DNA of 64,000 nucleotides, from the NCBI GenBank assembly GCA_017849615.1, contig JAFIGS010000006.1, positions 94,558-158,557 on the forward strand, read 5' to 3'. Positions 1-64,000 of this stretch are shown one piece after another. The position numbers were made by a program, and so were the translations under genes. Position 1 is the first letter of the stretch. Each line of letters starts with the position of its first letter. The notes beneath the pieces are model-generated. The model was given only the letters and a program-made list of their open reading frames with translations, searched no databases and was not told the DNA's origin. The stretch comes from Pseudolabrys sp. Its GTDB lineage: Bacteria; Pseudomonadota; Alphaproteobacteria; Rhizobiales; Xanthobacteraceae.

Positions 1-735
1 CAGGCGCTTGAGATAGCCCTTCGGCGGCGGCAGCACGGCGGTCGAACCGGACACCGGCTCGACGAACACGGCGGCGATGGTCGAGGCGTCGTGCAGCGCC
101 ACCAGACGATCGAGCTCGTCGGCCAGATGCTCGCCCCAGTCCGGCTCGCCGACCGAGAAAGCCTGCTCGGCGCGGCTATAGGTCGATTGCAGATGATCGA
201 CGCCGGCCAGCAGCGCGCCGAACTGCTTGCGGTTGGCGACCATGCCGCCAATGGCGGTGCCGCCGAAGCCGACGCCGTGATAGCCGCGCTCGCGGCCGAT
301 GAAGCGCACGCGCGAGGCTTCGCCGCGGGCGCGGTGATAGGCCAGCGCGATCTTCATCGCGGTGTCGTCGGCTTCCGAGCCCGAGTTGCAGAAGAACACA
401 TGGTCGAGGTCGCCCGGCGCCAGCGCGGCGATGCGGCTCGCCAGCTCGAAGGCCTTGGGATGGCCGAACTGGAAGGTCGGCGAGAAGTCGAGCTCGGCCG
501 CCTGCTTCTGGATCGCGGCGACGATGGAATCGCGGTTGTGGCCGGCATTGGTGCACCACAGGCCGGCCGAGGCGTCGATGATCTTGCGGCCCTCCGGCGT
601 GAAGTAGTGCATGTCCTTGGCGCTCGCCACCATGCGCGGCCGCGCCTTGAACGACCGGTTGGCGGTGAAGGGCATCCAGAACGGCGCCAGGTCGTTGGGG
701 ACGGAGGTTGATGCGATTTTGGGGGCCGTGGCCAT
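1..735 (-). CDS. Class III (omega) aminotransferase, 5' part only
   Basis: Amino-terminal 245 residues of a fold-type I PLP-dependent class III aminotransferase, probably of the omega-amino acid:pyruvate group; the carboxy end, including the PLP-binding lysine, lies beyond the left edge. The translation starts [19 protein letters not shown] and contains [18 protein letters not shown], the phosphate-contacting glycine/serine motif of the family, followed by [16 protein letters not shown] and an [10 protein letters not shown] stretch. These enzymes move the amino group of beta-alanine, taurine or similar omega-amines onto pyruvate. It is transcribed away from hisS. Exact substrate cannot be read from this fragment. 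Confidence 0.9.
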
Positions 736-859
736 GGGCTCGCCTCTGCGTGCTGACGGAAGTCGGAAGGCCCACGAATATCCGCTTTCCGCGATAATGA
801 CAAAGCGGGAAACGGCTGCTACCACGGCGAAAATCACCCCACAGATATACGAAGCGAAT

Positions 860-2368
860 ATGTCCGACCCCAAATCCGGCAAGAAACCGCAGAAACTCAA
901 GGCGCGCATGCCGCGGGGCCTCGCCGACCGCGGCCCGGCCGAAATCGCCGCGACGCGGGCCATGGTCGAGACCATCCGCAAGACCTTCGAGCGCTACGGC
1001 TTCGATCCGGTGGAAACCCCGACGTTCGAATACACCGACGCGCTCGGCAAATTCCTGCCCGACCAGGACCGCCCGAACGAAGGCGTGTTCTCGTTCCAGG
1101 ACGACGACGAGCAGTGGATCTCGCTGCGCTACGACCTGACCGCGCCGCTGGCGCGCCACGTTGCCGAGAACTACCAGCACCTGGCGCTGCCCTATCGCAG
1201 CTATCGCAGCGGCTATGTCTATCGCAACGAGAAGCCGGGCCCCGGCCGCTTCCGCCAGTTCATGCAGTTCGACGCCGACACGGTCGGCTCGCCGAGCATG
1301 GCCGCGGATGCCGAGATGTGCATGCTCGCCGCGGACACCATGGAGGCGCTCGGCATCAAGCGCGGCGACTATGTGGTGAAGGTGAATAACCGCAAGGTGC
1401 TGGATGGGGTGATGGAAGCCATCGGCATTGGCGGTGATGAGAACGCGGGTAAGCGGCTGACCGTGCTGCGCGCGATCGATAAACTCGACCGGCTTGGGCC
1501 TGTGGGCGTCGAGCAGCTACTTGGTGAGGGTCGCAAAGACGACAGCGGTGACTACACGAAAGGCGCGGGCCTTGGCCGTGCCGACGCGCAAATCGTCCTC
1601 GGCGTTGTCGAAAAGCGCAGCGACTGGAAAGAGACCGTAGCCGCCGCCGACCTCTATCTTGCCAAAAGTGAAACTGGCCAGCGCGGCGTGGCAGAGCTTG
1701 AAGAGATCGCAAAATTGGTTGCTGCGGCTGGCTACGACGACCGCGTGAAGATCGACCCTTCCGTCGTGCGCGGTCTCGAATACTACACCGGCCCTGTCTA
1801 CGAAGTTGAACTCACCTTCGAAGTAAAGGACGAAAAGGGCCGTCCGGTGCGGTTCGGCTCGGTCGGCGGCGGTGGCCGTTACGACGGCCTCGTGTCGCGC
1901 TTCATGGGTCAGCCCGTGCCGGCGACCGGCTTCTCCATCGGAGTGTCGCGCTTGCAGGCCGCGCTGACCGCGCTCGGCACTCTGTCGAGCAATCCCGAGC
2001 CGGGCCCGGTCGTGGTCACCATCATGGACCGCGACAATGTCGCCGCCTATCAGCGCATGGTGAGCCAACTGCGCAACGCCGGCATCCGCGCCGAGCTCTA
2101 TCTCGGCAATCCCAAGAACAATGTCGGCCAGCAGCTCAAATATGCCGACAAGCGGCACTCGCCCTGCGCCATCATCCAGGGTTCGAACGAGCGCGAGGCC
2201 AAACAGGTCATCATCCGTGACCTGATCGCCGGCGCTGAAAGCGCCGCATCGTCGGAGGCCGACCGCGAGGATTACCTCAAGAAGCAGGCCGAGGCGCAGT
2301 ATCCGGTCAGCGAGGCTGACCTGGTCGCCGAGGTCCGCAAGGTGCTGGCGCGTCACGCCCGCGCCTGA
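860..2368 (+). CDS. hisS: Histidyl-tRNA synthetase
   Basis: Class II aminoacyl-tRNA synthetase that charges tRNA-His with histidine; 502 residues. Visible signatures are motif 2 ([20 protein letters not shown]), the histidine-specific HisA motif [15 protein letters not shown], motif 3 GGGGRYDGL...GFSIGVSRL, and a carboxy-terminal anticodon-binding domain ([17 protein letters not shown]...[17 protein letters not shown]). The open frame extends further upstream, but the ATG at 860 gives the expected amino end ([11 protein letters not shown], then [12 protein letters not shown]), so I take that start; the region before it has other base use and overlaps the divergent aminotransferase. It lies about 1.5 kb before hisZ-hisG. 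Confidence 0.95.
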
Positions 2369-2498
2369 GCACGTTCATCGCCGCGTCACCGGCCTGTCAT
2401 CGGCCGTAAAGTCGCAGCCGCTAGCCTCCCCGGAACGAAAACGGTTCTGGCGCATTGTGCCGCCAAACCGACAACAAACGTACCGGGGAGACGGTCCG

Positions 2499-2669
2499 AT
2501 GGACGATCGTTGGCCTTACCCAATTTCGTTGACGATGCAGCGGCACTCCGGCTCCGCGCCGAAACCGCGCGCGATCACGAGCCCGCCGGTGGCGCCGGCG
2601 GTCGAGCCCGAGGCGACGGCGGGCGGACCCGTTCCCGCCCCGTCTGTGCACCCGGCCGAAAAGCCCTAG
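2499..2669 (+). CDS. Small hypothetical proline-rich protein
   Basis: A 56-residue frame starting MDDRWPYPISLTMQRHSG and ending in a proline/alanine-rich tail (SPPVAPAVEPEA...). A good Shine-Dalgarno-like GGGGAG sits 8 bases before the ATG, the main reason for believing it. Its TAG stop shares a CTAG with the stop of the convergent NTF2-like gene. There is no recognisable domain, signal peptide or membrane segment. It could be a small translated protein or a chance frame. Confidence 0.4.
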   Translation: MDDRWPYPISLTMQRHSGSAPKPRAITSPPVAPAVEPEATAGGPVPAPSVHPAEKP

Positions 2670-3157
2670 AGAACGAAAATATTGTCGTCGGCGAGCGACG
2701 GCGCATCGCCGATGTCGAGCGCGTGGCCGAGCACCTGCTCGGCGGCGTCGAAACTGTCGAGCAGCGACGTGTTTTCGATCAGTTTGCGGCCCTCGAACCG
2801 GAAGAAATTGGCCACCCGGTAACTGGCGGTGCGGCCGTCGGCGGTCACCTGGGCGGTCAGCCGCGTCAACGCCGCGCCGCGATTGCCGTCGATCAGAAAC
2901 TTGTCCCGGACCAGATGGACCTTGCGCAGCACTTTCGGCGCCTGGCGCGCCATGATGTCGATCACCGCCGCCTTGCCCCGGTGCGTGCCGCAATACGGGA
3001 TGACGTCGACGGGGCCGCTGATGGTCCAGACGACGTCGTCATGCAGGAACGCGCCGAAGGCCTGCGGATCGCGCGAGGCGAAGGCTTGGAAATAGGCCTC
3101 GAATAGGGCGGCATCCGCGATCTCTTCCGCCGCCGGCTTTTGCAGGGCGTCGGTCAT
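2666..3157 (-). CDS. NTF2/SnoaL-like protein, second of a tandem pair
   Basis: 163-residue protein of the nuclear transport factor 2-like (SnoaL/ketosteroid isomerase-like) cone fold. After a short amino tail it has the typical helix FEAYFQAFASRDPQAFGAFLHDDVVW, then ISGPVDVIPYCGTHRGKAAVIDI and strand-rich residues RVANFFRFEGRKLIENTSLLDSFDAAEQVLG. The ATG at 3157 overlaps the stop of the upstream paralogue in an ATGA, so the two are translationally coupled. The two share HDDVVW-type, YCG..GKA and FRF..G..IE elements, so they arose by tandem duplication. Substrate or ligand unknown. Confidence 0.85.
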   Translation of the reverse strand: MTDALQKPAAEEIADAALFEAYFQAFASRDPQAFGAFLHDDVVWTISGPVDVIPYCGTHRGKAAVIDIMARQAPKVLRKVHLVRDKFLIDGNRGAALTRLTAQVTADGRTASYRVANFFRFEGRKLIENTSLLDSFDAAEQVLGHALDIGDAPSLADDNIFVL

Positions 3158-3618
3158 AGCATCACCAGATTGTCGGCCCCGGCGGGCGTGTCGTCGCGCG
3201 CGGTGAGCGGATGGCCGAGCATCTGCTCGGCGGCGTCGTAGGTGTCGATGATCGACAGGGTTTCGATGACCTTGCCGTCCTTGAACCGCAGGAAATGCGA
3301 GAAGCGGTAGCCGATGCTGCGGCCGTCGGACCGGCGCCGTGCCGTCAGGCGATTCAGCGTCGCGACCTCGTCGCCGCTGATGACCACGGATTGATGGGCT
3401 ATCTTCATGTCGGCCAGCACGCTGGGCAGGATGGTGGCGGCAAGCTCCAGGACCTGCGCCTTGCCGTGGCGTTCGCCGCAATACAGCATGATGGCGACGG
3501 GACCGCGGATGCTCCAAACGACATCCTCGTGCAGCAGGGTCTCGAGTTCAGCGCGGTCGCCGGCCGTGTAGGCGGCGTAGAATGCGTCAACGACCTGCCG
3601 GGTGACGGAGTGGGCCAT
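3154..3618 (-). CDS. NTF2/SnoaL-like protein, first of a tandem pair
   Basis: 154-residue NTF2-like protein: VVDAFYAAYTAGDRAELETLLHEDVVWSI, then YCGERHGKAQVLELA and SHFLRFKDGKVIETLSIIDTYDAAEQMLGHPL, the standard helix-plus-curved-sheet pattern. No signal peptide, so probably cytoplasmic. Starts at an ATG with an AGGAGGT-like sequence just upstream (complement near 3625-3631) and ends inside the start codon of the downstream paralogue. Members include polyketide cyclases, limonene epoxide hydrolases and many small-molecule binders without catalysis; the sequence alone does not choose among them. Confidence 0.85.
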   Translation of the reverse strand: MAHSVTRQVVDAFYAAYTAGDRAELETLLHEDVVWSIRGPVAIMLYCGERHGKAQVLELAATILPSVLADMKIAHQSVVISGDEVATLNRLTARRRSDGRSIGYRFSHFLRFKDGKVIETLSIIDTYDAAEQMLGHPLTARDDTPAGADNLVML

Positions 3619-3860
3619 TGGTGCGAACCTCCTGATACCAGTGAAGCGGTTGAATGTTGAAAATTCCTTACTTTTCAGCCACTTGCTTGCCCACCCCTGC
3701 CGCGCCGCAACAATGATGGGACAACGCCCCGGTTGGGCAAATTCATTAACGACGCCAGTGATTTAAGGGTCAATTATCGTGGCGCCGTCAGGCATTCGTC
3801 GTCGAAACCTTAAAGCTGACGTGCTAAAGCGCCGCACGACGATTGGGACGCTGGACGACG

Positions 3861-5021
3861 ATGAACGGGAATTGGGCAACAAGCGGCACGGGCGCCGCAT
3901 CGGACCCGCGGGCGGAAGCGCTGCTCGCGTCCTATGAGCGCGCCGGTTACGTGCGCGTCGCGCCGCCGATCCTGCAGCCGGCCGAGCCGTTCCTCGACCT
4001 CTCCGGCGAGGACATTCGCCGCCGCATGTTTCTCACCACCGCGCCGGGCGGCGCCGAACTGTGCCTGCGGCCCGACCTGACCATCCCGGTGTCGCGCGAT
4101 TATCTCGCCTCGCCGCTCGCCGGCAAGCCTGCCAATTTCAGCTATCTCGGCCGCGTCTTTCGTCACCGCGCCGACGGCAACGCCGAATTCCTGCAGGCCG
4201 GCATCGAGAGCTTCGGCCGCCACGACACGGCAGCCTCCGACGCCGAGATGCTTGCTCTGGGGCTCGAGACGACCGCCCATTTCGGCCTCGCCTCGCCGGC
4301 GATCCGCACCGGCGACGTCGCGCTGTTCGCCGCGCTGATTGCCGCGCTCGATCTGGCGCCGGCGTGGAAGCGCCGCCTGATCAAGGATTTCAACCGCAAG
4401 GAAAACCTGGCGCAGGACCTTGAGCGCCTCGTGCTGGGCGGCACCAACGGCCGGCCGAAATATCAGGGCGTGCTCGCCGCGCTCGCCGGCTCCGACCCCA
4501 AAGGCGCACACGCGCTGGTCACCGACCTCCTGTCGATCGCCGGCATCAGCGCCGTCGGCGGCCGCTCGGTGGCGGAGATCGCCGACCGCTTCCTCGAGCA
4601 ATCGGCGCTGGGGGCCTCGACCAAGCTGCCGCGCGATGTGCGCGGCCTGATCGAACGCTTCCTTGCCATTGCCGGCGATCCGGATGAGGCCGCCGCCGAA
4701 TTGCGCGCGCTTGCAGCCGACGCCAATCTCTCCGGCGAACTGGCCCCCGCGCTCGATCTCCTGGAAAGCCGCAACGGCTTCCTCGCCGCGCGCGACATCG
4801 ATCTCAAGCGCGTCGCGTTCTCCACCGCCTTCGGCCGCGGCTTCGATTACTATACCGGCTTCGTCTTCGAGATCACCGATCCGTCGCGCACCGGCGATCC
4901 GCTGGTCGCGGGCGGGCGCTATGACGGCCTTTTGACGCGGCTCGGCGCCACCACCCCTATTCCCGCCGTGGGCTTCGCGGTCTGGATCGAACGCCTCGCC
5001 GTTTATGGAGGCGCAGCATGA
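3861..5021 (+). CDS. hisZ: ATP phosphoribosyltransferase regulatory subunit HisZ
   Basis: 386-residue paralogue of the histidyl-tRNA synthetase catalytic core that does not charge tRNA but partners HisG, forming the allosteric unit of the first histidine-biosynthesis enzyme. Features: [40 protein letters not shown], the motif-2 equivalent [27 protein letters not shown], the [13 protein letters not shown] histidine-binding motif and a final [12 protein letters not shown]. The anticodon-binding domain of true HisS is absent, as expected. ATG at 3861 is preferred over an in-frame TTG at 3843. Its stop overlaps the hisG start by four bases. Confidence 0.93.
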
Positions 5022-5989
5022 GCGCGCCATTCGTTCTCGCCGTGCCCGCCAAGGGCCGGCTGCAGGAAAACGCCGAAAGCTTCTTCGCGCGCTCGGGGCT
5101 GCAACTCGTCAAGCCGCGCGGCGCCCGCGACTATCGCGGCGCCGTCGCCGGACTCGACGGCGTCGAAATCGCCTATCTGTCGGCCAGCGAAATCACGGCG
5201 CAGCTTGCCGCCGGCGCGGTCCACATGGGCGTCACCGGCGAGGACCTGATCCGCGAGCAGATCGCCGATGCCGACGCGAAGGTGGTGCTGCTGGAGCCGC
5301 TCGGCTTCGGCTTTGCCAATGTCGTGGTCGCGGTGCCGCAGGCCTGGATCGACGTGCGCACCATGGCCGACATCGACGACGTCGCCACCGGCTTCCGCCA
5401 GAACCATGGCCGCAAGATGCGGGTCGCGACCAAATACATCAACCTGACGCGCGAGTTCTTCTCCGCGCATGGCATTATCGACTATCGCATCGTCGAAAGC
5501 GCGGGCGCGACCGAAGGCGCGCCGGCCGCCGGCACCGCCGAACTGATCGTGGACATCACCACCACCGGCACGACGCTCGCCGCCAATGCGCTGAAGATCA
5601 TCGATGACGGCGTCATGCTGCGTTCGCAGGCCAACCTCGTCGCCGCGCGCACCGCAGACTGGGGCAACGGCACACGCGAGACGGCGCGCGTCATCCTCGA
5701 CCGCATCGCCGCGCAGGCGCGCGCGCGCGCCTATCGCGAAGTGCGCTCGCGCTTTGCCGCCTGCGACGCCAGGCTCGTCGAAGACGCTAAGGCGAAATTC
5801 GGCGTGCAGACCCCGTTCGGCGGACCGACCTCCTCTGGCATGCTGACACTGCATTGCCCGCCCGGGCAGGTCTATGCGCTCACGTCGTTCCTGCGCGAAC
5901 GCGGCGCCGAAGCCGTCGCGGTGGCCGATCTCGATTACGTGTTCTCGAAGGAGAACCCGCTGTTCGCGAAACTGGAAGCAGCGCTGTAG
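5018..5989 (+). CDS. hisG: ATP phosphoribosyltransferase catalytic subunit HisG
   Basis: Catalyses ATP + PRPP to phosphoribosyl-ATP, the committed step of histidine synthesis. The protein starts [20 protein letters not shown], has [11 protein letters not shown] in the first lobe and the PRPP-binding loop [21 protein letters not shown] near residues 175-195. At 323 residues it is much longer than the roughly 200-230-residue short-form enzymes that need HisZ; the tail [34 protein letters not shown] resembles a small regulatory domain. Coupled to hisZ by an ATGA overlap, so the two are made together. Confidence 0.93.
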
Positions 5990-6202
5990 CGTCATCAAAC
6001 CGATTACGTCAGGGGGTCGCGGCCCGCCCTCTAGCACCACAACCGGTATCCGGCGAGGACCGACCCAAAACGGCGGTATTTTTATCCTACTGAGGGGCGG
6101 CATCCCCTTTATAACGCGGCATCGGGCAACATTGCGCTTGAGTTGCGCCGCTTCACCCGGGTAATTTTCTTTCGGAAACTGTTTATAATTTCCGGTATCA
6201 GA

Positions 6203-6982
6203 ATGATCTCGTTTCTGTGGCGATCACTTGTGCTGGCGGCATGCGCGATGTTGGCAGCGCCGCCCGTCACGGCTGCGGCCGATCCAGCCTCTTCCTGGAA
6301 CGGCTTTTATGTCGGCGCTCACGCCGGCTACGCTTGGACGAGAGCTGACATCAACACCACGCTCGGACCGGCGGCCTCGTGCGGCGGCGGTGTTGTCAAC
6401 TGTAACGCTGTCTCCAGCGTCGAGTCGCAACCACTGAACCCGCGCGGCTTCGCCGGCGGCGCGCTTGCGGGATACAGTTTCCAGAGCGGCAGCCTGGTTT
6501 ATGGCCTCGAAGCCGATTTTTCCGGCCTCGCCGGCAGCGCATCACGCACGGTCACGGGAACGTTCCCCGTCGGCGGCTGCTGCTTCACCGTGAGCCAGAG
6601 CGTCAAGGCCGACTGGACGATGACCATTCGGCCTCGCATCGGTTACGCATTCGACCGCGCACTTGTCTATGCCACCGGCGGGCTTGCCCTGGGGCATTTG
6701 AAATACAGCGAGCAGGTCGTCGACACCGCGGGCAACACCGAAAACACCAACATCTCGTCGGTGAAGGCCGGCTGGACACTCGGCGGCGGCGTCGAATACG
6801 CGTTGCCGAACCGCTGGACGCTGCGCGGCGAATATCTTTATACGAAGTTCGCTCAACTCGGCACAGACACGACCGCTTCGGTCGTCTCCTACGTTCCGCC
6901 CTCGCCGCTGGTCTACAGCCACCGCGTCGATTTTTCGTCCAGTACGGCCCGCGCCGCGCTGATCTATCGCCTCCAGCCGTAA
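6203..6982 (+). CDS. Outer-membrane beta-barrel protein (Omp25/31 type)
   Basis: 259-residue porin-like eight-strand barrel. ATG at 6203 gives a clean Sec signal peptide (MISFLWRSLVLAACAMLAA...TAAA). The mature part begins SWNGFYVGAHAGYAWT, followed by GFAGGALAGYSFQSGSLVYGLEADFSGL, IRPRIGYAFDRALVYATGGLALG and GWTLGGGVEYALPNRWTLRGEYLYTKF, alternating hydrophobic strands of the OmpA-like transmembrane family. Unlike relatives around 50-52 kb it has four cysteines (CGGG, NC, CC). The stretch between hisG and this gene has no other evident feature. Confidence 0.85.
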   Translation: MISFLWRSLVLAACAMLAAPPVTAAADPASSWNGFYVGAHAGYAWTRADINTTLGPAASCGGGVVNCNAVSSVESQPLNPRGFAGGALAGYSFQSGSLVYGLEADFSGLAGSASRTVTGTFPVGGCCFTVSQSVKADWTMTIRPRIGYAFDRALVYATGGLALGHLKYSEQVVDTAGNTENTNISSVKAGWTLGGGVEYALPNRWTLRGEYLYTKFAQLGTDTTASVVSYVPPSPLVYSHRVDFSSSTARAALIYRLQP

Positions 6983-7011
6983 CCGCCCGCAAGACCGAAG
7001 CAGCGCCGTCA

Positions 7012-8289
7012 CTATCCCTTCAGCGCCTGCGCGATATCCGCGACCAGATCGTCCGGATGCTCGATGCCGACCGACAGGCGGATCGTGGTGTCGAGCACAC
7101 CGATGCGGGCGCGCACATCCGCAGGCACGCCGGAATGCGTCATCGCCGCCGGATGGCTGGCGAGCGATTCAGTGCCGCCAAGACTGACCGCGAGCTTGAA
7201 CACCTGCAGCGCATTGAGGAAGGCGAAGGCCTCCGCCTGCCCGCCCTTGATGTCGAAGGAGAAGGTCGAACCGGCGCCTGTGCATTGCCGCTCATAGGTG
7301 GCGCGCGCCGGCCCGGCACCAAGGAACGGCAGATAATGAACGTGCGCGACGCGCGGATGATCGCGCAGGAATTCGGCGACGATCTTCGCATTGGCATTGG
7401 ATCTTTCCATGCGCAGGGCCAAAGTTTCCAGAGAGCGGCCGAGCATCCAGCACGAATGCGGATCGAGCTGCGTGCCGATGGCGCTGCGCAGGGCCTTCAC
7501 CGGGCCGATCACCGCCTGGCTGCCCAGCGCCGCGCCGGCAATGAGATCGGAATGGCCGCCGACATATTTGGTCAACGAATAGAGCGACAGGTCGGCGCCG
7601 AAATCCAGCGGGCGCTGAAATACCGGCCCGAGCAAAGTATTGTCGCAGGCGACGATCGGCCGGTGGCCCTGCGCGGCTCCGACTTCGTCGGCGAGACGGC
7701 GCACCAGCGCGATATCGACCAAAGTATTGGTCGGGTTGGATGGCGTCTCGATCAGCACCACGGCGACGCGGCCGAGCTTTTGCGCCTGTGTCAGCGACGC
7801 GCGAATCGCGCCTTCGCTGACGCCGTCATCGAAGGGCACCGCCTTGATGCCGAACTGGGCGAAGGTCTTGCTCAGCAGCGTTTCGGTGCCGCCATAGAGC
7901 GGCTGCGAATGCACGATGACATCGCCGGGCCGCGCATAGGCCATCAGCGAGGTCGAGATGGCCGACATGCCGGACGAGAACAGGATTGCGGATTCGGCGC
8001 CCTCATAGACGGCGAGCCGGTCCTCGACGATCTCGCTGTTGGGGTGGTTGAACCGCGAATAGACCAGCCCGGCGCCAGTGCCGGCCGGCGGCGTCTTGCG
8101 CCCGGATACATAGTCGAAGAAATCGCGGCCTTCCTCTGCGGTGCCGAAAACGAATGTGGACGTGAGAAACACCGGCGGCTTGACCGCCCCTTCCGACAGC
8201 ATCGGGTCGTAGCCGTAGCCGAGCATCAAGGTCTCGGGCTTGAGCTGGTGATTGCCGATCTGCGTCTTGGAGGCGCGGGGCGCGGCCAT
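7012..8289 (-). CDS. Cystathionine gamma-synthase-family PLP enzyme
   Basis: 425-residue Cys/Met-metabolism PLP-dependent enzyme (cystathionine gamma-synthase / gamma-lyase / O-acetylhomoserine sulfhydrylase / methionine gamma-lyase group). Seen: [85 protein letters not shown] with the Schiff-base lysine in SLTKY, and [20 protein letters not shown]. Start at ATG 8289 has AAAGG eight bases upstream, but that sequence lies in the 3' arm of a hairpin (see 8298-8334), suggesting translational control. Exact reaction is unresolved. Confidence 0.9.
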
Positions 8290-8297
8290 GGCGATGT

Positions 8298-8334
8298 CCT
8301 TTGTGCTGGCGGCGGAGTCGCCGCAGCACAAAGG
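8298..8334 (-). promoter_or_regulatory. 5'-UTR hairpin covering the Shine-Dalgarno
   Basis: Immediately upstream of the PLP-enzyme start, the transcript can fold CCTTTGTGCTGCGGCG against CGCCGCCAGCACAAAGG: about 16 pairs, one bulged C and a four-base loop. The 3' arm contains the AAAGG that serves as ribosome-binding site, so the folded form would block initiation. It does not match the SAM-II consensus that I know from alphaproteobacterial methionine genes. Function is inferred from geometry only. Confidence 0.5.
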
Positions 8335-8353
8335 CTAGCAGAGATTATGGCCG

Positions 8354-8653
8354 CTAATGCGACGGATATCGGTCCGGCTGCACCGAATCGACCGCCATGC
8401 CGCTGTGAAGCGGCACCCGGCCCTGGAGGCACTGCCGGAAGAAATCGTCCCACTCGCCGCGCTCGACGTGAACGCCGCGCACCCAACCCAGCCTGAAGCA
8501 TTCGTCGTAACTTGGCGCACCCGCCGGTACGCCGCCAAAATCGCCGGACGCGGTCGCCGGCTCGTTTTCAGGCTGAGCGTAGGAATCCTCGGCCTGCGCC
8601 GGCGCAGCAGCGCATACGAACGATACAAGCACCGCCAAGATAAAGTAGCGCAT
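8354..8653 (-). CDS. Small secreted hypothetical protein
   Basis: 99 residues with a Sec signal peptide MRYFILAVLVSFVCAAAPAQA and predicted cleavage before EDSYAQPE. The mature part is about 78 residues, acidic at the start, with two cysteines (DECFRLG and RQCLQG) that could form a disulfide in the periplasm. No family recognised. It lies 64 bp upstream of the PLP-enzyme gene on the same strand and may be co-transcribed, although the hairpin lies between. Confidence 0.65.
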   Translation of the reverse strand: MRYFILAVLVSFVCAAAPAQAEDSYAQPENEPATASGDFGGVPAGAPSYDECFRLGWVRGVHVERGEWDDFFRQCLQGRVPLHSGMAVDSVQPDRYPSH

Positions 8654-8928
8654 CTTGCAGCCCTGTCGCGTGAGACGACGGTCCGGTCGTCACGCGCCCC
8701 GTGCGCAAGCTAGAAAACCATCGGGCCGGCGGAACGATAAATGCTCCTTTAAAAAACCGCCCCTCCCATAGCGCCGGCATAGACAGCGCGTATAGCGCCC
8801 GTAAAACCGCAAGCTAGAGAGATGATTTTGACGCTCGCGGATTTATAAATATCCGTGGGCTGCGGAGCGTGATGTTGACGAGACTCAAATAGAGCGGCAC
8901 TTCGCCACCGCGCCGGCAAGGTCGGCCT
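8654..8928. other. Gene-free stretch between the small secreted protein and a kinase remnant
   Basis: No convincing coding frame or RNA gene. It presumably holds the promoter of the leftward small secreted-protein gene. The sequence becomes less GC-rich around 8730-8880, compatible with decayed DNA next to the histidine-kinase scrap at 8929-9009. Confidence 0.4.
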
Positions 8929-9009
8929 GCGAATGCCCTTGGTGGTGAAGAGCGGCTCGGTCGCCTTGCGCAAGGCGGCCTCGTCCATCCCTTCGCCGGC
9001 GTCTGCGAC
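8929..9009 (-). pseudogene. Remnant of a sensor histidine kinase ATPase domain
   Basis: Read on the minus strand, 27 codons give VADAGEGMDEAALRKATEPL then FTTKGIR, which matches the G1 box and F box of the HATPase_c domain of PAS-type or hybrid sensor kinases (D-x-G-x-GM ... EPFFTTK-x-G). The frame before it (an LTIS stretch) is shifted relative to it, and after GIR the expected glycine-rich G2 box is gone. It is a fossil of a kinase gene, starting within a few bases after the gtrA-like stop codon. Confidence 0.55.
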
Positions 9010-9015
9010 TGATGG

Positions 9016-9468
9016 TCAGGGATTTGGCAGATCGCGCTTTCTGAACACCACAAAGTGGGACAGCGAAAAGTTGACGACGAAACTGACGAGAATGGAGATG
9101 AGCTTGGCCGCCAGCACCGGTGTCACATAGGACAACAGGACCAATGTCGCCGTCGAGGCGACCATGCCGGCGACGCCGGAGGCGACAAATGTTCCGTAGT
9201 CGCGCCAGCGCAGCACCCGGCCGGACTCCGGCCCGAAGGTGATGAACGAGTTCATCGCATAGGAGAACGACACCGCCGTCACCCAGGCGATGACATTGGC
9301 CGGCACCAGCCGCCAGCCGAGCAACTGGTTGGCCGTCCAGAAAATGGAAAAGTCGATCGCCGTGTTGACGACGCCGATCATGGCGAAGCTGAGCGCCTTG
9401 AGAGCAATGGCTCTTTCGGCCCAGGCCACCTTTAACCGGTGGACGAGGTTTTGCAGCGTTTCGATCAT
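9016..9468 (-). CDS. GtrA-family membrane protein
   Basis: 150-residue integral membrane protein with four hydrophobic segments: KALSFAMIGVVNTAIDFSIFW, LVPANVIAWVTAVSFSYAMNS, GTFVASGVAGMVASTATLVLL and LISILVSFVVNFSLSHFVVF, ending in a basic tail RKRDL. The NTAIDF, SYAMNSFITF and VVNFSLSHFVVF elements are typical of GtrA/DPMS-associated proteins, thought to help flip polyprenyl-phosphate sugars across the membrane. It is divergent from the GT2 gene at 9603, the usual functional partner, so a shared promoter region at 9469-9602 is likely. Confidence 0.85.
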   Translation of the reverse strand: MIETLQNLVHRLKVAWAERAIALKALSFAMIGVVNTAIDFSIFWTANQLLGWRLVPANVIAWVTAVSFSYAMNSFITFGPESGRVLRWRDYGTFVASGVAGMVASTATLVLLSYVTPVLAAKLISILVSFVVNFSLSHFVVFRKRDLPNP

Positions 9469-9602
9469 CGCGTTTCCTTATCATCCCGGATCGCCAAGGT
9501 CTTGTCCGAAAAGGCGGTTCCGGGGCTGCGCCACGGGCCCCCACCGGGGCGACAAGGCCGCGCCCATACGCTATAGATCACGGGCTTAAGTGGAGGCCCT
9601 AA

Positions 9603-10661
9603 GTGTCCAAAGCGCCGGCAAAAACCCGGAAATCGGCCCGCCGGGCCGACAAGTCCCTCACCGCACGCAGCGCCCCGGCGGGGCTGTCGATCGTGGTGCC
9701 CGTATACAACGAGGCCAAGGGCCTGCCGATTCTGCACGAGCGGATCGCCGAGGCCGCGCGCTCGCTGACCAGCAAATACGGGCTCGCCGTCGAGGTCGTC
9801 TATGTGGATGACGGCAGCCGCGACGACACCTTTCGCGTGGCGCTGGCGCTGCCGCCTCTGTCTCTCGACGTCCAGGCCATCGGCCTGTCACGCAATTTCG
9901 GCAAGGAAGCCGCCCTGCTCGCCGGCCTCGACCACTGTCGGCATGGCGCCGTGCTGTTCATGGATGGCGACGGCCAGCACCCGCCGAGCCTGATTACCAC
10001 GCTGGTGTCGCGTTGGCTCGATGACGGCTACGACGTCGTCTATACCGCCAAGGCGCATCGCGAAAACGAGCCGTTTCTGCGCCGCCAGGGCGTCGCGGGC
10101 TTCTATTGGCTGCTGAACTGGCGCGCCCGCCTGAAAATTCCCGAAGACGCCGGCGACTTCCGCCTGCTCTCGCCGCGCGCGGCCGACGCGCTGCGCCAGT
10201 TGCCCGAGCGCAATCGCTTCTTCAAGGGCCTGTCGACCTGGATCGGCTTCCGCCAGGTGCGCGTCGACTACGAACCGGCGGAACGCGAACATGGCGTCAC
10301 GAGCTGGAACGTCTGGTCGCTGATCGGCCTGTCGATCGAAGGGCTGACGTCGTTCTCGGTCGCGCCGCTGCGCGTCGCCAGCCTGCTTGGCGTGTTGCTC
10401 GCGGCCTCGGCGCTGCTGTTCGGCCTCTGGATCCTGCTCGAGACGATTCTGTTCGGCAAGGATGTGCCGGGCTATCCGTCGCTGGTCGTCAGCATCATGT
10501 TCATCGGCGCCATGCAGCTTCTGATGATCGGCGTGCTCGGCGAATACATCGGCAAGCTGCTGTCCGAGGTCAAAGGCCGTCCGGTGTATGTCGTCGCCGA
10601 ACACAGCCTGAAAGAGGTCAAGGAAGATTCCGCGCGCCCCGCTGCCGTGAGTGCGGAGTAA
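9603..10661 (+). CDS. Family 2 glycosyltransferase (DPM/GtrB/ArnC-like)
   Basis: 352-residue polyprenyl-phosphate glycosyltransferase. The GT-A domain has LSIVVPVYNEAKGLPIL, VVYVDDGSRDDT, GLSRNFGKEAALLAGLD and the DXD-like LFMDGDGQHPPSLI, followed by RLLSPRAADALRQLPERNRFFKGL. Two transmembrane helices follow near residues 255-325. It probably transfers a sugar from a nucleotide donor to undecaprenyl phosphate at the inner face of the membrane. A GTG at 9603 is preceded by GGAGG; there is no suitable ATG. The deacetylase start is 3 bp after its stop, so the two form an operon. Confidence 0.88.
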   Translation: MSKAPAKTRKSARRADKSLTARSAPAGLSIVVPVYNEAKGLPILHERIAEAARSLTSKYGLAVEVVYVDDGSRDDTFRVALALPPLSLDVQAIGLSRNFGKEAALLAGLDHCRHGAVLFMDGDGQHPPSLITTLVSRWLDDGYDVVYTAKAHRENEPFLRRQGVAGFYWLLNWRARLKIPEDAGDFRLLSPRAADALRQLPERNRFFKGLSTWIGFRQVRVDYEPAEREHGVTSWNVWSLIGLSIEGLTSFSVAPLRVASLLGVLLAASALLFGLWILLETILFGKDVPGYPSLVVSIMFIGAMQLLMIGVLGEYIGKLLSEVKGRPVYVVAEHSLKEVKEDSARPAAVSAE

Positions 10662-10664
10662 ATC

Positions 10665-11528
10665 TTGTCCGTCAGGACCCGCCGCATCTGGCTGTGCGCC
10701 GACGACTACGGCATGGCGCCCGGCGTCAACGACGCCATCCGTCAACTGATTGCAAAACGGCGGCTCAATGCCACCTCGGTGATGACGGCGGCGACGCATC
10801 TGGACCGCGTCGACGCCGATGCGCTGGTTGACGTCAATATCGACGGACAGGCGGCCATCGGCCTCCACGTCACGCTCACCGCACCGTTCAAACCCTTGAG
10901 TGCCGCCTTCAAGCCGCTGCGCGACGGCGCGTTTCTGCCGCAGCCCGAACTGATGCGGCTCGCTCTCATGCGGCGGCTCGATGTCGAGCGTTTCACTATC
11001 GAGATCGCCACCCAGGTCGAGGCCTTTGTCGGCCTGTTCGGCCGCCTGCCCGACTATCTCGACGGCCATCAGCATGTGCAGTTGCTGCCGCAGGTGCGCG
11101 ATGCCTTCCTGAAGGTGGCCGCCGAAGCCGTGCCCGGGGCCTGGGTGCGCCAGTGCGGCCGGCCGCGCGGCGCCCGCCCGCTGCATGAGCCCAAGGCGCT
11201 GGTCATCGACATCCTCAATGTCGGCTTCCGTACCAAGGCGAGCCGCCTTGGCATCGCCACCAACCCGGCCTTTGCGGGGGCCTATTCGTTCAACCCGAAG
11301 GCCGATTTTCCGAAGATATTCCCCCGCTTCCTCAAGAGCCTGCCCGATGGCGGCCTGATCATGTGTCATCCGGGCTTCGTCGATGCCGAGCTAGCCTCGC
11401 TCGACAGCCTGACGACCTTGCGCGAGCATGAATTCGCCTTTTTCAATTCGGATGCTTTTCCGGCCGTGCTTGCCGCCCATCATGTTGAATTGGCGCCGCC
11501 CTCTGGCACCGGCGGCGGCGCTTCCTAA
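10665..11528 (+). CDS. ChbG/HpnK (YdjC)-family carbohydrate deacetylase
   Basis: 287 residues of the YdjC-like metal-dependent deacetylase family. WLCADDYGMAPGVNDAIRQL carries the metal-binding Asp pair, IGLHVTLTAPF and YLDGHQHVQLLPQVRD carry histidines expected to bind the divalent cation, and LIMCHPGFVDAEL is the closing motif. It likely removes an N-acetyl group from an amino sugar on a lipid or glycan, consistent with its coupling to the preceding GT2. The TTG at 10665 is taken as start because the next ATG would cut the ADDYG motif. Confidence 0.85.
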   Translation: MSVRTRRIWLCADDYGMAPGVNDAIRQLIAKRRLNATSVMTAATHLDRVDADALVDVNIDGQAAIGLHVTLTAPFKPLSAAFKPLRDGAFLPQPELMRLALMRRLDVERFTIEIATQVEAFVGLFGRLPDYLDGHQHVQLLPQVRDAFLKVAAEAVPGAWVRQCGRPRGARPLHEPKALVIDILNVGFRTKASRLGIATNPAFAGAYSFNPKADFPKIFPRFLKSLPDGGLIMCHPGFVDAELASLDSLTTLREHEFAFFNSDAFPAVLAAHHVELAPPSGTGGGAS

Positions 11529-11569
11529 ATTCTGACGGCGTGCAGCCTGCACGCTTTGGGAGGATGTCC

Positions 11570-12292
11570 ATGACGCCGCAGGAACGCCAGTTGATCGACG
11601 ACCTGTTCGACAAGCTCGCCAAAGTCGAGGCGACGCCGCGCGATGCCAGCGCCGAGCGCGCCATCACCGAGGCGTCGCAGCGCGCGCCGCACGCCTTGTA
11701 CGCTTTGGTGCAAACCGTGCTGGTACAGGACGAAGCTCTCAAGCAGGCCGAGGCGCGCATCCGCGAACTAAGTGGCGAAGCCGAAGCGCCGGCCGGCGGC
11801 GGCTTCCTCGATTCAATGCGCAACGCGCTGGGCGGTGGCCGCGGTTCCGTGCCGAGCGTGCGCGCCGGCACTCCGGATTCGCGCTGGAATACCGGCGGCG
11901 CCTTGGCGCAGGTCCAGCAACCGGCGGCGCCGTTCAACGCGCCGCAAGCGCAATCTCAACAGCAAGGCGGCGGTGGTTCTTTCCTCGGCACCGCGGCGGC
12001 AACCGCCGCCGGCGTCATCGGCGGCTCGATGCTGTTCAATGCGCTGGGCGGCATGTTCGGCGGCCATCACAGCGGCAGCGCGATGGCCGACGTCCCGCGC
12101 GATCAGGGATCCGGCAGTCCGTGGGGCGGCAAGGATAACGCCTCGGGCAGCGACCTGTCGCGCGAAGCCGGCGTGAACGATGTCGGCGGCGACCGGCGCG
12201 CCGGCCTGTTCGATGACGCCGATCAGTACGACACTGCCGACAACAGCGATTTCGGCGATGACACGGGCGGTGATTTCGACGGCGACGTGTAA
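11570..12292 (+). CDS. DUF2076 family protein
   Basis: 240 residues. The amino part (MTPQERQLIDDLFDKLAKVE ... ALYALVQTVLVQDEALKQAEARIREL) is the helical DUF2076 signature. The middle is glutamine/alanine-rich and flexible, followed by a glycine-rich hydrophobic stretch ATAAGVIGGSMLFNALGGMFGGHH and an acidic Asp/Gly tail. ATG at 11570 is chosen over one at 11564 because the GGGAGG at about 11558-11563 gives proper spacing only to the former. The function of the family is not established. Confidence 0.8.
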   Translation: MTPQERQLIDDLFDKLAKVEATPRDASAERAITEASQRAPHALYALVQTVLVQDEALKQAEARIRELSGEAEAPAGGGFLDSMRNALGGGRGSVPSVRAGTPDSRWNTGGALAQVQQPAAPFNAPQAQSQQQGGGGSFLGTAAATAAGVIGGSMLFNALGGMFGGHHSGSAMADVPRDQGSGSPWGGKDNASGSDLSREAGVNDVGGDRRAGLFDDADQYDTADNSDFGDDTGGDFDGDV

Positions 12293-12294
12293 CC

Positions 12295-12399
12295 GTCATT
12301 CCGGGGCGCGCGCATAACGCGTGAGCCCGGAATCCGGAAACAGCCTCCGGAGATTTGTCGCTGGATTCCGGATCGCTGCCGCGCAGCGTCCGGAATGAC
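12295..12399. repeat. GTCATTCCGG-type palindromic intergenic repeat
   Basis: Outer arms GTCATTCCGG (12295-12304) and CCGGAATGAC (12390-12399) are perfectly complementary and enclose further complementary segments (AGCCCGGAATCC / GGATTCCGG). The element fills the whole gap between two convergent genes and could act as a bidirectional terminator. Related units occur at 18413-18463 and 45032-45060. Confidence 0.7.
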
Positions 12400-12402
12400 G
12401 GA

Positions 12403-13257
12403 TCACATCACCTTGACCTTGGCGCCGACCGCGACGCGCTCGTAGAGGTCCTCGACGTCGGCGTTGCGCATGCGAATGCAACCCGACGAGACATTCTGCC
12501 CGATGGTCCACGGCTCGTTGGAGCCGTGGATCCGATACAGCGTCGAGCCCAGATAGAGCGCGCGGGCGCCGAGCGGATTGTTCGGTCCGCCCTCCATGTG
12601 GCGCGGCAGATAAGGCTGGCGCTCCAGCATTTCCTTCGGCGGCGTCCAGTCCGGCCATTCCTTTTTCGCCGACACCAGATGCGTGCCGGCCCAGGTGAAG
12701 CCCGGCCGGCCGACGCCGATGCCGTAACGCAGCGCGCGGCCACCCGGCTGCACCAGATAGAGAAACTTGTTGGGCGTATCGACCACGACTGTGCCCGGCT
12801 CTTCCGTGCCGGTGTAGGCGACTTCCTGCTTCTCGTAGATCGGATTGATCGGATAGTCGCGGCGCGCCATCGGCTCGCCCACGATCGGACCGGTATTGGC
12901 ATAGACCTGTTGCACCGGTGCGGGCTGACCGTAATAGCCCTGCGCCGCTTGCTGCTCGTGCGGCAGCGGCGCATAGCCCTGCATGCGCTCGTTGCGCCCG
13001 CCGCCGCCGAAAATCGCCTCGATGAATCCGCCGCCGAGATCGCGCTCCATGCGCTGCGGCTGCGCCGTCACCACCATCGGCGGCGGCGCCTGCATCTGCG
13101 CGCGCATTGCGGCGCGGCCTTGCGCCGGAGGCGCGTAATACTGCGGCTGCGGCTGAGCGTAATATTGCGGCTGGGGCTGGGCATAATACTGCGCATGCGC
13201 CGGCATCGCGCACAGGACAAATGCCGTCAGCCCAAAGATCGTCGAACGATGCCGCAT
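12403..13257 (-). CDS. L,D-transpeptidase (YkuD family)
   Basis: 284 residues, exported by signal peptide MRHRSTIFGLTAFVLCAMPAHA. The early mature region carries repeated QPQPQYYA units, then a linker, and a YkuD domain from about residue 140 (GTVVVDTPNKFLYLV ... YGIGVGRPGFTW). The catalytic motif is IHGSNEP...NVSSGCIRMRNADVEDLY with the nucleophilic cysteine in SGCIRM. Such enzymes make 3-3 peptidoglycan cross-links or anchor outer-membrane proteins to peptidoglycan. An upstream in-frame start would place extra residues before the signal peptide, so ATG 13257 is preferred. Confidence 0.9.
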   Translation of the reverse strand: MRHRSTIFGLTAFVLCAMPAHAQYYAQPQPQYYAQPQPQYYAPPAQGRAAMRAQMQAPPPMVVTAQPQRMERDLGGGFIEAIFGGGGRNERMQGYAPLPHEQQAAQGYYGQPAPVQQVYANTGPIVGEPMARRDYPINPIYEKQEVAYTGTEEPGTVVVDTPNKFLYLVQPGGRALRYGIGVGRPGFTWAGTHLVSAKKEWPDWTPPKEMLERQPYLPRHMEGGPNNPLGARALYLGSTLYRIHGSNEPWTIGQNVSSGCIRMRNADVEDLYERVAVGAKVKVM

Positions 13258-13513
13258 CACGCCACTCACACAACAAACAAGCGCCGAGCGCTCACCACAC
13301 GTCACTCAAGCATCGAATGGTAAATCCGGCCATGCGCGGCCTTGTCGCGCGGCGAAATCGTCGCGCCAAAGTTTATATTGGGTAAAATGCGAGCGGATTT
13401 GGTTAACCGCCGGTTTCCGGAATCCGCGGCGTTTTTTGCTAATTCTCGCGTTGCAACGCGGCGTTAATTCACCATGCGCTAAAGCCTTGGACGACAGGCG
13501 AGGCCCGGAATAC

Positions 13514-14146
13514 TTGCAACGCAAGGTGTTCAAGATCGAAGCGATGCTCGCGCCGCGGCGGCAGCCCGGCGGCAGCCTTGCCATGCGCGCGCCGTCGTCC
13601 CAGCCGGCCCCGTCGACCAGCGACAATGCCGAGGCGCTGATCGGACTCCAGGCCGAACTCGCCTACGTCCACGAATCGATCGCGCGCAACAAGCGTGAAC
13701 TCACCGCGCTGATCGGCGACGACAAGGAGCGCCGCCTGGTCCGCGCCGGCGCCGAACTCGGTGCCGCCATCGCGGCAATGCGCGGCGCCACCGATACGAT
13801 CCTCGGCACCGCCGAAGCCGCCGACGACAGCGCGCGCACGCTCGCCGCCAGCCTCACCGACGAATTCAAGCGCGGCCTTGCGCAGGACATCCAGGAGCAG
13901 ATCGTCAAGATCTACGAGGCTTGCAATTTTCAGGACATCGCCGGACAGCACATCGGCAAGGTGATCGGAATGCTGGCGTCGGTTGAAAGCCAGCTCGAGA
14001 CCATTCTGGCGCGCTGCGACGGCGTTCATGCCGTCACGGAACCGCAGGAAGTGCCGGTCAAAGGCAACAGCCTTCTCAACGGTCCGAAGTTGTCGGGCGA
14101 TGCCGGCCACGCCACCCAGAGCGACATCGACCGGTTGTTCGCCTAG
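13514..14146 (+). CDS. CheZ-like protein phosphatase family protein
   Basis: About 210 residues, mostly helical. It contains RTLAASLTDEFKRGLAQDIQEQIVKIYEACNFQDIAGQHIGKVI, which matches the FQDLTGQ active-site region of CheZ phosphatases that dephosphorylate CheY-P, including the conserved Asp and Gln. It ends SDIDRLFA, similar to the CheY-binding tail of CheZ. The start is uncertain: TTG 13514 (LQRKVFKIEAM) or ATG 13544. No other chemotaxis gene is present here, so the partner response regulator is unknown. The stop overlaps the convergent MFS gene. Confidence 0.7.
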   Translation: MQRKVFKIEAMLAPRRQPGGSLAMRAPSSQPAPSTSDNAEALIGLQAELAYVHESIARNKRELTALIGDDKERRLVRAGAELGAAIAAMRGATDTILGTAEAADDSARTLAASLTDEFKRGLAQDIQEQIVKIYEACNFQDIAGQHIGKVIGMLASVESQLETILARCDGVHAVTEPQEVPVKGNSLLNGPKLSGDAGHATQSDIDRLFA

Positions 14147-15336
14147 GACGCAGGCCGCCTGATCACATAGAAGCAGACAAGCGCAATCGCGCCGAAGGCG
14201 CAGGCCAGCGCCAGCGCCGCCCTGTCGGAAAAGCCATCGATCACCGCGGCCATGAGAAGCGGCGCGACCGCCTGCACCAGAAGAAACGGAAAGGCGAGCC
14301 GCCCCATCAGCCGGCCGTAGCCGGAGGCCCCGAACAGAGCGAGCGGCACCGCGCCGCGCGCGATGGTGATAAGCCCGTTCGCGCCGCCGAAGATGATGGC
14401 AAAGGCCGCCGCCGCCGGCGGCGCGATCCCGAGCACGGCGATCATGATGAAGCCGGTCAGCAAGGTTGTGAGCGCGATGCGCGCGATCCACAAAGGATGC
14501 AGGTTGCGGCCGAAGGAAAACTCGATGATGCGCGCACCGACCTGCGCCGGGCCGAACAGCGCGCCGATCCACACCACCGTGTCGCCGTCGATGCCGGAGC
14601 GCGCGAAGATCGCCAGCAGGTGCGCGGCCAGCGCCGACGGCACGAAAGCGTATACGGCAAAACCACCGGCAACGAGGATAAACGGCCAGCCGCGCGCCGG
14701 CAGCACCCGGTCGGGCACCTTGATGCCGTCGGCCGGCGGCGCCTCGACCGCGAAACGGTGGCGCGGCAGCAGGAACGCATGCAGCGGCGCCGCGATGACG
14801 ACGAGCAGGACGGCGTAGATAAGATAGGCGCCGCGCCAGCCGAGGGCCTCGGACAGGAAATGCGTCGCCGGCCAGCCGACGGTCGAGGCAAAACCGCCGG
14901 CCAAGGTCAGCGCCGTGATCGGCCGCCGCGCCGCCGCGCCGAAGATACGGCCGAGCGTGCCGAAGGCGGCGTCATAGAGGCTCGCCGACAGCGCGACGCC
15001 AAGCAGGGTCCACACCGCAATATAGGCGACGCGATGCTCGGCGATGGTGATCAGGACGAGCCCGAGCGCGCCGAGCAGCGAGCCGGCCGTCATCACCACG
15101 TGCCCGCCGTAATGATCGATCGCGCGCCCGACATAGGGCGCTGACAAACCCGCGGCCAGCAGCGCGACGGAAAAGCCGCCCATGGCGAACGATATCGACC
15201 AGCCGTGCTCGCGCGCGATCATCGGCACGATCAGCACCGGCGTGTAGTAAATGCCGCCCCACGCCAGAATCTGCGTGACGCCGAGAACCGGAACCGCGCG
15301 CCAGGGGCCGGAGAGGAAGCTGCGGAGGGAAGTCAT
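14143..15336 (-). CDS. MFS transporter
   Basis: 397-residue major facilitator with about twelve hydrophobic segments, e.g. VLGVTQILAWGGIYYTPVLIV, GGFSVALLAAGLSAPYVGRAIDHYGG (motif-A-like loop with R..D..GG), WTLLGVALSASLYDAAFGTLGRIFG and AAAFAIIFGGANGLITIARG. Substrate unknown. ATG 15336 is chosen over a GTG at 15348. It is convergent with the CheZ-like gene, and its upstream region is occupied by a complex palindromic repeat. Confidence 0.85.
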   Translation of the reverse strand: MTSLRSFLSGPWRAVPVLGVTQILAWGGIYYTPVLIVPMIAREHGWSISFAMGGFSVALLAAGLSAPYVGRAIDHYGGHVVMTAGSLLGALGLVLITIAEHRVAYIAVWTLLGVALSASLYDAAFGTLGRIFGAAARRPITALTLAGGFASTVGWPATHFLSEALGWRGAYLIYAVLLVVIAAPLHAFLLPRHRFAVEAPPADGIKVPDRVLPARGWPFILVAGGFAVYAFVPSALAAHLLAIFARSGIDGDTVVWIGALFGPAQVGARIIEFSFGRNLHPLWIARIALTTLLTGFIMIAVLGIAPPAAAAFAIIFGGANGLITIARGAVPLALFGASGYGRLMGRLAFPFLLVQAVAPLLMAAVIDGFSDRAALALACAFGAIALVCFYVIRRPAS

Positions 15337-15349
15337 CGATGGTGCCACT

Positions 15350-15522
15350 CTTCACCTCTCCCATAGGGAGAGGTCGGATCGTCATAGCGCGTTTGCGACG
15401 CGCTATGACGATCCGGGTGAGAGGTTATAGCCTATCGATGATCAGGAACCCCTTCACCCCAACCCTCTCCCCACATAGTTCGCCGTACGGCGAACGTTCG
15501 TTCGCCTATGGAGAGGGAGCAC
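15350..15522. repeat. Compound palindromic repeat (CCTCTCCC family)
   Basis: Two adjacent elements. The first has CACCTCTCCC/GGTGAGAGG-type flanks around a perfect 18-bp hairpin (15375-15392 with 15398-15415, five-base loop). The second runs from ACCCTCTCCCC near 15461 to GGAGAGGG near 15510-15518 and contains a perfect 18-nt palindrome at 15478-15495. This is typical of dispersed intergenic repeats of this bacterial group. An insertion of related sequence occurs inside uvrC at 47442-47562. Confidence 0.7.
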
Positions 15523-15547
15523 GCCGGAGTTCGGCGCTCATTCTTGC

Positions 15548-16120
15548 TCAGCGCGCCGGCGGCTTCGGCTTCGCGGCGGGCTTGCGCGGCTTGGCCGGCG
15601 GCTTCTTGGAGCCTTCGGCGCCGCAGCGCACATAGATCATGTTGCCGTAACGGCCCTGCACTTCCGGGTCCATCCAGCGCAGGATCAGGACGCGGCCATC
15701 GAACTGCACCACCTCGCGGTCCTGCTGGCTGGCCGGCGGATCTTCGGCCGGGCCGATATAGGTCTTGCCCCCCGGCGCGCCCTTGAGGCGCAGCTCGGTC
15801 GGGGTCGACTGATCGGCCAGATGCATCATCACGCCGCCGGTCGGGCCAAGGCCGATGACATAAGGCTGGCGACACTGGCCGGCGGCATTGGTTTCGGTGC
15901 GGACGCGATCTTCCTCGCGGTGATAGGCGGCCAGGCCCCAATTGCCGACGATGTCCTGGGGCGGGAAAGCCGGCGGCAAGGTCGGGATCACGGGCGGCGG
16001 CGGCGGCTCCGGCGGCCCGCTCGGCGTGGTCGAACAGCCTGCGATGCCAAGGCCCACGGCAAGAACCAGAACGGTCCGCAGGCGGGCGCCGGGCAGACCT
16101 AGGCGGTTAAACAGGCTCAT
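15548..16120 (-). CDS. Lipoprotein, function unknown
   Basis: 190 residues with a lipoprotein signal (LRTVLVLAVGLGIAGC, lipobox GIAGC, then STTPSG) and a long proline run before the folded part. The folded part starts DIVGNWGLAAYHREEDRVRTETNAAGQC and holds strand-like segments (VIGLGPTGGVMMHL, TELRLKGAPGGKTYIGP, VQFDGRVLILRW), followed by a lysine/proline/alanine-rich tail. The GNWGL opening is loosely like AprI/Inh-type barrels but too weak to assign. ATG 16120 is chosen because it places the signal peptide at the amino end. Confidence 0.7.
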   Translation of the reverse strand: MSLFNRLGLPGARLRTVLVLAVGLGIAGCSTTPSGPPEPPPPPVIPTLPPAFPPQDIVGNWGLAAYHREEDRVRTETNAAGQCRQPYVIGLGPTGGVMMHLADQSTPTELRLKGAPGGKTYIGPAEDPPASQQDREVVQFDGRVLILRWMDPEVQGRYGNMIYVRCGAEGSKKPPAKPRKPAAKPKPPAR

Positions 16121-16245
16121 CGGGACTCCTGGAAGCGCTATGGATTGAGATTGCTGGGCATCGACTGGCAGTGCAAGCGAAAGCCTAACGCTCGGTACCC
16201 GCCACTTGTGCCCGGAATGCGGCCACATTCATGAACGGCTGCAGC

Positions 16246-16274
16246 TTGACACCCAACCGTTAAGGCAATATCTC
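16246..16274 (+). promoter_or_regulatory. Probable groESL promoter
   Basis: TTGACA at 16246-16251 followed about 17 bases later by TATCTC/ATATCT, just before the CIRCE operator. The CTTGAC context would also suit a heat-shock sigma factor of the RpoH type. The 309-bp gene-free stretch 16121-16429 holds this promoter, the operator and a roughly 120-base leader. Confidence 0.5.
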
Positions 16275-16285
16275 CGCTGGCGCGA

Positions 16286-16312
16286 TTGGCACTCTCTATC
16301 GAAGAGTGCTAA
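16286..16312 (+). promoter_or_regulatory. CIRCE operator (HrcA binding site)
   Basis: TTGGCACTC, nine bases, GAGTGCTAA: the consensus TTAGCACTC-N9-GAGTGCTAA with one mismatch in the left arm. It lies immediately after the promoter and upstream of groES, the classical position for heat-relieved repression of groESL by HrcA. Confidence 0.92.
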
Positions 16313-16429
16313 GGGTTTCTGTTCCCTGCATTTTCTGTCCTGGCGCCAATGCTTCCGGCGCCAGAAGCCCGGGCTCAGCCCATTCGTCCGTCGCGACTCC
16401 GTCCACGAAGAAGCCCAAGGAAAGTTCCC

Positions 16430-16726
16430 ATGGCCAAAACCAAGTTCCGTCCCCTGCACGACCGCGTCGTCGTGCGCCGCATCACCGCCTCCGAGAAGAC
16501 CAAGGGCGGCATCATCATCCCCGACACCGCGCAGGAAAAGCCGTCGGAAGGCGAAGTGATCGCCGTCGGCCCGGGCGGCCGCGACGAAACCGGCAAGCTG
16601 ATCCCGCTCGACATCAAGGCCGGCGACCGCGTCCTGTTCGGCAAGTGGTCGGGCACCGAAGTGAAGATCGACGGTGAAGATCTCCTCATCATGAAGGAGA
16701 GCGACATCATGGGCGTCGTCGCCTAA
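16430..16726 (+). CDS. groS: Co-chaperonin GroES
   Basis: 98-residue 10-kDa chaperonin. It opens [18 protein letters not shown], has the mobile loop [21 protein letters not shown] that docks on GroEL, and ends [15 protein letters not shown]. It forms the heptameric lid of the GroEL folding chamber in the cytoplasm. AAGGAAAG lies before the ATG. It is followed 36 bp later by groEL in the same transcript, under CIRCE control. Confidence 0.97.
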
Positions 16727-16756
16727 GCGCCCGCCAGCACCAATCATCCGGAGTAA

Positions 16757-18403
<1,647 letters not shown>

Positions 18404-18412
18404 CGCGGTAGC

Positions 18413-18463
18413 GTCATCCCGGACGCGATGCAGCACGAAGTGATGCATCGCAGATCCGGGATC
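18413..18463. repeat. Short palindromic intergenic repeat after groEL
   Basis: Nested inverted repeats: ATCCCGGA (18416-18423) with TCCGGGAT (18455-18462), and inside it GCGATGCA (18425-18432) with TGCATCGC (18444-18451). Related to the GTCATTCCGG family at 12295 and 45032. Confidence 0.6.
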
Positions 18464-18481
18464 GTTCAACATCAAATAAGA

Positions 18482-18516
18482 AAGGCCCGGCAGCAGCGAT
18501 GCCGGGCCTTTTTGTT
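18482..18516 (+). terminator. Rho-independent terminator of groESL
   Basis: AAGGCCCGGC (18482-18491) pairs perfectly with GCCGGGCCTT (18501-18510), followed by TTTTGTTT. It sits about 80 bases after groEL and probably also limits reading into the convergent META-like gene. Confidence 0.85.
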
Positions 18517-18540
18517 TGTGCCGCCAGGGCGGCGAAGCCC

Positions 18541-18981
18541 TCAGTGGCTCGACAAGCGGAAGCGCAGCGGCACGCCGCCGGGTCCGCTCAGCGAGACGGT
18601 GTCACCCTGGCGCTGCCATGCGGACGTCTGCGTCAGTTGTTCGAGCAGTTCGGCGTCGGCCTGGATGCGCTCCGGACTGCATTGCCCGGTGCTCATGTAG
18701 AGCGGCAATGTGTCCGGCAGCGGCGCGGTTTGAATCTTGATATCGGCACCATTCACCTCAAACAAGGCCGGTACGGTCTGGCACCACAGGTCGACGGTGG
18801 TCCGGCCATCGGCGCCGATGGTGAGCACCGGCACGCGTTTCAGCGGACCGATACGCTGCGCGTCCAGCACCAGAACCTGATCGAAGGGAAATTGCTGAGC
18901 CAGAGCGGCACCGGACAACATGCCAGCGAAAAGAGCCAAAGCCGGCAGCAACCGGCGCAAGATCAGGCGCATGAAAATCAT
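18541..18981 (-). CDS. Exported META/HslJ-like domain protein
   Basis: 146 residues with a signal peptide (MRLILRRLLPALALFAGMLSGAALA). The mature region FPFDQVLVLDAQRI...RTTVDLWCQTVPALFEVNGADIKIQTAPLPDT...YMSTGQCSPERIQADAELLEQLTQTSAWQRQGDTVSLSGPGG resembles META domains found in HslJ: a small beta-rich fold with a cysteine pair and a closing strand of the form G..L.F. ATG 18981 has GGAG five bases upstream; ATG 18972 is the alternative. It is convergent with groEL. Family assignment is by pattern only. Confidence 0.6.
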   Translation of the reverse strand: MIFMRLILRRLLPALALFAGMLSGAALAQQFPFDQVLVLDAQRIGPLKRVPVLTIGADGRTTVDLWCQTVPALFEVNGADIKIQTAPLPDTLPLYMSTGQCSPERIQADAELLEQLTQTSAWQRQGDTVSLSGPGGVPLRFRLSSH

Positions 18982-19205
18982 GTCGTCTCCGAACTAAGCG
19001 GCCGCGGGCGCGGCACGGAGGAAAAACACGCAAGCGGCTGACATGAAGCCTCGGCGCGGTCCGGTCAAGACGTCCTGGCGCCGCATCGTCGCGCCGCCGC
19101 CGATGCCCACAGCATGACGAAGTTGTTACGTGGCAGCGGCGCTTTCGCGCTCAAAAACCGCCGTGACGTTATTACAATGGTTTTCCGCAGCCGGGAGCCC
19201 GCATT

Positions 19206-20090
19206 ATGGAACAGCGCCATATCGACCAGAAGGTGGTCGATCTTTATGACACTTTCACGCATGGCCTGATCGACCGGCGCACTTTCATGGAGCGGCTGAC
19301 CCTGATCGCGGGCTCGGCCGCCGCGGCCACCGCGCTGCTGCCGGCTCTGCAGAATAACTATGCCCAGGCCGCGACTGTCGCTGCGGACGATGCCCGGCTG
19401 GTGATCGAGAAGGCTGGCTACGACGCCGGCGGCACGCAGATGTCGGGCTATCTGGCACGCCTCAAGGGCGCCGCCAAACGCCCGGCCGTGATCGTCATTC
19501 ACGAGAACCGCGGCCTCAACCCGCATATCGAGGATGTCACACGCCGCATCGCCCTCGCCGGCTTTCTCGCCTTCGGCGTCGATGCGCTGTCGCCGCTCGG
19601 CGGCACGCCCACGGACGAGGACAAGGGCCGCGACATGATCGGCTCGCTCAACACCGCTGAGACGGCGCAGCGCCTCGCAGCCGCCGTGCGGTTTCTGGCG
19701 AAGCATGCCGAGTCGACGGGCAAAGTCGGCGCCGTCGGCTTCTGCTGGGGCGGCGGCATGGTGAACCGCATCGCCGTGCTTTCGCCGGAATTACAAGCCG
19801 GCGTTGCTTATTACGGCGCCCAACCGCCAGCGGCGGACGCGCCGAAAATTCACGCAGCGCTGCTGCTACACTATGCCGGGCTCGACCAGCGTATCAACGC
19901 GGGCATCCCGGCCTACGAGGAAGCCCTGAAGGCCGCCGGCAAAACCTTCACCGTCCACGTCTATCCGGACGTCAACCACGCCTTCAACAACGACAACGGC
20001 AACCGCTACGACAAGGCGGCCGCGGATCTGGCGTGGAGCCGCACCATCGCCTTCTTCACCGCGCATCTCGACGCGCCGCCTAAGACTTAA
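19206..20090 (+). CDS. Dienelactone hydrolase family protein, Tat-type leader
   Basis: 294-residue alpha/beta hydrolase. The leader has a twin-arginine-like DRRTFMERLTLIAGSAAAATALLPAL, suggesting folded export or membrane anchoring. The catalytic triad is visible: Cys nucleophile in GAVGFCWGGGMVNRI, Asp in HYAGLDQRINAG and His in YPDVNHAFNNDNGNRY, the Cys-Asp-His arrangement of dienelactone hydrolases. VIVIHENRGLNPHIEDVTRRIALAGF is the oxyanion strand region. Its stop overlaps the convergent amidase stop by four bases. Physiological substrate unknown. Confidence 0.88.
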   Translation: MEQRHIDQKVVDLYDTFTHGLIDRRTFMERLTLIAGSAAAATALLPALQNNYAQAATVAADDARLVIEKAGYDAGGTQMSGYLARLKGAAKRPAVIVIHENRGLNPHIEDVTRRIALAGFLAFGVDALSPLGGTPTDEDKGRDMIGSLNTAETAQRLAAAVRFLAKHAESTGKVGAVGFCWGGGMVNRIAVLSPELQAGVAYYGAQPPAADAPKIHAALLLHYAGLDQRINAGIPAYEEALKAAGKTFTVHVYPDVNHAFNNDNGNRYDKAAADLAWSRTIAFFTAHLDAPPKT

Positions 20091-21415
20091 CCGGACAGCC
20101 GCGACACCAGCCAGTTCGCGGTGCGCAGCAACCGCGCGTCGTCGCCCATGGCGCCGACAAGCTGGACGCCGAGCGGCAACCCGTTTTCGCCCGTGAGCAA
20201 CGGCAACGTGATCGCCGGCAATCCGGTCAGGCTCCACAGCGAACAGAAGGACGGATCGCCGGTCGCCTGGCCGACCGGCGCGACACCCACCGTCGCCGGC
20301 GTAATGATCGCGGTGCAGGCCTGCTCGAACAATTCGCCGAGTGCCTCGCGCATGGCGCGCGCATCCTCCAGCGCGTCCAGATAGGCCGCCGCCGAAACGG
20401 CGCGACCGTCCGCCATCAGCGCATTGAATTGCGGACTGATCAGGTCGCCGCCCTCTTCGGCATAACGGCCGAGATTGTGCACCATCTCCACCGCCATGAT
20501 CGCCTTCTGCGCGTCCCAGCCCGCGGCGTAGCTTTCCGGCAGGTCGTAGGTGAAGCAGTCGCCGCCAAGCTCCGCGGCGAGCGCCTCGAAGGCGTCGCGC
20601 GTGTCGGCATCGGCCTTGTCCCAGATCGGCGTGCGCACGAAAGCAAGACGCGGCGCCAGGCCGAGCGGTTCCGCGGCGGTGCTGCGGAAATTCCGTGCGC
20701 CGATCGGCCGGGTGTCCGGGTCGCCGGCGTCGTGGCCGGCGATCACGTCCAGTACCAGCGCAATGTCCTCGATCGAGCGCGCCATCGGCCCGATGTGGTC
20801 GAGCGAGCGCGACAGCGGCAGCGTGCCGGTGCGCGGCACCAGGCCGTGGCTGCCCTTCATGCCGAATACGCCGCAAAACGCGGCCGGGCGGATGATCGAG
20901 CCGTTGGTCTGGGTGCCGAGCGCCGCGGGCACCATGCCGGCCGCCACCGCGGCGGCCGAGCCGGAGGACGAGCCGCCGGGCGTACGCGTCAAGTCGTGCG
21001 GATTGCGGGTCTTGCCGGGATGAAAATAGGCCATCTCGGTGGTCACGGTCTTGCCGAGGATGACGGCGCCCGCCGCGCGCAACCGCGACACCACCGTCGC
21101 GTCGTTGCGCGGCCGGCGGCCGGCGAAATAGCGCGAGCCGTATTCGGTCGGATAGTCCGCGGTGTCGATGAGGTCCTTGACCGCCACGGGCACGCCGTTG
21201 AGCGGGCCGACCGGCTGGCCGGAAAGCCGCCGGGCGTCGCAATCGCGCGCCTGCGCCAAAGCATGTTCGGCGTCGAGAAAGACGAAGGCGCCCACGGCCT
21301 GCTCGGTCTGCGCCATGCGCTCGAGGCAGGCCGTGGTCAGTTCTTCGGACGAAAAAGTGCCGGCGGCGACGCCGGCCGCCGCTTGCGCGGCGGTCAGGGT
21401 GGAAAGGTCGGTCAT
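20087..21415 (-). CDS. Amidase (amidase-signature family)
   Basis: 442-residue Ser-cisSer-Lys amidase. The catalytic lysine is in VAVKDLIDTADYPTEYGSR, and the Gly/Ser-rich signature TPGGSSSGSAAAVAAGMVPA followed by LGTQTNGSIIRPAAFCGVFGMKGS holds the two serines. The family includes GatA-like enzymes and hydrolases of aryl and aliphatic amides. It starts 19 bases after the end of dctM on the same strand and is probably the last gene of a dctP-dctQ-dctM-amidase transcript, suggesting that the imported compound is an amide or is converted through one. Confidence 0.92.
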   Translation of the reverse strand: MTDLSTLTAAQAAAGVAAGTFSSEELTTACLERMAQTEQAVGAFVFLDAEHALAQARDCDARRLSGQPVGPLNGVPVAVKDLIDTADYPTEYGSRYFAGRRPRNDATVVSRLRAAGAVILGKTVTTEMAYFHPGKTRNPHDLTRTPGGSSSGSAAAVAAGMVPAALGTQTNGSIIRPAAFCGVFGMKGSHGLVPRTGTLPLSRSLDHIGPMARSIEDIALVLDVIAGHDAGDPDTRPIGARNFRSTAAEPLGLAPRLAFVRTPIWDKADADTRDAFEALAAELGGDCFTYDLPESYAAGWDAQKAIMAVEMVHNLGRYAEEGGDLISPQFNALMADGRAVSAAAYLDALEDARAMREALGELFEQACTAIITPATVGVAPVGQATGDPSFCSLWSLTGLPAITLPLLTGENGLPLGVQLVGAMGDDARLLRTANWLVSRLSG

Positions 21416-21434
21416 GGGACGTGTCTGGATCCGA

Positions 21435-23174
21435 TCAGTTGCCGTAGAGATACTCCGGCAACCAGGTCGCAATACCGGGCCAGATGTACAGCACCACCAT
21501 ACACAGGATCACGATGGCCATATAGGGCATCATGCCCGCGAATATCTGGTTGATGGTGATGTGCCTGGGGGCCACGCCCTTCAGGTAGAAGGCCGACATG
21601 GCCACCGGCGGCGACAGGAACGCCGCCTGCAGGTTCACGAAGACCAGCACTCCCCACAGCACCGGGTCGATGCTGAAATGCTTCAGCAGCGGCAGGAAGA
21701 TGGGCACGAAGATGATGATGATCTCCGTCCATTCCAGCGGCCAGCCGAGCAAGAAAATGACCGCCTGCGACAGCAGCATGAACTGCGTCGGCGACATGTC
21801 GAGCGACAGCACCCACTGCTCCAGCAACGCCTGCCCGCCGAGAATGGCGAAGACGGCCGAGAACAGCGCCGAGCCGACGAACAGCCAGCACACCATCGCG
21901 GTGGTCTTGGCCGTCAGGAACACGGCTTCCTTGGTTTTGTCCCAGGTCAGCGTGCGCGCGTGCATCGCCAGCAGGAAGGCGCCCGCCGAGCCGACCGCGG
22001 CGGATTCCGTCGCCGTGGTCAGGCCGAACAGGATGGCGCCCAGCACCAGGATGATCAGCAGCGCCATCGGCACCACCGACGACGCCAGCATCTTGATCAG
22101 CACAAGGCGCTCCGCGGTCATCCGGCCATAGGTGCGCGCCATCATGATGACGGCGAGGGCGGCCAGAGCGGCGAAGGTGACGTAGAAGCTGGTGGACGGC
22201 CCGGCATCGACAGCCGCCGCCGGCGCGGCGGAGGACGAGCCGAGCTGCTCGAGCCCTTCGAATTCCTCCTGCGGGCCGCGCTGCGAATGGATGACGACGT
22301 ACCACCACAGAACGCCGAGAATGCCGGAGGTCAGGAAGAGCGGCACCAGCGCGATCAGGAAATTCTTGACCACCTCGCGATAGCTGAGCGCGTCCGGCTC
22401 GGCGACAGCCGGCGCCTTCGACGGCGAGACCAGCGCCTTGCCGAGACCGGCGAACATGTTGGTCGTGCCGGTCTTGCGGATATTCTCCATCCAGCCCGGG
22501 ACCGGAATTCGCGTCATCTCCTTGGGCAGGCCCGGCGCCAGCTTCGGATTGATGAGCGCACGCCCGATCACATAGAGGATATACATGAAGGCGAGGAACA
22601 GCCCCGGAAACATCGCGGCCGCATAGAGCTTGACCACCGACTGACCGGCCACAGCCGCATAGACGATGATCATGATCGAAGGCGGAATGAGAATGCCCAG
22701 CGTGCCGCCGGCCGTGATCACGCCCGCCGCCAGCTTGACGTCGTAGCCGGCACGCAGCATCGGCTGGAAGGCGACGACACCCATCAGCACCACCACGGCG
22801 CCGACGAGGCCAGTCGCCATGCCCCAGAACGCGCAGACGACGAGCGTTGCGACGCCAAGAGAGGCCGGGAAGTTGCGGAAGGCGAGTTGCACGGCGTGGA
22901 ACATCTTGTCCACGAGCGCGCCGCGCTCCATCACGTAACCCATCAGCACGAAGAGCGGGATGGCGATGAGCACGTCGTTGGTCATGGCGCCGTAGGTGCG
23001 CTGGACCATGAGGTCGAAGACCCGGTTGTCGAACCAGAACTCCGCCGGGTTGTAGAAGGCGTAGAAGCCGAAGAACACGCCGAGACCCATCAGGGTAAAA
23101 GCGGTCGGGAAGCCCATCATGATCGTGATGACGATGAGCCCCAGCATGAGGAGGCCGAGCGCGGGATCGCTCAT
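21435..23174 (-). CDS. dctM: TRAP transporter large permease (DctM type)
   Basis: 579-residue large membrane subunit of a tripartite ATP-independent periplasmic transporter. It starts MSDPALGLLMLGLIVITIMMGFPTAFTLMGLGVFFGFYAF and has typical motifs IAIPLFVLMGYVMERG, GMATGLVGAVVVLMG, GVITAGGTLGILIPPSIMIIVYA and WPLEWTEIIIIFVPIFLPLL. It is longer than the usual 425-450 residues because of a central extension around 255-385 with two added hydrophobic segments and a Ser/Ala-rich linker. Its start overlaps the dctQ stop in ATGA. Confidence 0.92.
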   Translation of the reverse strand: MSDPALGLLMLGLIVITIMMGFPTAFTLMGLGVFFGFYAFYNPAEFWFDNRVFDLMVQRTYGAMTNDVLIAIPLFVLMGYVMERGALVDKMFHAVQLAFRNFPASLGVATLVVCAFWGMATGLVGAVVVLMGVVAFQPMLRAGYDVKLAAGVITAGGTLGILIPPSIMIIVYAAVAGQSVVKLYAAAMFPGLFLAFMYILYVIGRALINPKLAPGLPKEMTRIPVPGWMENIRKTGTTNMFAGLGKALVSPSKAPAVAEPDALSYREVVKNFLIALVPLFLTSGILGVLWWYVVIHSQRGPQEEFEGLEQLGSSSAAPAAAVDAGPSTSFYVTFAALAALAVIMMARTYGRMTAERLVLIKMLASSVVPMALLIILVLGAILFGLTTATESAAVGSAGAFLLAMHARTLTWDKTKEAVFLTAKTTAMVCWLFVGSALFSAVFAILGGQALLEQWVLSLDMSPTQFMLLSQAVIFLLGWPLEWTEIIIIFVPIFLPLLKHFSIDPVLWGVLVFVNLQAAFLSPPVAMSAFYLKGVAPRHITINQIFAGMMPYMAIVILCMVVLYIWPGIATWLPEYLYGN

Positions 23175-23836
23175 GTGAGGTCTCCGGTCATGCCGCGCTG
23201 GCGCGCAGCCTCGTCGATCTTGTGGGCGCCGCCGATGGCGCGCTGGCGCGTTTCCTCGTCCACGAACTCGCTGTTGGCGAGCTGCGTGCCGATGACATCC
23301 ATTTCCGCAACGTCCTTGAGGCGGCTCGGCCATTCGCCGGTGCGCAGGCAGATGATGCAGCGCGCGATCTCGGCGAAGCCCTGCGTGATGATCAGCGCGC
23401 CGGCGATGGGAATGACGGTCTTGAAGGGATAGATCGGCGGCCCTTCCGCCATGATGCTGGAGTGTTCGCCGATGCGCCATGAAATGGCGGCGAAACGATA
23501 GCCGGCATAAAGCAGCGCCGCGATGCCGGGCAGGAAAAACAGGAAGTACAGCACCAGATCGAGCGCGGCCTGCGTTCTCGGCCGCATCGAGCCGTACAGG
23601 AAGTCGCCGCGCACATGCGCGTTCTGCGCCAGCGCATAGGCGCCAGCCACCATGAACAACGTGCCGTACAGCATGTTGTTGAAATCGAAAATCCACGCGG
23701 TCGGCGCGTTGAAGACGTAACGCTTGAAGACCTCGAGACAGACGACGGCCGCCAGCAGGATGACGAGCCAGGCAACTGCCTTGCCCGCCCATGTGCTGAT
23801 CGCGTCGATGCCGTGCAATACGCGCTGCGCGTTCAT
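23171..23836 (-). CDS. dctQ: TRAP transporter small permease (DctQ type)
   Basis: 221-residue small membrane subunit with four hydrophobic segments: AVAWLVILLAAVVCLEVFKRYVF, MLYGTLFMVAGAYALA, LVLYFLFFLPGIAALLYAGYRF and VIPIAGALIITQGFAEIARC. The HVRGDFLYGSM element after the second segment matches the conserved H-V-R-x-D motif of DctQ. An unusual soluble tail of about 55 residues follows the last helix (LKDVAEMDVIGTQLAN...). It is translationally coupled to dctM. Confidence 0.9.
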   Translation of the reverse strand: MNAQRVLHGIDAISTWAGKAVAWLVILLAAVVCLEVFKRYVFNAPTAWIFDFNNMLYGTLFMVAGAYALAQNAHVRGDFLYGSMRPRTQAALDLVLYFLFFLPGIAALLYAGYRFAAISWRIGEHSSIMAEGPPIYPFKTVIPIAGALIITQGFAEIARCIICLRTGEWPSRLKDVAEMDVIGTQLANSEFVDEETRQRAIGGAHKIDEAARQRGMTGDLT

Positions 23837-23920
23837 TGATGCCCAGGGATCATGAGGAATATTGATAACAAAGCACCACCCGGGTGTTGGCCCGAATGGT
23901 GCTCTGTTGACTATGTGAAG

Positions 23921-25060
23921 CTAGAGCTTCTTGGCGCCGGCGTTCTGACCGAAGTAGTGGTCGAAGGCCATGCGGCGATTGACGACCGTGTCCTGCTCCC
24001 AGCGCGTGGCGCGCTCGGCGAAGGCGATCTGCGACTGGATGATCTCCTTGAAGACCGGGCTCTCGCCTGCCCGCTTCTTGACCACCTCGTCGTAGACCTC
24101 GAGTTGCCGCTTGAGGACCGCGTCCGGAGTCTTGAAGAAGCGGACCTTGTCCTTCTCCTGCATCTCCACATAATCCTTGGAGTAGCGGTCGATCGCCTTC
24201 CAGGACATGTCCTGGCTGGCCGCTTCCACCGCATTGGCGATGATGGCGCGCATCTTCTCGGGCAGGCCGTCATACTTGCCCTTGTTGAACAGGATTTCGA
24301 ACTGTTCGGCGTTCTGGTGATAGCTCTGCAGCATGCAGATCTTCGACACATCGGCGAAGCCGAGCACGCGATCCGACGAGGCGTTGTTGAACTCGGCCGC
24401 ATCGAGCAGGCCGCGATCCATCGCCGCGACGATTTCGCCGCCAGGCAATGCGTTCACCGCCGCACCCAGCGCCGTGAACACGTCAATCGAGATGCCGACC
24501 GTGCGGAACTTCACGCCCTTGAGATCGTCCGGCTTGGTGATCGGCTTCTTGAACCAGCCGAGCGGTTGGGTCGGCATCGGGCCGTACAGGAACGAACGGA
24601 CATTGGCGCCGACGGACGTATACAGCTTGTCGAGCAATTCCTTGCCGCCGCCGTATTTGTGCCAGGCCAGCAGCATGTTGGCGTCCATGGCGAAGCCCGG
24701 ACCCGAGCCCCACAGCGCCAGCGCCGGGGCCTTGCCGTAGTGATAGACGGCCACGCCATGGCCGCCGTCGAGCGTGCCCGACGAAACCGCGTCGAGAAGC
24801 TGGAAGGCCGGCACCACCGCGCCCGCCGGCAGCACTTCGATCTTCAGGTCGCCACCGGTCATGTCGTTGACCTTCTTGGCGAAGTCCTGCGCGTATTCGT
24901 GGAAGATATCCTTCGATGGCCAGGTGCTTTGCCAGCGCATGCTGACGGCGCCCTGGGCCTTGACGACGGATGGCGCAGCGACTGCCGCTACGCCAGCAAC
25001 CGCGGCGCCACCGAGAAACCGGCGACGAGTCGCGGATGTAGACTGACTGGATTGAGCCAT
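23921..25060 (-). CDS. dctP: TRAP transporter substrate-binding protein (DctP type)
   Basis: 379-residue periplasmic binding protein. The leader ATRRRFLGGAAVAGVAAVAAPSVVKA is a twin-arginine signal. The mature domain has MRWQSTWPSKDIFHEYAQDFAKKVNDMTGGDLKIEVLPAGAVVPAF, GWFKKPITKPDDLKGVKFRTVG and GGEIVAAMDRGLLDAAEFNNASSD, characteristic of DctP proteins that bind carboxylates. It is the first gene of the transporter operon, with 84 bases to dctQ. Neighbouring amidase suggests an amide-related or amino-acid-derived ligand. Confidence 0.92.
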   Translation of the reverse strand: MAQSSQSTSATRRRFLGGAAVAGVAAVAAPSVVKAQGAVSMRWQSTWPSKDIFHEYAQDFAKKVNDMTGGDLKIEVLPAGAVVPAFQLLDAVSSGTLDGGHGVAVYHYGKAPALALWGSGPGFAMDANMLLAWHKYGGGKELLDKLYTSVGANVRSFLYGPMPTQPLGWFKKPITKPDDLKGVKFRTVGISIDVFTALGAAVNALPGGEIVAAMDRGLLDAAEFNNASSDRVLGFADVSKICMLQSYHQNAEQFEILFNKGKYDGLPEKMRAIIANAVEAASQDMSWKAIDRYSKDYVEMQEKDKVRFFKTPDAVLKRQLEVYDEVVKKRAGESPVFKEIIQSQIAFAERATRWEQDTVVNRRMAFDHYFGQNAGAKKL

Positions 25061-25337
25061 TCTGAAACCCTCCCTTGGAGTTGCGTTTCCGTAGTTTTCT
25101 TTTTTATTTCAGTAGTATCGTGTCGGGTCTTATCCCTTAGTCTCGATAAGCATCATCAAGACCAGGTACCTCTTGGACTTTATCGTAAGGGTGACGGCCC
25201 GCGGACGCAATATTGGGCAGACATGGGATTACCCGCCAAGAGCCGCTTTTCCCTAATCCACATCGGGCGGAGTAATATGTCGCATGTGCGAAAAGCTTCG
25301 CGCAGCGCCCGCCCCTGTCCGCCATAGGAGCCCTCCC

Positions 25338-27077
25338 TTGAGAGGAATCGCCGCAACGCTCGCCACCGTGTGGCGGATCGCCAGCCCGTATTTCAGCTCG
25401 GAAGAGCGCTGGTTCGCGCGCCTGCTCCTTGGCGCCATCATTGCCATCGAGCTTGGGATCGTGGCGATCACCGTGCTGATCAATCAGTGGAACGCCCGTT
25501 TTTATAATGCGCTGCAGGACAGGAACTGGGACAGCTTTGTCTACGAGCTCGGCTATTTCTGCGTGCTGGCCGCCATCTTCATCGTCGCCGCGGTCTATCA
25601 ACTCTATCTGAACCAGTGGCTGCAGATCCGGTGGCGGCGCTGGATGACACGGGCCTATCTCGAGCGCTGGCTGGAGGGTTCCAACCACTACCGCATGCAA
25701 TTGCTCGGCGATGCGGCCGACAACCCCGACCAGCGCATTGCCGAAGACATCCGGATGTTCATCGAGGGGGGCATCCTGCCGCTCGGGCTCGGCCTGCTGA
25801 ACTCGATCGTCAGCCTCGCCTCGTTCAGCGTCATTCTGTGGACTTTGTCGGCGGCGGCGCCGCTGCACCTGTTCGGGGACGCCTGGAACATCCCGGGCTA
25901 TCTGTTCTGGGCGGCGCTGATCTATGCCGTCATCGGCACGGCGCTGACGCACTGGATCGGCCGGCCGCTGGTGGCGCTCAATTACCAGCAGCAGCGCTAC
26001 GAGGCCGATTTCCGCTTCAATCTCGTGCGCGTGCGCGAGAACGCCGAGCAGGTCGCCCTGCTCGAAGGCGAAAAAGCCGAGCGCGACCAGTTGGCCGGCC
26101 GTTTCGCACGACTCGCCGACAACTGGATGGCGATCATGTCGCGCACCAAGCGGCTGACCTTCCTGACCGCCGGCTACGGCCAGGTCGCCACCGTGTTTCC
26201 GTTCATCGTCACCAGCCCGGCCTATTTCGCCGGCGCGGTGCAACTGGGCGGCTTGATGCAGACAGCGTCCGCCTTCGGCAGCGTTCAGGGCGCGTTATCG
26301 TTCTTCGTCGATGCCTATCGGCGGCTCGCCGAATGGAATGCGGTGATCGAGCGCCTCGACGGTTTCGACCGCTCGATCCTCACCGCACGGCAAGTTGCCG
26401 TATCGCCGCCGGTCATTGCCGTCGAGCCGGGCGAGCGCGCAGCCGTGGAAATCAAGGATTTGGCGGTGAAGCTCCCGAACGGCGCGCCGCTGGTGAACGC
26501 GAGTGATGTCACCATCGCCGCCGGCGACAGAGTGCTGGTCACTGGACCGTCCGGCTCTGGAAAATCGACTTTGTTCCGGGCCCTGGCCGGCATCTGGCCG
26601 TTCGGCTCCGGCGTGATCCGCGTGCCGAAGGGCGCCAAATTAATGATCCTGCCGCAGCGGCCTTACTTTCCGATTGCGTCCCTGACCGACGCGGTCGCCT
26701 ATCCGGCCGAGCCCGGCACTTACCATGCCGCCGATATCGCCGAACTCATCGCCGCGGCAGGACTGCCCGCGCTGACGCGGCGGCTGGAGGAGGAAGCCCA
26801 TTGGAATCGCATGCTGTCGCTGGGCGAACAGCAGCGGCTTGGGATTGCGCGGGCGTTGCTGCTCAAGCCGGATTACCTGTTCCTCGATGAAGCCACCGCG
26901 TCGCTCGACGAGGCCGCGGAAGCGGCAGTCTATCGGCTGCTGGCGGAGCGGCTGCCCGACACGACGATCGTCTCGATCGGTCACCGCTCGACGCTGACGG
27001 CCTTCCACAGCCGCCGCCTGGCCGTCGAACGCGAGACCGGCGGCGCCCGCTTGAGCGAGCAGATGGGCGCGAGCTGA
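25338..27077 (+). CDS. ABC transporter, fused permease and ATPase (SbmA/YddA-like)
   Basis: 579-residue half transporter of the ABC_membrane_2 group. The membrane part (residues 1-330) has WNARFYNALQDRNWDSFVYELGYF and LNQWLQIRWRRWMTRAYLERWL, and DNPDQRIAEDIRMF, typical of SbmA/BacA/YddA proteins. The ATPase has Walker A GPSGSGKST, signature LSLGEQQRLGIARALL, Walker B YLFLDEATASLDE and the switch histidine in SIGHRS. TTG 25338 is favoured because AGGAG lies seven bases before it; an in-frame ATG at 25284 has no ribosome-binding site. Substrate unknown; relatives move peptides or very-long-chain acyl compounds. Confidence 0.88.
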   Translation: MRGIAATLATVWRIASPYFSSEERWFARLLLGAIIAIELGIVAITVLINQWNARFYNALQDRNWDSFVYELGYFCVLAAIFIVAAVYQLYLNQWLQIRWRRWMTRAYLERWLEGSNHYRMQLLGDAADNPDQRIAEDIRMFIEGGILPLGLGLLNSIVSLASFSVILWTLSAAAPLHLFGDAWNIPGYLFWAALIYAVIGTALTHWIGRPLVALNYQQQRYEADFRFNLVRVRENAEQVALLEGEKAERDQLAGRFARLADNWMAIMSRTKRLTFLTAGYGQVATVFPFIVTSPAYFAGAVQLGGLMQTASAFGSVQGALSFFVDAYRRLAEWNAVIERLDGFDRSILTARQVAVSPPVIAVEPGERAAVEIKDLAVKLPNGAPLVNASDVTIAAGDRVLVTGPSGSGKSTLFRALAGIWPFGSGVIRVPKGAKLMILPQRPYFPIASLTDAVAYPAEPGTYHAADIAELIAAAGLPALTRRLEEEAHWNRMLSLGEQQRLGIARALLLKPDYLFLDEATASLDEAAEAAVYRLLAERLPDTTIVSIGHRSTLTAFHSRRLAVERETGGARLSEQMGAS

Positions 27078-27100
27078 TGGGGCCGGCTTCATCCGGCCAA

Positions 27101-27134
27101 TAAAAAAGCGGCGGTCCTTTCGGACCGCCGCTTC
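27101..27134 (-). terminator. Terminator of the TorF-like porin gene
   Basis: AAGCGGCGGTCC (27107-27118) and GGACCGCCGCTT (27123-27134) form a perfect 12-bp stem with a TTTC/GAAA loop. On the minus strand the stem is followed by TTTTTTAT. It sits 32 bases after the stop of the leftward porin gene and may also stop the rightward ABC gene. Confidence 0.85.
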
Positions 27135-27165
27135 GTCAAGACCGATAAGGCCGGTCGGTTTCGGC

Positions 27166-28065
27166 TTACTTGAGCGCCGAGAGCGAGGTGTCGAACTTGA
27201 GCGACACAATGAAGGTGTCGTTGCACCAGTTGCTGGACGAATTGCCCGGGGCCACCAGCAGGAAGGCATTGCACTTCTGCTTGCTCTGGTCCGTGCCATG
27301 GTAGCGTAGATCGAGGGTCAGCGCCTTGTAAGTGAAGGCAAGACCGGCGTTCCAGTAGCTGTAGCTCGGGTTGATGAAACCGGCCGCCACGAAGCCGGTG
27401 TCCTTGATCCACCAGTGGCCGAGTTCGCCGCTGACATACGAGCCGATGCCGTTGAAGGACCACGGGGTGACCCACTTGCCGGTCAACGAGCCGTAGGTCG
27501 CGCCGGCCTTCTGGCCGCCGGTCGCGGCGAAGGACTTGCTGTAGTGCAGCAGGTCGGGCGTGTAGAAGACGTTGGCGCCAATCGACAGGTCCGGTGTGAT
27601 CGCATAGCTGAACTTGCCGTAGAATTCGTAGAAGTCACTGTCGTCGGTCGCGCCGTTGAAGGTTTCCTTCGGGTAATAGTAGTAGATGAACCCGAGATCG
27701 ACCGAGAGAGCGCCGAAGGTGTTCCGCCAGCCACCGTACAAATCGACTTCCGCCGACGGGTTGGTGAAGCCGTAGGCCGCGGTGCTCGGCCAGTCGATAC
27801 CCAGGGCGCCGATGCCGACGTAGAGCACGCCGAAGCTGGTGGTGAGCTGCGGCTCGAAGTAGGCGCCGCCCGAGAAGCCGCGGTTCGACTGCGAGATACC
27901 GCGGAAATTATAGTCGCTCATCACAACGCCGCCGAAGGCGATATCGAAGATGCTCGGCGCCGGAGCCGCGGCAACCTTCGCGGCCTTGACCGGCATATCC
28001 GCGGCAAACGCGGGCGCGGCGGATAAAGCAACCGCGGCGACTGCTGACAAAACAAATTTCTTCAT
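27166..28065 (-). CDS. TorF-family putative porin
   Basis: 299-residue outer-membrane protein with signal peptide MKKFVLSAVAAVALSAAPAFA. The first strand of the mature domain, GGVVMSDYNFRGISQSNRGFSGGAYFEPQL, is the hallmark of the TorF/Gcw_chp porin family. Further strands include AEVDLYGGWRNTFGALSVDLGFIYYYYP and TYKALTLDLRYHGTDQSKQ, and it ends in an aromatic/hydrophobic strand. Role inferred as passive uptake across the outer membrane. A strong terminator follows. Confidence 0.85.
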   Translation of the reverse strand: MKKFVLSAVAAVALSAAPAFAADMPVKAAKVAAAPAPSIFDIAFGGVVMSDYNFRGISQSNRGFSGGAYFEPQLTTSFGVLYVGIGALGIDWPSTAAYGFTNPSAEVDLYGGWRNTFGALSVDLGFIYYYYPKETFNGATDDSDFYEFYGKFSYAITPDLSIGANVFYTPDLLHYSKSFAATGGQKAGATYGSLTGKWVTPWSFNGIGSYVSGELGHWWIKDTGFVAAGFINPSYSYWNAGLAFTYKALTLDLRYHGTDQSKQKCNAFLLVAPGNSSSNWCNDTFIVSLKFDTSLSALK

Positions 28066-28553
28066 AGACCTGCCCCTTCACTTTCCTATCGGCTTTTGCC
28101 GATGCACCCGCCCGTCCCAGTTGCGTAAGTCCCCTCGCGAAAAAACTCGGCAAGGCTGAACGTCCCTTACGCAACAGGGCGTGCATTACCGACATTTTTC
28201 GTCCGGCGACATGCAGATCGGCAAGGTGAAAAGGACAGCAACTGCTGCCTAATTAGGCGTTTGACGCTTCTTTCAAAAGTTTTAAAGGCGGTGTTGCGGG
28301 GATGTCACAATACAAATAACCAGCTTGGCACTGCGTTTTAGCTTCGTCTGCCGGATGTTTAATAATGCATTGACCGAAGCCAAAGGGCCGGCGCGCCAAG
28401 CAGATTGATACCGCTCTCAGCCTTGCCCGGCATAAATGCCGCATAACGAAACGGCCCGCCTTGGCAGGCGGGCCGGAGTCGAGTGCGTAGTTCGGACGAG
28501 ATAACCGAGCGTCGGCCGGTGATTCGCGCCGGCCGGCAAGGTCCGTCGCGGTA
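28066..28553. other. 488-bp gene-free stretch with an inverted repeat
   Basis: It contains the promoter region of the leftward porin gene. TTGCGTAAG at 28121-28129 and CTTACGCAA at 28166-28174 are a 9-bp inverted repeat 36 bases apart, upstream of the porin and possibly a looping regulator site. The right end holds the terminator of the PanE-like gene. Between about 28180 and 28440 I see no coding or RNA feature; composition is lower in GC than the surroundings. Confidence 0.4.
28445..28476 (-). terminator. Hairpin downstream of the PanE-like gene
   Basis: CGGCCCGCCT (28452-28461) and AGGCGGGCCG (28466-28475) form a perfect 10-bp stem with loop TGGC. On the minus strand it is followed by TTTCGTT. 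It sits about 80 bases after the stop of the leftward gene. Confidence 0.5.
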
Positions 28554-29621
28554 TCAGACAGCCGCTTTCTTGCGGTTGGCGGCCAGTCTTTCGTCCACCA
28601 GTGCAACCTGGGCGTCGATGGCCGGATGGCTCAGGCCCTTCTGTTTGGCGATGAGCTGCACCAGCTTGTCGGCGCGTTCGATGCTGGGGGCGCCATTATT
28701 GAGGGCGCGGGCGGCCGAGGCCGGACGCGACAGCGACTGCGCCGCAGCGGCGTACTTCTCGAACGGCACGAGGTCGCTCGGCGAGGCGCCGAGCTTGACG
28801 CAAAGGTCGAAGACGAAGTTGTACACCGATTTCGATTCCTCGATGTCGGTCCACACCGCTTCCTGCGCCGTCCGCATGCCGTCCTTGGTGATACAGCGGT
28901 AGTTGCCGGCCAGCAGCATCGCCCACTTCGCGAGCGGCACCCAGATCGAGTCGTAGGCCTTCAGCTTCACCGGCAATTCGATCTTGCCTTCCGGCGCGTC
29001 GAAGCGGGCGGCGTCGACGTCCTTCTCGAGGTTGCGGATGATCTGCGTATCCTTGTCGTCCTCGAAACGCGCGCATTTGAAGTTGGTCGGCAGCGTGACC
29101 AGGAGCTCGTTGGCCTTGCCGTCCGGCGGACGGATCGCCTGAGGGTCGGGGCTGTTGAGCGTGATCTTCTTCGGATCGACCGAATCCCAGACGCGCGGAT
29201 CGGTATAGGCCGCTTCCAGCGCCGCATAATCGAGGCCGGGGATGCGCTTGATATAGGGCAGCGGCGGCATGTTCATGATCGACATGCACGGCACACGCGA
29301 CTTGCCCACCGCGTCGAGCAACTGGCGCACGCCGTCGGAGCGATACTGCGGCTCCTGCATGCACAGCCCGACCAGATCGTATTTGGAAGGATCGACGCCG
29401 GCCGCACCGCCCGCCGTCACCTTGCCCGGCAGTTTGCGCGATTCGAGCAGCACCGGATCCTTGCGGCCGCGCACGGGCAGCGTCACCCTGAAGCCTTCGG
29501 CGTTGATCAGGTCGGCTTCCGCCGGCAGACAGACCAGATGGATGGAATGTCCGCCGAACAGCAGCTTGGAGGCCAGCAACGACCCGTAGGACGCGCCCAT
29601 GAGAAGAATGTTGTATGGCAT
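28554..29621 (-). CDS. Ketopantoate reductase-like (PanE/ApbA) dehydrogenase
   Basis: 355 residues. It opens with a dinucleotide-binding fold MPYNILLMGASYGSLLASKLLFGGHSIHLVCLPAEADLINAEGFRVTLP, close to the PanE/ApbA amino domain but with GASYGSLLASKL in place of the usual GxGxxG. The remainder (LPVKLKAYDSIWVPLAKWAMLLAGNYRCI, where an AYDSIWxPLAKW helix is notable, then EAVWTDIEESKSVYNFV) is not clearly the standard PanE carboxy domain. Probably an NAD(P)-dependent oxidoreductase of unknown substrate. It starts at ATG 29621 with GGAG nearby. Confidence 0.6.
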   Translation of the reverse strand: MPYNILLMGASYGSLLASKLLFGGHSIHLVCLPAEADLINAEGFRVTLPVRGRKDPVLLESRKLPGKVTAGGAAGVDPSKYDLVGLCMQEPQYRSDGVRQLLDAVGKSRVPCMSIMNMPPLPYIKRIPGLDYAALEAAYTDPRVWDSVDPKKITLNSPDPQAIRPPDGKANELLVTLPTNFKCARFEDDKDTQIIRNLEKDVDAARFDAPEGKIELPVKLKAYDSIWVPLAKWAMLLAGNYRCITKDGMRTAQEAVWTDIEESKSVYNFVFDLCVKLGASPSDLVPFEKYAAAAQSLSRPASAARALNNGAPSIERADKLVQLIAKQKGLSHPAIDAQVALVDERLAANRKKAAV

Positions 29622-29717
29622 GGTTGAAGGCTCCCTCGCTCGTTTTTAGCGGCTTTTGTGAATGTGCCTCCGTCCGGACCTGAAGCGGCGGCTCGGCGAG
29701 GCCAATGAACGGGAATG

Positions 29718-30145
29718 CTAGGCGTCCCGGCGCGGCGATGCAATCGCCGGAGGCAGGCCTGGCTCATCCTGCTGTAGCCGGAATACGGCGATGCTGTCGA
29801 GGTGGCCGATGCGGTGTTCCGGCGGCACATGCCGCACGCTCATCGGGTCGGCGCGGCCTTCGAGCAGCGCGCGATAGTTCCTCATCCAGTACGTCGTTTC
29901 CGGATGAGGATCGGCGTGCCCGCCGCTGCGTTCGCTCTACGGCTCGCAAAGGATAGCCAGCGCCAGGTGACGCGGACGATCTCGTCGAGGCTGGCGGCGA
30001 TCGCTTCCGGCCCGACACAAACCAGCGTGACGCTGGTCAGCGCGATATCGACGCTGTTATCCGCGAAGGACAAAGGCGTCGGCTGACGCAAGCGCAAGCT
30101 CGGCGGCGGGCCGAGGACGCGCTTGATGACCGCTTTGAGGGACAT
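29718..30145 (-). pseudogene. Degraded SAM-dependent methyltransferase
   Basis: An 87-codon frame starting at 30145 reads ...PTPLSFADNSVDIALTSVTLV then CVGPEAIAASLDEIVRVT, the post-motif-I region (motif II/III) of class I methyltransferases; motif I with the glycine-rich SAM loop is missing. After about RVT the sense continues in another frame as SERSGGHADPHPETTYWMRN, YRALLEG and VPPEHRIGHLDSIAVFRL up to a TAG at 29718, with an intervening stop. So the gene lacks its amino part and carries at least one frameshift and one nonsense codon. Alternative: an error in the assembly. Confidence 0.55.
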
Positions 30146-30233
30146 GGGCCGCCCCGGGCAAACGCCTGCACAAACGGAACGGGCGGCTGCGCGCACAGGT
30201 CGCTCAGCCGCCCGGATCGAAAAGCCGTGCTTC

Positions 30234-30488
30234 TTACTGGCCGTCGCCCATGCCAATCGGCGCCGCAGCCGGTGCCGGGCTGGGAGCCGGAGCCGCGGCC
30301 GGAGCGGCCTTCGGCGCCGCCTTGCGCTTGGCTGGCTTCCTGGCGGTGGCGGCCTTCTTGGCCTTCTTTGCGGCTTTCTTGACCGACTTCTTCTTCGCGG
30401 CGACGGTTTTTTTCGCCTTCTTCGCCGTCTTTGCCTTCTTCGTTTTCTTGACGGCTTTCTTCGCCGCCTTCTTACGCTTCTTCGCCAT
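30234..30488 (-). CDS. Histone H1-like lysine/alanine-rich protein
   Basis: 84 residues, extremely basic: MAKKRKKAAKKAVKKTKKAK followed by repeated A-K-K units, then an alanine/proline tail ending APIGMGDGQ. This resembles bacterial histone H1-like proteins (AlgP/Hc1-type tails) that bind DNA nonspecifically through lysine repeats. GGAGG precedes the ATG. The internal lysine repeats are prone to slippage, so length may differ between strains. The carboxy tail is unlike ordinary H1 repeats. Confidence 0.8.
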   Translation of the reverse strand: MAKKRKKAAKKAVKKTKKAKTAKKAKKTVAAKKKSVKKAAKKAKKAATARKPAKRKAAPKAAPAAAPAPSPAPAAAPIGMGDGQ

Positions 30489-30669
30489 GATCGACCTCCG
30501 GTCGGTGTTCGAACGATTCGGGATTGAACGATTCGAGTGAGCAAGCCGCGGCCTGACGCCATCGGCCCTTACGCAAAGCTCGTACAAGTGACTGCCTTCC
30601 GCCCGGCGCATCGGCCCGGCTTGCGCCCGGCTTTATTTCGCGCCTCGCGAACCGCCGACCCTCCGGCGC

Positions 30670-31992
30670 TCACGCCGCCGGGTTGAGACCCTCGAGGCGG
30701 ACGAGCGGCTCCGGCATCGGCCCGCCGGTCGCCCAGTCGATCAGTTCGACCGTGTGGACCACCGGTATCGCCGTTCCGGATGCGATCTGAGTCATACAGC
30801 CGATATTGCCGGCTGCGATCACATCCGGCTGGAGCTTTTCGATGTTACCGACCTTGCGGTCCCGCAGCTTCGCCGCGATCGCGGGCTGGAGAATGTTGTA
30901 GGTGCCCGCCGAGCCGCAACACAAATGCCCCTCGGCGATATCTTTGACGACAAAGCCCAACTTGGAAAGCAATTCTTTCGGCGCATGCACTATCTTCTGG
31001 CTGTGCTGCAACGAACAGGCCGCATGATAGGCGACGTTGAGCGGCTGAGCACCCGTAACAGACAACTCAAGCGTGGCCAGATATTCGGTGACATCCCGGG
31101 CCAGGGCCGAGACGCGGGCGGCCTTGCCGGCATAGGCCGGATCGTTCCTGAACATGTGGCCGTAGTCCTTGATCGTGGTGCCGCAACCGGACACGGTGAC
31201 CAGGATCGCGTCCAGCGGCTCTCGTTCGATCTCCGCGGTCCAGGCATCGATCGCGCCCCTGGCCTGCGCGAAAGCCTGCTCCTCCCGCCCCATGTGATGG
31301 GTCAGCGAGCCGCAACAGCCCTCCTCCTCGGCGATCACCACCTCGACGCCGTGGCGGTTGAGCAGGCGGATGGTCGCCTCGTTGGTCGAAGGCCGCAGTA
31401 CCGGACCGACGCAGCCGCCAAGCAGCGCCACCCGGCCGCGGCGTTCACCCGCCGCGGGATGAACCGCGCGGCCGCGGTCGGCGACCAGCGCCGGAATGCT
31501 GGCCGGGGTCAGCCGCAACATGGCTGCAACCCGCGCCATGCCGACTGCGGCCAAAATCGGCGCAAAAGGACGCGCCAGCCATCCACCAACCGCGGCGAGA
31601 CGGAACAGCGACCGGTTGGTCAGCACATGCGCCAGCATGGCCCGGATCGCCCGGTCGTGCAGCGGGCGCTTGTAGGTCTTCTCGATGTGATCCCGGGCAT
31701 GATCGACCAGGTGCATGTAATGCACGCCGGACGGACAGGTGGTCATGCAGGACAGGCAGGACAGGCAGCGGTCGATGTGCTTGACCACCTCGCGCGTGGC
31801 GGGCCGGTCGTTCTCCAGCATGTCCTTGATCAGGTAAATCCGCCCACGCGGGCTGTCCAGTTCGTCGCCGAGCAGCACATAGGTCGGGCAGGTCGCAGTG
31901 CAGAAGCCGCAATGCACGCAGGCGCGCAGGATCTTGTCCGCTTCGGCGGTCTGCGGATCGGCAAGCTGGGCCAGCGAAAAGTTGGTTTGCAT
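30670..31992 (-). CDS. glcF: Glycolate oxidase iron-sulfur subunit GlcF
   Basis: 440-residue subunit that carries electrons from the flavin subunits to the membrane quinone pool. Two 4Fe-4S ferredoxin motifs are visible, CVHCGFCTATCP and CLSCLSCMTTCP, plus two CCG domains (EEEGCCGSLTHHMG and HLCCGSAGTYNILQP). The third gene of glcD-glcE-glcF, 8 bases after glcE. ATG 31992 is chosen over upstream in-frame starts. The complex oxidises glycolate to glyoxylate. Confidence 0.94.
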   Translation of the reverse strand: MQTNFSLAQLADPQTAEADKILRACVHCGFCTATCPTYVLLGDELDSPRGRIYLIKDMLENDRPATREVVKHIDRCLSCLSCMTTCPSGVHYMHLVDHARDHIEKTYKRPLHDRAIRAMLAHVLTNRSLFRLAAVGGWLARPFAPILAAVGMARVAAMLRLTPASIPALVADRGRAVHPAAGERRGRVALLGGCVGPVLRPSTNEATIRLLNRHGVEVVIAEEEGCCGSLTHHMGREEQAFAQARGAIDAWTAEIEREPLDAILVTVSGCGTTIKDYGHMFRNDPAYAGKAARVSALARDVTEYLATLELSVTGAQPLNVAYHAACSLQHSQKIVHAPKELLSKLGFVVKDIAEGHLCCGSAGTYNILQPAIAAKLRDRKVGNIEKLQPDVIAAGNIGCMTQIASGTAIPVVHTVELIDWATGGPMPEPLVRLEGLNPAA

Positions 31993-32000
31993 AATTCTTC

Positions 32001-33215
32001 TTACACCCCTGCCCATATGCGGCCGGGATTGAACACGCCCTTGGGATCGAAGCTGTCCTTCACGCGCCGGTTCAAGGCTGCAAGACCAGGCTCCTGCGGC
32101 TGGAACACATCGACCGACGCCCGCAGCGAGGCCGGCGCCCGGATCAGCGTGGCATGACCACCGATCTCGGCGACGGCGCGCCGGATCGAGCCGGCATCGG
32201 CTTCATTCTCGAACGGCATCGCAACCCAGACAAGACCGCCGCCCCAGTCGTAGAACATCTGCGCCGCCGGGGTGATGAGGTCGACCAGTTTGTGCGCCTG
32301 CGCCGGCGCGGTGGAAATCCGCCAGAGCGGCCGGGCGCGGGCCGCCTCCGTGGCGAAGGGAGAGACCTCGCGCACCGACCGCCACAATGCCTTTGAATTC
32401 GCCTCATCCAGAGCCACCGCGCTGCCGAATGGCTGCATGAGCTTGAGCAGCATACCGGTACGGTGCGCCACCGACGGTGCCACGCCCTCGAGCCGCAGCA
32501 CGGTCGCCGCTTCCGGTTTCGGCAACCCGTCGAAATAGGAGGCGACATGGTCGGGCAGATGCGCAGCTGCCGAGACGTCGCAGGACGAGCCCAGCGCTGC
32601 CGCCATCGCTGCGCAGGCCTGCGCGTCGGCAAGGCCCTCGACCACAACGGTCGCCTGTGTCTCGGGCTTCGGCAGCACCTTGACGGTGACCTCAGTCATC
32701 GCCGCCAGAGTGCCCCACGAGCCGGCCAGCACCTTGCACAGGTCGTAGCCGGTAACGTTCTTCACCACCCGGCCGCCAGTCTTCACGGTCTCGCCGCGCC
32801 CGGTCACGACCGTCGCACCGAGGAAGTGATCGCGCGCGGCGCCGGCCTTGATGCGGCGCGAGCCCGCGAGATTGACCGCCAGCGTGCCGCCGATGGTTCC
32901 GTGCCCCGCCTCCTGGCCGAGCAGCGGCCCGTAATCCATCGGTTCAAAATCAAGCTGCTGATTGTTGTCGTCCAGGACCTTCTCGATCTCCGCCAGGGGC
33001 GTGCCGGCGCGCACAGACAGGATCAGTTCATCCGGCTCATAGAGAAGGATTCCGGAAAGGGCCGACAGATCGAGCGTCATTTCGGTCTGGCTTGGCCGGC
33101 CAAGCGCCCGCTTGCTGCCGGTGCCGACGACCTCGTACGCCTTCTCGCTGCCGAGCGCCCATTGCACGGCTTCTTCGACCTGGGCGGTGTCGGCGGGTTT
33201 CAATACATCGGTCAC
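32001..33215 (-). CDS. glcE: Glycolate oxidase FAD-binding subunit GlcE
   Basis: 404 residues of the PCMH/VAO FAD-binding fold: VGTGSKRALGRPSQTEMTLDLSALSGI, EAGHGTIGGTLAVNLAGSRRIKAGAARDHFLGATVV and GRVVKNVTGYDLCKVLAGSWGTLAAMTEVTVKVLP contact FAD. The end, LNRRVKDSFDPKGVFNPGRIWAGV, is the standard closing motif of the family. Second gene of the operon, starting 33 bases after glcD. Confidence 0.93.
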   Translation of the reverse strand: MTDVLKPADTAQVEEAVQWALGSEKAYEVVGTGSKRALGRPSQTEMTLDLSALSGILLYEPDELILSVRAGTPLAEIEKVLDDNNQQLDFEPMDYGPLLGQEAGHGTIGGTLAVNLAGSRRIKAGAARDHFLGATVVTGRGETVKTGGRVVKNVTGYDLCKVLAGSWGTLAAMTEVTVKVLPKPETQATVVVEGLADAQACAAMAAALGSSCDVSAAAHLPDHVASYFDGLPKPEAATVLRLEGVAPSVAHRTGMLLKLMQPFGSAVALDEANSKALWRSVREVSPFATEAARARPLWRISTAPAQAHKLVDLITPAAQMFYDWGGGLVWVAMPFENEADAGSIRRAVAEIGGHATLIRAPASLRASVDVFQPQEPGLAALNRRVKDSFDPKGVFNPGRIWAGV

Positions 33216-33248
33216 GAAAAAGGCTCGGCAAACGGGGGACGGCGTGAA

Positions 33249-34742
33249 TCAAAACCGCGGCAGATCCGGGAACGGTACCTGTCCGCCCGAGATATGCATA
33301 CGCCCGAGTTCGGCGCAGCGGTGCAGTTGCGGAAACACCTTGCCCGGATTGAGCAGCCCCTTGGCGTCGAAGGCGCATTTGAGGCGCTGCTGCGCATTGA
33401 GATCGATCTCGGAGAACATTGCCGGCATCAGGTCGCGCTTTTCGACGCCCACGCCATGCTCGCCGGTCAGCACGCCGCCGACCTCGACACACAGCCGCAG
33501 AATGTCGGCGCCGAACTCCTCGGCGCGGTCGAGTTCGCCCGGCTTGTTGGAGTCGTACAGGATCAGCGGATGCAGGTTGCCGTCGCCGGCGTGAAACACA
33601 TTGGCGACGCCGAGTTGATATTTTTCCGACAGCTCCTTCATACGCGCCAGCACCAAAGGCAGCTTCGCGCGCGGAATGGTGCCGTCCATGCAGTAATAAT
33701 CCGGCGAAATACGGCCGGCCGCGGGGAACGCCGCCTTGCGGCCGGCCCAGAACAACAGACGCTGCGCCTCCGACTGCGACGCCTGACACGACACCGCGCC
33801 GCAATCCTTGGCGATGCTTTCCACGCGCGCGATCAGATGATCGACTTCCGCCGCCGGACCGTCGAGCTCGACGATCAGCAGCGCCTCGACATCCAGCGGA
33901 TAACCGGCATGGACGAACTCCTCAACCGCATGGATCGCCGGACGGTCCATCATCTCCATGCCGCCCGGGATGATGCCCGCGGCAATGATCTTCGAGACGC
34001 AGGCGCCGCCCTGCTCCGAGGTTGGGAAGCCGATCAGCACCGCGCGCGCGGTTTCCGGCTTCTTGAGGATGCGTACCGTCACTTCGGTGACGACGCCGAG
34101 CAATCCTTCAGAGCCGACGACAAGACCGAGCAAGTCGTAGCCTTCCGAGTCGAGATGCTTGCCGCCGAGCCGCACGACCTCGCCGGTCATCAGCACGATC
34201 TCGCAGCCCAGCACATTGTTGGTGGTCATGCCGTATTTCAGGCAATGGACGCCGCCGGAATTTTCCGCGACATTGCCGCCGATGGTGCAGGCGATCTGCG
34301 ACGACGGGTCGGGTGCATAATAGAAGCCGGCATGAGCAACCGCATTCGACACCGCGAGATTGGTGACGCCGGGCTCGACCACGGCAATCCGGTTGTCGAA
34401 ATCGATCTCGCGGATCCGGTTGAACTTGGCCATGCCGAGCAGCACACCGTCCGCCAGCGGCAGAGCGCCGCCCGAAAGCGAGGTCCCGGCGCCGCGCGGC
34501 ACCACCTTGATGCTTTCGGCGTGGCAATACCTCAGGATTTCGGCAACCTGCTGCGTCGTTTCCGGCAGCACCACCACCATCGGCAACTGGCGATAGGCGG
34601 TCAGCCCGTCCGACTCGAACGGCTTCATCTCGCGTTCGCGGTCGATCACGCCCTCGCCGGGTACGATCGTGCGGAGCGCCTTGACGATCTCTGCGCGGCG
34701 GCCAAGAACCGCTTGGTCCGCTTCGGGCATTTTGACCGACAT
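33249..34742 (-). CDS. glcD: Glycolate oxidase catalytic FAD subunit GlcD
   Basis: 497-residue D-2-hydroxyacid dehydrogenase subunit. FAD-binding PCMH domain: VVVLPETTQQVAEILRYC, VVPRGAGTSLSGGALPLADGVLLGM, IGGNVAENSGGVHCLKYGMTTNNVLGCEIV. The carboxy cap domain has HAGDGNLHPLILYD and GVLTGEHGVGVEKRDLM, and ends DAKGLLNPGKVFP. First gene of glcDEF. ATG 34742 has a GGAG upstream; a TTG directly before it is less likely. The operon allows growth on or detoxification of glycolate. Confidence 0.94.
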   Translation of the reverse strand: MSVKMPEADQAVLGRRAEIVKALRTIVPGEGVIDREREMKPFESDGLTAYRQLPMVVVLPETTQQVAEILRYCHAESIKVVPRGAGTSLSGGALPLADGVLLGMAKFNRIREIDFDNRIAVVEPGVTNLAVSNAVAHAGFYYAPDPSSQIACTIGGNVAENSGGVHCLKYGMTTNNVLGCEIVLMTGEVVRLGGKHLDSEGYDLLGLVVGSEGLLGVVTEVTVRILKKPETARAVLIGFPTSEQGGACVSKIIAAGIIPGGMEMMDRPAIHAVEEFVHAGYPLDVEALLIVELDGPAAEVDHLIARVESIAKDCGAVSCQASQSEAQRLLFWAGRKAAFPAAGRISPDYYCMDGTIPRAKLPLVLARMKELSEKYQLGVANVFHAGDGNLHPLILYDSNKPGELDRAEEFGADILRLCVEVGGVLTGEHGVGVEKRDLMPAMFSEIDLNAQQRLKCAFDAKGLLNPGKVFPQLHRCAELGRMHISGGQVPFPDLPRF

Positions 34743-34901
34743 CAATAATTCTCCCGGGCCGCGTTATATCCCGGCCGTCTGTGTCTGCGACGATACCAGC
34801 CATTCGGACAGGTTGACACCGTCGGCGGGTGAAAGCATTTCGATATCGGAATATAAGTGGTTCAGGGGCCGGTGTCCCTGCCCGACAAAAGGAAACATGC
34901 G

Positions 34902-35300
34902 ATGACAAAGACCTTGTTCCGGAGTGCGCTCTGCGGGGCCGCGTTGCTTGCTTTCGCGACGCACAATGTCGCGGCCCAGGATCTCGCGGCTGGCGAAAAC
35001 TCGTTCAAGAAATGCCTGGCCTGCCACGCCGTCGGCGAGGACGCCAAAAACAAGGTTGGACCCATCCTCAATGGTCTGGATGGCCGTCATTCCGGATCGG
35101 TGGCAGGCTATACTTATAGCGACGCCAACAAGAATTCGGGCATTACCTGGAACGAGGCCGAGTTCCTCGACTACATCAAGGACCCGCGCGCCAAGATCAA
35201 GGGCACCAAGATGATCTTCCCGGGCATCAAGAACGAGACCGAGGCCAAGAACCTCTGGGCCTACCTCGCGCAGTTCGACGCCAGCGGCAAGAAGAAGTAG
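34902..35300 (+). CDS. Class I c-type cytochrome
   Basis: 132 residues with signal peptide (MTKTLFRSALCGAALLAFATHNVAAQ) directing it to the periplasm. Haem is attached at CLACH in GENSFKKCLACHAVGEDAKNKVGPILNGLDGRHSG, and the methionine ligand is in GTKMIFPGIKNE. Length and spacing match cytochrome c2/c550-type electron carriers. ATG 34902 follows AAGGAAA. It is divergent from the glycolate oxidase operon, but no direct link between the two is shown. Confidence 0.93.
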   Translation: MTKTLFRSALCGAALLAFATHNVAAQDLAAGENSFKKCLACHAVGEDAKNKVGPILNGLDGRHSGSVAGYTYSDANKNSGITWNEAEFLDYIKDPRAKIKGTKMIFPGIKNETEAKNLWAYLAQFDASGKKK

Positions 35301-35337
35301 CCGCCGCGGCTCGATATCGGTCGCAGGCGCGGCGCCT

Positions 35338-35351
35338 TTGACCTCGGTCAA
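35338..35351 (+). promoter_or_regulatory. FNR/FixK-like box upstream of a universal stress protein gene
   Basis: TTGACCTCGGTCAA is a perfect palindrome matching TTGAY-N4-RTCAA, the site for Crp/Fnr-family regulators such as FixK or FNR. A TATTAT at 35377-35382 would be the -10, placing the box near -42 to -45, suitable for class II activation. The start codon of the gene is at 35422. Confidence 0.6.
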
Positions 35352-35421
35352 GGTCGCCGCGCACTGGTGGTATCACTATTATAGTAGTGGGGCATCCCAA
35401 GCCCCCAAGGGAGTGGCCATT

Positions 35422-36249
35422 ATGATCAAGGATATCGTTGTCAATCTCGGTCTCGGCGCGAAGGATCCCGCCGGCGACTACGCCGTCGCACTCGGTGAAG
35501 CTTTGGAAGCGCATGTGGCAGGCATCGCCTTTGCCTATGAGCCGGTCATCCCGGGTGCGGTGATGGGCGGCATTCCGCCGGAATTCATCGAAGCGCAGCG
35601 CACCGAAGCCGACAAGAAGGCCAAGGACGCGATCGTCCGGTTCGAGGCCGCCGCTAAGCGCGCCGGCCTGTCCGCTGAATCGCGCGTCATTTCCGCCAGC
35701 ATGTCGAGCGCCGCGGATCAGTTCGCCCGGATCGGTCGCCGCTTCGACCTCGTCGTTGTCGGCCAGGCCGACCCAGACGAAGGCATCCAGGACGAGGTCG
35801 TCGACGAGACGGCGCTGTTCGAGTCCGGCCGGCCGGTGGTTTTCGTACCGTTCGTGCAGAAGGGCGGCGTGAAGCTCGACCGCGTTATGGTGTGCTGGGA
35901 CGGCGGCCGCGCCGCCACGCGCGCCATCGCCGACAGCCTGCCCTTGCTCAGAAAGGCCAAGCAGGTCGAGATCGTCATGATCGCGAGCAAGTCGGCCAAG
36001 GGCGACGAGGTTGCCGGCGCCGACCTCGGCCAACATCTGGCGCGGCACGGCCTCAAGGTGGACGTCAAGCGCATCACCTCGCCGGACATCGACGTCGCGT
36101 CCACCATTCTGTCCTACGCCGCGGATTCCAGCGCCGACATGATCGTGATGGGCGGCTATGGCCATTCGCGCCTGCGCGAATTCATCCTCGGCGGCGCCAC
36201 GCGCGGCATTCTCGAGAGCATGACGGTGCCGGTCCTGATGTCGCACTAG
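35422..36249 (+). CDS. Universal stress protein (two-domain UspA)
   Basis: 275 residues with two Usp-like halves: MIKDIVVNLGLGAKDPAGDYAVALGEALEAHVAGIAF and VMVCWDGGRAATRAIADSLPLL...VEIVMIAS. The second half ends SADMIVMGGYGHSRLREFILGGATRGILESMTVPVLMSH, the ATP-binding G-2x-G-9x-G(S/T) motif with TRG in the last position. The first half lacks that motif. The upstream FNR/FixK-like box suggests induction at low oxygen. The next gene, a GNAT enzyme, follows after 52 bases. Confidence 0.9.
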   Translation: MIKDIVVNLGLGAKDPAGDYAVALGEALEAHVAGIAFAYEPVIPGAVMGGIPPEFIEAQRTEADKKAKDAIVRFEAAAKRAGLSAESRVISASMSSAADQFARIGRRFDLVVVGQADPDEGIQDEVVDETALFESGRPVVFVPFVQKGGVKLDRVMVCWDGGRAATRAIADSLPLLRKAKQVEIVMIASKSAKGDEVAGADLGQHLARHGLKVDVKRITSPDIDVASTILSYAADSSADMIVMGGYGHSRLREFILGGATRGILESMTVPVLMSH

Positions 36250-36301
36250 CGGCTGTTCCGGGAGCGGCGCGGCGCCGCTCCCGGATGACGGAGGAGCGGA
36301 A

Positions 36302-36829
36302 GTGCTTTCAGAACACGTCAGGCTGCTCAATGGCGACCCGGTCTTCATCCGCCCGCTCACGCCCGACGACGCCGCGCTCTATCCGGATTTTCTATCCAAG
36401 GTGACCAGCTTCGATCTGCGGCTGCGCTTCTTCTCGGTGATCCGCGAACTCACGCCCGAGATGATCGATAAACTCGTCCATTATGACCCGAACAGCGCCA
36501 TGGCTTTCGTCGCGCTCGACGCCGACGGCAAATTGCTCGGCGTCGTCCGTCTGCACGACGACGACAAACATGAGACCGGCGAGTTCGCCATTCTGCTGCG
36601 CTCACACCTCAAGGGCCGTGGCCTCGGCTGGCTGATGATGAAGCACATGATCGCCTATGCGAAGGAACATGGCCTGAAGACGGTAAGCGGCCAGGTGCTG
36701 GCGGAAAATACCACCATGCTGCAGATGTGCGGCGAACTCGGCTTCCACAGCCGCCACGACCCCGACGATCCGGGCACCTACCACGTCGAACTGATGCTCG
36801 CCGATGTGCCCGTTGAGGCGGTCGCGTAA
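36302..36829 (+). CDS. GNAT-family N-acetyltransferase
   Basis: 175 residues. It begins GDPVFIRPLTPDDAALYPDFLSKVTSFDLRLRFFS, similar to the GNAT domain of Pat/YfiQ-type protein lysine acetyltransferases, and carries the acetyl-CoA loop in LRSHLKGRGLGWLMMKHMIAYAKEHGL, then GQVLAENTTMLQMCGELGF. The GTG at 36302 has a strong GGAGGAGCGGAA upstream. It probably shares a transcript with the universal stress protein gene, which would fit regulation of metabolism at low oxygen, but this is inference. Confidence 0.85.
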   Translation: MLSEHVRLLNGDPVFIRPLTPDDAALYPDFLSKVTSFDLRLRFFSVIRELTPEMIDKLVHYDPNSAMAFVALDADGKLLGVVRLHDDDKHETGEFAILLRSHLKGRGLGWLMMKHMIAYAKEHGLKTVSGQVLAENTTMLQMCGELGFHSRHDPDDPGTYHVELMLADVPVEAVA

Positions 36830-36837
36830 AAGCGACC

Positions 36838-37488
36838 TTAGGTCAGCACCACCTGCGCCACCATGCCGCGGGCGCGCGCGTCGATGACGCCGAGGGCGCG
36901 GAGCGAGAACAGGGTCACCGTCTGCACCGCTTCGCGGGCTGCCGCGGCATCGGCATAGCCTGGGGCCTGCGGGCTGAGCAGGCCCTCCATCAGCGCGCCG
37001 ACGATCGCCAGCGCCGCCAGCCGCGCGTCCTGCTCGGGCAGGAAGCGCAGACCGATGGCAATGTTGATGCGGCGTTCCAGTTCGCCGGCGAGCGACTGGC
37101 GGAAGTCCACCCGCATGACGTCCACCTCGGCATCGACCGCCTCGCCGATCACCGCCCAGGCCAACTTGCGCTCCGTGAGCGCCCGCGCCGCGAAGCGGGC
37201 GATGCCGGAGGCCAGCGCCGACAGCGGGCCCGGCGCCGCATCGGCCGCGGTCTGCATGGCCTCGAGCTCGCGCCCGGCAACGGCCGCGATCAACTCGGCG
37301 ACAAGGTCATTCTTGGTCGGGAAATAGCGGTAGACGGTGCCGGCGGCGATGCCGGCACGCCCGGCAACGGCGGACACCTGGACAGCCGCCATGCCGCCTT
37401 CCGCCGCCAGGGCGATGGCAGCTTCCAGGATGGCCTTCTCGCGCTCGGCAAGACGGCGGATGACATCATCGGTCCGGCGATAGGGCAT
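36838..37488 (-). CDS. TetR-family transcriptional regulator
   Basis: 216 residues. The amino-terminal helix-turn-helix is typical: EREKAILEAAIALAAEGGMAAVQVSAVAGRAGIAAGTVYRYFPTKNDLVAELI. The ligand-binding part is helical and unassigned. A perfect 9-4-9 palindrome (37493-37514) lies directly before the start codon and is the obvious autoregulatory operator. The thiamine-diphosphate enzyme gene upstream on the same strand ends 68 bases away and may be the co-regulated partner, although the operator sits between the two. Confidence 0.92.
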   Translation of the reverse strand: MPYRRTDDVIRRLAEREKAILEAAIALAAEGGMAAVQVSAVAGRAGIAAGTVYRYFPTKNDLVAELIAAVAGRELEAMQTAADAAPGPLSALASGIARFAARALTERKLAWAVIGEAVDAEVDVMRVDFRQSLAGELERRINIAIGLRFLPEQDARLAALAIVGALMEGLLSPQAPGYADAAAAREAVQTVTLFSLRALGVIDARARGMVAQVVLT

Positions 37489-37492
37489 TCAA

Positions 37493-37514
37493 CGAGTGAA
37501 TAGCGATTCACTCG
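37493..37514 (-). promoter_or_regulatory. Palindromic operator of the TetR regulator
   Basis: CGAGTGAAT, AGCG, ATTCACTCG: a 22-bp perfect inverted repeat four bases before the TetR start codon. TGAAT-N4-ATTCA cores are common TetR-type operators. Binding here would block the gene's own promoter or initiation. Confidence 0.75.
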
Positions 37515-37556
37515 ATTGTGACAAGGGCCTGCGCCGCCAGATGCCGGACGGAGCCG

Positions 37557-39236
37557 CTATTTTCCCGACAACGCCTTTTCGCGGATCGCGCTCATCGACA
37601 TGCCGGGCGTCAGCGGCTCGGCATCGACTTTGAGGTGGATGATTGACGGCAGGCCGGACTTCTGCGCGGCAGCGAAGGCGGCCGGGAAATCCGCCGTCTT
37701 CTCGACACGAATGCCGAAGCCGCCGAACGCCTTGGCATAAGCGACGAAGTCCGGGTTCTTGAGATCAGTGCCAACCACGCGGCCCGGATATTCACGCTCC
37801 TGATGCATGCGGATGGTGCCGTAAGTGCCGTTGTCCCACAGGACCACGATCACCGGCCGCTCATACTGAACAGCCGTCATGAAATCCTGGCCGGTCATCA
37901 GGAAGTCGCCGTCGCCGGCGACGCAGACAACCGTCCGGTCCGGGTGCAGGGTCTTCATCGCGACCGCCGCCGGGAAACCGTAGCCCATCGAGCCGGAGGT
38001 CGGCGCGATCAAGGTGTTGTAGCGGCGGAAGCGGTAATAACGGTTGATCCAGGTGGCGAAATTGCCGGCGCCATTGGTGATGATCGCCTCCGGTCCGAGA
38101 TTGTCGCGCAGCCACACCATGACCTCGCCGAGATTGACCGGCCCCGGCTGCGGCATCGGCGTCTCGGTCCAGGCCAGGAAATCCGCATGCGCGGTCTCGG
38201 CCTCGCCTTTCCAGGCGATGTCGTTCGGCGGCTGCAGGCCCTCGAGCGCGGCGCAGAACGCGGTCGGCGCCGCATTGATCGCCAGCGCCGGATGATAGAC
38301 GCGGCCGAGTTCTTCCGCACCCGGATGGACGTGCACCAGTTTCATCTGCGGCTCGGGAATGTCGAGCGCCGTATAGCTCTGCGACGACATCTCGCTCATG
38401 CGGTCGCCGATCAGCAGCACGAGATCCGCGCCCTTGACGCGCGCCAGCAGCTTCGGATTGGGGCCGATGCCGAAGTCGCCCGCGTAACAAGGGTGCGTCG
38501 CGTCGAACAGATGCTGGTAACGGAATGTGGTCGCGACCGGCAGCGCGAAGCGCTCGGCAAAACGCATCATCGCCGCGCTCGCGGCCTCCGACCAGCGCGA
38601 GCCGCCGATCAGCGCGATCGGCCTTTTCGCCGCCCACAGCATCTTCTGCAGCCGGCTCATGTCGTTGAGGCCAGGCCAGGTCTCGACCGGCTCGACGGCA
38701 TTGGCGTTGGGCACCACACAGCGCTCTGTCAGCATGTCTTCCGGCAGCGCCACCACCACCGGCCCGGGCCGGCCATTGCACGCCGTGAAGAAAGCGCGCG
38801 CCACGATCTCCGGAATGCGCGCGGGATCGTCGATCTCGGTCGCCCATTTGGCGATGCCGCCGAACACCTGACGGTAGTCGAGTTCCTGGAACGCCTCGCG
38901 CTCGCGCATGTCGCGGCCGACCTGCCCGACGAACATGATCATCGGCGCCGAATCCTGCCGCGCGATGTGCACGCCGGCCGAACCGTTGGTCGCCCCCGGC
39001 CCGCGCGTGACGAAACAGATACCCGGCCTGCCGGTCGCCTTGCCGACGGCCTCCGCCATCATCGCCGCCGCGCTCTCGTGGCGGCAGATGGTCAGCGAGA
39101 TCGGCGCGTCATGCAGCGCGTCGAGCGCGGCGAGATAGCTTTCTCCCGGCACGCAGAAAGCGTGCCGCACGCCCTGAACGACGAGCTGATCGATGAGAAT
39201 TTCGCCACCGGTGCGAGTGCCGTCGTTCGAACGCAT
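37557..39236 (-). CDS. Thiamine-diphosphate enzyme, acetolactate-synthase-like
   Basis: 559 residues with the three domains of the ThDP large-subunit family. The pyrimidine domain has HAFCVPGESYLAALDAL (activating glutamate) and VTRGPGATNGSAGVHIARQDSAPMIMFVGQV; the pyrophosphate domain has MGYGFPAAVAMKTLHPDRTVVCVAGDGDFLMTGQDF...VLWDNGTYG, the GDG-NN-type cofactor site. No ilvN-like small subunit is next to it, so it may be a decarboxylase or ligase rather than biosynthetic acetolactate synthase. ATG 39236 has GGAGCC upstream. Confidence 0.85.
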   Translation of the reverse strand: MRSNDGTRTGGEILIDQLVVQGVRHAFCVPGESYLAALDALHDAPISLTICRHESAAAMMAEAVGKATGRPGICFVTRGPGATNGSAGVHIARQDSAPMIMFVGQVGRDMREREAFQELDYRQVFGGIAKWATEIDDPARIPEIVARAFFTACNGRPGPVVVALPEDMLTERCVVPNANAVEPVETWPGLNDMSRLQKMLWAAKRPIALIGGSRWSEAASAAMMRFAERFALPVATTFRYQHLFDATHPCYAGDFGIGPNPKLLARVKGADLVLLIGDRMSEMSSQSYTALDIPEPQMKLVHVHPGAEELGRVYHPALAINAAPTAFCAALEGLQPPNDIAWKGEAETAHADFLAWTETPMPQPGPVNLGEVMVWLRDNLGPEAIITNGAGNFATWINRYYRFRRYNTLIAPTSGSMGYGFPAAVAMKTLHPDRTVVCVAGDGDFLMTGQDFMTAVQYERPVIVVLWDNGTYGTIRMHQEREYPGRVVGTDLKNPDFVAYAKAFGGFGIRVEKTADFPAAFAAAQKSGLPSIIHLKVDAEPLTPGMSMSAIREKALSGK

Positions 39237-39354
39237 GGAGTGAGGCTCCGATTTCATCGCGGCCGCAGAAGGCCGTGTTTTTCCTGGATCGGGCCCTCTA
39301 TAGACGATCGACGCGGCAATCGCGAGGGGCGGAAAATCCGCGCGAACGCGGCCC

Positions 39355-39690
39355 CTATACCTTGCGTTTGGGGATCGGCGGCGCGAACGAGACCGGCGTC
39401 ATCAGGCTGGTCTTCTGCTCGGCGACGTAGCCCGCCTTGGCGCTCTCGGCGAGATAGTTCTTCCAGTCCGGGTCCTGCATCATCCGGGCGCGCTTCTGCT
39501 CCCGATCGGCGGCGCTCTCATAGACCCAGATATGCACGATGGAGTTCATCTCGCCGCTTTCGGCATTGGCGTAGCACAATGGCTCACCGAGATGGCGAAG
39601 CTGCGCCGGATAGCCAAGCTTCTCGTAGAGCGCGAGATGCGGCGCCATGCAGCCGGGCTTGATCTTGTAGGTACGGACGTCGAGCAGCAC
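39355..39690 (-). CDS. NIPSNAP-family protein
   Basis: 111 residues: MLLDVRTYKIKPGCMAPHLALYEKLGYPAQLRHLGEPLCYANAESGEMNSIVHIWVYESAADREQKRARMMQDPDWKNYL, the ferredoxin-like NIPSNAP pattern (RTY.LKPG start, WxYxS-type strand, AxxxDPxW motif). Stand-alone bacterial members have no known activity. It lies between two genes on the same strand, 95 bases after the GH15 stop. Confidence 0.85.
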   Translation of the reverse strand: MLLDVRTYKIKPGCMAPHLALYEKLGYPAQLRHLGEPLCYANAESGEMNSIVHIWVYESAADREQKRARMMQDPDWKNYLAESAKAGYVAEQKTSLMTPVSFAPPIPKRKV

Positions 39691-39785
39691 GCGAGTCTCC
39701 TGGACTTTCTGATTATGACCGCACTCTCCGCAGCCGGCGGGCGCAGGTCAATAGCCACAGGCGCGGCCCTGCCCGTCAGTTGCGA

Positions 39786-41627
39786 TCATTCCGCGGCTTT
39801 GGTTTCACTGTCCGTCTTATTTTTTGTCCTCACGGCCCGGTCGGAGCGCTGCTCGGCCGGCTTGCGATAATGCGACAAATTGCTCGCAGTATTGACCAGC
39901 GCGAGGTGGGAGAAGGCCTGCGGGAAATTGCCGACCTGCCGCTGCGAACGCGGCTCGTATTGTTCAGCCAGTAGCCCGACGTCGTTGCACAGCGACAGGA
40001 GACGTTCGAACAGCGCCTGCGCGTCATCGACGCGGCCCAGCATCAGGTAGGCATCGGCCAGCCAAAAGCTGCAGGCCAGGAACACGCCCTCGCCCGGCGG
40101 CAGGCCGTCGTCGGTCTTGGCGGTGTCGTAACGCAGAACCAGTCCATCCCGCAGCAGTTCGCGCTCGATCGCTTCCACGGTGCCGCGAATGCGCGGGTCT
40201 TCGGGCGGCAGGAAGCCAAGCTCCGGCAGCAGCAGCAGGCTGGCATCGAGTTCGCGCGAACCGTAATACTGCGTGAAGCTGTTGAGCTCCGCGTTGTAGC
40301 CGTTGGCGCATACGTCGTGGTGAATGCGGTCGCGGATGGCGCGCCAGCGGGCAAGCGGCCCGGGAAGGCTATCCAGCTCGGCGCTCTTGATGGCGCGATC
40401 GAAAGCAACCCAGGCCATCACCTTCGAATAGGTGAAGTGCTGGCGCTGACCGCGCACCTCCCAGATGCCTTCATCCGGCAGGGTCCAGATATTTTCCAGA
40501 TGCGCAAGCAGCGCCCGTTCGAGGTCCCAGCCGGCGTCATGATGGCCGAGACCGCCGACGCGGGCCTGATGCAGCGCATCCATCACCTCGCCAAAGATAT
40601 CGAGCTGGAGCTGGTTATACGCGGCGTTGCCGATGCGCACCGGCTGCGAATTTTCGTAGCCCGCGAGCCAAGGCACCGTCCATTCGGTGAGCCGCCGCTC
40701 GCCGCGAATGCCGTACATGATCTGGATCTGGCCCGGCGAGCCCGCCGCCGCACGCAGCAACCAGTCGCGCCACGCCCGCGCCTCGTCGTAATAGCCGGCA
40801 TTCATCAGCGCCAGCAGCGTCAGCGTGGCGTCGCGCAGCCAGCAGAAGCGATAGTCCCAGTTGCGCACGCCGCCGATCCACTCCGGCAGCGACGTCGTCG
40901 CCGCCGCCACCATGCCGCCCGACGGCGCGAAGGTGAGCGCCTTCAGCGTGATCAGCGAGCGCACCACGGCTTCGTTATAAGGGCCATCGATCTGATTGCG
41001 CGACACCCATTCTCTCCAGTAGCGCTCCGCGCTGCGCAAGCTCGCCGCGACGTCCGGCGCCGGCGGCACCTCGTCGTGAGAAAGCGCGTAGGTGAGACTG
41101 AAGCTGAAGCACTCGCCTTCCCTGATGGTGAAGTCGCCGACGGTCTTGAAGTCCTCGCCGTGAAACGGCACCGACGAACGCAGCACCACCATGTCGGGGC
41201 CGGCGATGGCGCGCGCGGTGTAGCGGTCGACGCGGGTGAGCCACGGCACCGTCTGGCCGTAGCCGAAACGCAGGATCAGCTCGCCGTGCAGATCGACCTG
41301 GCCGTGTTCGCAGACGATCATCCGCATAAGATGCGAATGCGTGTCGCGCGGCGGCATGAAGTCGATCAGCACGGCGGTGCCGGTGTCGGTCTCGAAGCGG
41401 GTCTCGAGAATGAGCGTATCCGGGCGATAGCGCCGGGTGATTTTGGCCTCAGGGTCGTTCGGCCCGATCAGCCAGCGGCCATTGTCCGGCGTCCCTAGAA
41501 GCGCAGCAAAACACGCATCGGAGTCGAAACGCGGCCAGCACAGCCAGTCGATCGAGCCGTTGCGTCCGACCAGCGCGGCGCTGCCCAGATCTCCTATCAG
41601 TGCGTAATCTTCGATGCGTAACGTCAT
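39786..41627 (-). CDS. Glycoside hydrolase family 15 (glucoamylase/trehalase)
   Basis: 613-residue cytoplasmic GH15 enzyme. The amino beta-domain reads IEDYALIGDLGSAALVGRNGSIDWLCWPRFDSDACFAALLG, and the (alpha/alpha)6 catalytic barrel has TTSLPEWIGGVRNWDYRFCWLRDATLTLLALMNAGYYDEA and LDIFGEVMDALHQARVGG. Relatives hydrolyse terminal glucose from starch-like glucans or trehalose; actinobacterial and alphaproteobacterial enzymes of this layout are often trehalases. It starts 16 bases after a glucose dehydrogenase gene, suggesting that released glucose is oxidised. Confidence 0.9.
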   Translation of the reverse strand: MTLRIEDYALIGDLGSAALVGRNGSIDWLCWPRFDSDACFAALLGTPDNGRWLIGPNDPEAKITRRYRPDTLILETRFETDTGTAVLIDFMPPRDTHSHLMRMIVCEHGQVDLHGELILRFGYGQTVPWLTRVDRYTARAIAGPDMVVLRSSVPFHGEDFKTVGDFTIREGECFSFSLTYALSHDEVPPAPDVAASLRSAERYWREWVSRNQIDGPYNEAVVRSLITLKALTFAPSGGMVAAATTSLPEWIGGVRNWDYRFCWLRDATLTLLALMNAGYYDEARAWRDWLLRAAAGSPGQIQIMYGIRGERRLTEWTVPWLAGYENSQPVRIGNAAYNQLQLDIFGEVMDALHQARVGGLGHHDAGWDLERALLAHLENIWTLPDEGIWEVRGQRQHFTYSKVMAWVAFDRAIKSAELDSLPGPLARWRAIRDRIHHDVCANGYNAELNSFTQYYGSRELDASLLLLPELGFLPPEDPRIRGTVEAIERELLRDGLVLRYDTAKTDDGLPPGEGVFLACSFWLADAYLMLGRVDDAQALFERLLSLCNDVGLLAEQYEPRSQRQVGNFPQAFSHLALVNTASNLSHYRKPAEQRSDRAVRTKNKTDSETKAAE

Positions 41628-41643
41628 TCGACTTCAAACGTAA

Positions 41644-42711
41644 TTAATGTGACCTGGAATCCAAGCCGCTTTCGAAATCCACGACAACCTTGATATCGCC
41701 GTCGCACCGCTCGAAGGCCTCCGCCCAGCGCGTCAGCGGCACACGCCGCGTGATCAGCCGCGTCAACCACGCCCGATCTGCTTTGGCAAGGGCCTCAGCG
41801 GCAGCCTCGTAGTGCCGGCGATTGGCGTTAACCGACCCGAAGACAGCGCGGTTATCGAGCACCATCGCGCGATTGAAGCCACCGATATCGAATGTGATGT
41901 CATGGCCTGTCGCCGATACGCCGGTGAGACAAACGACGCCGGCGGCGGCGGCAGCGACGGTCTGCTTAACAACCGGCGCGGCGCCGGTGCATTCGATGAC
42001 AATGTCGGGCGACAATGCGCCGAGATCCGGAAATTCGCTGTGATAGGTGACGCCGAGGCCGGCCGCGAGGTCGGGCTTGGGTCCATCCTTGTTGCGATCG
42101 TAAACGTGAATGTCGAGACCACCTTGCGCGCCGATCATCGCGGCGAGCAGACCGATCGGACCCGCGCCGCTAATCAGAGCCGTTCTCGGCTGCCAGGCGG
42201 CGCCGCGATGACCGATGCGCAGGCACTGCTCCCACGCCTTGGCGACGATCGATGTCGGCTCCATCAGAACGCCGGCTTCGCCAAGCGCCGGATCGAGCTT
42301 GACGGCGAACTCCGGCTCGACACGGAATTGCTCGCTGCCGTAGCCGTTGCGCGACTTGATGCCGCGCTCGGTGTAGCGGCCGTTGCGGCACATATCCCAT
42401 TCGCCCGCGGCACAGGCCGGACACGGCACCGGATCGGGCCGGCGCACGATGCCGACGACGAGATCGCCGGGCGCAAAGCCCGAGCCGGCCGGCGCCTCCT
42501 CGACACGGCCGAGCGATTCATGACCGATGATCAGCCGCTCCTCTCCGGCCGGCGCTGCGCCGTACTCGCCTGAGATGATTTCGCGATCGGTGCCGCAGAC
42601 GCCGAGCGACAGCGTCCGCACCAGAATGGCGCCGTCGCTCACAGGCGGCGGCGGCACGGTTTCCAGTTTAACGGATTGAGGCTGACCGGGACGCACGGTG
42701 AGAGCAAGCAT
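41644..42711 (-). CDS. Glucose 1-dehydrogenase-like zinc MDR enzyme
   Basis: 355-residue medium-chain dehydrogenase of the glucose dehydrogenase type (GDH amino and carboxy domains). Zinc-site residues are in GVCGTDREIISGEYG and IIGHESLGRV; a cysteine-rich structural loop CPACAAGEWDMCRNG follows. The cofactor fold is ALISGAGPIGLLAAMIGAQGG, with YDRN at the ribose-binding position, suggesting NADP or dual use. Reaction: glucose to gluconolactone. It pairs with the adjacent GH15 gene. Confidence 0.85.
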   Translation of the reverse strand: MLALTVRPGQPQSVKLETVPPPPVSDGAILVRTLSLGVCGTDREIISGEYGAAPAGEERLIIGHESLGRVEEAPAGSGFAPGDLVVGIVRRPDPVPCPACAAGEWDMCRNGRYTERGIKSRNGYGSEQFRVEPEFAVKLDPALGEAGVLMEPTSIVAKAWEQCLRIGHRGAAWQPRTALISGAGPIGLLAAMIGAQGGLDIHVYDRNKDGPKPDLAAGLGVTYHSEFPDLGALSPDIVIECTGAAPVVKQTVAAAAAGVVCLTGVSATGHDITFDIGGFNRAMVLDNRAVFGSVNANRRHYEAAAEALAKADRAWLTRLITRRVPLTRWAEAFERCDGDIKVVVDFESGLDSRSH

Positions 42712-42746
42712 TGCTAAAACCGATGAAATGAAATTGTGCCCCGCCT

Positions 42747-43544
42747 TTATATAAGCGCCGTCCGCGGCGCGGGTTCCGTGACGCGCAACAGCGTCACCGC
42801 CTCCACATGATTTTCGGCAAGGAAACGCTTCAGCGGCTGATCAAGAACGCGGCCGCGGCTTTTCGCAGCATGCCGCAGCATCAGGGCGCCATCGCCCGCC
42901 ACGACAATAAAACCGGTGTGGAAGTAATCGAGGCCAGGCCGCTGCGAGAGAAAGCCGATGATATCGCCGGTCGCCAGCCGTTCACGGTTGTCGATCAGGG
43001 CCGCGCGCGGCAGCACCGTCAAGGAGGCATGACGCGCCGGGAGCCCGCGCATCCAAGTCAGGCGTTTATTTATGGTCTCGCTGCCGGGCAGCAGCAGCTT
43101 ACGGCAGACGTGGTTGGCGACATTATTGGTGCACCAGTCCGAAAAATAATGATTGCGGGCGCGCCAGCCGATCTCGCCGTCCTTGTAGCGGATGAAACGG
43201 AGTTGCGGCTCGAACTGCGCGGGCTCACGCGCCAGCGCGGCAGCCAGCACGGTCTCGCAGAAGGTCACGCAATCGAACACATCGTCGCGCATGACGAAGC
43301 GTTCGGCGCGGCGTGCGTCGCCGATCAACGTATGGCCGCGATAGGGCGAGCCGACGAGGGCCTTCGAGATGACATCGATGCGCTGCGACACCGTGGGCAG
43401 GGTCGAGGCTGCCGCGATCAGCCGGTCGATGCGCCGACCAACCGGCGGCCGCGGCATCAACGCCGAGGCCGGACCGCAGCCGCCGCTCGCCAGCACCGCG
43501 GCCATCGCCGTCACAAAACCGCGCCGTGTGATCGCGGAGGTCAT
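42747..43544 (-). CDS. DUF1460 family exported protein
   Basis: 265 residues. The leader TRRGFVTAMAAVLASGGCGPASA is twin-arginine-like, with a possible lipobox cysteine. The body matches DUF1460 (NlpC/P60-like amidase superfamily): SKALVGSPYRGHTLIG...DDVFDCVTFCETVLA with the catalytic cysteine in FDC, and DYFHTGFIVVAGDGALMLRHAA with the histidines. Likely a peptidoglycan stem-peptide or N-acetylmuramoyl-L-alanine amidase-like hydrolase. It is 9 bases after the Vgb-like gene. Confidence 0.8.
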   Translation of the reverse strand: MTSAITRRGFVTAMAAVLASGGCGPASALMPRPPVGRRIDRLIAAASTLPTVSQRIDVISKALVGSPYRGHTLIGDARRAERFVMRDDVFDCVTFCETVLAAALAREPAQFEPQLRFIRYKDGEIGWRARNHYFSDWCTNNVANHVCRKLLLPGSETINKRLTWMRGLPARHASLTVLPRAALIDNRERLATGDIIGFLSQRPGLDYFHTGFIVVAGDGALMLRHAAKSRGRVLDQPLKRFLAENHVEAVTLLRVTEPAPRTALI

Positions 43545-43553
43545 GGTCCGCCT

Positions 43554-44507
43554 CTAGTCGCGCACCACGACGAGGCGATCGGTGCCGGATTCGGCGCCCC
43601 ACACCTCGCCGGGCCTGCCGAGCATCTGCCGCACGTCGGCGCGGCGGCGGTTGCTGGCGAAGCGCTCGAACTTCTCCGTCGCCGGATCGAAGCGCACGAT
43701 GGCGTTCGAATTCCAGTCGGACAGCCAGACCTTGTCCTTGTCGTCGACGAATACCGCATAGGCGCCGTTGTCGGCGTCGGGCAGTTGCCACACGCGCCAT
43801 GTCCTCGCCAGCGGGTCGTAGCGACCGACTTCGCCGGTGCGCCAGAAACTGACCCACAGCACGCCCTTGGAGTCCGACCAGATGCGGCGCGGCCCGACAC
43901 CCGGGCGCGGCGGCTGCACCATCAGCGCATCGCCCGAGACGGTGTCGATCTTGGCGATGTGATCGCCGGCGAGCGAGGCGTACCAGACGTCACCGTTCGG
44001 CGTCGTCGTGATGCCGTAAGGCCCGACGCCTTTCGGCGACTTCCACGCCTCGACCTTGCCGGTCGCCGGATCGACGCGGCCATGCACGCCGTTCTGTCCG
44101 GTGAACCAGAGAACGCCCTTGCGATCGAACGTGGCGGTGTTGAGGTTGGCGTCGGCAAAGTCTTTCGGCAGCGGAAACGCCTTCACCGCTTTGGTGTCGG
44201 CGTCGTAGCGCACGATGGCGTTCTGACCGCCATCGGTGATCCACGCCGCGCGATCGGGGCCGACGATGACGCCATGCGGCGCCGAGTCCGGCCCGAGCGG
44301 CACCTGCGTCACCTTCCCTGTTTTGGGATCGAGGATGCCGAGCGCGCCCTGATGCTGCGCGGTGTACCAGACCGTGCCGTCCGGCGCCGGCGCGACGTCG
44401 TGCGGATGCGAGCCCTTGGCGACGTCGAAATACGACACCTGCGCGGCCGCCGTCGGTCCCGCCGCGACGGCCACCACCGCGAACGCCGCCAGCAGAATGT
44501 TGATCAT
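43554..44507 (-). CDS. Vgb-like beta-propeller lyase
   Basis: 317 residues with signal peptide MINILLAAFAVVAVAAGPTAAA. Repeated blades WYTAQHQGALGILDPKTGKVTQVPLG, WITDGGQNAIVRYDADTKAVKAFPLP, WFTGQNGVHGRVDPATGKVEAWKSP, WYASLAGDHIAKIDT and WLSDWNSNAIVRFDPATEKFERF form a six- or seven-blade NHL/SMP-30 propeller like virginiamycin B lyase (streptogramin lyase). Many chromosomal homologues have no antibiotic activity, so resistance should not be assumed. Starts 12 bases after moaE. Confidence 0.8.
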   Translation of the reverse strand: MINILLAAFAVVAVAAGPTAAAQVSYFDVAKGSHPHDVAPAPDGTVWYTAQHQGALGILDPKTGKVTQVPLGPDSAPHGVIVGPDRAAWITDGGQNAIVRYDADTKAVKAFPLPKDFADANLNTATFDRKGVLWFTGQNGVHGRVDPATGKVEAWKSPKGVGPYGITTTPNGDVWYASLAGDHIAKIDTVSGDALMVQPPRPGVGPRRIWSDSKGVLWVSFWRTGEVGRYDPLARTWRVWQLPDADNGAYAVFVDDKDKVWLSDWNSNAIVRFDPATEKFERFASNRRRADVRQMLGRPGEVWGAESGTDRLVVVRD

Positions 44508-44519
44508 GTCGCTCTCCGG

Positions 44520-45002
44520 CTATTCCGCCGCCTGATGCGGTTTGACCCAGCGCGCCGCCGCGCTGTCGTCCTCGGCCTTGGCCTCGACCCAGGTGGGACC
44601 GCTCGCCTTCTCGACCTGCTTCCAGAACGGCGCCCGGGTCTTGAGATAATCCATCAGGAAGTCGGCGGCCGCGAAGGCCGCGGCGCGATGCGACGACGCC
44701 GTCGCCACCATCATGATGTCCTCGCCCGGCACGATGCGGCCGAAGCGGTGGATGACGACCGCGCCGGTCAGCGGCCAGCGCCGCGCCGCCTCGGCGACAT
44801 GGCTCTCGATCTCGGTCTCGGCCATGCCGGGGTAATGCTCGAGGTTCAGCGCCGCGATCGCCTCGCCGTTCTCATCGCCGCGGCAGATGCCGGTGAAGGT
44901 CACTACCGCGCCGACATCGGTGCGGCCGCGCGACAGCGCCGCCGCCTCGGCCGAGACGTCGAAGGGCTCGCGCTGGACTTTGACCGCGATGGTCGGGCTC
45001 AT
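44520..45002 (-). CDS. moaE: Molybdopterin synthase catalytic subunit MoaE
   Basis: 160 residues. GAVVTFTGICRGDENGEAIAALNLEHYPGMAETEI and VVIHRFGRIVPGEDIMMVATASSHRAAAFAAADFLMDYLKTRAPFWKQVE contain the conserved MoaE active-site features, including the lysine in WKKE-like APFWKQ. It receives sulfur from thiocarboxylated MoaD and converts precursor Z to molybdopterin. ATG 45002 is chosen over an upstream in-frame ATG at 45029 inside the repeat region. Confidence 0.94.
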   Translation of the reverse strand: MSPTIAVKVQREPFDVSAEAAALSRGRTDVGAVVTFTGICRGDENGEAIAALNLEHYPGMAETEIESHVAEAARRWPLTGAVVIHRFGRIVPGEDIMMVATASSHRAAAFAAADFLMDYLKTRAPFWKQVEKASGPTWVEAKAEDDSAAARWVKPHQAAE

Positions 45003-45031
45003 GGGGGCAATATAGTGCGGAAATCGCACGC

Positions 45032-45060
45032 CGTCATTCCGGGCGCTGCCCGGAACGACG
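45032..45060. repeat. Short GTCATTCCGG-type palindrome between moaD and moaE
   Basis: CGTCATTCCGGGC, GCTG, CCCGGAACGACG: a hairpin of about 12 pairs with one mismatch, ending one base before the moaD stop codon. It is a minimal member of the repeat family seen at 12295-12399 and could tune moaD/moaE expression or stabilise the upstream message. Confidence 0.6.
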
Positions 45061-45324
45061 TCACCCCCCCGTCATCGGCGGGAAAAAGGCGATCTCGCGG
45101 GCACCGGCAATCGGCGCCTGCGGCTTCACGTGGCTGCGGTCGATGGCGGCGCGGATCACCTTGGGATTGTCGAAGGCATGGGCGTATTCCTCGCCGCGCC
45201 CCGACAGCCATGTCATCAGTTCGGCGACCGTGGCGACGCCTGCGGGAATCTCGACATCTTCCTCGGGCTTACCGATGCGCTCGCGCACCCAGGCGAAATA
45301 GCGGAGCTTCAACATCATGCTCAT
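45061..45324 (-). CDS. moaD: Molybdopterin synthase sulfur carrier MoaD
   Basis: 87-residue ubiquitin-like carrier. MLKLRYFAWVRERIGKPEEDVEIPAGVATVAELMTWLSGRGEEYAHAF is the beta-grasp start, and the chain ends EIAFFPPMTGG with the Gly-Gly tail that becomes adenylated and thiocarboxylated. It overlaps the pgsA stop codon by four bases (ATGA), so its translation depends on pgsA. Works with MoaE in molybdenum cofactor synthesis. Confidence 0.94.
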   Translation of the reverse strand: MSMMLKLRYFAWVRERIGKPEEDVEIPAGVATVAELMTWLSGRGEEYAHAFDNPKVIRAAIDRSHVKPQAPIAGAREIAFFPPMTGG

Positions 45325-45929
45325 TCGTCGATCATATGGCGCAAACCGGCGCGCAGATAGTCCCAGCCCGTATACAAGGTCACCAGCGCGGCGACCCACA
45401 GAAGCGTGATGCCGATCTCGACCGTGTAAGGCAGCACCTTCTCGCCCGCCTCGCCCGCGATCAGGAAACCGATGGCGACGAGCTGCCCGACCGTTTTCCA
45501 CTTCGCCAGGGTCGTCACCGGCACGCCGACGCGCAGTTCCGCGAGATATTCGCGCAGGCCCGACACCAGCACCTCGCGGCACAAGATGATGACCGCGGCG
45601 AGCAGCGCCCAGCCGCGGATGGTCGTTCCGGCCGCCAGGATCAGCAGGCAGGCCGCGACGAGGAGCTTGTCGGCGATCGGATCGAGCATGCGGCCGAGCG
45701 AGGATTGCTGTCCCCAGGCGCGCGCCAGATAGCCGTCGAAGAAATCCGTCACCGCGGCGGCGATGAACACGGCAAGCGCCACCCAGCGCAGCCACAACTC
45801 CCCGGCAAAGATGCTCTGCCAGAACAGCAGCCCGACCACGACCGGCACCGCGGCGATGCGGGCATAGGTCAGGATGTTGGGCAGCGCCATCGGATGCGCC
45901 GGCAGACGGGGAAGTCGCGTCGAGTTCAT
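45321..45929 (-). CDS. pgsA: CDP-diacylglycerol--glycerol-3-phosphate phosphatidyltransferase
   Basis: 202-residue integral membrane enzyme of phosphatidylglycerol synthesis. The CDP-alcohol phosphotransferase motif is clear: DGYLARAWGQQSSLGRMLDPIADK (D-G-x2-A-R-x8-G-x3-D-x3-D). Surrounding hydrophobic segments include IAAVPVVVGLLFWQSIF and LLVAACLLILAAGTTI. The first ATG (45929) gives a short extra tail; ATG 45890 (MALPNILTYARIA) is an alternative start. Coupled to moaD by overlap, an arrangement common in Rhizobiales. Confidence 0.93.
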   Translation of the reverse strand: MNSTRLPRLPAHPMALPNILTYARIAAVPVVVGLLFWQSIFAGELWLRWVALAVFIAAAVTDFFDGYLARAWGQQSSLGRMLDPIADKLLVAACLLILAAGTTIRGWALLAAVIILCREVLVSGLREYLAELRVGVPVTTLAKWKTVGQLVAIGFLIAGEAGEKVLPYTVEIGITLLWVAALVTLYTGWDYLRAGLRHMIDE

Positions 45930-46014
45930 GGCCGGACAAGGAACACGGCGCTCGCTGTCAGGTCAACCGCCTGCGGCGCGCGCGTCCCATTCGAAAATAC
46001 CGGATGGGACGCCG

Positions 46015-46905
46015 CTATTCGATCGGCGCCTTGGGCAGTTTGGCGACGCCCGGTTCGACAACGAAAGTCTGGTCGAGCGAGAACCATTCTCCGGTCACGT
46101 CGGCGGCCGGCGCGGGACCGTCATGGGCCACGAAATCGCCGATCAGCGCCCGGGTAACGCCGAACTGCACGTCGGTTTCCAGCTTGTCGTCGTCCTTTAC
46201 GTAGATCTGCGAAATGTGCGTCTTGAAACCTTCCTTGTAGATCAGGAAGTGCAGATGCGCCGGCCGGTAATTGTGGCGGCCGGCATGGCGCAACAGGTCG
46301 CCGACCGGGCCCGTGATCGGAATCGGATAGCCGGCCGGCTTGACGCTGCGGAACGAGAAGCGGCCCTGCGCATCGGTCGTGAACTTGCCGCGCAGGTTCA
46401 TATCGGCCTGGCTGTCGTCCTGCTGCTCGTAGAAGCCTTCCGGTGAGGAATGCCAGACATCGGCCTCGGCGCCGGCGACGGGATTGCCTTGAGCATCCTT
46501 GACCGTGCAGTTGACGAACAGCACCGGCCCCGGCGTCGGCGAGCGCACGATGGAACCGCCGTTCCGGGTCGCGGGCGAGTTCAGCCGCCAGAACGGGCCG
46601 AGAAGATTGGCCGTGGTTTCGGTCTGGCCGTTATTGCCGTTGTTCAGGAGGCACACCAGCGCCGAGAAGCCGAGCGAGCCGCACATCAGTACGACTTCAT
46701 TGTGCGAGGCGTTGGTCAACTGGCCAAGCCTGGCGACGATCGCGGCGCCCTTGTGGAATTCCTCCTCGGTCAGATGCACCTCGCGCGCGAAAGCGTGCAG
46801 GTGCTTGACCAGCGCGGCGACGATTTCGCGCAGCCGCGGATCGTCGATCTTGCTGTAGGCCTCGAGCACGGCGGGCGTGACATCGGCTTGTGACTTGATG
46901 ATCAT
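46015..46905 (-). CDS. Intradiol ring-cleavage dioxygenase
   Basis: 296-residue non-haem Fe(III) dioxygenase of the catechol / hydroxyquinol 1,2-dioxygenase type, with an all-helical amino dimerisation domain (YSKIDDPRLREIVAALVKHLHAF...EVVLMCGSLGFSALV). Iron ligands appear as Tyr in SSPEGFYEQQD, Tyr and His in NYRPAHLHFLIY and His in FKTHISQIYV. Hydroxyquinol dioxygenases share the LLGPFW element (ANLLGPFWRLNSPA), so hydroxyquinol is my best guess. It separates uvrC from pgsA. Confidence 0.88.
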   Translation of the reverse strand: MIIKSQADVTPAVLEAYSKIDDPRLREIVAALVKHLHAFAREVHLTEEEFHKGAAIVARLGQLTNASHNEVVLMCGSLGFSALVCLLNNGNNGQTETTANLLGPFWRLNSPATRNGGSIVRSPTPGPVLFVNCTVKDAQGNPVAGAEADVWHSSPEGFYEQQDDSQADMNLRGKFTTDAQGRFSFRSVKPAGYPIPITGPVGDLLRHAGRHNYRPAHLHFLIYKEGFKTHISQIYVKDDDKLETDVQFGVTRALIGDFVAHDGPAPAADVTGEWFSLDQTFVVEPGVAKLPKAPIE

Positions 46906-46942
46906 CCTGTTCGCTTCCTGCCCGTCTTGTTTTTGTCAGCCG

Positions 46943-49072
46943 CTACTTCGCCGGCGCCTTGTCGTGAAAGAACGCATAGATTTTCCGCGCCATCTCCGCG
47001 TTGATCCCCGGCACGTGCTGCAGATCGGCGACACTGGCGCGCTCGATGGCCTTCAGGGTGCCGAAGTGGCGCAGCAACGCGCTCTTGCGCGTCGGCCCGA
47101 TGCCCTCGATCTCCTGTAGGCCGGCTTCGCGAATATCCTTCTTGCGCCTCGTGCGGTGCGAGCCGATGGCGAAGCGGTGCGCTTCGTCGCGCAGCCGCTC
47201 GACGAAATAGAGCACCGGGTCGCGCGGCGGCAGTTTGAAGGGCGTCTTGCCCGGCATGAAGAAGGTTTCGCGCCCGGCCTCGCGGTCGCGGCCCTTGGCG
47301 ATAGAGACCAGCGGCACGTCGGTGACGCCCAACTCCGCCAAAATCTCCTGCGCCGCGTTCAACTGCCCCTGGCCGCCGTCAATCAGCAGCAGGTCGGGCC
47401 AAGGGGAGTCGATTTGTTCGTCGCGATCGGCCGAATTCTCGTCCCCTCCCCCCCTGAGGGGGAGGGTTAGGGAGGGGGCTATCTGAGAGTGAGGCTGATC
47501 GCTATCACCCCCCTCCCGCCCGCCTTCGGCGGGCGACCTCCGCCCCAAGGGGGGAGGTGCAGAAAGAGAAGAAGCAGCCCTCGGGCTTTCCTCCAGCAGC
47601 CGCTTGAAGCGGCGCTGCAGCACCTCACGCATCATGCCGAAGTCGTCGCCCGGCGTGATGTCGGCCGAGCGGATGTTGAACTTGCGATACTGGTTCTTGC
47701 GGAAGCCTTCCGGTCCCGCGACGATCATGCCGCCCACCGCATTGGTGCCGGCGATGTGGCTGTTGTCGTAAACCTCAATGCGGCGCGGCGGCTTAGGCAG
47801 GCCGAACGCCTCGGCCAGCGCATTGAACAACCGCTGCTGCGACGCGGTCTCGGCGAGCTTGCGGCCAAGCGCCTCGCGGGCATTGGCCAGCGCATGCATG
47901 ACGAGCTCCTTGCGCTCGCCGCGCTGCGGCACCGCCACCTCGATCTTGCGCTCGCTCTTGGCCGACAGCGCCTCGGCGAGGAGCGCGCGCTCCTCGAATT
48001 CGTCGGAGGCAATGACGAGGCGCGGCGGCGGCTTGTCGTCATAAAACTGCGCGAGGAACGCACTGAGCACTTCGCCCGGCCCCAGCGCGCGATCCGCCTT
48101 CGGGAAGTAGGCGCGGTTGCCCCAGTTCTGCCCGGTGCGGAAGAAGAACACCTCGACGCAGGTGTAGCCGCCTTCCTGATGCACGGCGAAGACGTCCGCT
48201 TCCTCGATGGTGCGCGGATTGATGCCCTGCGTCGTCGTGATCGCCGACAGCGCGGCAAGACGATCGCGATAGATCGCGGCGCGCTCGAAATCGAGGGCTT
48301 GCGAGGCCTGATCCATTTCGTCCGCAAGTTGCTTGTGCACATTGCGGCTCTTGCCGTCGAGAAAGGCATTGGCCTCGCGCACCAGCTCCTGATAGCCGGC
48401 GAAGTCGATCTCCTGCGTGCAGGGGCCCGAGCAGCGCTTGATCTGGTACAGCAGACACGGCCGCGACCGTGACTCGAAGAACGAATCCGAGCAGTTGCGC
48501 AAAAGGAAGGCGCGCTGCAGCGCGTTGATGGTGCGGTTGACCGCGCCGGCATTGGCGAACGGCCCGTAATAGCGTCCCGGCCGGGTGCGCGCGCCGCGAT
48601 GCTTGAGGATCTGCGGCGCCCAGTGATCCGACGTGATCAGAATGTAGGGAAACGACTTGTCGTCGCGCAGCAGCACGTTGAAGCGCGGCCGCAGACGCTT
48701 GATCAGGTTGGCTTCGAGCAGCAGCGCCTCGGTCTCGGTCGCGGTCGAGACGAACTCCATCGACACCGTCGCCGAGATCATCCGCGCGATACGCGCGTCA
48801 TAGGCGACCGGCCGCGTGTAATTGGCGACGCGCTTCTTGATGCTCTTGGCCTTGCCGACATAGAGCACGTCGCCTTTGGCGTCGATCATGCGGTAGACGC
48901 CCGGCCCGGCCGGCGCATGCTTGACGGCGCGTACGATCGCGGCGCGGCCATGCGCGAGCGTGCCGGGATCCGCATCGGTTTCGGAAAGATCGAGTTCCGG
49001 CAGGGTCGGCGCGTCGTCAGGTTCGTCGCGCAGTTCGCTGGCCGGATCGATGTCCTTTTTGGCGCCGTTCAT
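46943..49072 (-). CDS. uvrC: Excinuclease ABC subunit C UvrC
   Basis: 709-residue endonuclease that makes both incisions in nucleotide excision repair. GIY-YIG amino domain: [33 protein letters not shown]; UvrB-binding UVR segment [47 protein letters not shown]; RNase H-like nuclease [19 protein letters not shown] with [18 protein letters not shown]; and two C-terminal helix-hairpin-helix motifs. It is longer than usual because of an in-frame insertion of about 40 codons (47442-47562) made of a palindromic repeat. ATG 49072 is the start. Confidence 0.95.
47442..47562. repeat. Palindromic repeat inserted in frame inside uvrC
   Basis: A 121-bp segment with CCCCTCCCCCCCTGAGGGGG at one end and CCGCCCCAAGGGGGGAGG at the other, plus an inner GCCCGCC-TTC-GGCGGGC hairpin. 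It encodes low-complexity residues ([21 protein letters not shown] then [18 protein letters not shown]) without disturbing the frame, in the linker just before the DLLLIDGG motif of UvrC. Composition and hairpins match the CCTCTCCC-type intergenic repeats at 15350. Confidence 0.7.
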
Positions 49073-49120
49073 GGGACGAATATAAGCGCGCGGCCCGTCT
49101 TGGCTACTCGGGCGAGGACG

Positions 49121-49885
49121 CTACTCAACAATGTCGGTATCCGGGGTGCGCCAGGCCAGGTGCTGGCCGCCATCCACCGCAATCGTCATCCCGGTGACGC
49201 TGCGCGCCCCGGCAAGATAGACCACGGCGGCGGCGATATCCTGCGGCGACGGGCCCTTGCCCAGCGGCACCAGGGCCGCCTGCTCGGCGAACTGGTCGCC
49301 GTTCTGCCGCGGACTGGGCAAGGTCGGCCCCGGCGCCACCGCATTGACCCGCAGCGGCGCCAAGCCCTGCGCAAGCATGGTCGTCGCATCATGCAGCGCC
49401 GACTTGCTCAGGGCGTAGGAGAAGAATTTCGGCGTCGGCCGCAACACGCGCTGATCGACGATGTTGACGATCGACGATGCCGCGTCGCGCGGCGCCTGGG
49501 CGGCAAAAGCCTGCGCCAGAAACAGCGGGGCGGCGAGATTGACCGCCATCGCGCGATCGAAACCGGCGCGCGTCATGGACGAAACCTCGTCCTCGTCGAA
49601 CAGACTGGCGTTGTTCACGAGCAGTGTCAGCCGGCCGAACGTGGCCGCCGCCGGAACGATATCGGCCACGGCGCCGGCATCGGCGAGATCGCCGCCAACA
49701 ATCGCGGCCCGGCCGCCGTCGCGCTTAATCTCGGCGGCGAGAGCCTCGGCTTCATCGCGCGAATGACGAACGTGCAGGACGACGCCGTAGCCCTCGCGCG
49801 ACAACGCCTGCGCTATGGCGCGGCCAATACGGCGGGCGGCCCCGGTAATCAACGCGGTTGGAGATGTTTGCGTGTGCGTGCTCAT
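49121..49885 (-). CDS. Short-chain dehydrogenase/reductase (pteridine reductase-like)
   Basis: 254 residues. The cofactor loop ALITGAARRIGRAIAQALSREGYGVVLHVRHSRDEAE has the TGAAxRIGR form of pteridine-reductase-like SDRs that prefer NADPH. LLVNNASLFDED, the catalytic FSYALSKSALHDATTMLAQGL (Y-x3-K) and VNAVAPGPTLPS follow. Substrate unknown. ATG 49885 is favoured over the GTG at 49891. It lies 48 bases upstream of uvrC on the same strand. Confidence 0.88.
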   Translation of the reverse strand: MSTHTQTSPTALITGAARRIGRAIAQALSREGYGVVLHVRHSRDEAEALAAEIKRDGGRAAIVGGDLADAGAVADIVPAAATFGRLTLLVNNASLFDEDEVSSMTRAGFDRAMAVNLAAPLFLAQAFAAQAPRDAASSIVNIVDQRVLRPTPKFFSYALSKSALHDATTMLAQGLAPLRVNAVAPGPTLPSPRQNGDQFAEQAALVPLGKGPSPQDIAAAVVYLAGARSVTGMTIAVDGGQHLAWRTPDTDIVE

Positions 49886-50119
49886 CGTCACTCAACTGAA
49901 CGCGATTTGAAAAAACCGCAAGTCACTATGGTAAACGCCGCGGAAAGCATAAAGCGCAACCGTTCTTTAGGGATAACGGGGTGTCAGGGTTAGCGGGTAA
50001 TAACCGCTTAACCGACAAAGCGCGATAACTCGTCCACGAAATATTGTCCAAGTTTGGCAACCAAGCGCCAGCAGTGAAGCCGTTCCGCGTCTGCGGCGCG
50101 TGCGTGAGTGGAGAGTAAG

Positions 50120-50737
50120 ATGAAAAAGCAAATTCTGGCGATGACCGCGCTGGCGGCCGCAACCTTGGCCACCGCTGCATCGGCCGCCGATCTGCCGCGC
50201 AACAACTACTATTCGCAGCCCGCCCCGGGCTCCTATTACAACTGGGCGGGTTGGTACGCCGGCGCGATCGTCGGCTACGAGTGGGGCAAGGTCCCGGGCA
50301 CCAGCACCAAGCCCAGCGGCATCCTCGGCGGTCTGACCGGCGGCTACAACTGGCAGAGCGGCCAGTTCGTGCTCGGCGGCGAAACCGACCTGCAGATCTC
50401 GGGCGCCGACGACACCTTCGCGCCGTACAAGTTCTCGAACCCCTGGTTCGGCACCCTGCGTGGTCGCGCCGGCATGGCCTGGAACAACGTGCTCGTCTAC
50501 ATCACCGGTGGTATCGCCTATGGCGGCCTCAAGGGCGAAAGCGGCGCCCTCTCGGAAACCAAGACCCATATCGGCTGGACTCTCGGCACCGGCGTCGAGT
50601 TCGGCCTCGCCCAGCAGTGGTCCGCCAAGATCGAATATCTCTACGCCGACCTCAGCAACCGCACCTACTCGATCACGGGCGTCGGCAACGGCCTCGAGAC
50701 CAACATGATCCGCGTCGGCGTGAACTACCGCTTCTAG
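50120..50737 (+). CDS. Outer-membrane beta-barrel protein, first of three
   Basis: 205 residues; signal peptide MKKQILAMTALAAATLATAASA. Barrel strands include NWAGWYAGAIVGYEWG, GILGGLTGGYNWQSGQFVLGGETDLQISG, LRGRAGMAWNNVLVYITGGIAYGG and GWTLGTGVEFGLAQQWSAKIEYLYADL, ending MIRVGVNYRF with the terminal phenylalanine recognised by the BAM complex. Omp25/31 family. GGAGAG lies before the ATG, and a strong terminator follows at 50778. Confidence 0.9.
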   Translation: MKKQILAMTALAAATLATAASAADLPRNNYYSQPAPGSYYNWAGWYAGAIVGYEWGKVPGTSTKPSGILGGLTGGYNWQSGQFVLGGETDLQISGADDTFAPYKFSNPWFGTLRGRAGMAWNNVLVYITGGIAYGGLKGESGALSETKTHIGWTLGTGVEFGLAQQWSAKIEYLYADLSNRTYSITGVGNGLETNMIRVGVNYRF

Positions 50738-51071
50738 CCCATGCCCCCCGTGCGGCCGCTTCCGGGGCCGCACAGACAAAGCCCCGGATTGTAAAATCCG
50801 GGGCTTTGTGCTGTCGTAATAGTAGTCAGTCAGAGGACTGTAGTATATTATTAGAAAATATAGTATAGTTAAGCGTTGCTAAAATAAAAAAGGTGACACA
50901 TCGTCGTCAAAAATACGGCAAAATGACGAATTTTTGCTGTCTTAGCTGTGATCGTGTCCATTTCAACTTCGATTCAAGTGTTGCATATTTACACTAGACG
51001 AAGTTTCGAAAACGAATACTGTTTGCCTCAGATTTTGAGGGCGTTCAGCCCGTTTTCGGAGAGTTGAGACA
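50738..51071. other. AT-rich intergenic leader between two outer-membrane protein genes
   Basis: After the terminator at 50778-50807, about 230 bases (50815-51045) are strikingly AT-rich compared with flanking genes, with runs such as TAGTATATTATTAGAAAATA. No coding frame is evident. It presumably holds the promoter and a 5' leader for the gene at 51072, possibly strongly expressed or regulated by a nucleoid protein or sRNA. No individual -35/-10 stands out enough to name. Confidence 0.5.
50778..50810 (+). terminator. Terminator after the first beta-barrel gene
   Basis: AAAGCCCCGGATT (50778-50790) and AATCCGGGGCTTT (50795-50807) form a perfect 13-bp stem with loop GTAA, 40 bases after the stop codon. 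Confidence 0.85.
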
Positions 51072-51740
51072 ATGAAGCGTATCGTTATCGCCGCCGCTCT
51101 CGCGGTCGTTTCCATCAGCGTTGCCAACGCCGCCGACCTCGGCCGCCGTCCGGCCGCAATGCCGACCAAGGCGCCGGCCTATGTCACCCCGCTGTACAAT
51201 TGGACCGGTCTGTATGCCGGTCTCAACGGCGGCGGCGCCTGGGGCAATTCCTCGGTCTCCGGCCCGCTCTCGACCGGCGGCAACTTCCGCAACTCGGGCG
51301 GCTTCATCGGCGGCACGCTCGGCTACAACCATCAGATCAACCAGGCTGTGCTCGGTCTCGAAACCGACCTCGACTGGTCGAACATCAAGGGCTCGTCCGC
51401 CTGCGCCGTCGGCGTTTCCTGCGAAGTGAAGAACACCTGGCTCGGCACCCTGCGCGGCCGCGTCGGCTACGCCATGGGCGCCTCGGGCACCATTCTCCCG
51501 TACTTCACGGGCGGTCTGGCCTACGGCGGCGTAAAGACCTCGGCGGACGGCTTGGGCTCGACCAGCTCGACCAAGGCCGGCTGGACCCTGGGCGGCGGCG
51601 TCGAAGCCGCGATCTCCGGTCCGTGGACGGCCAAGATCGAATATCTCTACGTCGATCTCCAGAACACCGGTGCGCCGGCTGGATCGACCAGCCGCTTCCG
51701 CACCAACGAAGTGCGCGGCGGCATCAACTACCGCTTCTAA
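51072..51740 (+). CDS. Outer-membrane beta-barrel protein, second of three
   Basis: 222 residues with signal peptide MKRIVIAAALAVVSISVANAA. The mature protein opens DLGRRPAAMPTKAPAYVTPLYNWTGLYAGLNGGGAWG and contains GGFIGGTLGYNHQINQAVLGLETDLDWSN, LRGRVGYAMGASGTILPYFTGGLAYGG and GWTLGGGVEAAISGPWTAKIEYLYVDL, with terminal NYRF. Two cysteines (SACAVGVSCEV) may pair in an external loop. It has an AT-rich upstream leader and its own terminator. It is closely paralogous to the gene at 51954. Confidence 0.92.
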   Translation: MKRIVIAAALAVVSISVANAADLGRRPAAMPTKAPAYVTPLYNWTGLYAGLNGGGAWGNSSVSGPLSTGGNFRNSGGFIGGTLGYNHQINQAVLGLETDLDWSNIKGSSACAVGVSCEVKNTWLGTLRGRVGYAMGASGTILPYFTGGLAYGGVKTSADGLGSTSSTKAGWTLGGGVEAAISGPWTAKIEYLYVDLQNTGAPAGSTSRFRTNEVRGGINYRF

Positions 51741-51761
51741 GCGTCAAACAAGAAACGTCGG

Positions 51762-51793
51762 AAAACCCCGGACATTTGTCCGGGGTTTTTTTG
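51762..51793 (+). terminator. Terminator after the second beta-barrel gene
   Basis: AAACCCCGGA-type left arm and TCCGGGGTTT right arm around a short ATTTG-type loop, followed by a run of T (TTTTTTTG). It sits 22 bases after the stop codon. Confidence 0.85.
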
Positions 51794-51953
51794 TTGCCTG
51801 CGTGCAACACGCACCGTCGCTCAACATTACAAATGCAACTCGCCGCTGCGGAATGTGGAACGCTCGTTTGGATCGCGCGTTTTCTCGCCATCGGGGGACG
51901 GCGCGCTTGCGTCCGTCCGAATGAGTTCCATTCGAAGCGCGATGAGGTGCGTC

Positions 51954-52559
51954 ATGAAAAAGATTCTTCTCGCTACCGCGGGTCTTCTGTCGCTCGGCGT
52001 GATGTCGGCGCAGGCCGCCGACATGCAGCGTCGTATGCCGGTGAAGGCCCCGGAATACGTCGCTCCGGCGCCGGCTCTTTATAACTGGACCGGCCCGTAT
52101 GTCGGTCTGTCGGGCGGCGGTTCGTTCGGCTCGGGTTCCGATTCCGGCATCGTCGGCGGCACGCTCGGCTACAACATGCAGACCGGCCCGTGGGTGTTCG
52201 GTCTCGAAGGCGACATGAACTGGCTCAGCCACAGCAGCGCCGCCGTGCGCAACAACTGGCTCGCCACCGTTCGCGGCCGCGTCGGCTACGCCATGGGCGC
52301 CACCGGTGCGTGGATGCCGTATGTCACGGGCGGCGTCGCTTTCGGCGACGTCAGCAACGCGGTCAGCGGCGTCGGCATGGTCAGCGACAACAAGACCGGC
52401 TGGACCCTCGGCGGCGGCCTTGAGGCCGCGCTCTCCGGCCCGCTCACGGCCAAGGTCGAGTATCTGTACGTCAATCTCGGCAACGGCCCGACTCTCGCTG
52501 GCGTCGGCTCGAACTATCACACCAACATCATTCGCGCCGGCCTGAACTATCGCTTCTAA
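51954..52559 (+). CDS. Outer-membrane beta-barrel protein, third of three
   Basis: 201 residues; ATG 51954 gives signal peptide MKKILLATAGLLSLGVMSAQA. Mature part: ADMQRRMPVKAPEYVAPAPALYNWTGPYVGLSGGGSFG, GGTLGYNMQTGPWVFGLEGDMNWL, VRGRVGYAMGATGAWMPYVTGG and GWTLGGGLEAALSGPLTAKVEYLYVNL, terminal NYRF. Lacks the loop cysteines of its neighbour. It is the last identifiable core-genome gene before the integrated element. Confidence 0.92.
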   Translation: MKKILLATAGLLSLGVMSAQAADMQRRMPVKAPEYVAPAPALYNWTGPYVGLSGGGSFGSGSDSGIVGGTLGYNMQTGPWVFGLEGDMNWLSHSSAAVRNNWLATVRGRVGYAMGATGAWMPYVTGGVAFGDVSNAVSGVGMVSDNKTGWTLGGGLEAALSGPLTAKVEYLYVNLGNGPTLAGVGSNYHTNIIRAGLNYRF

Positions 52560-52588
52560 CCACAAAGACTGGCTGACTGAGCAAACTG

Positions 52589-52620
52589 AAACCCCGGCGC
52601 TTGGCGCCGGGGTTTTTTTA
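52589..52620 (+). terminator. Terminator after the third beta-barrel gene
   Basis: AACCCCGGCGC and GCGCCGGGGTT arms separated by TTG/TT, followed by TTTTTTATTT. It lies 30 bases after the stop codon and marks the last feature before the mobile island. Confidence 0.88.
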
Positions 52621-52796
52621 TTTCACCATGACTCCAGCACCGAAATTCGCTGGACTACGCTACAGCCCGATACAGCAGGTTTATCAATGACTTAAGCGAG
52701 TTCAACATATGCCGGTGCTTTCCGAAACCTGACCTGACTTCCGACCGCCTGACTCCTATCCGGCCCTTGGAATCCAGGTCTTTCCAAGGAGTCATC

Positions 52797-53996
52797 ATGG
52801 CTAAGATCAAACTCACTAAGTCCGCTGTCGATGCGGCGCAACCCCAGGCAGAGGCCGTCGAACTCCGGGACACGCTGGTCCCCGGCTTCCTGTGCAAGAT
52901 TACCCCGGCGGGTCGCAAGGTGTTCATGCTCCAGTACCGGACGAACGCTGGCGAGCGCCGCAAGCCCTCGCTAGGACTGTACGGGGAGCTGACCGTCGAA
53001 CAGGCGCGGTCGCTGGCGCAGGAATGGCTGGCCCAAGTCCGCCGAGGCGGAGATCCCGCCGCAGAGAAGGCGGAGGCGCGCCAGGCACCTACGGTCAAGG
53101 AGCTATGCACGAAGTTCATGGAGGACTACTCCAAGAAGCGCAACAAGCTCAGCACCCAAGCCGGCTATCAGGCTGTCATCAATCGCAACATTATTCCGCT
53201 GCTGGGACGCAAGAAAGTTCAGGACGTGAAGCGTCCTGAAATCGCCGGACTGATGGAAAAGCTTTCGTACAAGCAGACCGAGGCGAACAAGGTATTCAGC
53301 GTCTTGCGCAAGATGTTCAACATGGCCGAGGTATGGGGCTATCGGCCCGACGGTACCAACCCTTGCCGTCACGTCCCGATGTTCCCTGCCGGCAAATCGA
53401 CTCACCTCATCAGCGACGAAGAAATGGGCAACCTGTTCCGACAGCTCGACAAGATCGAGTCGGAGGGGCTGGAGAACTACGTCATCCCTTTGGGAATCCG
53501 CCTGCAGTTCGAGTTCGCCGGCCGCCGCTCGGAAATCATCGCGCTGGAATGGAACTGGGTTGACTTGCAGAACCGGCGCGTCGTCTGGCCTGACAGCAAG
53601 ACAGGCGGCATGTCTAAGCCCATGAGCGAGGAAGCCTATCGGCTACTCTCGACGGCACCCCGGCAGGAGGGTAGCCGCTATGTGCTGCCTTCTCCTAGCC
53701 ACGCTGGCAAGCATCTAACCACGGGCGAGTATTACGGTGGCTGGAGCCGTGCGCTCAAGGCGGCTGGCGCTACGCACGTGGGCACGCACGGCATCCGCCA
53801 CCGTTCGGCGACCGACATTGCCAATTCGGGCATCCCGGTCAAGGTCGGCATGGCGCTAACGGCGCACAAGACCGTCGTCATGTTCATGCGCTACGTCCAC
53901 ACCGAGGATAAGCCGGTGCGAGAGGCGGCCGAACTGGTGGCGAATCGGCGTAAGACGATCACCGGGATGCAGGGAGCCAAGGAGGTGGCCGCATGA
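52797..53996 (+). CDS. Tyrosine recombinase / integrase with DUF4102-type arm domain
   Basis: 399-residue site-specific recombinase of P4/phage type. Amino arm-binding region AKIKLTKSAVDAAQPQAEAVELRDTLVPGFLCKITPAGRKVFMLQYR is the DUF4102-like domain; a SAM-like core-binding domain follows (LCTKFMEDYSKKRNKLSTQAGYQAVINR). Catalytic residues: Arg in FAGRRSEIIALEW (about 240), His-x-x-Arg in GTHGIRHRSATDIANSG (about 332) and Tyr in MFMRYVHTEDK (about 366). No tRNA gene is adjacent, so the attachment site is uncertain; the left junction is probably within 52621-52796. It overlaps the next gene by four bases. Confidence 0.93.
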   Translation: MAKIKLTKSAVDAAQPQAEAVELRDTLVPGFLCKITPAGRKVFMLQYRTNAGERRKPSLGLYGELTVEQARSLAQEWLAQVRRGGDPAAEKAEARQAPTVKELCTKFMEDYSKKRNKLSTQAGYQAVINRNIIPLLGRKKVQDVKRPEIAGLMEKLSYKQTEANKVFSVLRKMFNMAEVWGYRPDGTNPCRHVPMFPAGKSTHLISDEEMGNLFRQLDKIESEGLENYVIPLGIRLQFEFAGRRSEIIALEWNWVDLQNRRVVWPDSKTGGMSKPMSEEAYRLLSTAPRQEGSRYVLPSPSHAGKHLTTGEYYGGWSRALKAAGATHVGTHGIRHRSATDIANSGIPVKVGMALTAHKTVVMFMRYVHTEDKPVREAAELVANRRKTITGMQGAKEVAA

Positions 53997-55060
53997 CCCG
54001 GCGCAAGGCATCCGTCTCAGCGCCAGCAGCGCCGCCCGCGCTGCTGGGCGACATCCGGGCACTGATCGAAGCGTCGCGCCAGCGCGTCGCCTCGGCGGTC
54101 AATGCCGAGCTGACATTGCTGTTCTGGCGCATTGGCCAGCGCATCCATACGGAAGTGCTTGCCGGGCAGCGGGCCGGGTACGGCGACGAAATCCTGCCGA
54201 CCCTGGCGGCGCAGCTTGTCCGCGACTACGGACGTAGCTTCGCGGACAAGAACCTGCGCCGGATGGTGCAGTTCGCCGCCACCTTCTCGGACGAGCCAAT
54301 TGTCGTGACGCTGTCACGACAATTGAGCTGGTCGCATTTCGTGGCGCTGCTGCCGCTAAAAGACCCGCTCCAGCGGGACTACTACGTGCAAATGGCCAGC
54401 GCCGAACGCTGGAGCGTGCGGACGCTACGCGAGCGCATCGACTCGATGCTATACGAGCGCACGGCGCTGTCCAAGAAGCCGGACGAGACGATCACGCAAG
54501 AGCTGGCGGCGATGCGCGATGCGCAGCGCATGTCGCCGGCGCTGGTCATGCGCGACCCGTACATCCTCGACTTCCTGGGCCTGCGCGATACCTGGCAGGA
54601 AGGCGACCTGGAAGCCGCGATCATCCGCGAAATGGAGTCTTTTTTGCTGGAGTTGGGCGCGGGCTTCTCTTTCCTAGCCCGGCAGAAACGCATCCAGATC
54701 GACGACGAGGATTTCCACCTGGACCTGCTGTTCTATAACCGCAAGCTGCGGCGGCTGGTGGCGGTGGAGTTGAAGATCGGCGAGTTCAAGGCAGCATACA
54801 AGGGGCAGATGGAGCTTTATTTGCGTTGGCTCGACAAGCACGAACGCGAACCGGAGGAAGCCTCGCCGCTGGGCATCATTCTTTGTACCGGCAAGAAGTC
54901 AGAGCAGATCGAGTTGCTGGAGCTGGACAAGTCGGGCATCCACGTAGCCGAATACCTGACGACCCTGCCGCCGCGTGCGGTGCTGGGGGAGCGGTTGCAG
55001 CAGGCGACCGAACGGGCGCGGTTGCAGATCGAGCAGCGGCAGCCTGGCGAGAAGTCCTGA
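53993..55060 (+). CDS. DUF1016/YhcG-type PD-(D/E)XK nuclease family protein
   Basis: 355 residues. The amino DUF1016_N region reads IRALIEASRQRVASAVNAELTLLFWRIGQRIHTEVLAGQRAGYGDEIL...LVRDYGRSFADKNLRRMVQFAATF. The carboxy nuclease domain has IQIDDEDFHLDLLFYNRKLRRLVAVELKIGEFKAAYKGQMELYLRWLD, i.e. a D...ExK core. Its ATG sits in the integrase stop (ATGA), so both are translated together: likely a passenger dependent on integrase expression. Relatives accompany restriction-modification and other defence loci; precise role unknown. Confidence 0.9.
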   Translation: MTRRKASVSAPAAPPALLGDIRALIEASRQRVASAVNAELTLLFWRIGQRIHTEVLAGQRAGYGDEILPTLAAQLVRDYGRSFADKNLRRMVQFAATFSDEPIVVTLSRQLSWSHFVALLPLKDPLQRDYYVQMASAERWSVRTLRERIDSMLYERTALSKKPDETITQELAAMRDAQRMSPALVMRDPYILDFLGLRDTWQEGDLEAAIIREMESFLLELGAGFSFLARQKRIQIDDEDFHLDLLFYNRKLRRLVAVELKIGEFKAAYKGQMELYLRWLDKHEREPEEASPLGIILCTGKKSEQIELLELDKSGIHVAEYLTTLPPRAVLGERLQQATERARLQIEQRQPGEKS

Positions 55061-55299
55061 CAGCAGCATCTGTCCAACCGTACACCCAAACCACAGCACG
55101 AGCATGTGGCAACGGATCTCTTGCTCTATCGAGGCTCCATGCTAGTGTGGAATCGCCATAGGCCGATAAGGAACTGGCCTGCGGCTCAAGGATGCGCTGG
55201 GGCTAGTGGGCGCGAGCGCCCAATCACATGATTATCGCGGGCAGCAGCGCCATGTTCTATGCCGATCGCTGTTTTAATTAAATATCTCAAACTATAAAG
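55061..55299. other. Gene-free junction between DUF1016 and the minus-strand block
   Basis: 239 bp. The first 190 bases are GC-rich, with no frame of note; the last 50 (TTTTAATTAAATATCTC) shift abruptly to AT-rich sequence belonging to the 415-aa gene. The two flanking genes are convergent. No clear terminator or RNA was found. Confidence 0.4.
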
Positions 55300-56547
55300 T
55301 CAGTTAATTTTTTCAAAATATTCACGAATCAAGTCATCATTTTTTAAATACGAATCGAGAACCTGAAACAGAAAAAGATCCCCGCTAATATTTATATCAA
55401 ACGGGATCATTGAGTTATCTATTTTGAATGTCTTTATTTTTCTATGCCCCTTGATGTTGGCATTGCTCAATCTTTCTTGATAGCTATCCAACGTATATAC
55501 GATAAATTCGTGATCCAAGTGAGTTATAAAAAAATCATCGCCTTTTGAACTGTATTCAAGATGGATGACTTGCGTTACGACGTCGTCGCCTGCCACCTCA
55601 AAGTCCTCCATCAATTCTTCAAAAGTCAAACTTAGCTTCTCTGCGTCATGGTGAATCCATAGATTGTTCTCATATTTATCGGTGGAGTAGAACTTTGACA
55701 ATCTAGGAAGGGAAGATATTTTCAATCGCAACGGAGCGCCAAACTCCATCTCCTCCATTGCAGGGACATAATCGGAGACGTAATCAATCCTGAATGCTAT
55801 TTCGGACAGCATTCCTTTTTCAATGAGTTCCTCGATAGAGGTAAGCAGCTTCCTCGGAACTTTTATCCAGAAGTGTCGCCCTATGCGTTCATCGCGTATT
55901 GTCTGACTATCCTTGTCGTTGAATATCTGAATATTCTCGTTCAGGCTGACAAGACTATATTTAGAGAACTGAGCATCTTCCTTTCTTATGTCAATTCCAA
56001 TTTTCTCGTACTCACGTTCAACTACCTTGGAATATTTTAGCTCCAGCATCTCAGCCCTCCCCATGATTGATTGGTGCTTGGAATAAAAAATGCAGCCAAT
56101 GCGATAATTTGCGTAATTTTCTTTTATGTACGAAACACCATCTTCGTCATGGATATGCTTGTAGGAATTGTTGAGAATTTCTAGCGATCCCGGATACTCG
56201 TTGAGATAATTATTTAAGTAGTCCATTAAATGCTGGATTGTCTTTATAGCCAATCGCTTGTCCACTAGATCAAGCTGTGGCCCATAAAACTTGGCTGCGT
56301 TTGGATGGTCGCGTTTGGCTTCAAATTCTTTCAGAATGGCCGCCTTTTCATTCATGCAGCCCTCCGTATAAGCACGCATTACGTCTGCCTGAAAGCTCTC
56401 ATTTGCCAGAGAGGTTTGGATGAGGGGAAGCAATTTCTTGACAAAGATCGGGTCTTTATTAAGAAAGACGTAGCAAAATTTCCCAAAGCTGAATAACGCG
56501 ATTTTTTCCGAAGAAAATTCATTGATTTCTTCAAAGATATTTTTCAT
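55300..56547 (-). CDS. Unknown AT-rich 415-aa protein in the defence island
   Basis: 415-residue soluble protein, no signal peptide or membrane helix. It starts MKNIFEEINEFSSEKIALFS and carries stretches such as QHLMDYLNNYLNEYPGSLEIL, MLELKYSKVVEREYEKIGID, RKLLTSIEELIEKGMLSEI and FKIDNSMIPFDINISGDLFL. I recognise no domain, nucleotide-binding loop or nuclease motif. Base composition is far lower in GC than the rest of the window, implying separate acquisition. It is the last gene of the minus-strand block, 288 bp after the UvrD-like gene, so it may be an extra component of that system or an independent one. Confidence 0.8.
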   Translation of the reverse strand: MKNIFEEINEFSSEKIALFSFGKFCYVFLNKDPIFVKKLLPLIQTSLANESFQADVMRAYTEGCMNEKAAILKEFEAKRDHPNAAKFYGPQLDLVDKRLAIKTIQHLMDYLNNYLNEYPGSLEILNNSYKHIHDEDGVSYIKENYANYRIGCIFYSKHQSIMGRAEMLELKYSKVVEREYEKIGIDIRKEDAQFSKYSLVSLNENIQIFNDKDSQTIRDERIGRHFWIKVPRKLLTSIEELIEKGMLSEIAFRIDYVSDYVPAMEEMEFGAPLRLKISSLPRLSKFYSTDKYENNLWIHHDAEKLSLTFEELMEDFEVAGDDVVTQVIHLEYSSKGDDFFITHLDHEFIVYTLDSYQERLSNANIKGHRKIKTFKIDNSMIPFDINISGDLFLFQVLDSYLKNDDLIREYFEKIN

Positions 56548-56835
56548 ATTTTTTACTCAACTCGCCGTAGTCCAAATAGTAAGCGACGGAACCTTGAGCG
56601 TCTCCACTTTGTGGATCGCGCTGCTCCACGTTCGCTATTCGCTCATCCCTGACGGGACTGGCATTCGCCAGCCCTCCACGGCCCGACACTGTGATCCGGG
56701 CCTGCGCGCTCCGCTTGCATGTTGAGCTGGCGACAGCAGGGCATGCAGAGCGAGCCGCGCGCAGATGATTCAGCCAAACGCTAAACAAAGCTGTAGGGCA
56801 TCCCATAGAGAGCGCGGTTGCGCTACTCGTGATTT
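56548..56835. other. 288-bp GC-rich spacer between the UvrD-like and the unknown gene
   Basis: GC-rich, unlike the AT-rich gene to its left. It holds a small hairpin GGGACTGGC-ATTC-GCCAGCCC (56654-56674). Frames crossing it show no family. It resembles plasmid or ICE intergenic sequence and probably marks a recombination seam between two cargo modules. No promoter for the 415-aa gene could be named confidently. Confidence 0.4.
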
Positions 56836-58635
56836 CTATGGAATTTGATCGTATCCAAAACTGCATGAGGCAAGCTTGCGAGTTACTTGATACTCTTCGC
56901 CAGAATACTGGCGAACTCGACCTCGTTCCGAAACAAGGTGCAGGTTCTTCCTTGCCCGCGAACCAATGACATACAGCAATTTCATCGCGCTTTCTTGACC
57001 GTTCGGATCATTGAAATGCGGCACCATATCTTCTAATAATGCATAAGCGATCACTGCATCGAACTCGGCTCCCTTGACGCCGTGTATCGTCGAGATGGTG
57101 ATTCCAGTCCTATGCTGAAATACCTTCCTGAATGTCTCAATATCGCCTATAAATTCGCTACCTTCACTCTTCAATCGATTTACCCGGGCTTGCGAACTAT
57201 CGAAGAAGGCAACGTGATGCTCTTGAAGCAGCGTGAAAAGGCGAAAGTCGATTGCTAAGTTTGCAAACAGACGCTCGAAAAATGCGCTCAAGTAGGTAAG
57301 ACCATCTGTTTCATCGATCTTAATTGCATTGCACTCCCTCAACAAGGACCTCCGCGTGAGCTTCGACACGCTAGCCCCGGCCGCCTCTAGGTCATTCAGA
57401 ATCTCCCCGGCCCACCGCAGTCTGCGCACATACATTCCCGGCGATGCCTGAGTAAGTGCAATCTTAGAAAGCCTGTACCAGAAATTCTCTGTGTCCCGTG
57501 CAAAGGGAACCATACCGGGGCCATCGAATGAGTACTCCGGCATGCTGGCGACCAAACGACGTGTCATGCTTGCAAGATGCGTCCACTGTGGCGCGAGAAT
57601 GCACACCTCGTGAGGTGAGATGCCCATAGTCTCAATGTTGAAACGGATGAGCCGGATGAGCTCAGCGTCCAGATCATTTTTGCTCACTGTGTCGTCGAAT
57701 GAAATAAGGCTTGGGTACGCCTTGTCCTCGGATGCGGCTTCGATGCGTGTGTTGTGAACGTTGTAGTTTCCGAAGTACTCAATGATGCGCTCAGAAGAAC
57801 GGTAGTTCCGCGACAGTTCGAGTTCGTCCAAATCGATATTGGCCATCGCCTTGAAATCCTCGAAGGCAATCGGATATCCGCCAAGCGATTGATAAATCGC
57901 CTGGTTAGGATCTCCGACAATAAAGGCCTTGGTCGCACCTTGACCAGCTTTCAGAATGGCGGTGATGATCGAATACTGAATTCGTTTGGTGTCCTGATAC
58001 TCGTCGATCAGCACGAAAGAGAACAACTGTGCCAGAAGAGTGCTGATCGCAGGATGACGTGCGATCAGTTGGTACGCATAGTAAAGAATGAGCTCAAAGT
58101 CTAGCTGCCGACTTTCGTGCAGAATCTCAAAATACTTGCCCAATATGACGTGAAGACCCGAATGCTTCCAATCTTGTGGGCAGGAGAGCACATATCCAGT
58201 TTCGGTGTAATAAAACTCACAATCCCAGAATGTTATTTTTGGCTTCTGGTAAGGCTTGCACAATGCCTCCAGGATTTTCTCGCGCTCATGCTGATCGATC
58301 ACACGGAAGCCTCGATCCAACGCTTCGTGATAGATGCCGTACGGTTTCAATATCCATTCAAGACAGAACGAATGTATCGTTCCTATCCATAATCGGGATG
58401 TATCCACCCCAAGGCTCTCAATGCGCTCGTGGATTTCGTCGGCGGCACGGTGCGTATAAGTGATGGCAACGACAAACTGCTTGTTCGATTTCAGCCTGGA
58501 CAACTCATAGGCGATTTTGTAGGTGAGCGTGCGCGTTTTCCCGCTGCCCGGGCAAGCGATGAGAAAGACGCTCCCTGGCTTCAGAATGGCTGCTTCCTGC
58601 TCGGGATTCAGATCATCTTTGTTCCACATGAACAT
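56836..58635 (-). CDS. UvrD/Rep-like superfamily I DNA helicase (GajB-like)
   Basis: 599 residues with all SF1A helicase motifs: Q motif LNPEQEAAIL, Walker A FLIACPGSGKTRTLTYK, Ia VVAITYTHRAADEI, II FVLIDEYQDTKR, III AFIVGDPNQAIYQSLG, IV LSRNYRSSERI, V GITISTIHGVKGAEFDAV and a motif-VI-like AMKLLYVIGSRARKNLHLV. It starts two bases after the OLD-family gene, so the two are coupled. This OLD+UvrD arrangement is that of Gabija (GajA/GajB), where the helicase-like partner activates or is controlled by the nuclease. Alternative start ATG 58629. Confidence 0.92.
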   Translation of the reverse strand: MFMWNKDDLNPEQEAAILKPGSVFLIACPGSGKTRTLTYKIAYELSRLKSNKQFVVAITYTHRAADEIHERIESLGVDTSRLWIGTIHSFCLEWILKPYGIYHEALDRGFRVIDQHEREKILEALCKPYQKPKITFWDCEFYYTETGYVLSCPQDWKHSGLHVILGKYFEILHESRQLDFELILYYAYQLIARHPAISTLLAQLFSFVLIDEYQDTKRIQYSIITAILKAGQGATKAFIVGDPNQAIYQSLGGYPIAFEDFKAMANIDLDELELSRNYRSSERIIEYFGNYNVHNTRIEAASEDKAYPSLISFDDTVSKNDLDAELIRLIRFNIETMGISPHEVCILAPQWTHLASMTRRLVASMPEYSFDGPGMVPFARDTENFWYRLSKIALTQASPGMYVRRLRWAGEILNDLEAAGASVSKLTRRSLLRECNAIKIDETDGLTYLSAFFERLFANLAIDFRLFTLLQEHHVAFFDSSQARVNRLKSEGSEFIGDIETFRKVFQHRTGITISTIHGVKGAEFDAVIAYALLEDMVPHFNDPNGQESAMKLLYVIGSRARKNLHLVSERGRVRQYSGEEYQVTRKLASCSFGYDQIP

Positions 58636-58637
58636 GA

Positions 58638-60776
58638 TCAGAACACCGCGAGTACATCGTTGATGCGATCATCTGGGAACGTGGCAAGCATCTCGTTTCG
58701 GATGCCGACGAAGTCGATGTCTCCATTTCGGAAGGCCAGCAGCTTGGCCCTAAAGTCGTCGAATACGGCAGACGCAGTGAAGATATCTTCTGCATCGATG
58801 TAGTTCACGCGGTAGCTCAGCACGTTAAACCAGACTTCCTTAGTGACCACCGGATGCGCAAAAGCGATGGCGTCCAAGATGTACTTCGGAATGGCGGTCT
58901 GCGGATCGATCTTCTTTCCCAGCAAGATGGCAAACCATCCCTTGCCGTAGTTGTCCGCCATGGTCAATGCGCGCTGACCGAACAACGCGATGTCCGCTGA
59001 TTCGAGCTCCGCCTTGGCCGTCGCGATGGTTGGTGCATCCTTGTAGACATCAGGAAGGATGCCGACCACCTTACGCGCATTGCCGGCGGCAATGAAGTCG
59101 ACCTCGAAGGTATGGGGGGCAAAGAATGGAGAAACCCACCCGTTATCTTTGAAGGTGTCTTCCAATAACGCTTTCCTGGCGACCCCTTTTTCCTGGGATG
59201 CCTGATACTTGCCCTTGCGCCGGAGCAGCCCTTCGGAGTCTCCCGCCGCCGGCGTTGTGTCAATGATGGACTTGTCAAGGTCGGTGACGATGCTGCACCG
59301 CTTCCGGATTCGGGCATCATCGAAAAGAACCGCGACGTTCTGAAATCCAGTGCTGCGGATATTAATTAAACTGATGCCGAGTTCATCAAGGCTGACGCCT
59401 AGCACGTTCTTGATCAGGATCGGAACGAGAATTTCTTCTGCATCGCCCTCCACTAAGAGGACGCTCTTGGCAAACAACAAGTTGCTACGGACAGCATCCA
59501 GGTAGCGTTGAATGTTGCCGATCTCTTCTGGGTTTAGGCCAATTGCAGGCTGGTATGCCTCGCAACGATCACCTTCTCTGCCGAGGATGTTCACGTTCTG
59601 AACATTGCTGACCTCAGAGATGTGCGTCGAATGGGTCGAATAAATGATCTGTGTGTCGTCGTATTTGAGCTTGTCGAACAGTGTTTTCTGGATATGTGTG
59701 TGAATGTGAGCTTCCGGCTCTTCGATAAGCAGAAAGTTGGCGATCGACTGTTTAGCCTTTTGATACTTGAATTCAAGCAGTTTCAACGTGAGGAATATCA
59801 GGTTTGCTCCACCAAGGCTCAGCTCGTGGATCGGTCCTTCGTGGCTCTCCCCCGATTCGCCAACGAACAGCTTGAGCGACTGGAACAACTTGTCAGCTTC
59901 GTCTGGCAGATCCGACTTGATAGAAAGAGAAGACGGCGAATACGCCTCACCCGCCGCATCCTTGATGGTGTCTCTGATATCCGTCCGGACGACCTGCACG
60001 TCTGGCAACGCTTCGATGGAGTCATTCAATGCCTTTACCCCGTCGGTGATAGCCTGGAACGCCACGGGGTCGATATCGCCGCTCTTGCCCTTCAGAAGCG
60101 AAAAGAGCGGATTTGTCCGGTTGTTGTGAAATTCGGAGACGACGTCCCGTAGCGCCTGGACGAAAGTGAACGAAATTTCTTTGGAGACGGACAGCACGTT
60201 CGGAATCTTCGCGCCGATAACACGAAATTCAACCTCTTCATTGAATCGAACATTCGCGAAGTCGCCGACCACATCCTTATAGAAGGCCTCGTCGTTGAAG
60301 TCGGCTTCACTCCGACCTGTGAAAATCGTTTCATAGTCGTCGATGGTGACCGGGTTCAGGATAGCGTCGAGGCCTGCCTGATCACCATCGTTCAATTGAG
60401 AAAGTCGCAGCCTGATTTCCTTCTTCGGACGAAAGATCAGGTTGTAAGTGGCCTTGCCGTTCGCCTCTTCCTCAATTACGCCCGTCCCATGTCGGAAGAG
60501 CGCCTGCACTGATTCATCCGCAGAGATTTCCTCAAACTCAAGACTGATGATGATCCAATGTCCCTGCCAGCGCCCTAGGCCGCGATGAAAGTCGGTATGC
60601 TCCAGCCGGTAGGCAGAGCGAATCATGTTGTCATCAAGCAGCAATCTGATTGCGCGAAAGAGATTGGTTTTGCCAGATCCATTTTCGCCGATGACAGTGT
60701 TGATACCCTTCTGGAACAGCAGCTTCGTGTTGGGAAAGTTCCGGTAGTTGACCAGGCTGAGCTTGGATATATGCAT
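58638..60776 (-). CDS. OLD-family ATPase with TOPRIM nuclease domain (GajA-like)
   Basis: 712 residues. ABC-type ATPase split by a coiled insert: MHISKLSLVNYRNF...INTVIGENGSGKTNLFRAI (Walker A, residues 30-37), signature HELSLGGANLIFLTLKLLEF and Walker B FLLIEEPEAHIH, switch YSTHSTHISEV. The TOPRIM nuclease follows from about residue 440: SVLLVEGDAEEILVPIL (metal-binding Glu) and IVTDLDKSIID (DxD). Adjacent to a UvrD helicase, it is a class 2 OLD protein. It is longer than the GajA I remember (about 580 residues), with an extra carboxy part. ATG 60776 matches family starts; ATG 60806 is possible. Confidence 0.92.
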   Translation of the reverse strand: MHISKLSLVNYRNFPNTKLLFQKGINTVIGENGSGKTNLFRAIRLLLDDNMIRSAYRLEHTDFHRGLGRWQGHWIIISLEFEEISADESVQALFRHGTGVIEEEANGKATYNLIFRPKKEIRLRLSQLNDGDQAGLDAILNPVTIDDYETIFTGRSEADFNDEAFYKDVVGDFANVRFNEEVEFRVIGAKIPNVLSVSKEISFTFVQALRDVVSEFHNNRTNPLFSLLKGKSGDIDPVAFQAITDGVKALNDSIEALPDVQVVRTDIRDTIKDAAGEAYSPSSLSIKSDLPDEADKLFQSLKLFVGESGESHEGPIHELSLGGANLIFLTLKLLEFKYQKAKQSIANFLLIEEPEAHIHTHIQKTLFDKLKYDDTQIIYSTHSTHISEVSNVQNVNILGREGDRCEAYQPAIGLNPEEIGNIQRYLDAVRSNLLFAKSVLLVEGDAEEILVPILIKNVLGVSLDELGISLINIRSTGFQNVAVLFDDARIRKRCSIVTDLDKSIIDTTPAAGDSEGLLRRKGKYQASQEKGVARKALLEDTFKDNGWVSPFFAPHTFEVDFIAAGNARKVVGILPDVYKDAPTIATAKAELESADIALFGQRALTMADNYGKGWFAILLGKKIDPQTAIPKYILDAIAFAHPVVTKEVWFNVLSYRVNYIDAEDIFTASAVFDDFRAKLLAFRNGDIDFVGIRNEMLATFPDDRINDVLAVF

Positions 60777-60881
60777 TTGATTCAATCTTGTTGTTGAAAT
60801 CCACATGCCGATCGGCCGATGGATTGGTTGAACACTGCAGCCATTGATCCCAACTACGGAATGGCCAACTGTCAGTTGGTT

Positions 60882-62291
60882 TTAGAACGGCACCGTGTCT
60901 AAGGTAGGAATCGGTTGGAGCGCATTTTTAATCTCGGTTAGCCTTGCAAGTAGTTCATCGAAAGTCACGATCACGATCTCTGCGAACGCATTTCGAACGA
61001 GCTCGAATGACTTTCTTTGCTGATGCTCTTGTGGCGTCATGCCAGCGACAACTATGCAGCGAACCGCATAGCTGTGGAGGTCGTATCGGTTCATGTTATT
61101 TTTTATGACGGGTAGTTCACTCTGCAATTTGAAACGCTGATCTAGAATTTGAGCAATCGCTCCACCCAATTCTGTCGATGGGCCAAAAACATCATCTCCA
61201 CGATAGGGAGATTTTCCTAGCAGTTCGGTTTGCGGCTTTTTTATCTCAATGAGGCCAAGATTGCCCGTGGAAGCGGATGCGTATAGAAAATCTGAAAATT
61301 TTCCGCCGGACCCGTTAAGTCGCTTGCCACCTGCATAAGCTTGCCCCTGAACCAGCATGGCTGGAACGGCAAATGCAAGACTAAGTATGAAAGGATTTTC
61401 CAGAAAGAAGCTTTGCCACTTGCTTTCCGTCAGTCCTTTTCCAAGCATTTCCTGGTATCGCTCAATCAGTTGATTCAGTGTGATGAGCTCAATATCATTC
61501 TTTAATGCCAGCAGCGAGCGCGGCTCAGATTCCGCCAGTGCTTCTATATTGTCTTGAACCATGCGAACAGCGGCGCGCCGATCACGCTTGGAAAGCGTCA
61601 CATGCTGCCGCCCACCATCGGTCATTTCCGTTAGTGCATCAGGTCTTACGCTCTTCTTTAGAGCGGGAAATTGTGCTGAATCGGCAGCATGTAATAAGGT
61701 CTGGTAGACATGAAATTGCTTGTCCTTGCGCGCGTCTCTCTGGTGGCGAGAGGCTATGCGATTTAATTCTTTTCTTAATTCATGAAATCTTCTTATTCCG
61801 AGAATAAAGAATGGCGAATCAATTTTCGCGTCATTTCCTTTGTGGACAATGAGTATGCTTACGTTTTCTAAGCTGGCGGCTGTTTCGCAAATTTGCCGAT
61901 ATTCCCACAGAAGCCCCAAACCGAATCGAAAATCTTTGGCAAACCCATCCGGCAACTGCTCAAGAAGCCCAACGACATCGTCAGTAGTCTCTGGCAGTAT
62001 GTAGGGCTCGATAACAGGCCGAGCGACGACGATGCGTTCAAGGGTGCCGTATTTAGGTTGCAGGTAATCGTCGCGATCTTCTCGAATATTAAGAGGCCAA
62101 ATGGTCAATCTGTCTGGACACACATTGAGCAGTCTCGCTATTGGCGAATCCGGCTTGCGCTCCGCTGCGGGAATATCAGTGAAGAAAACGTTAATGCCTT
62201 CCTCTTCCGGTTCGGCTGCTTCAATGACAAGGAAGGGGCCGCCGTCCAAACGCTCACGTTGATTGAATGCTGAAGGTCTGATAGATGCCAT
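60882..62291 (-). CDS. Shedu-type anti-phage nuclease (SduA, DUF4263)
   Basis: 469 residues. The carboxy half has the Shedu core: LTESKWQSFFLENPFILSLAF, GGKRLNGSGGKFSDFLYASASTGNLGLIEIKKPQTELLGKSPYRG and ELGGAIAQILDQRFKLQSELP, i.e. a PD-(D/E)XK nuclease with catalytic Asp in FSDFLY and the E-x-K in IEIKKP. The amino half (to about residue 270) is a variable sensor region of unknown fold: FRFGLGLLWEYRQICETAASLENVSILI... Shedu is a single-gene defence system. It reads toward the OLD gene with a 105-bp gap, so co-transcription is possible. Confidence 0.9.
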   Translation of the reverse strand: MASIRPSAFNQRERLDGGPFLVIEAAEPEEEGINVFFTDIPAAERKPDSPIARLLNVCPDRLTIWPLNIREDRDDYLQPKYGTLERIVVARPVIEPYILPETTDDVVGLLEQLPDGFAKDFRFGLGLLWEYRQICETAASLENVSILIVHKGNDAKIDSPFFILGIRRFHELRKELNRIASRHQRDARKDKQFHVYQTLLHAADSAQFPALKKSVRPDALTEMTDGGRQHVTLSKRDRRAAVRMVQDNIEALAESEPRSLLALKNDIELITLNQLIERYQEMLGKGLTESKWQSFFLENPFILSLAFAVPAMLVQGQAYAGGKRLNGSGGKFSDFLYASASTGNLGLIEIKKPQTELLGKSPYRGDDVFGPSTELGGAIAQILDQRFKLQSELPVIKNNMNRYDLHSYAVRCIVVAGMTPQEHQQRKSFELVRNAFAEIVIVTFDELLARLTEIKNALQPIPTLDTVPF

Positions 62292-62352
62292 GAACTATTC
62301 TTGATCCCTACTGTTCAGAGAAACGATTTGCGGGCCTTGCCTCAGCGCAACC

Positions 62353-62544
62353 TTATGGTGCCTTCCGATCAGAATCGGACGACACACGATTGATGTCAAA
62401 GGGGAGTGCCTTATCTGCCGCGATTCGGGTCAGCAGCATCCGAATCGCATCCGAAATTGATAACCCCATTTCAGCCAGAACAACAGTTGCGGCTTCTTTA
62501 ATCTGCCCGTCAATCCGGGCACGAACGACGTCGTTACTTGCCAT
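62353..62544 (-). CDS. RelB/DinJ-family antitoxin without a visible toxin
   Basis: 63 residues: MASNDVVRARIDGQIKEAATVVLAEMGLSISDAIRMLL, a ribbon-helix-helix DNA-binding start as in RelB/DinJ antitoxins, then ADKALPFDINRVSSD. An upstream in-frame start at 62583 would add a short tail. The toxin normally follows the antitoxin; only 61 bp separate this gene from the Shedu gene and no RelE/YafQ-like frame fits there, so it looks orphaned. It may still repress transcription of the downstream Shedu gene. An imperfect palindrome upstream (62554-62577) may be its operator. Confidence 0.75.
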   Translation of the reverse strand: MASNDVVRARIDGQIKEAATVVLAEMGLSISDAIRMLLTRIAADKALPFDINRVSSDSDRKAP

Positions 62545-62553
62545 TGTTGCGCT

Positions 62554-62577
62554 CACAATAGATGTAGCTACATTGTG
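62554..62577 (-). promoter_or_regulatory. Possible antitoxin operator
   Basis: CACAATAGATGTAG followed by CTACATTGTG: an imperfect inverted repeat just before the antitoxin start, as expected for autoregulation by a ribbon-helix-helix protein. Low confidence, based on symmetry alone. Confidence 0.35.
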
Positions 62578-63223
62578 GCTCATAAGTACTATTGCGTCAC
62601 TTACATTTTGTTGTGAACAGTAGAGCATCCCGGCGTGCCGCCGTCGGGCTCGCGGGCGTTGCCCCGCGCCTCGTGCCGAGTCGCGGCCATGCGGCTTTGA
62701 TCCCTGATGCCTCCGGCCGTCTCTTCGCTCCTGGCCTGCGCGCGGCGCTTGCCCTCCAGGGGATCGGCTGGACAGCCCATCCCCGCCGCGCCTTGCTTGG
62801 CGCCCCTCGCATGCACCGAACAGGTTGCACCTGATCGACCAACAGCCATCCAGCTAGGCGTGCCGCTGGCACGCAGGGGCGCTCGCCGCGCGGCGTTGGT
62901 TTCAGCGCACCCCCTGGCCCATTGGCCGCTGTTCGTCTTTCCCCAAGTTCATCGCTTTTTCCCGCGACCGTAGCCCGCGGTGCCTGGCCGTCAAGGCGCG
63001 CAGGGCCGAGTCCTCGCTGCGCTGCGGGCCGCACCAACCCTGCGCTTCTCCCTTGACGGCCAGTCCCTCGCTGGCCCGGTTTTTCGCGGGCGATGAACTC
63101 AGGAAAGACGGCGGCAAACAGGACCGGCCCAGGTCTCTGCGCCGAACCAACCGAAGCCACAACGGGCTCCGAATCTTGGAATCCGGTCAGCTTTGAAACC
63201 ACAGCAACTCATTGGAGAAAACC
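62578..63223. other. Gene-free 646-bp stretch with long inverted repeats
   Basis: GC-rich and apparently non-coding. TGGCCGTCAAGG (62985-62996) and CCTTGACGGCCA (63051-63062) are perfect 12-bp arms 54 bases apart, with further complementary GCAGGG/CCCTGC next to them. The last 40 bases hold the ribosome-binding site of the DUF932 gene. The region resembles leaders of plasmid or ICE genes and might contain an RNA, a replication or transfer site, or a regulatory leader. None can be named from the sequence. Confidence 0.45.
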
Positions 63224-64000
63224 ATGCAACTCGCATCTCGATTCGCTTCCCATTCCCCGACGCTGCGCAGTGACTACCCGCTGTCCGACGACCAAATCCG
63301 CCGCGTAGCCCCGTCCATCTTCGCGGAGGCCCCGCACGATAGCCGCTCCGAACGGTACGCCTACATTCCCACCGCCGCCGTGCTGGCGGAACTGCGCAAG
63401 GAAGGGTTTGAACCCTTCATGGCAGCGCAAACCCGCGTGCGGCACGACGACCGCCGCGACTACACCAAACACATGATTCGCCTGCGCCATGCCAGTCAGA
63501 TCAACGGCGCGGAAGCCAATGAAATCGTGCTGCTGAACTCGCACGACGGCACCAGCAGCTATCAGATGCTGGCCGGAATGTTCCGGTTCGTTTGCAGCAA
63601 TGGCCTTGTGTGCGGCGATACCGTGGCCGATGTGCGCGTGCCGCACAAGGGCGACGTGGCCGGTTCTGTCATCGAAGGCGCTTTCGAGGTGTTGAGCGGC
63701 TTCGAACGCGTGAAGGAATCCCGCGACCTGATGCGCGCTATCACGCTGGACGAAGGCGAAGCCGAAGTGTTCGCCCGTTCCGCGCTGGCCCTCAAGTACG
63801 ACCCCACCGATAACAAGCCCGCGCCCATCACGGAAAGCCGAATCCTGATGCCTATCCGGTTCGACGACCGCCGCCCGGACTTGTGGAGCGTGTTCAACCG
63901 CACCCAAGAAAACCTGACCCAAGGCGGGCTGCGTGGCCGCAGCGCCAACGGGCGCCGACAGCAAACCCGCCCGGTGCAGGGCATCGACCAAAACATCCGA
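63224..64000 (+). CDS. DUF932 plasmid/ICE protein, 3' end outside the window
   Basis: The first 259 residues are visible, starting MQLASRFASHSPTLRSDYPL. Diagnostic DUF932 (phage/plasmid-like TIGR03299-related) stretches include FEPFMAAQTRVRHDDRRDYTKHMIRLRHA, EIVLLNSHDGTSSYQMLAGMFRFVCSNGLVCG and FNRTQENLTQGGLRGRSANGRR. TTGGAGAAAACC precedes the ATG. Such genes are typical of conjugative plasmids and integrative conjugative elements, so the island continues to the right. Function unestablished. Confidence 0.9.
   Translation, partial: MQLASRFASHSPTLRSDYPLSDDQIRRVAPSIFAEAPHDSRSERYAYIPTAAVLAELRKEGFEPFMAAQTRVRHDDRRDYTKHMIRLRHASQINGAEANEIVLLNSHDGTSSYQMLAGMFRFVCSNGLVCGDTVADVRVPHKGDVAGSVIEGAFEVLSGFERVKESRDLMRAITLDEGEAEVFARSALALKYDPTDNKPAPITESRILMPIRFDDRRPDLWSVFNRTQENLTQGGLRGRSANGRRQQTRPVQGIDQNIR

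Follow-up and report, generated by a model that had tools for sequence, protein, structure and literature searches.

Shedu and Gabija genes in the cargo of a Tn4371-family ICE and the recurrence of this pairing among Shedu loci

Gene content of the cargo block and its carrier element

The window analysed here, a stretch of 64,000 nucleotides from Pseudolabrys sp., contains towards its end the left part of a Tn4371-family ICE (Table 1). An earlier note had named an integrase, a DUF1016 nuclease, a 415-aa protein, a UvrD-like helicase, an OLD-type ATPase, Shedu and a DUF932 gene; all these open reading frames were found at the claimed places, and curated models scored above cut-off for all except the 415-aa protein. 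The integrase, called a site-specific integrase in identical plasmid copies, has its annotated start at about 52797 in identical copies and its gene overlaps the DUF1016 gene by 4 bases. The relB-like gene, sduA, gajA and gajB share a single direction; the first of these, absent from the earlier note's list, is located 61 nt upstream of sduA and has no recognised toxin adjoining.

Table 1. Features at the left end of the ICE, in window coordinates (bits, model scores; PDLC, PADLOC models).
Feature	Position	Strand	Evidence or remark
Host intrinsic terminator hairpin	52588..52616	+	13-pair hairpin and T-tract; ICE inserted in T-run
Left attachment site, Tn4371-family ICE	52614..52621	+	TTTTTTAT; within T-run of host terminator
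Tyrosine integrase, Tn4371-family ICE	52767..53996	+	PF00589 68.6 bits (cut-off 27.1), PF13356, PF14659
DUF1016/YhcG PD-(D/E)XK nuclease-like gene	53993..55060	+	PF06250 158 bits, PF17761; PDLC04807 439 bits
415-aa protein gene	55300..56547	-	mobile-element family; no curated model above cut-off
gajB, UvrD-like helicase	56836..58635	-	PF00580 163 bits; PDLC00127 881 bits
gajA, OLD-type ATPase and TOPRIM	58638..60806	-	PF13175 107 bits, PF20469; PDLC00072 1055 bits
sduA (Shedu, SduA_C/DUF4263 nuclease, long N-terminal part)	60882..62291	-	PF14082 88 bits; PDLC00384 603 bits
RelB/DinJ-family antitoxin-like gene	62353..62628	-	PF04221 60 bits, TIGR02384 above cut-off
GC-rich repeated ICE sequence	62624..62755	-	similar sequence upstream of gajA in relatives
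DUF932 gene, ICE backbone, 5' part	63212..63839	+	PF06067 178 bits

The OLD and UvrD genes are predicted to be an ordinary, complete Gabija pair. GajA combines an ABC-type ATPase domain with a TOPRIM domain and matches solved GajA chains in sequence; because relatives and the annotated identical copies begin at 60776, its start is probably there, giving 712 aa. GajB covers positions 1-593 of the 594 in its PADLOC profile, contains the motifs ACPGSGKT (P-loop) and LIDEYQD and was aligned to PcrA. The two genes are separated by 2 nt, and a gajB match adjoins gajA in 57 of 58 GajA loci, the exception (L057) ending at a contig end. SduA is intact by its PADLOC model; D334, E349 and K351 are invariant in 11 of 11 aligned SduA proteins and the C-terminal part aligns to the Shedu structures 8ti8 and 8ti9, and residues 1-249 gave no sequence match to solved Shedu proteins. 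At L006, L011 and L014, which possess Gabija without Shedu, the GC-rich repeat is found 117-135 nt upstream of gajA, and because it directly precedes gajA there, the Shedu gene was probably inserted between the repeat and gajA. When the window was scanned, no Rfam match was found near this repeat.

The claim that Shedu and Gabija reside on a conjugative element was borne out by the curated-model gene identities and by the Tn4371-family backbone, and the defence block is the variable cargo bay of this ICE, between the integrase module and DUF932. As expected for acquired cargo, G+C drops from about 0.62 ahead of the block to 0.45-0.53 within it. From comparison with other copies, the ICE matches the window from 52610-52614 onward, and positions 52614-63839 showed zero base differences from the copies in Paracidovorax, Pseudochrobactrum, Shewanella and Citrobacter; one conjugative element has placed identical defence cargo in alpha-, beta- and gammaproteobacteria, including plasmids of clinical bacteria. 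The core order int ... ParB ... RepA, ParA, TraF, relaxase, TraR, TraG, trb is present in the identical copy on pC50_001, where a second Tn4371-type ICE is located inside the first, and the pSx1 copy has the same order with most trb genes absent. In the window's own genome the backbone was checked as far as the efflux genes. Because a different contig of this genome continues the ICE with 100% identity, the final 161 bases (63840-64000) are doubtful and resemble a chimeric contig end.

The sequence TTTTTTAT at the left attachment site is one of the end repeats given for Tn4371 elements in PMC2789088, and a Tn4371-type 8-bp TTTTTYRT repeat was present at the left end (the end considered) in 15/15 junctions. 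The host hairpin is absent from the ICE copies in other hosts. As a side observation, left ends of Tn4371-family ICEs lay within the T-run of an intrinsic terminator in 12 of 15 cases under the final hairpin rule, which allows longer loops, compared with 30/583 background sites and with 6/41 background sites of local G+C >0.58. Under the first rule the counts were 10/15 junctions and 42/583 background sites; the rule was loosened after the data had been seen, two sites plainly having longer loops, and both sets were re-run. The junctions missing a terminator under the final rule are L005, L062 and L096.

Gabija pairs in the neighborhood of Shedu genes

A Gabija pair was located within 3 kb at 7 of 20 Shedu loci (L079, L081, L098, L111, L130, L132, L182) and at none of 40 HsdR loci (Fisher p = 2e-4). 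This control is imperfectly matched: most of the Shedu loci are from plasmids, and the HsdR loci were taken from genome assemblies, where contig ends truncate some of them. The order of Shedu followed by OLD-UvrD, which had been offered as a possible compound operon, is to this extent a recurring arrangement. Without L098, which resembles Gabija only weakly (174 and 76 bits), the count is 6/20 (p = 8e-4). Shedu loci from the viral collection had a Gabija pair in 0/13 cases (9 long-type loci and 4 that have just the C-terminal part; flanks were short in several), and their inclusion gives 7/33 (p = 0.003). Among cellular loci with C-terminal-type Shedu (L099-L105, L113, L114), a GajA and GajB pair within 5 kb was found in 0/9, with a lone GajA-like ORF in L105 and a GajA-like fragment about 8 kb off in L102. 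Seen from the Gabija side, just 1 of the 52 GajA relatives outside the clone has a Shedu gene close by, which indicates that Gabija can do without Shedu.

The 20 loci were chosen by Shedu similarity. Shedu matches below 60% identity occurred in 73 plasmid records, and 19 of these were examined. Dropped before the count of 20 were L134 (lineage of L130, pair present), L135 (as L133) and L183 (as L084), the latter two without the pair, and also the nine cellular loci with C-terminal-type Shedu; L036, found via GajA, is outside the 20, and L118 (split frame) was omitted from the Shedu tree. L080, with a weak GajB-like ORF (52 bits, no PADLOC model match at 1e-30), and L180, with a UvrD-like gene without GajA, were not counted as paired. 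The HsdR control comprised 40 of 65 listed places in 27 genomes, nearly all best-scoring (G030:C65 was inadvertently replaced by a lower-scoring place), with several loci from one genome and some short ones (6-11 kb); one control locus, L139, has a weak GajA-like ORF (31 bits) without GajB.

The paired Gabija span the model groups PDLC00072, 90, 98/102, 99 and 100 and a weak 86-like one, and along the Shedu tree the Gabija label changes at least 6 times, the changes being gains or losses; the Shedu proteins of L132 and L182 are closely related. Same-strand sduA-gajA-gajB is found in about four lineages (the ICE of the window, L036, L098 and L130/L134). The pair is convergent in L079, L081 and L182 and 2.4-2.9 kb distant in L111 and L132, so that a shared transcript cannot be the general rule. 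A census of neighbors, in which 116 of 124 ORFs near the first 17 Shedu loci were scanned, showed the AAA/OLD-type ATPase and UvrD families to be the commonest, and at 1e-70 the models for GajA and GajB were the only ones, among the 25 of 63 PADLOC models listed, that matched more than one of the 116 ORFs.

The DUF1016 gene and the 415-aa protein

The comparison of gene order in other genomes, suggested by the earlier note, upheld the Shedu/Gabija pairing and restricted the full four-gene set to the clone (6/58 GajA loci). A DUF1016 gene follows a Tn4371-type integrase also in L006, L096 and L110, not in L014, and is predicted to travel with the ICE integrase, outside the Shedu/Gabija set. The 415-aa protein is Gabija-adjacent, among the 58 GajA loci, in only the six clonal copies and L011, where the relative is 88% identical and on the other side of Gabija. 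The suggested membership of both genes in one unit with Shedu and Gabija was accordingly not supported.

For the 415-aa protein, Pfam, NCBIfam and PADLOC gave nothing above cut-off (one chance-level Pfam match, E 0.055), PHROGs and solved structures gave a single match each (E 0.032 and 0.12), and phages gave none; the AlphaFold model, with a mean pLDDT of 44.5, is too poor for use. An alignment of relatives shows that the motifs H.DHE and K.K.FKIDN..IP, both within the C-terminal half, are conserved. The protein query matched 1 of 398 genomes, the window's own, and the alignment query 0 of 369, which shows little as it was run without a positive control. Viral contigs contain three distinct relatives, the clone being one, and plasmids account for 84 records, 48 of these at ≥99%. 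Matches were obtained in 102 of 5426 E. coli genomes, 2 being full-length and plasmid-borne and 100 short and chromosomal, with about 67% DNA identity; two of three E. coli loci examined adjoin mobQ and the third lies in a decayed copy. The relative in L089 adjoins an ATPase that matches nSTAND/NACHT weakly and that in L090 lies behind umuDC-like genes (named by eye), surroundings that hint at phage-borne cargo. Relatives without Gabija occur in the examined Vibrio, Providencia, E. coli and prophage-like loci, and in some plasmids that list Shedu and Gabija genes an insertion sequence splits the 415-aa gene. The distribution suggests that the 415-aa protein is separate cargo, drifting among plasmids, ICEs and prophages.

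A proposed function of the pairing and comparison with known systems

According to passages of PMC12904381 and PMC12407980, Gabija and Shedu are anti-phage systems that each act alone; Shedu senses DNA ends and Gabija blocks end joining. As both would act at the ends of phage DNA, we propose that Shedu cleaves ends which Gabija has kept open. The DNA injected by tailed phages is linear, and Gabija might act at ends free of RecBCD, where it would block end joining and circularisation, so that the phage DNA would remain linear and offer ends for Shedu to sense and cut. Each system alone would be protective, and together they might counter more phages or protect more strongly. Co-transcription of sduA with gajAB, and cooperation of Shedu with Gabija, are what we infer. 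That Shedu of this type has repeatedly been joined to various Gabija subtypes, indicating selection for the combination and end-directed teamwork on ICE cargo, seems to us a proposition that could fall either way. The narrower formulation, a recurrently assembled compound locus in which Gabija keeps ends unjoined, Shedu cuts them and phages escaping either one alone are blocked, is tentative and, in our judgement, more doubtful than probable.

Independent Shedu and Gabija systems might simply share a cargo bay with no functional link, since mobile elements gather defence genes, and we consider this explanation a serious one, if somewhat short of an even prospect. It agrees with the description of each system as acting alone, with the absence of pairing from the viral Shedu loci, with orientation and spacing that differ between loci, and with other Shedu neighbors such as type I restriction (L083), PDC-M54A (L085), Dsr1 (L084) and AbiEii (L180). 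However, clustering alone is at odds with the excess of Gabija at Shedu over HsdR loci and with the census, in which GajA and GajB stood out. A four-gene machine of Shedu, GajA, GajB and the 415-aa protein, perhaps with DUF1016, could be imagined from the contiguity of the genes on one strand and from the 415-aa relative near GajAB in L011, but the confinement of the set to the clone, the 415-aa relatives without Gabija, the disrupted 415-aa genes and the DUF1016 gene that tracks the integrase make it highly improbable. As a candidate, the four-gene compound system was rejected: neither the 415-aa protein nor DUF1016 follows the Shedu/Gabija pair. It is also unlikely that the block chiefly guards the ICE against rival plasmids or ICEs and less against phages: the carrier is a conjugative element whose plasmid also harbours another ICE of the Tn4371 type, but in pC50_001 this other ICE lies within the first and so was not excluded by it, and passages of the two papers describe both systems as anti-phage. 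If the proposed pairing of Shedu with Gabija is functional, it would offer a ready test of why some defence systems travel together, and two systems directed at one phage structure, the DNA end, would have been joined repeatedly from different parts.

With regard to known systems, the DUF1016 gene resembles the PADLOC candidate PDC-S02 by its score to PDLC04807 and differs in having the integrase as its neighbor across ICE relatives. The element shares with the Tn4371-family ICEs described in the available sections of PMC2789088 the integrase, the attachment site type, ParB/RepA/ParA, the TraF-like peptidase, relaxase, LysR/TraR, TraG and trb genes, and cargo after int that includes helicases and nucleases, whereas those sections mention neither named defence systems nor insertion into terminator T-runs. 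Like other Gabija, the pair consists of adjacent genes for an OLD-type ATPase/TOPRIM protein and a UvrD helicase with intact motifs and near full-length PADLOC matches, but GajA is larger here than the solved chains (575-675 aa, tags included) and a Shedu gene precedes the pair. The Shedu protein has the C-terminal DUF4263 nuclease with the conserved D/E/K residues of the known family and differs in its N-terminal residues 1-249, unmatched in solved Shedu proteins, the N-terminal domain being the part to which end sensing is ascribed in Shedu. Gabija often adjoins Shedu of the type seen here.

Genes of the block

Model searches recognized an integrase, a DUF1016/YhcG nuclease-like protein, a UvrD-like helicase, an OLD-like ATPase/TOPRIM protein, the Shedu protein SduA and a DUF932 protein, and assigned no family to the 415-aa protein; the open reading frames named in the earlier note are present in the window where it had placed them. 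The top PADLOC matches were PDLC00072 for GajA (1055 bits), PDLC00127 for GajB (881 bits), PDLC00384 for SduA (603 bits) and PDC-S02 for the DUF1016 protein (439 bits), and because the best matches of the OLD/UvrD pair are GajA and GajB models, its reading as Gabija is confirmed. The P-loops and the DEYQD box are intact in the block, as are D334, E349 and K351 of SduA, which are invariant across 11 aligned Shedu proteins. By sequence, GajA and SduA each find solved structures from their own family, and GajB matches PcrA/UvrD best and GajB second. A RelB/DinJ-type antitoxin gene, possibly a regulator, lies 61 nt upstream of sduA, with no recognized toxin beside it.

Coordinates of features in the window and in compared records (L-numbers denote DNA loci from other records)
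Feature	Record	Coordinates
Three similar ORFs in a row	window	50108-52559
Left-end junction with terminator	window	52588-52621
Left-end junctions with terminator	L001, L002, L003, L006, L014, L016, L063, L075, L107, L109, L110	
Left-end junctions without terminator hairpin	L005, L062, L096	
ICE stretch compared between hosts	window	52614-63839
RelB/DinJ-type antitoxin gene (minus strand)	window	62353-62628
GC-rich repeat	window	62624-62755
GC-rich repeat	L062	30883-31000
Last 161 bases of the contig	window	63840-64000
Shedu, AAA-domain and further proteins	L133	10379-15633
Relative of the 415-aa protein with ATPase	L089	1-3269
Nested ICE of pC50_001	NZ_CP042479.1 (in L087 and L096)	82578-128788

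Shedu loci with a neighboring Gabija pair

Cellular loci of the same long type were chosen solely by similarity to SduA, three near-duplicates being dropped, and a Gabija pair was found within 3 kb in 3 of 10 loci of a first set, from which the idea of the pairing came (L079-L086, L097, L098), in 3 of 7 of a second (L111, L112, L129-L133) and in 1 of 3 of a third (L180-L182), that is, in 7/20. PADLOC Gabija models confirmed six of the seven pairs with best scores of at least 455 bits per protein, the support in L098 being weak (174 and 76 bits). For a control, the same profiles were run over the whole stretch around 40 of the 65 HsdR_N places located in 66 genomes of the phylum, and none of the 40 had a Gabija pair (Fisher p = 2e-4, or 8e-4 without L098), the control loci coming from genome assemblies, with some stretches cut by contig ends, and the Shedu loci mostly from plasmids. 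No pair was seen at 13 Shedu loci of a viral collection (nine being long-type loci and several having short flanks), and their inclusion gives 7/33 (p = 0.003). A census of 116 ORFs neighboring the first 17 loci put AAA/OLD-type ATPase families (up to 8) and UvrD helicase (6) at the top, and beyond the ATPase and helicase groups no family exceeded two occurrences among the 25 of 107 families listed. A different Shedu neighborhood occurs on Rhizobium and Agrobacterium plasmids (L133, L135), where AAA-domain proteins and proteins without a known family come after Shedu.

On a tree of 30 Shedu proteins, the distribution of Gabija requires a minimum of six changes on well-supported branches (six also with 27 rows), which could be gains or losses. 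As the paired Gabijas fall in different Gabija groups, gains are favored, and the sequences speak for Gabija having joined Shedu several times; L132 and L182 carry Shedu proteins that are closely related. The same-strand order sduA-gajA-gajB occurs in the window's ICE, L036, L098 and L130/L134, the sduA-gajA spacing being 105 nt in this ICE, measured to the likely start of gajA, and 67 nt in L130; the pair is convergent in L079, L081 and L182 and lies 2.4-2.9 kb away in L111 and L132. On that strand of the window's sduA-gajA gap, a weak scan (9 promoter-like sites against 7.1 expected in the region) listed no promoter-like or terminator-like site.

The consulted part of PMC12904381 describes Shedu as sensing DNA ends and cutting near them, and that of PMC12407980 describes Gabija as preventing end joining and circularization of linear phage DNA when RecBCD is absent from the ends. 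Gabija would thus leave phage DNA ends open and Shedu would cut them, a natural combination in which cooperation and more-than-additive protection are putative. No earlier account of the pairing and no paper joining Tn4371 with Gabija was found in a partial literature check, and novelty is not claimed.

Extent and probable assembly of the block

The earlier note had considered several independent or cooperating systems, with Shedu and OLD-UvrD perhaps a compound operon. Among 58 GajA loci, a gajB match adjoins gajA in 57, the exception being cut by a contig end, and Shedu is present in the six clonal copies of the ICE and near one of the 52 others (L036). The 415-aa protein lies beside Gabija in the clonal copies and in L011, there on its opposite side, and since its examined relatives occur without Gabija on Vibrio and Providencia plasmids, in an E. 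coli ICE-like region and on two prophage-like contigs, it is regarded as separate cargo. DUF1016 follows the Tn4371-type integrase in L006, L096, L110 and the clone, not in L014, and from this recurrent order it is assigned to the integrase. These distributions speak against both proteins as members of one unit with Shedu and Gabija; of the suspected compound unit, the recurring Shedu-Gabija association is supported. The prophage-like contig of L089 ends with a relative of the 415-aa protein, at 71% identity, tail to tail with an ATPase having a weak nSTAND/NACHT match.

Upstream of the relB-sduA part lies a GC-rich repeat roughly 130 bases long, and similar sequence is found 117-135 nt upstream of gajA in L006, L011 and L014, all without Shedu, L006 and L014 carrying a Tn4371-type integrase. 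Because the repeat adjoins gajA in these loci, the simplest reading of the sequences is that Gabija came first and relB-sduA entered later, between it and the repeat. The repeat is also found within the ICE backbone and at the junctions of cargo in relatives, and it may serve cargo as a recombination point or be a structured RNA.

Spread, target and scaffold of the carrier ICE

The compared ICE stretch shows no differences from copies in Paracidovorax (L001), Pseudochrobactrum (L005), Shewanella (L062) and Citrobacter (L063), one from Pseudomonas (L003) and two from Lysobacteraceae (L002); since these differences are near zero across alpha-, beta- and gammaproteobacterial hosts (NCBI taxonomy), the spread is recent. 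At least 80% of a 12-kb query was found in 47 of 153 matching records of the plasmid collection. The window's contig stops at base 64000, and the further course of the ICE lies in another contig of this genome, C4 (15786 bases at 100% identity); as the last 161 bases differ from all six copies compared, they look like a chimeric contig end.

Of 15 distinct left-end junctions of the ICE and its near relatives, 12 lie within an intrinsic terminator's T-run, under a hairpin rule adjusted once; at background TTTTTYRT cores a hairpin was found at 30/583 sites, or 6/41 in GC-rich surroundings. The attachment sequence is given in PMC2789088, in whose consulted text the word "terminator" is absent; PMC11448139 uses it once, on another matter, and no paper among those searched had both Tn4371 and transcription terminator. 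Targets of this kind should be frequent, and insertion there would spare genes, which would help an ICE to cross classes. The three similar ORFs directly upstream of the insertion appear outer-membrane-like by eye.

The plasmid copies carry integrase, DUF1016, cargo, DUF932, ParB, DUF736, DUF2958, DUF2285, RepA, ParA, DUF2840, S26 peptidase, relaxase, an RND efflux pump, a LysR regulator, TraG and trb genes, most of the latter missing from the pSx1 copy. In pC50_001 a second Tn4371-type ICE is nested within the first and has an integrase, DUF1016, RadC and AAA ATPase of its own. Repeated joining of Shedu and Gabija is the one pattern worth testing; the parts themselves are ordinary and the ICE is of a known kind, its gene set agreeing with the Tn4371 scaffold in the consulted part of PMC2789088.
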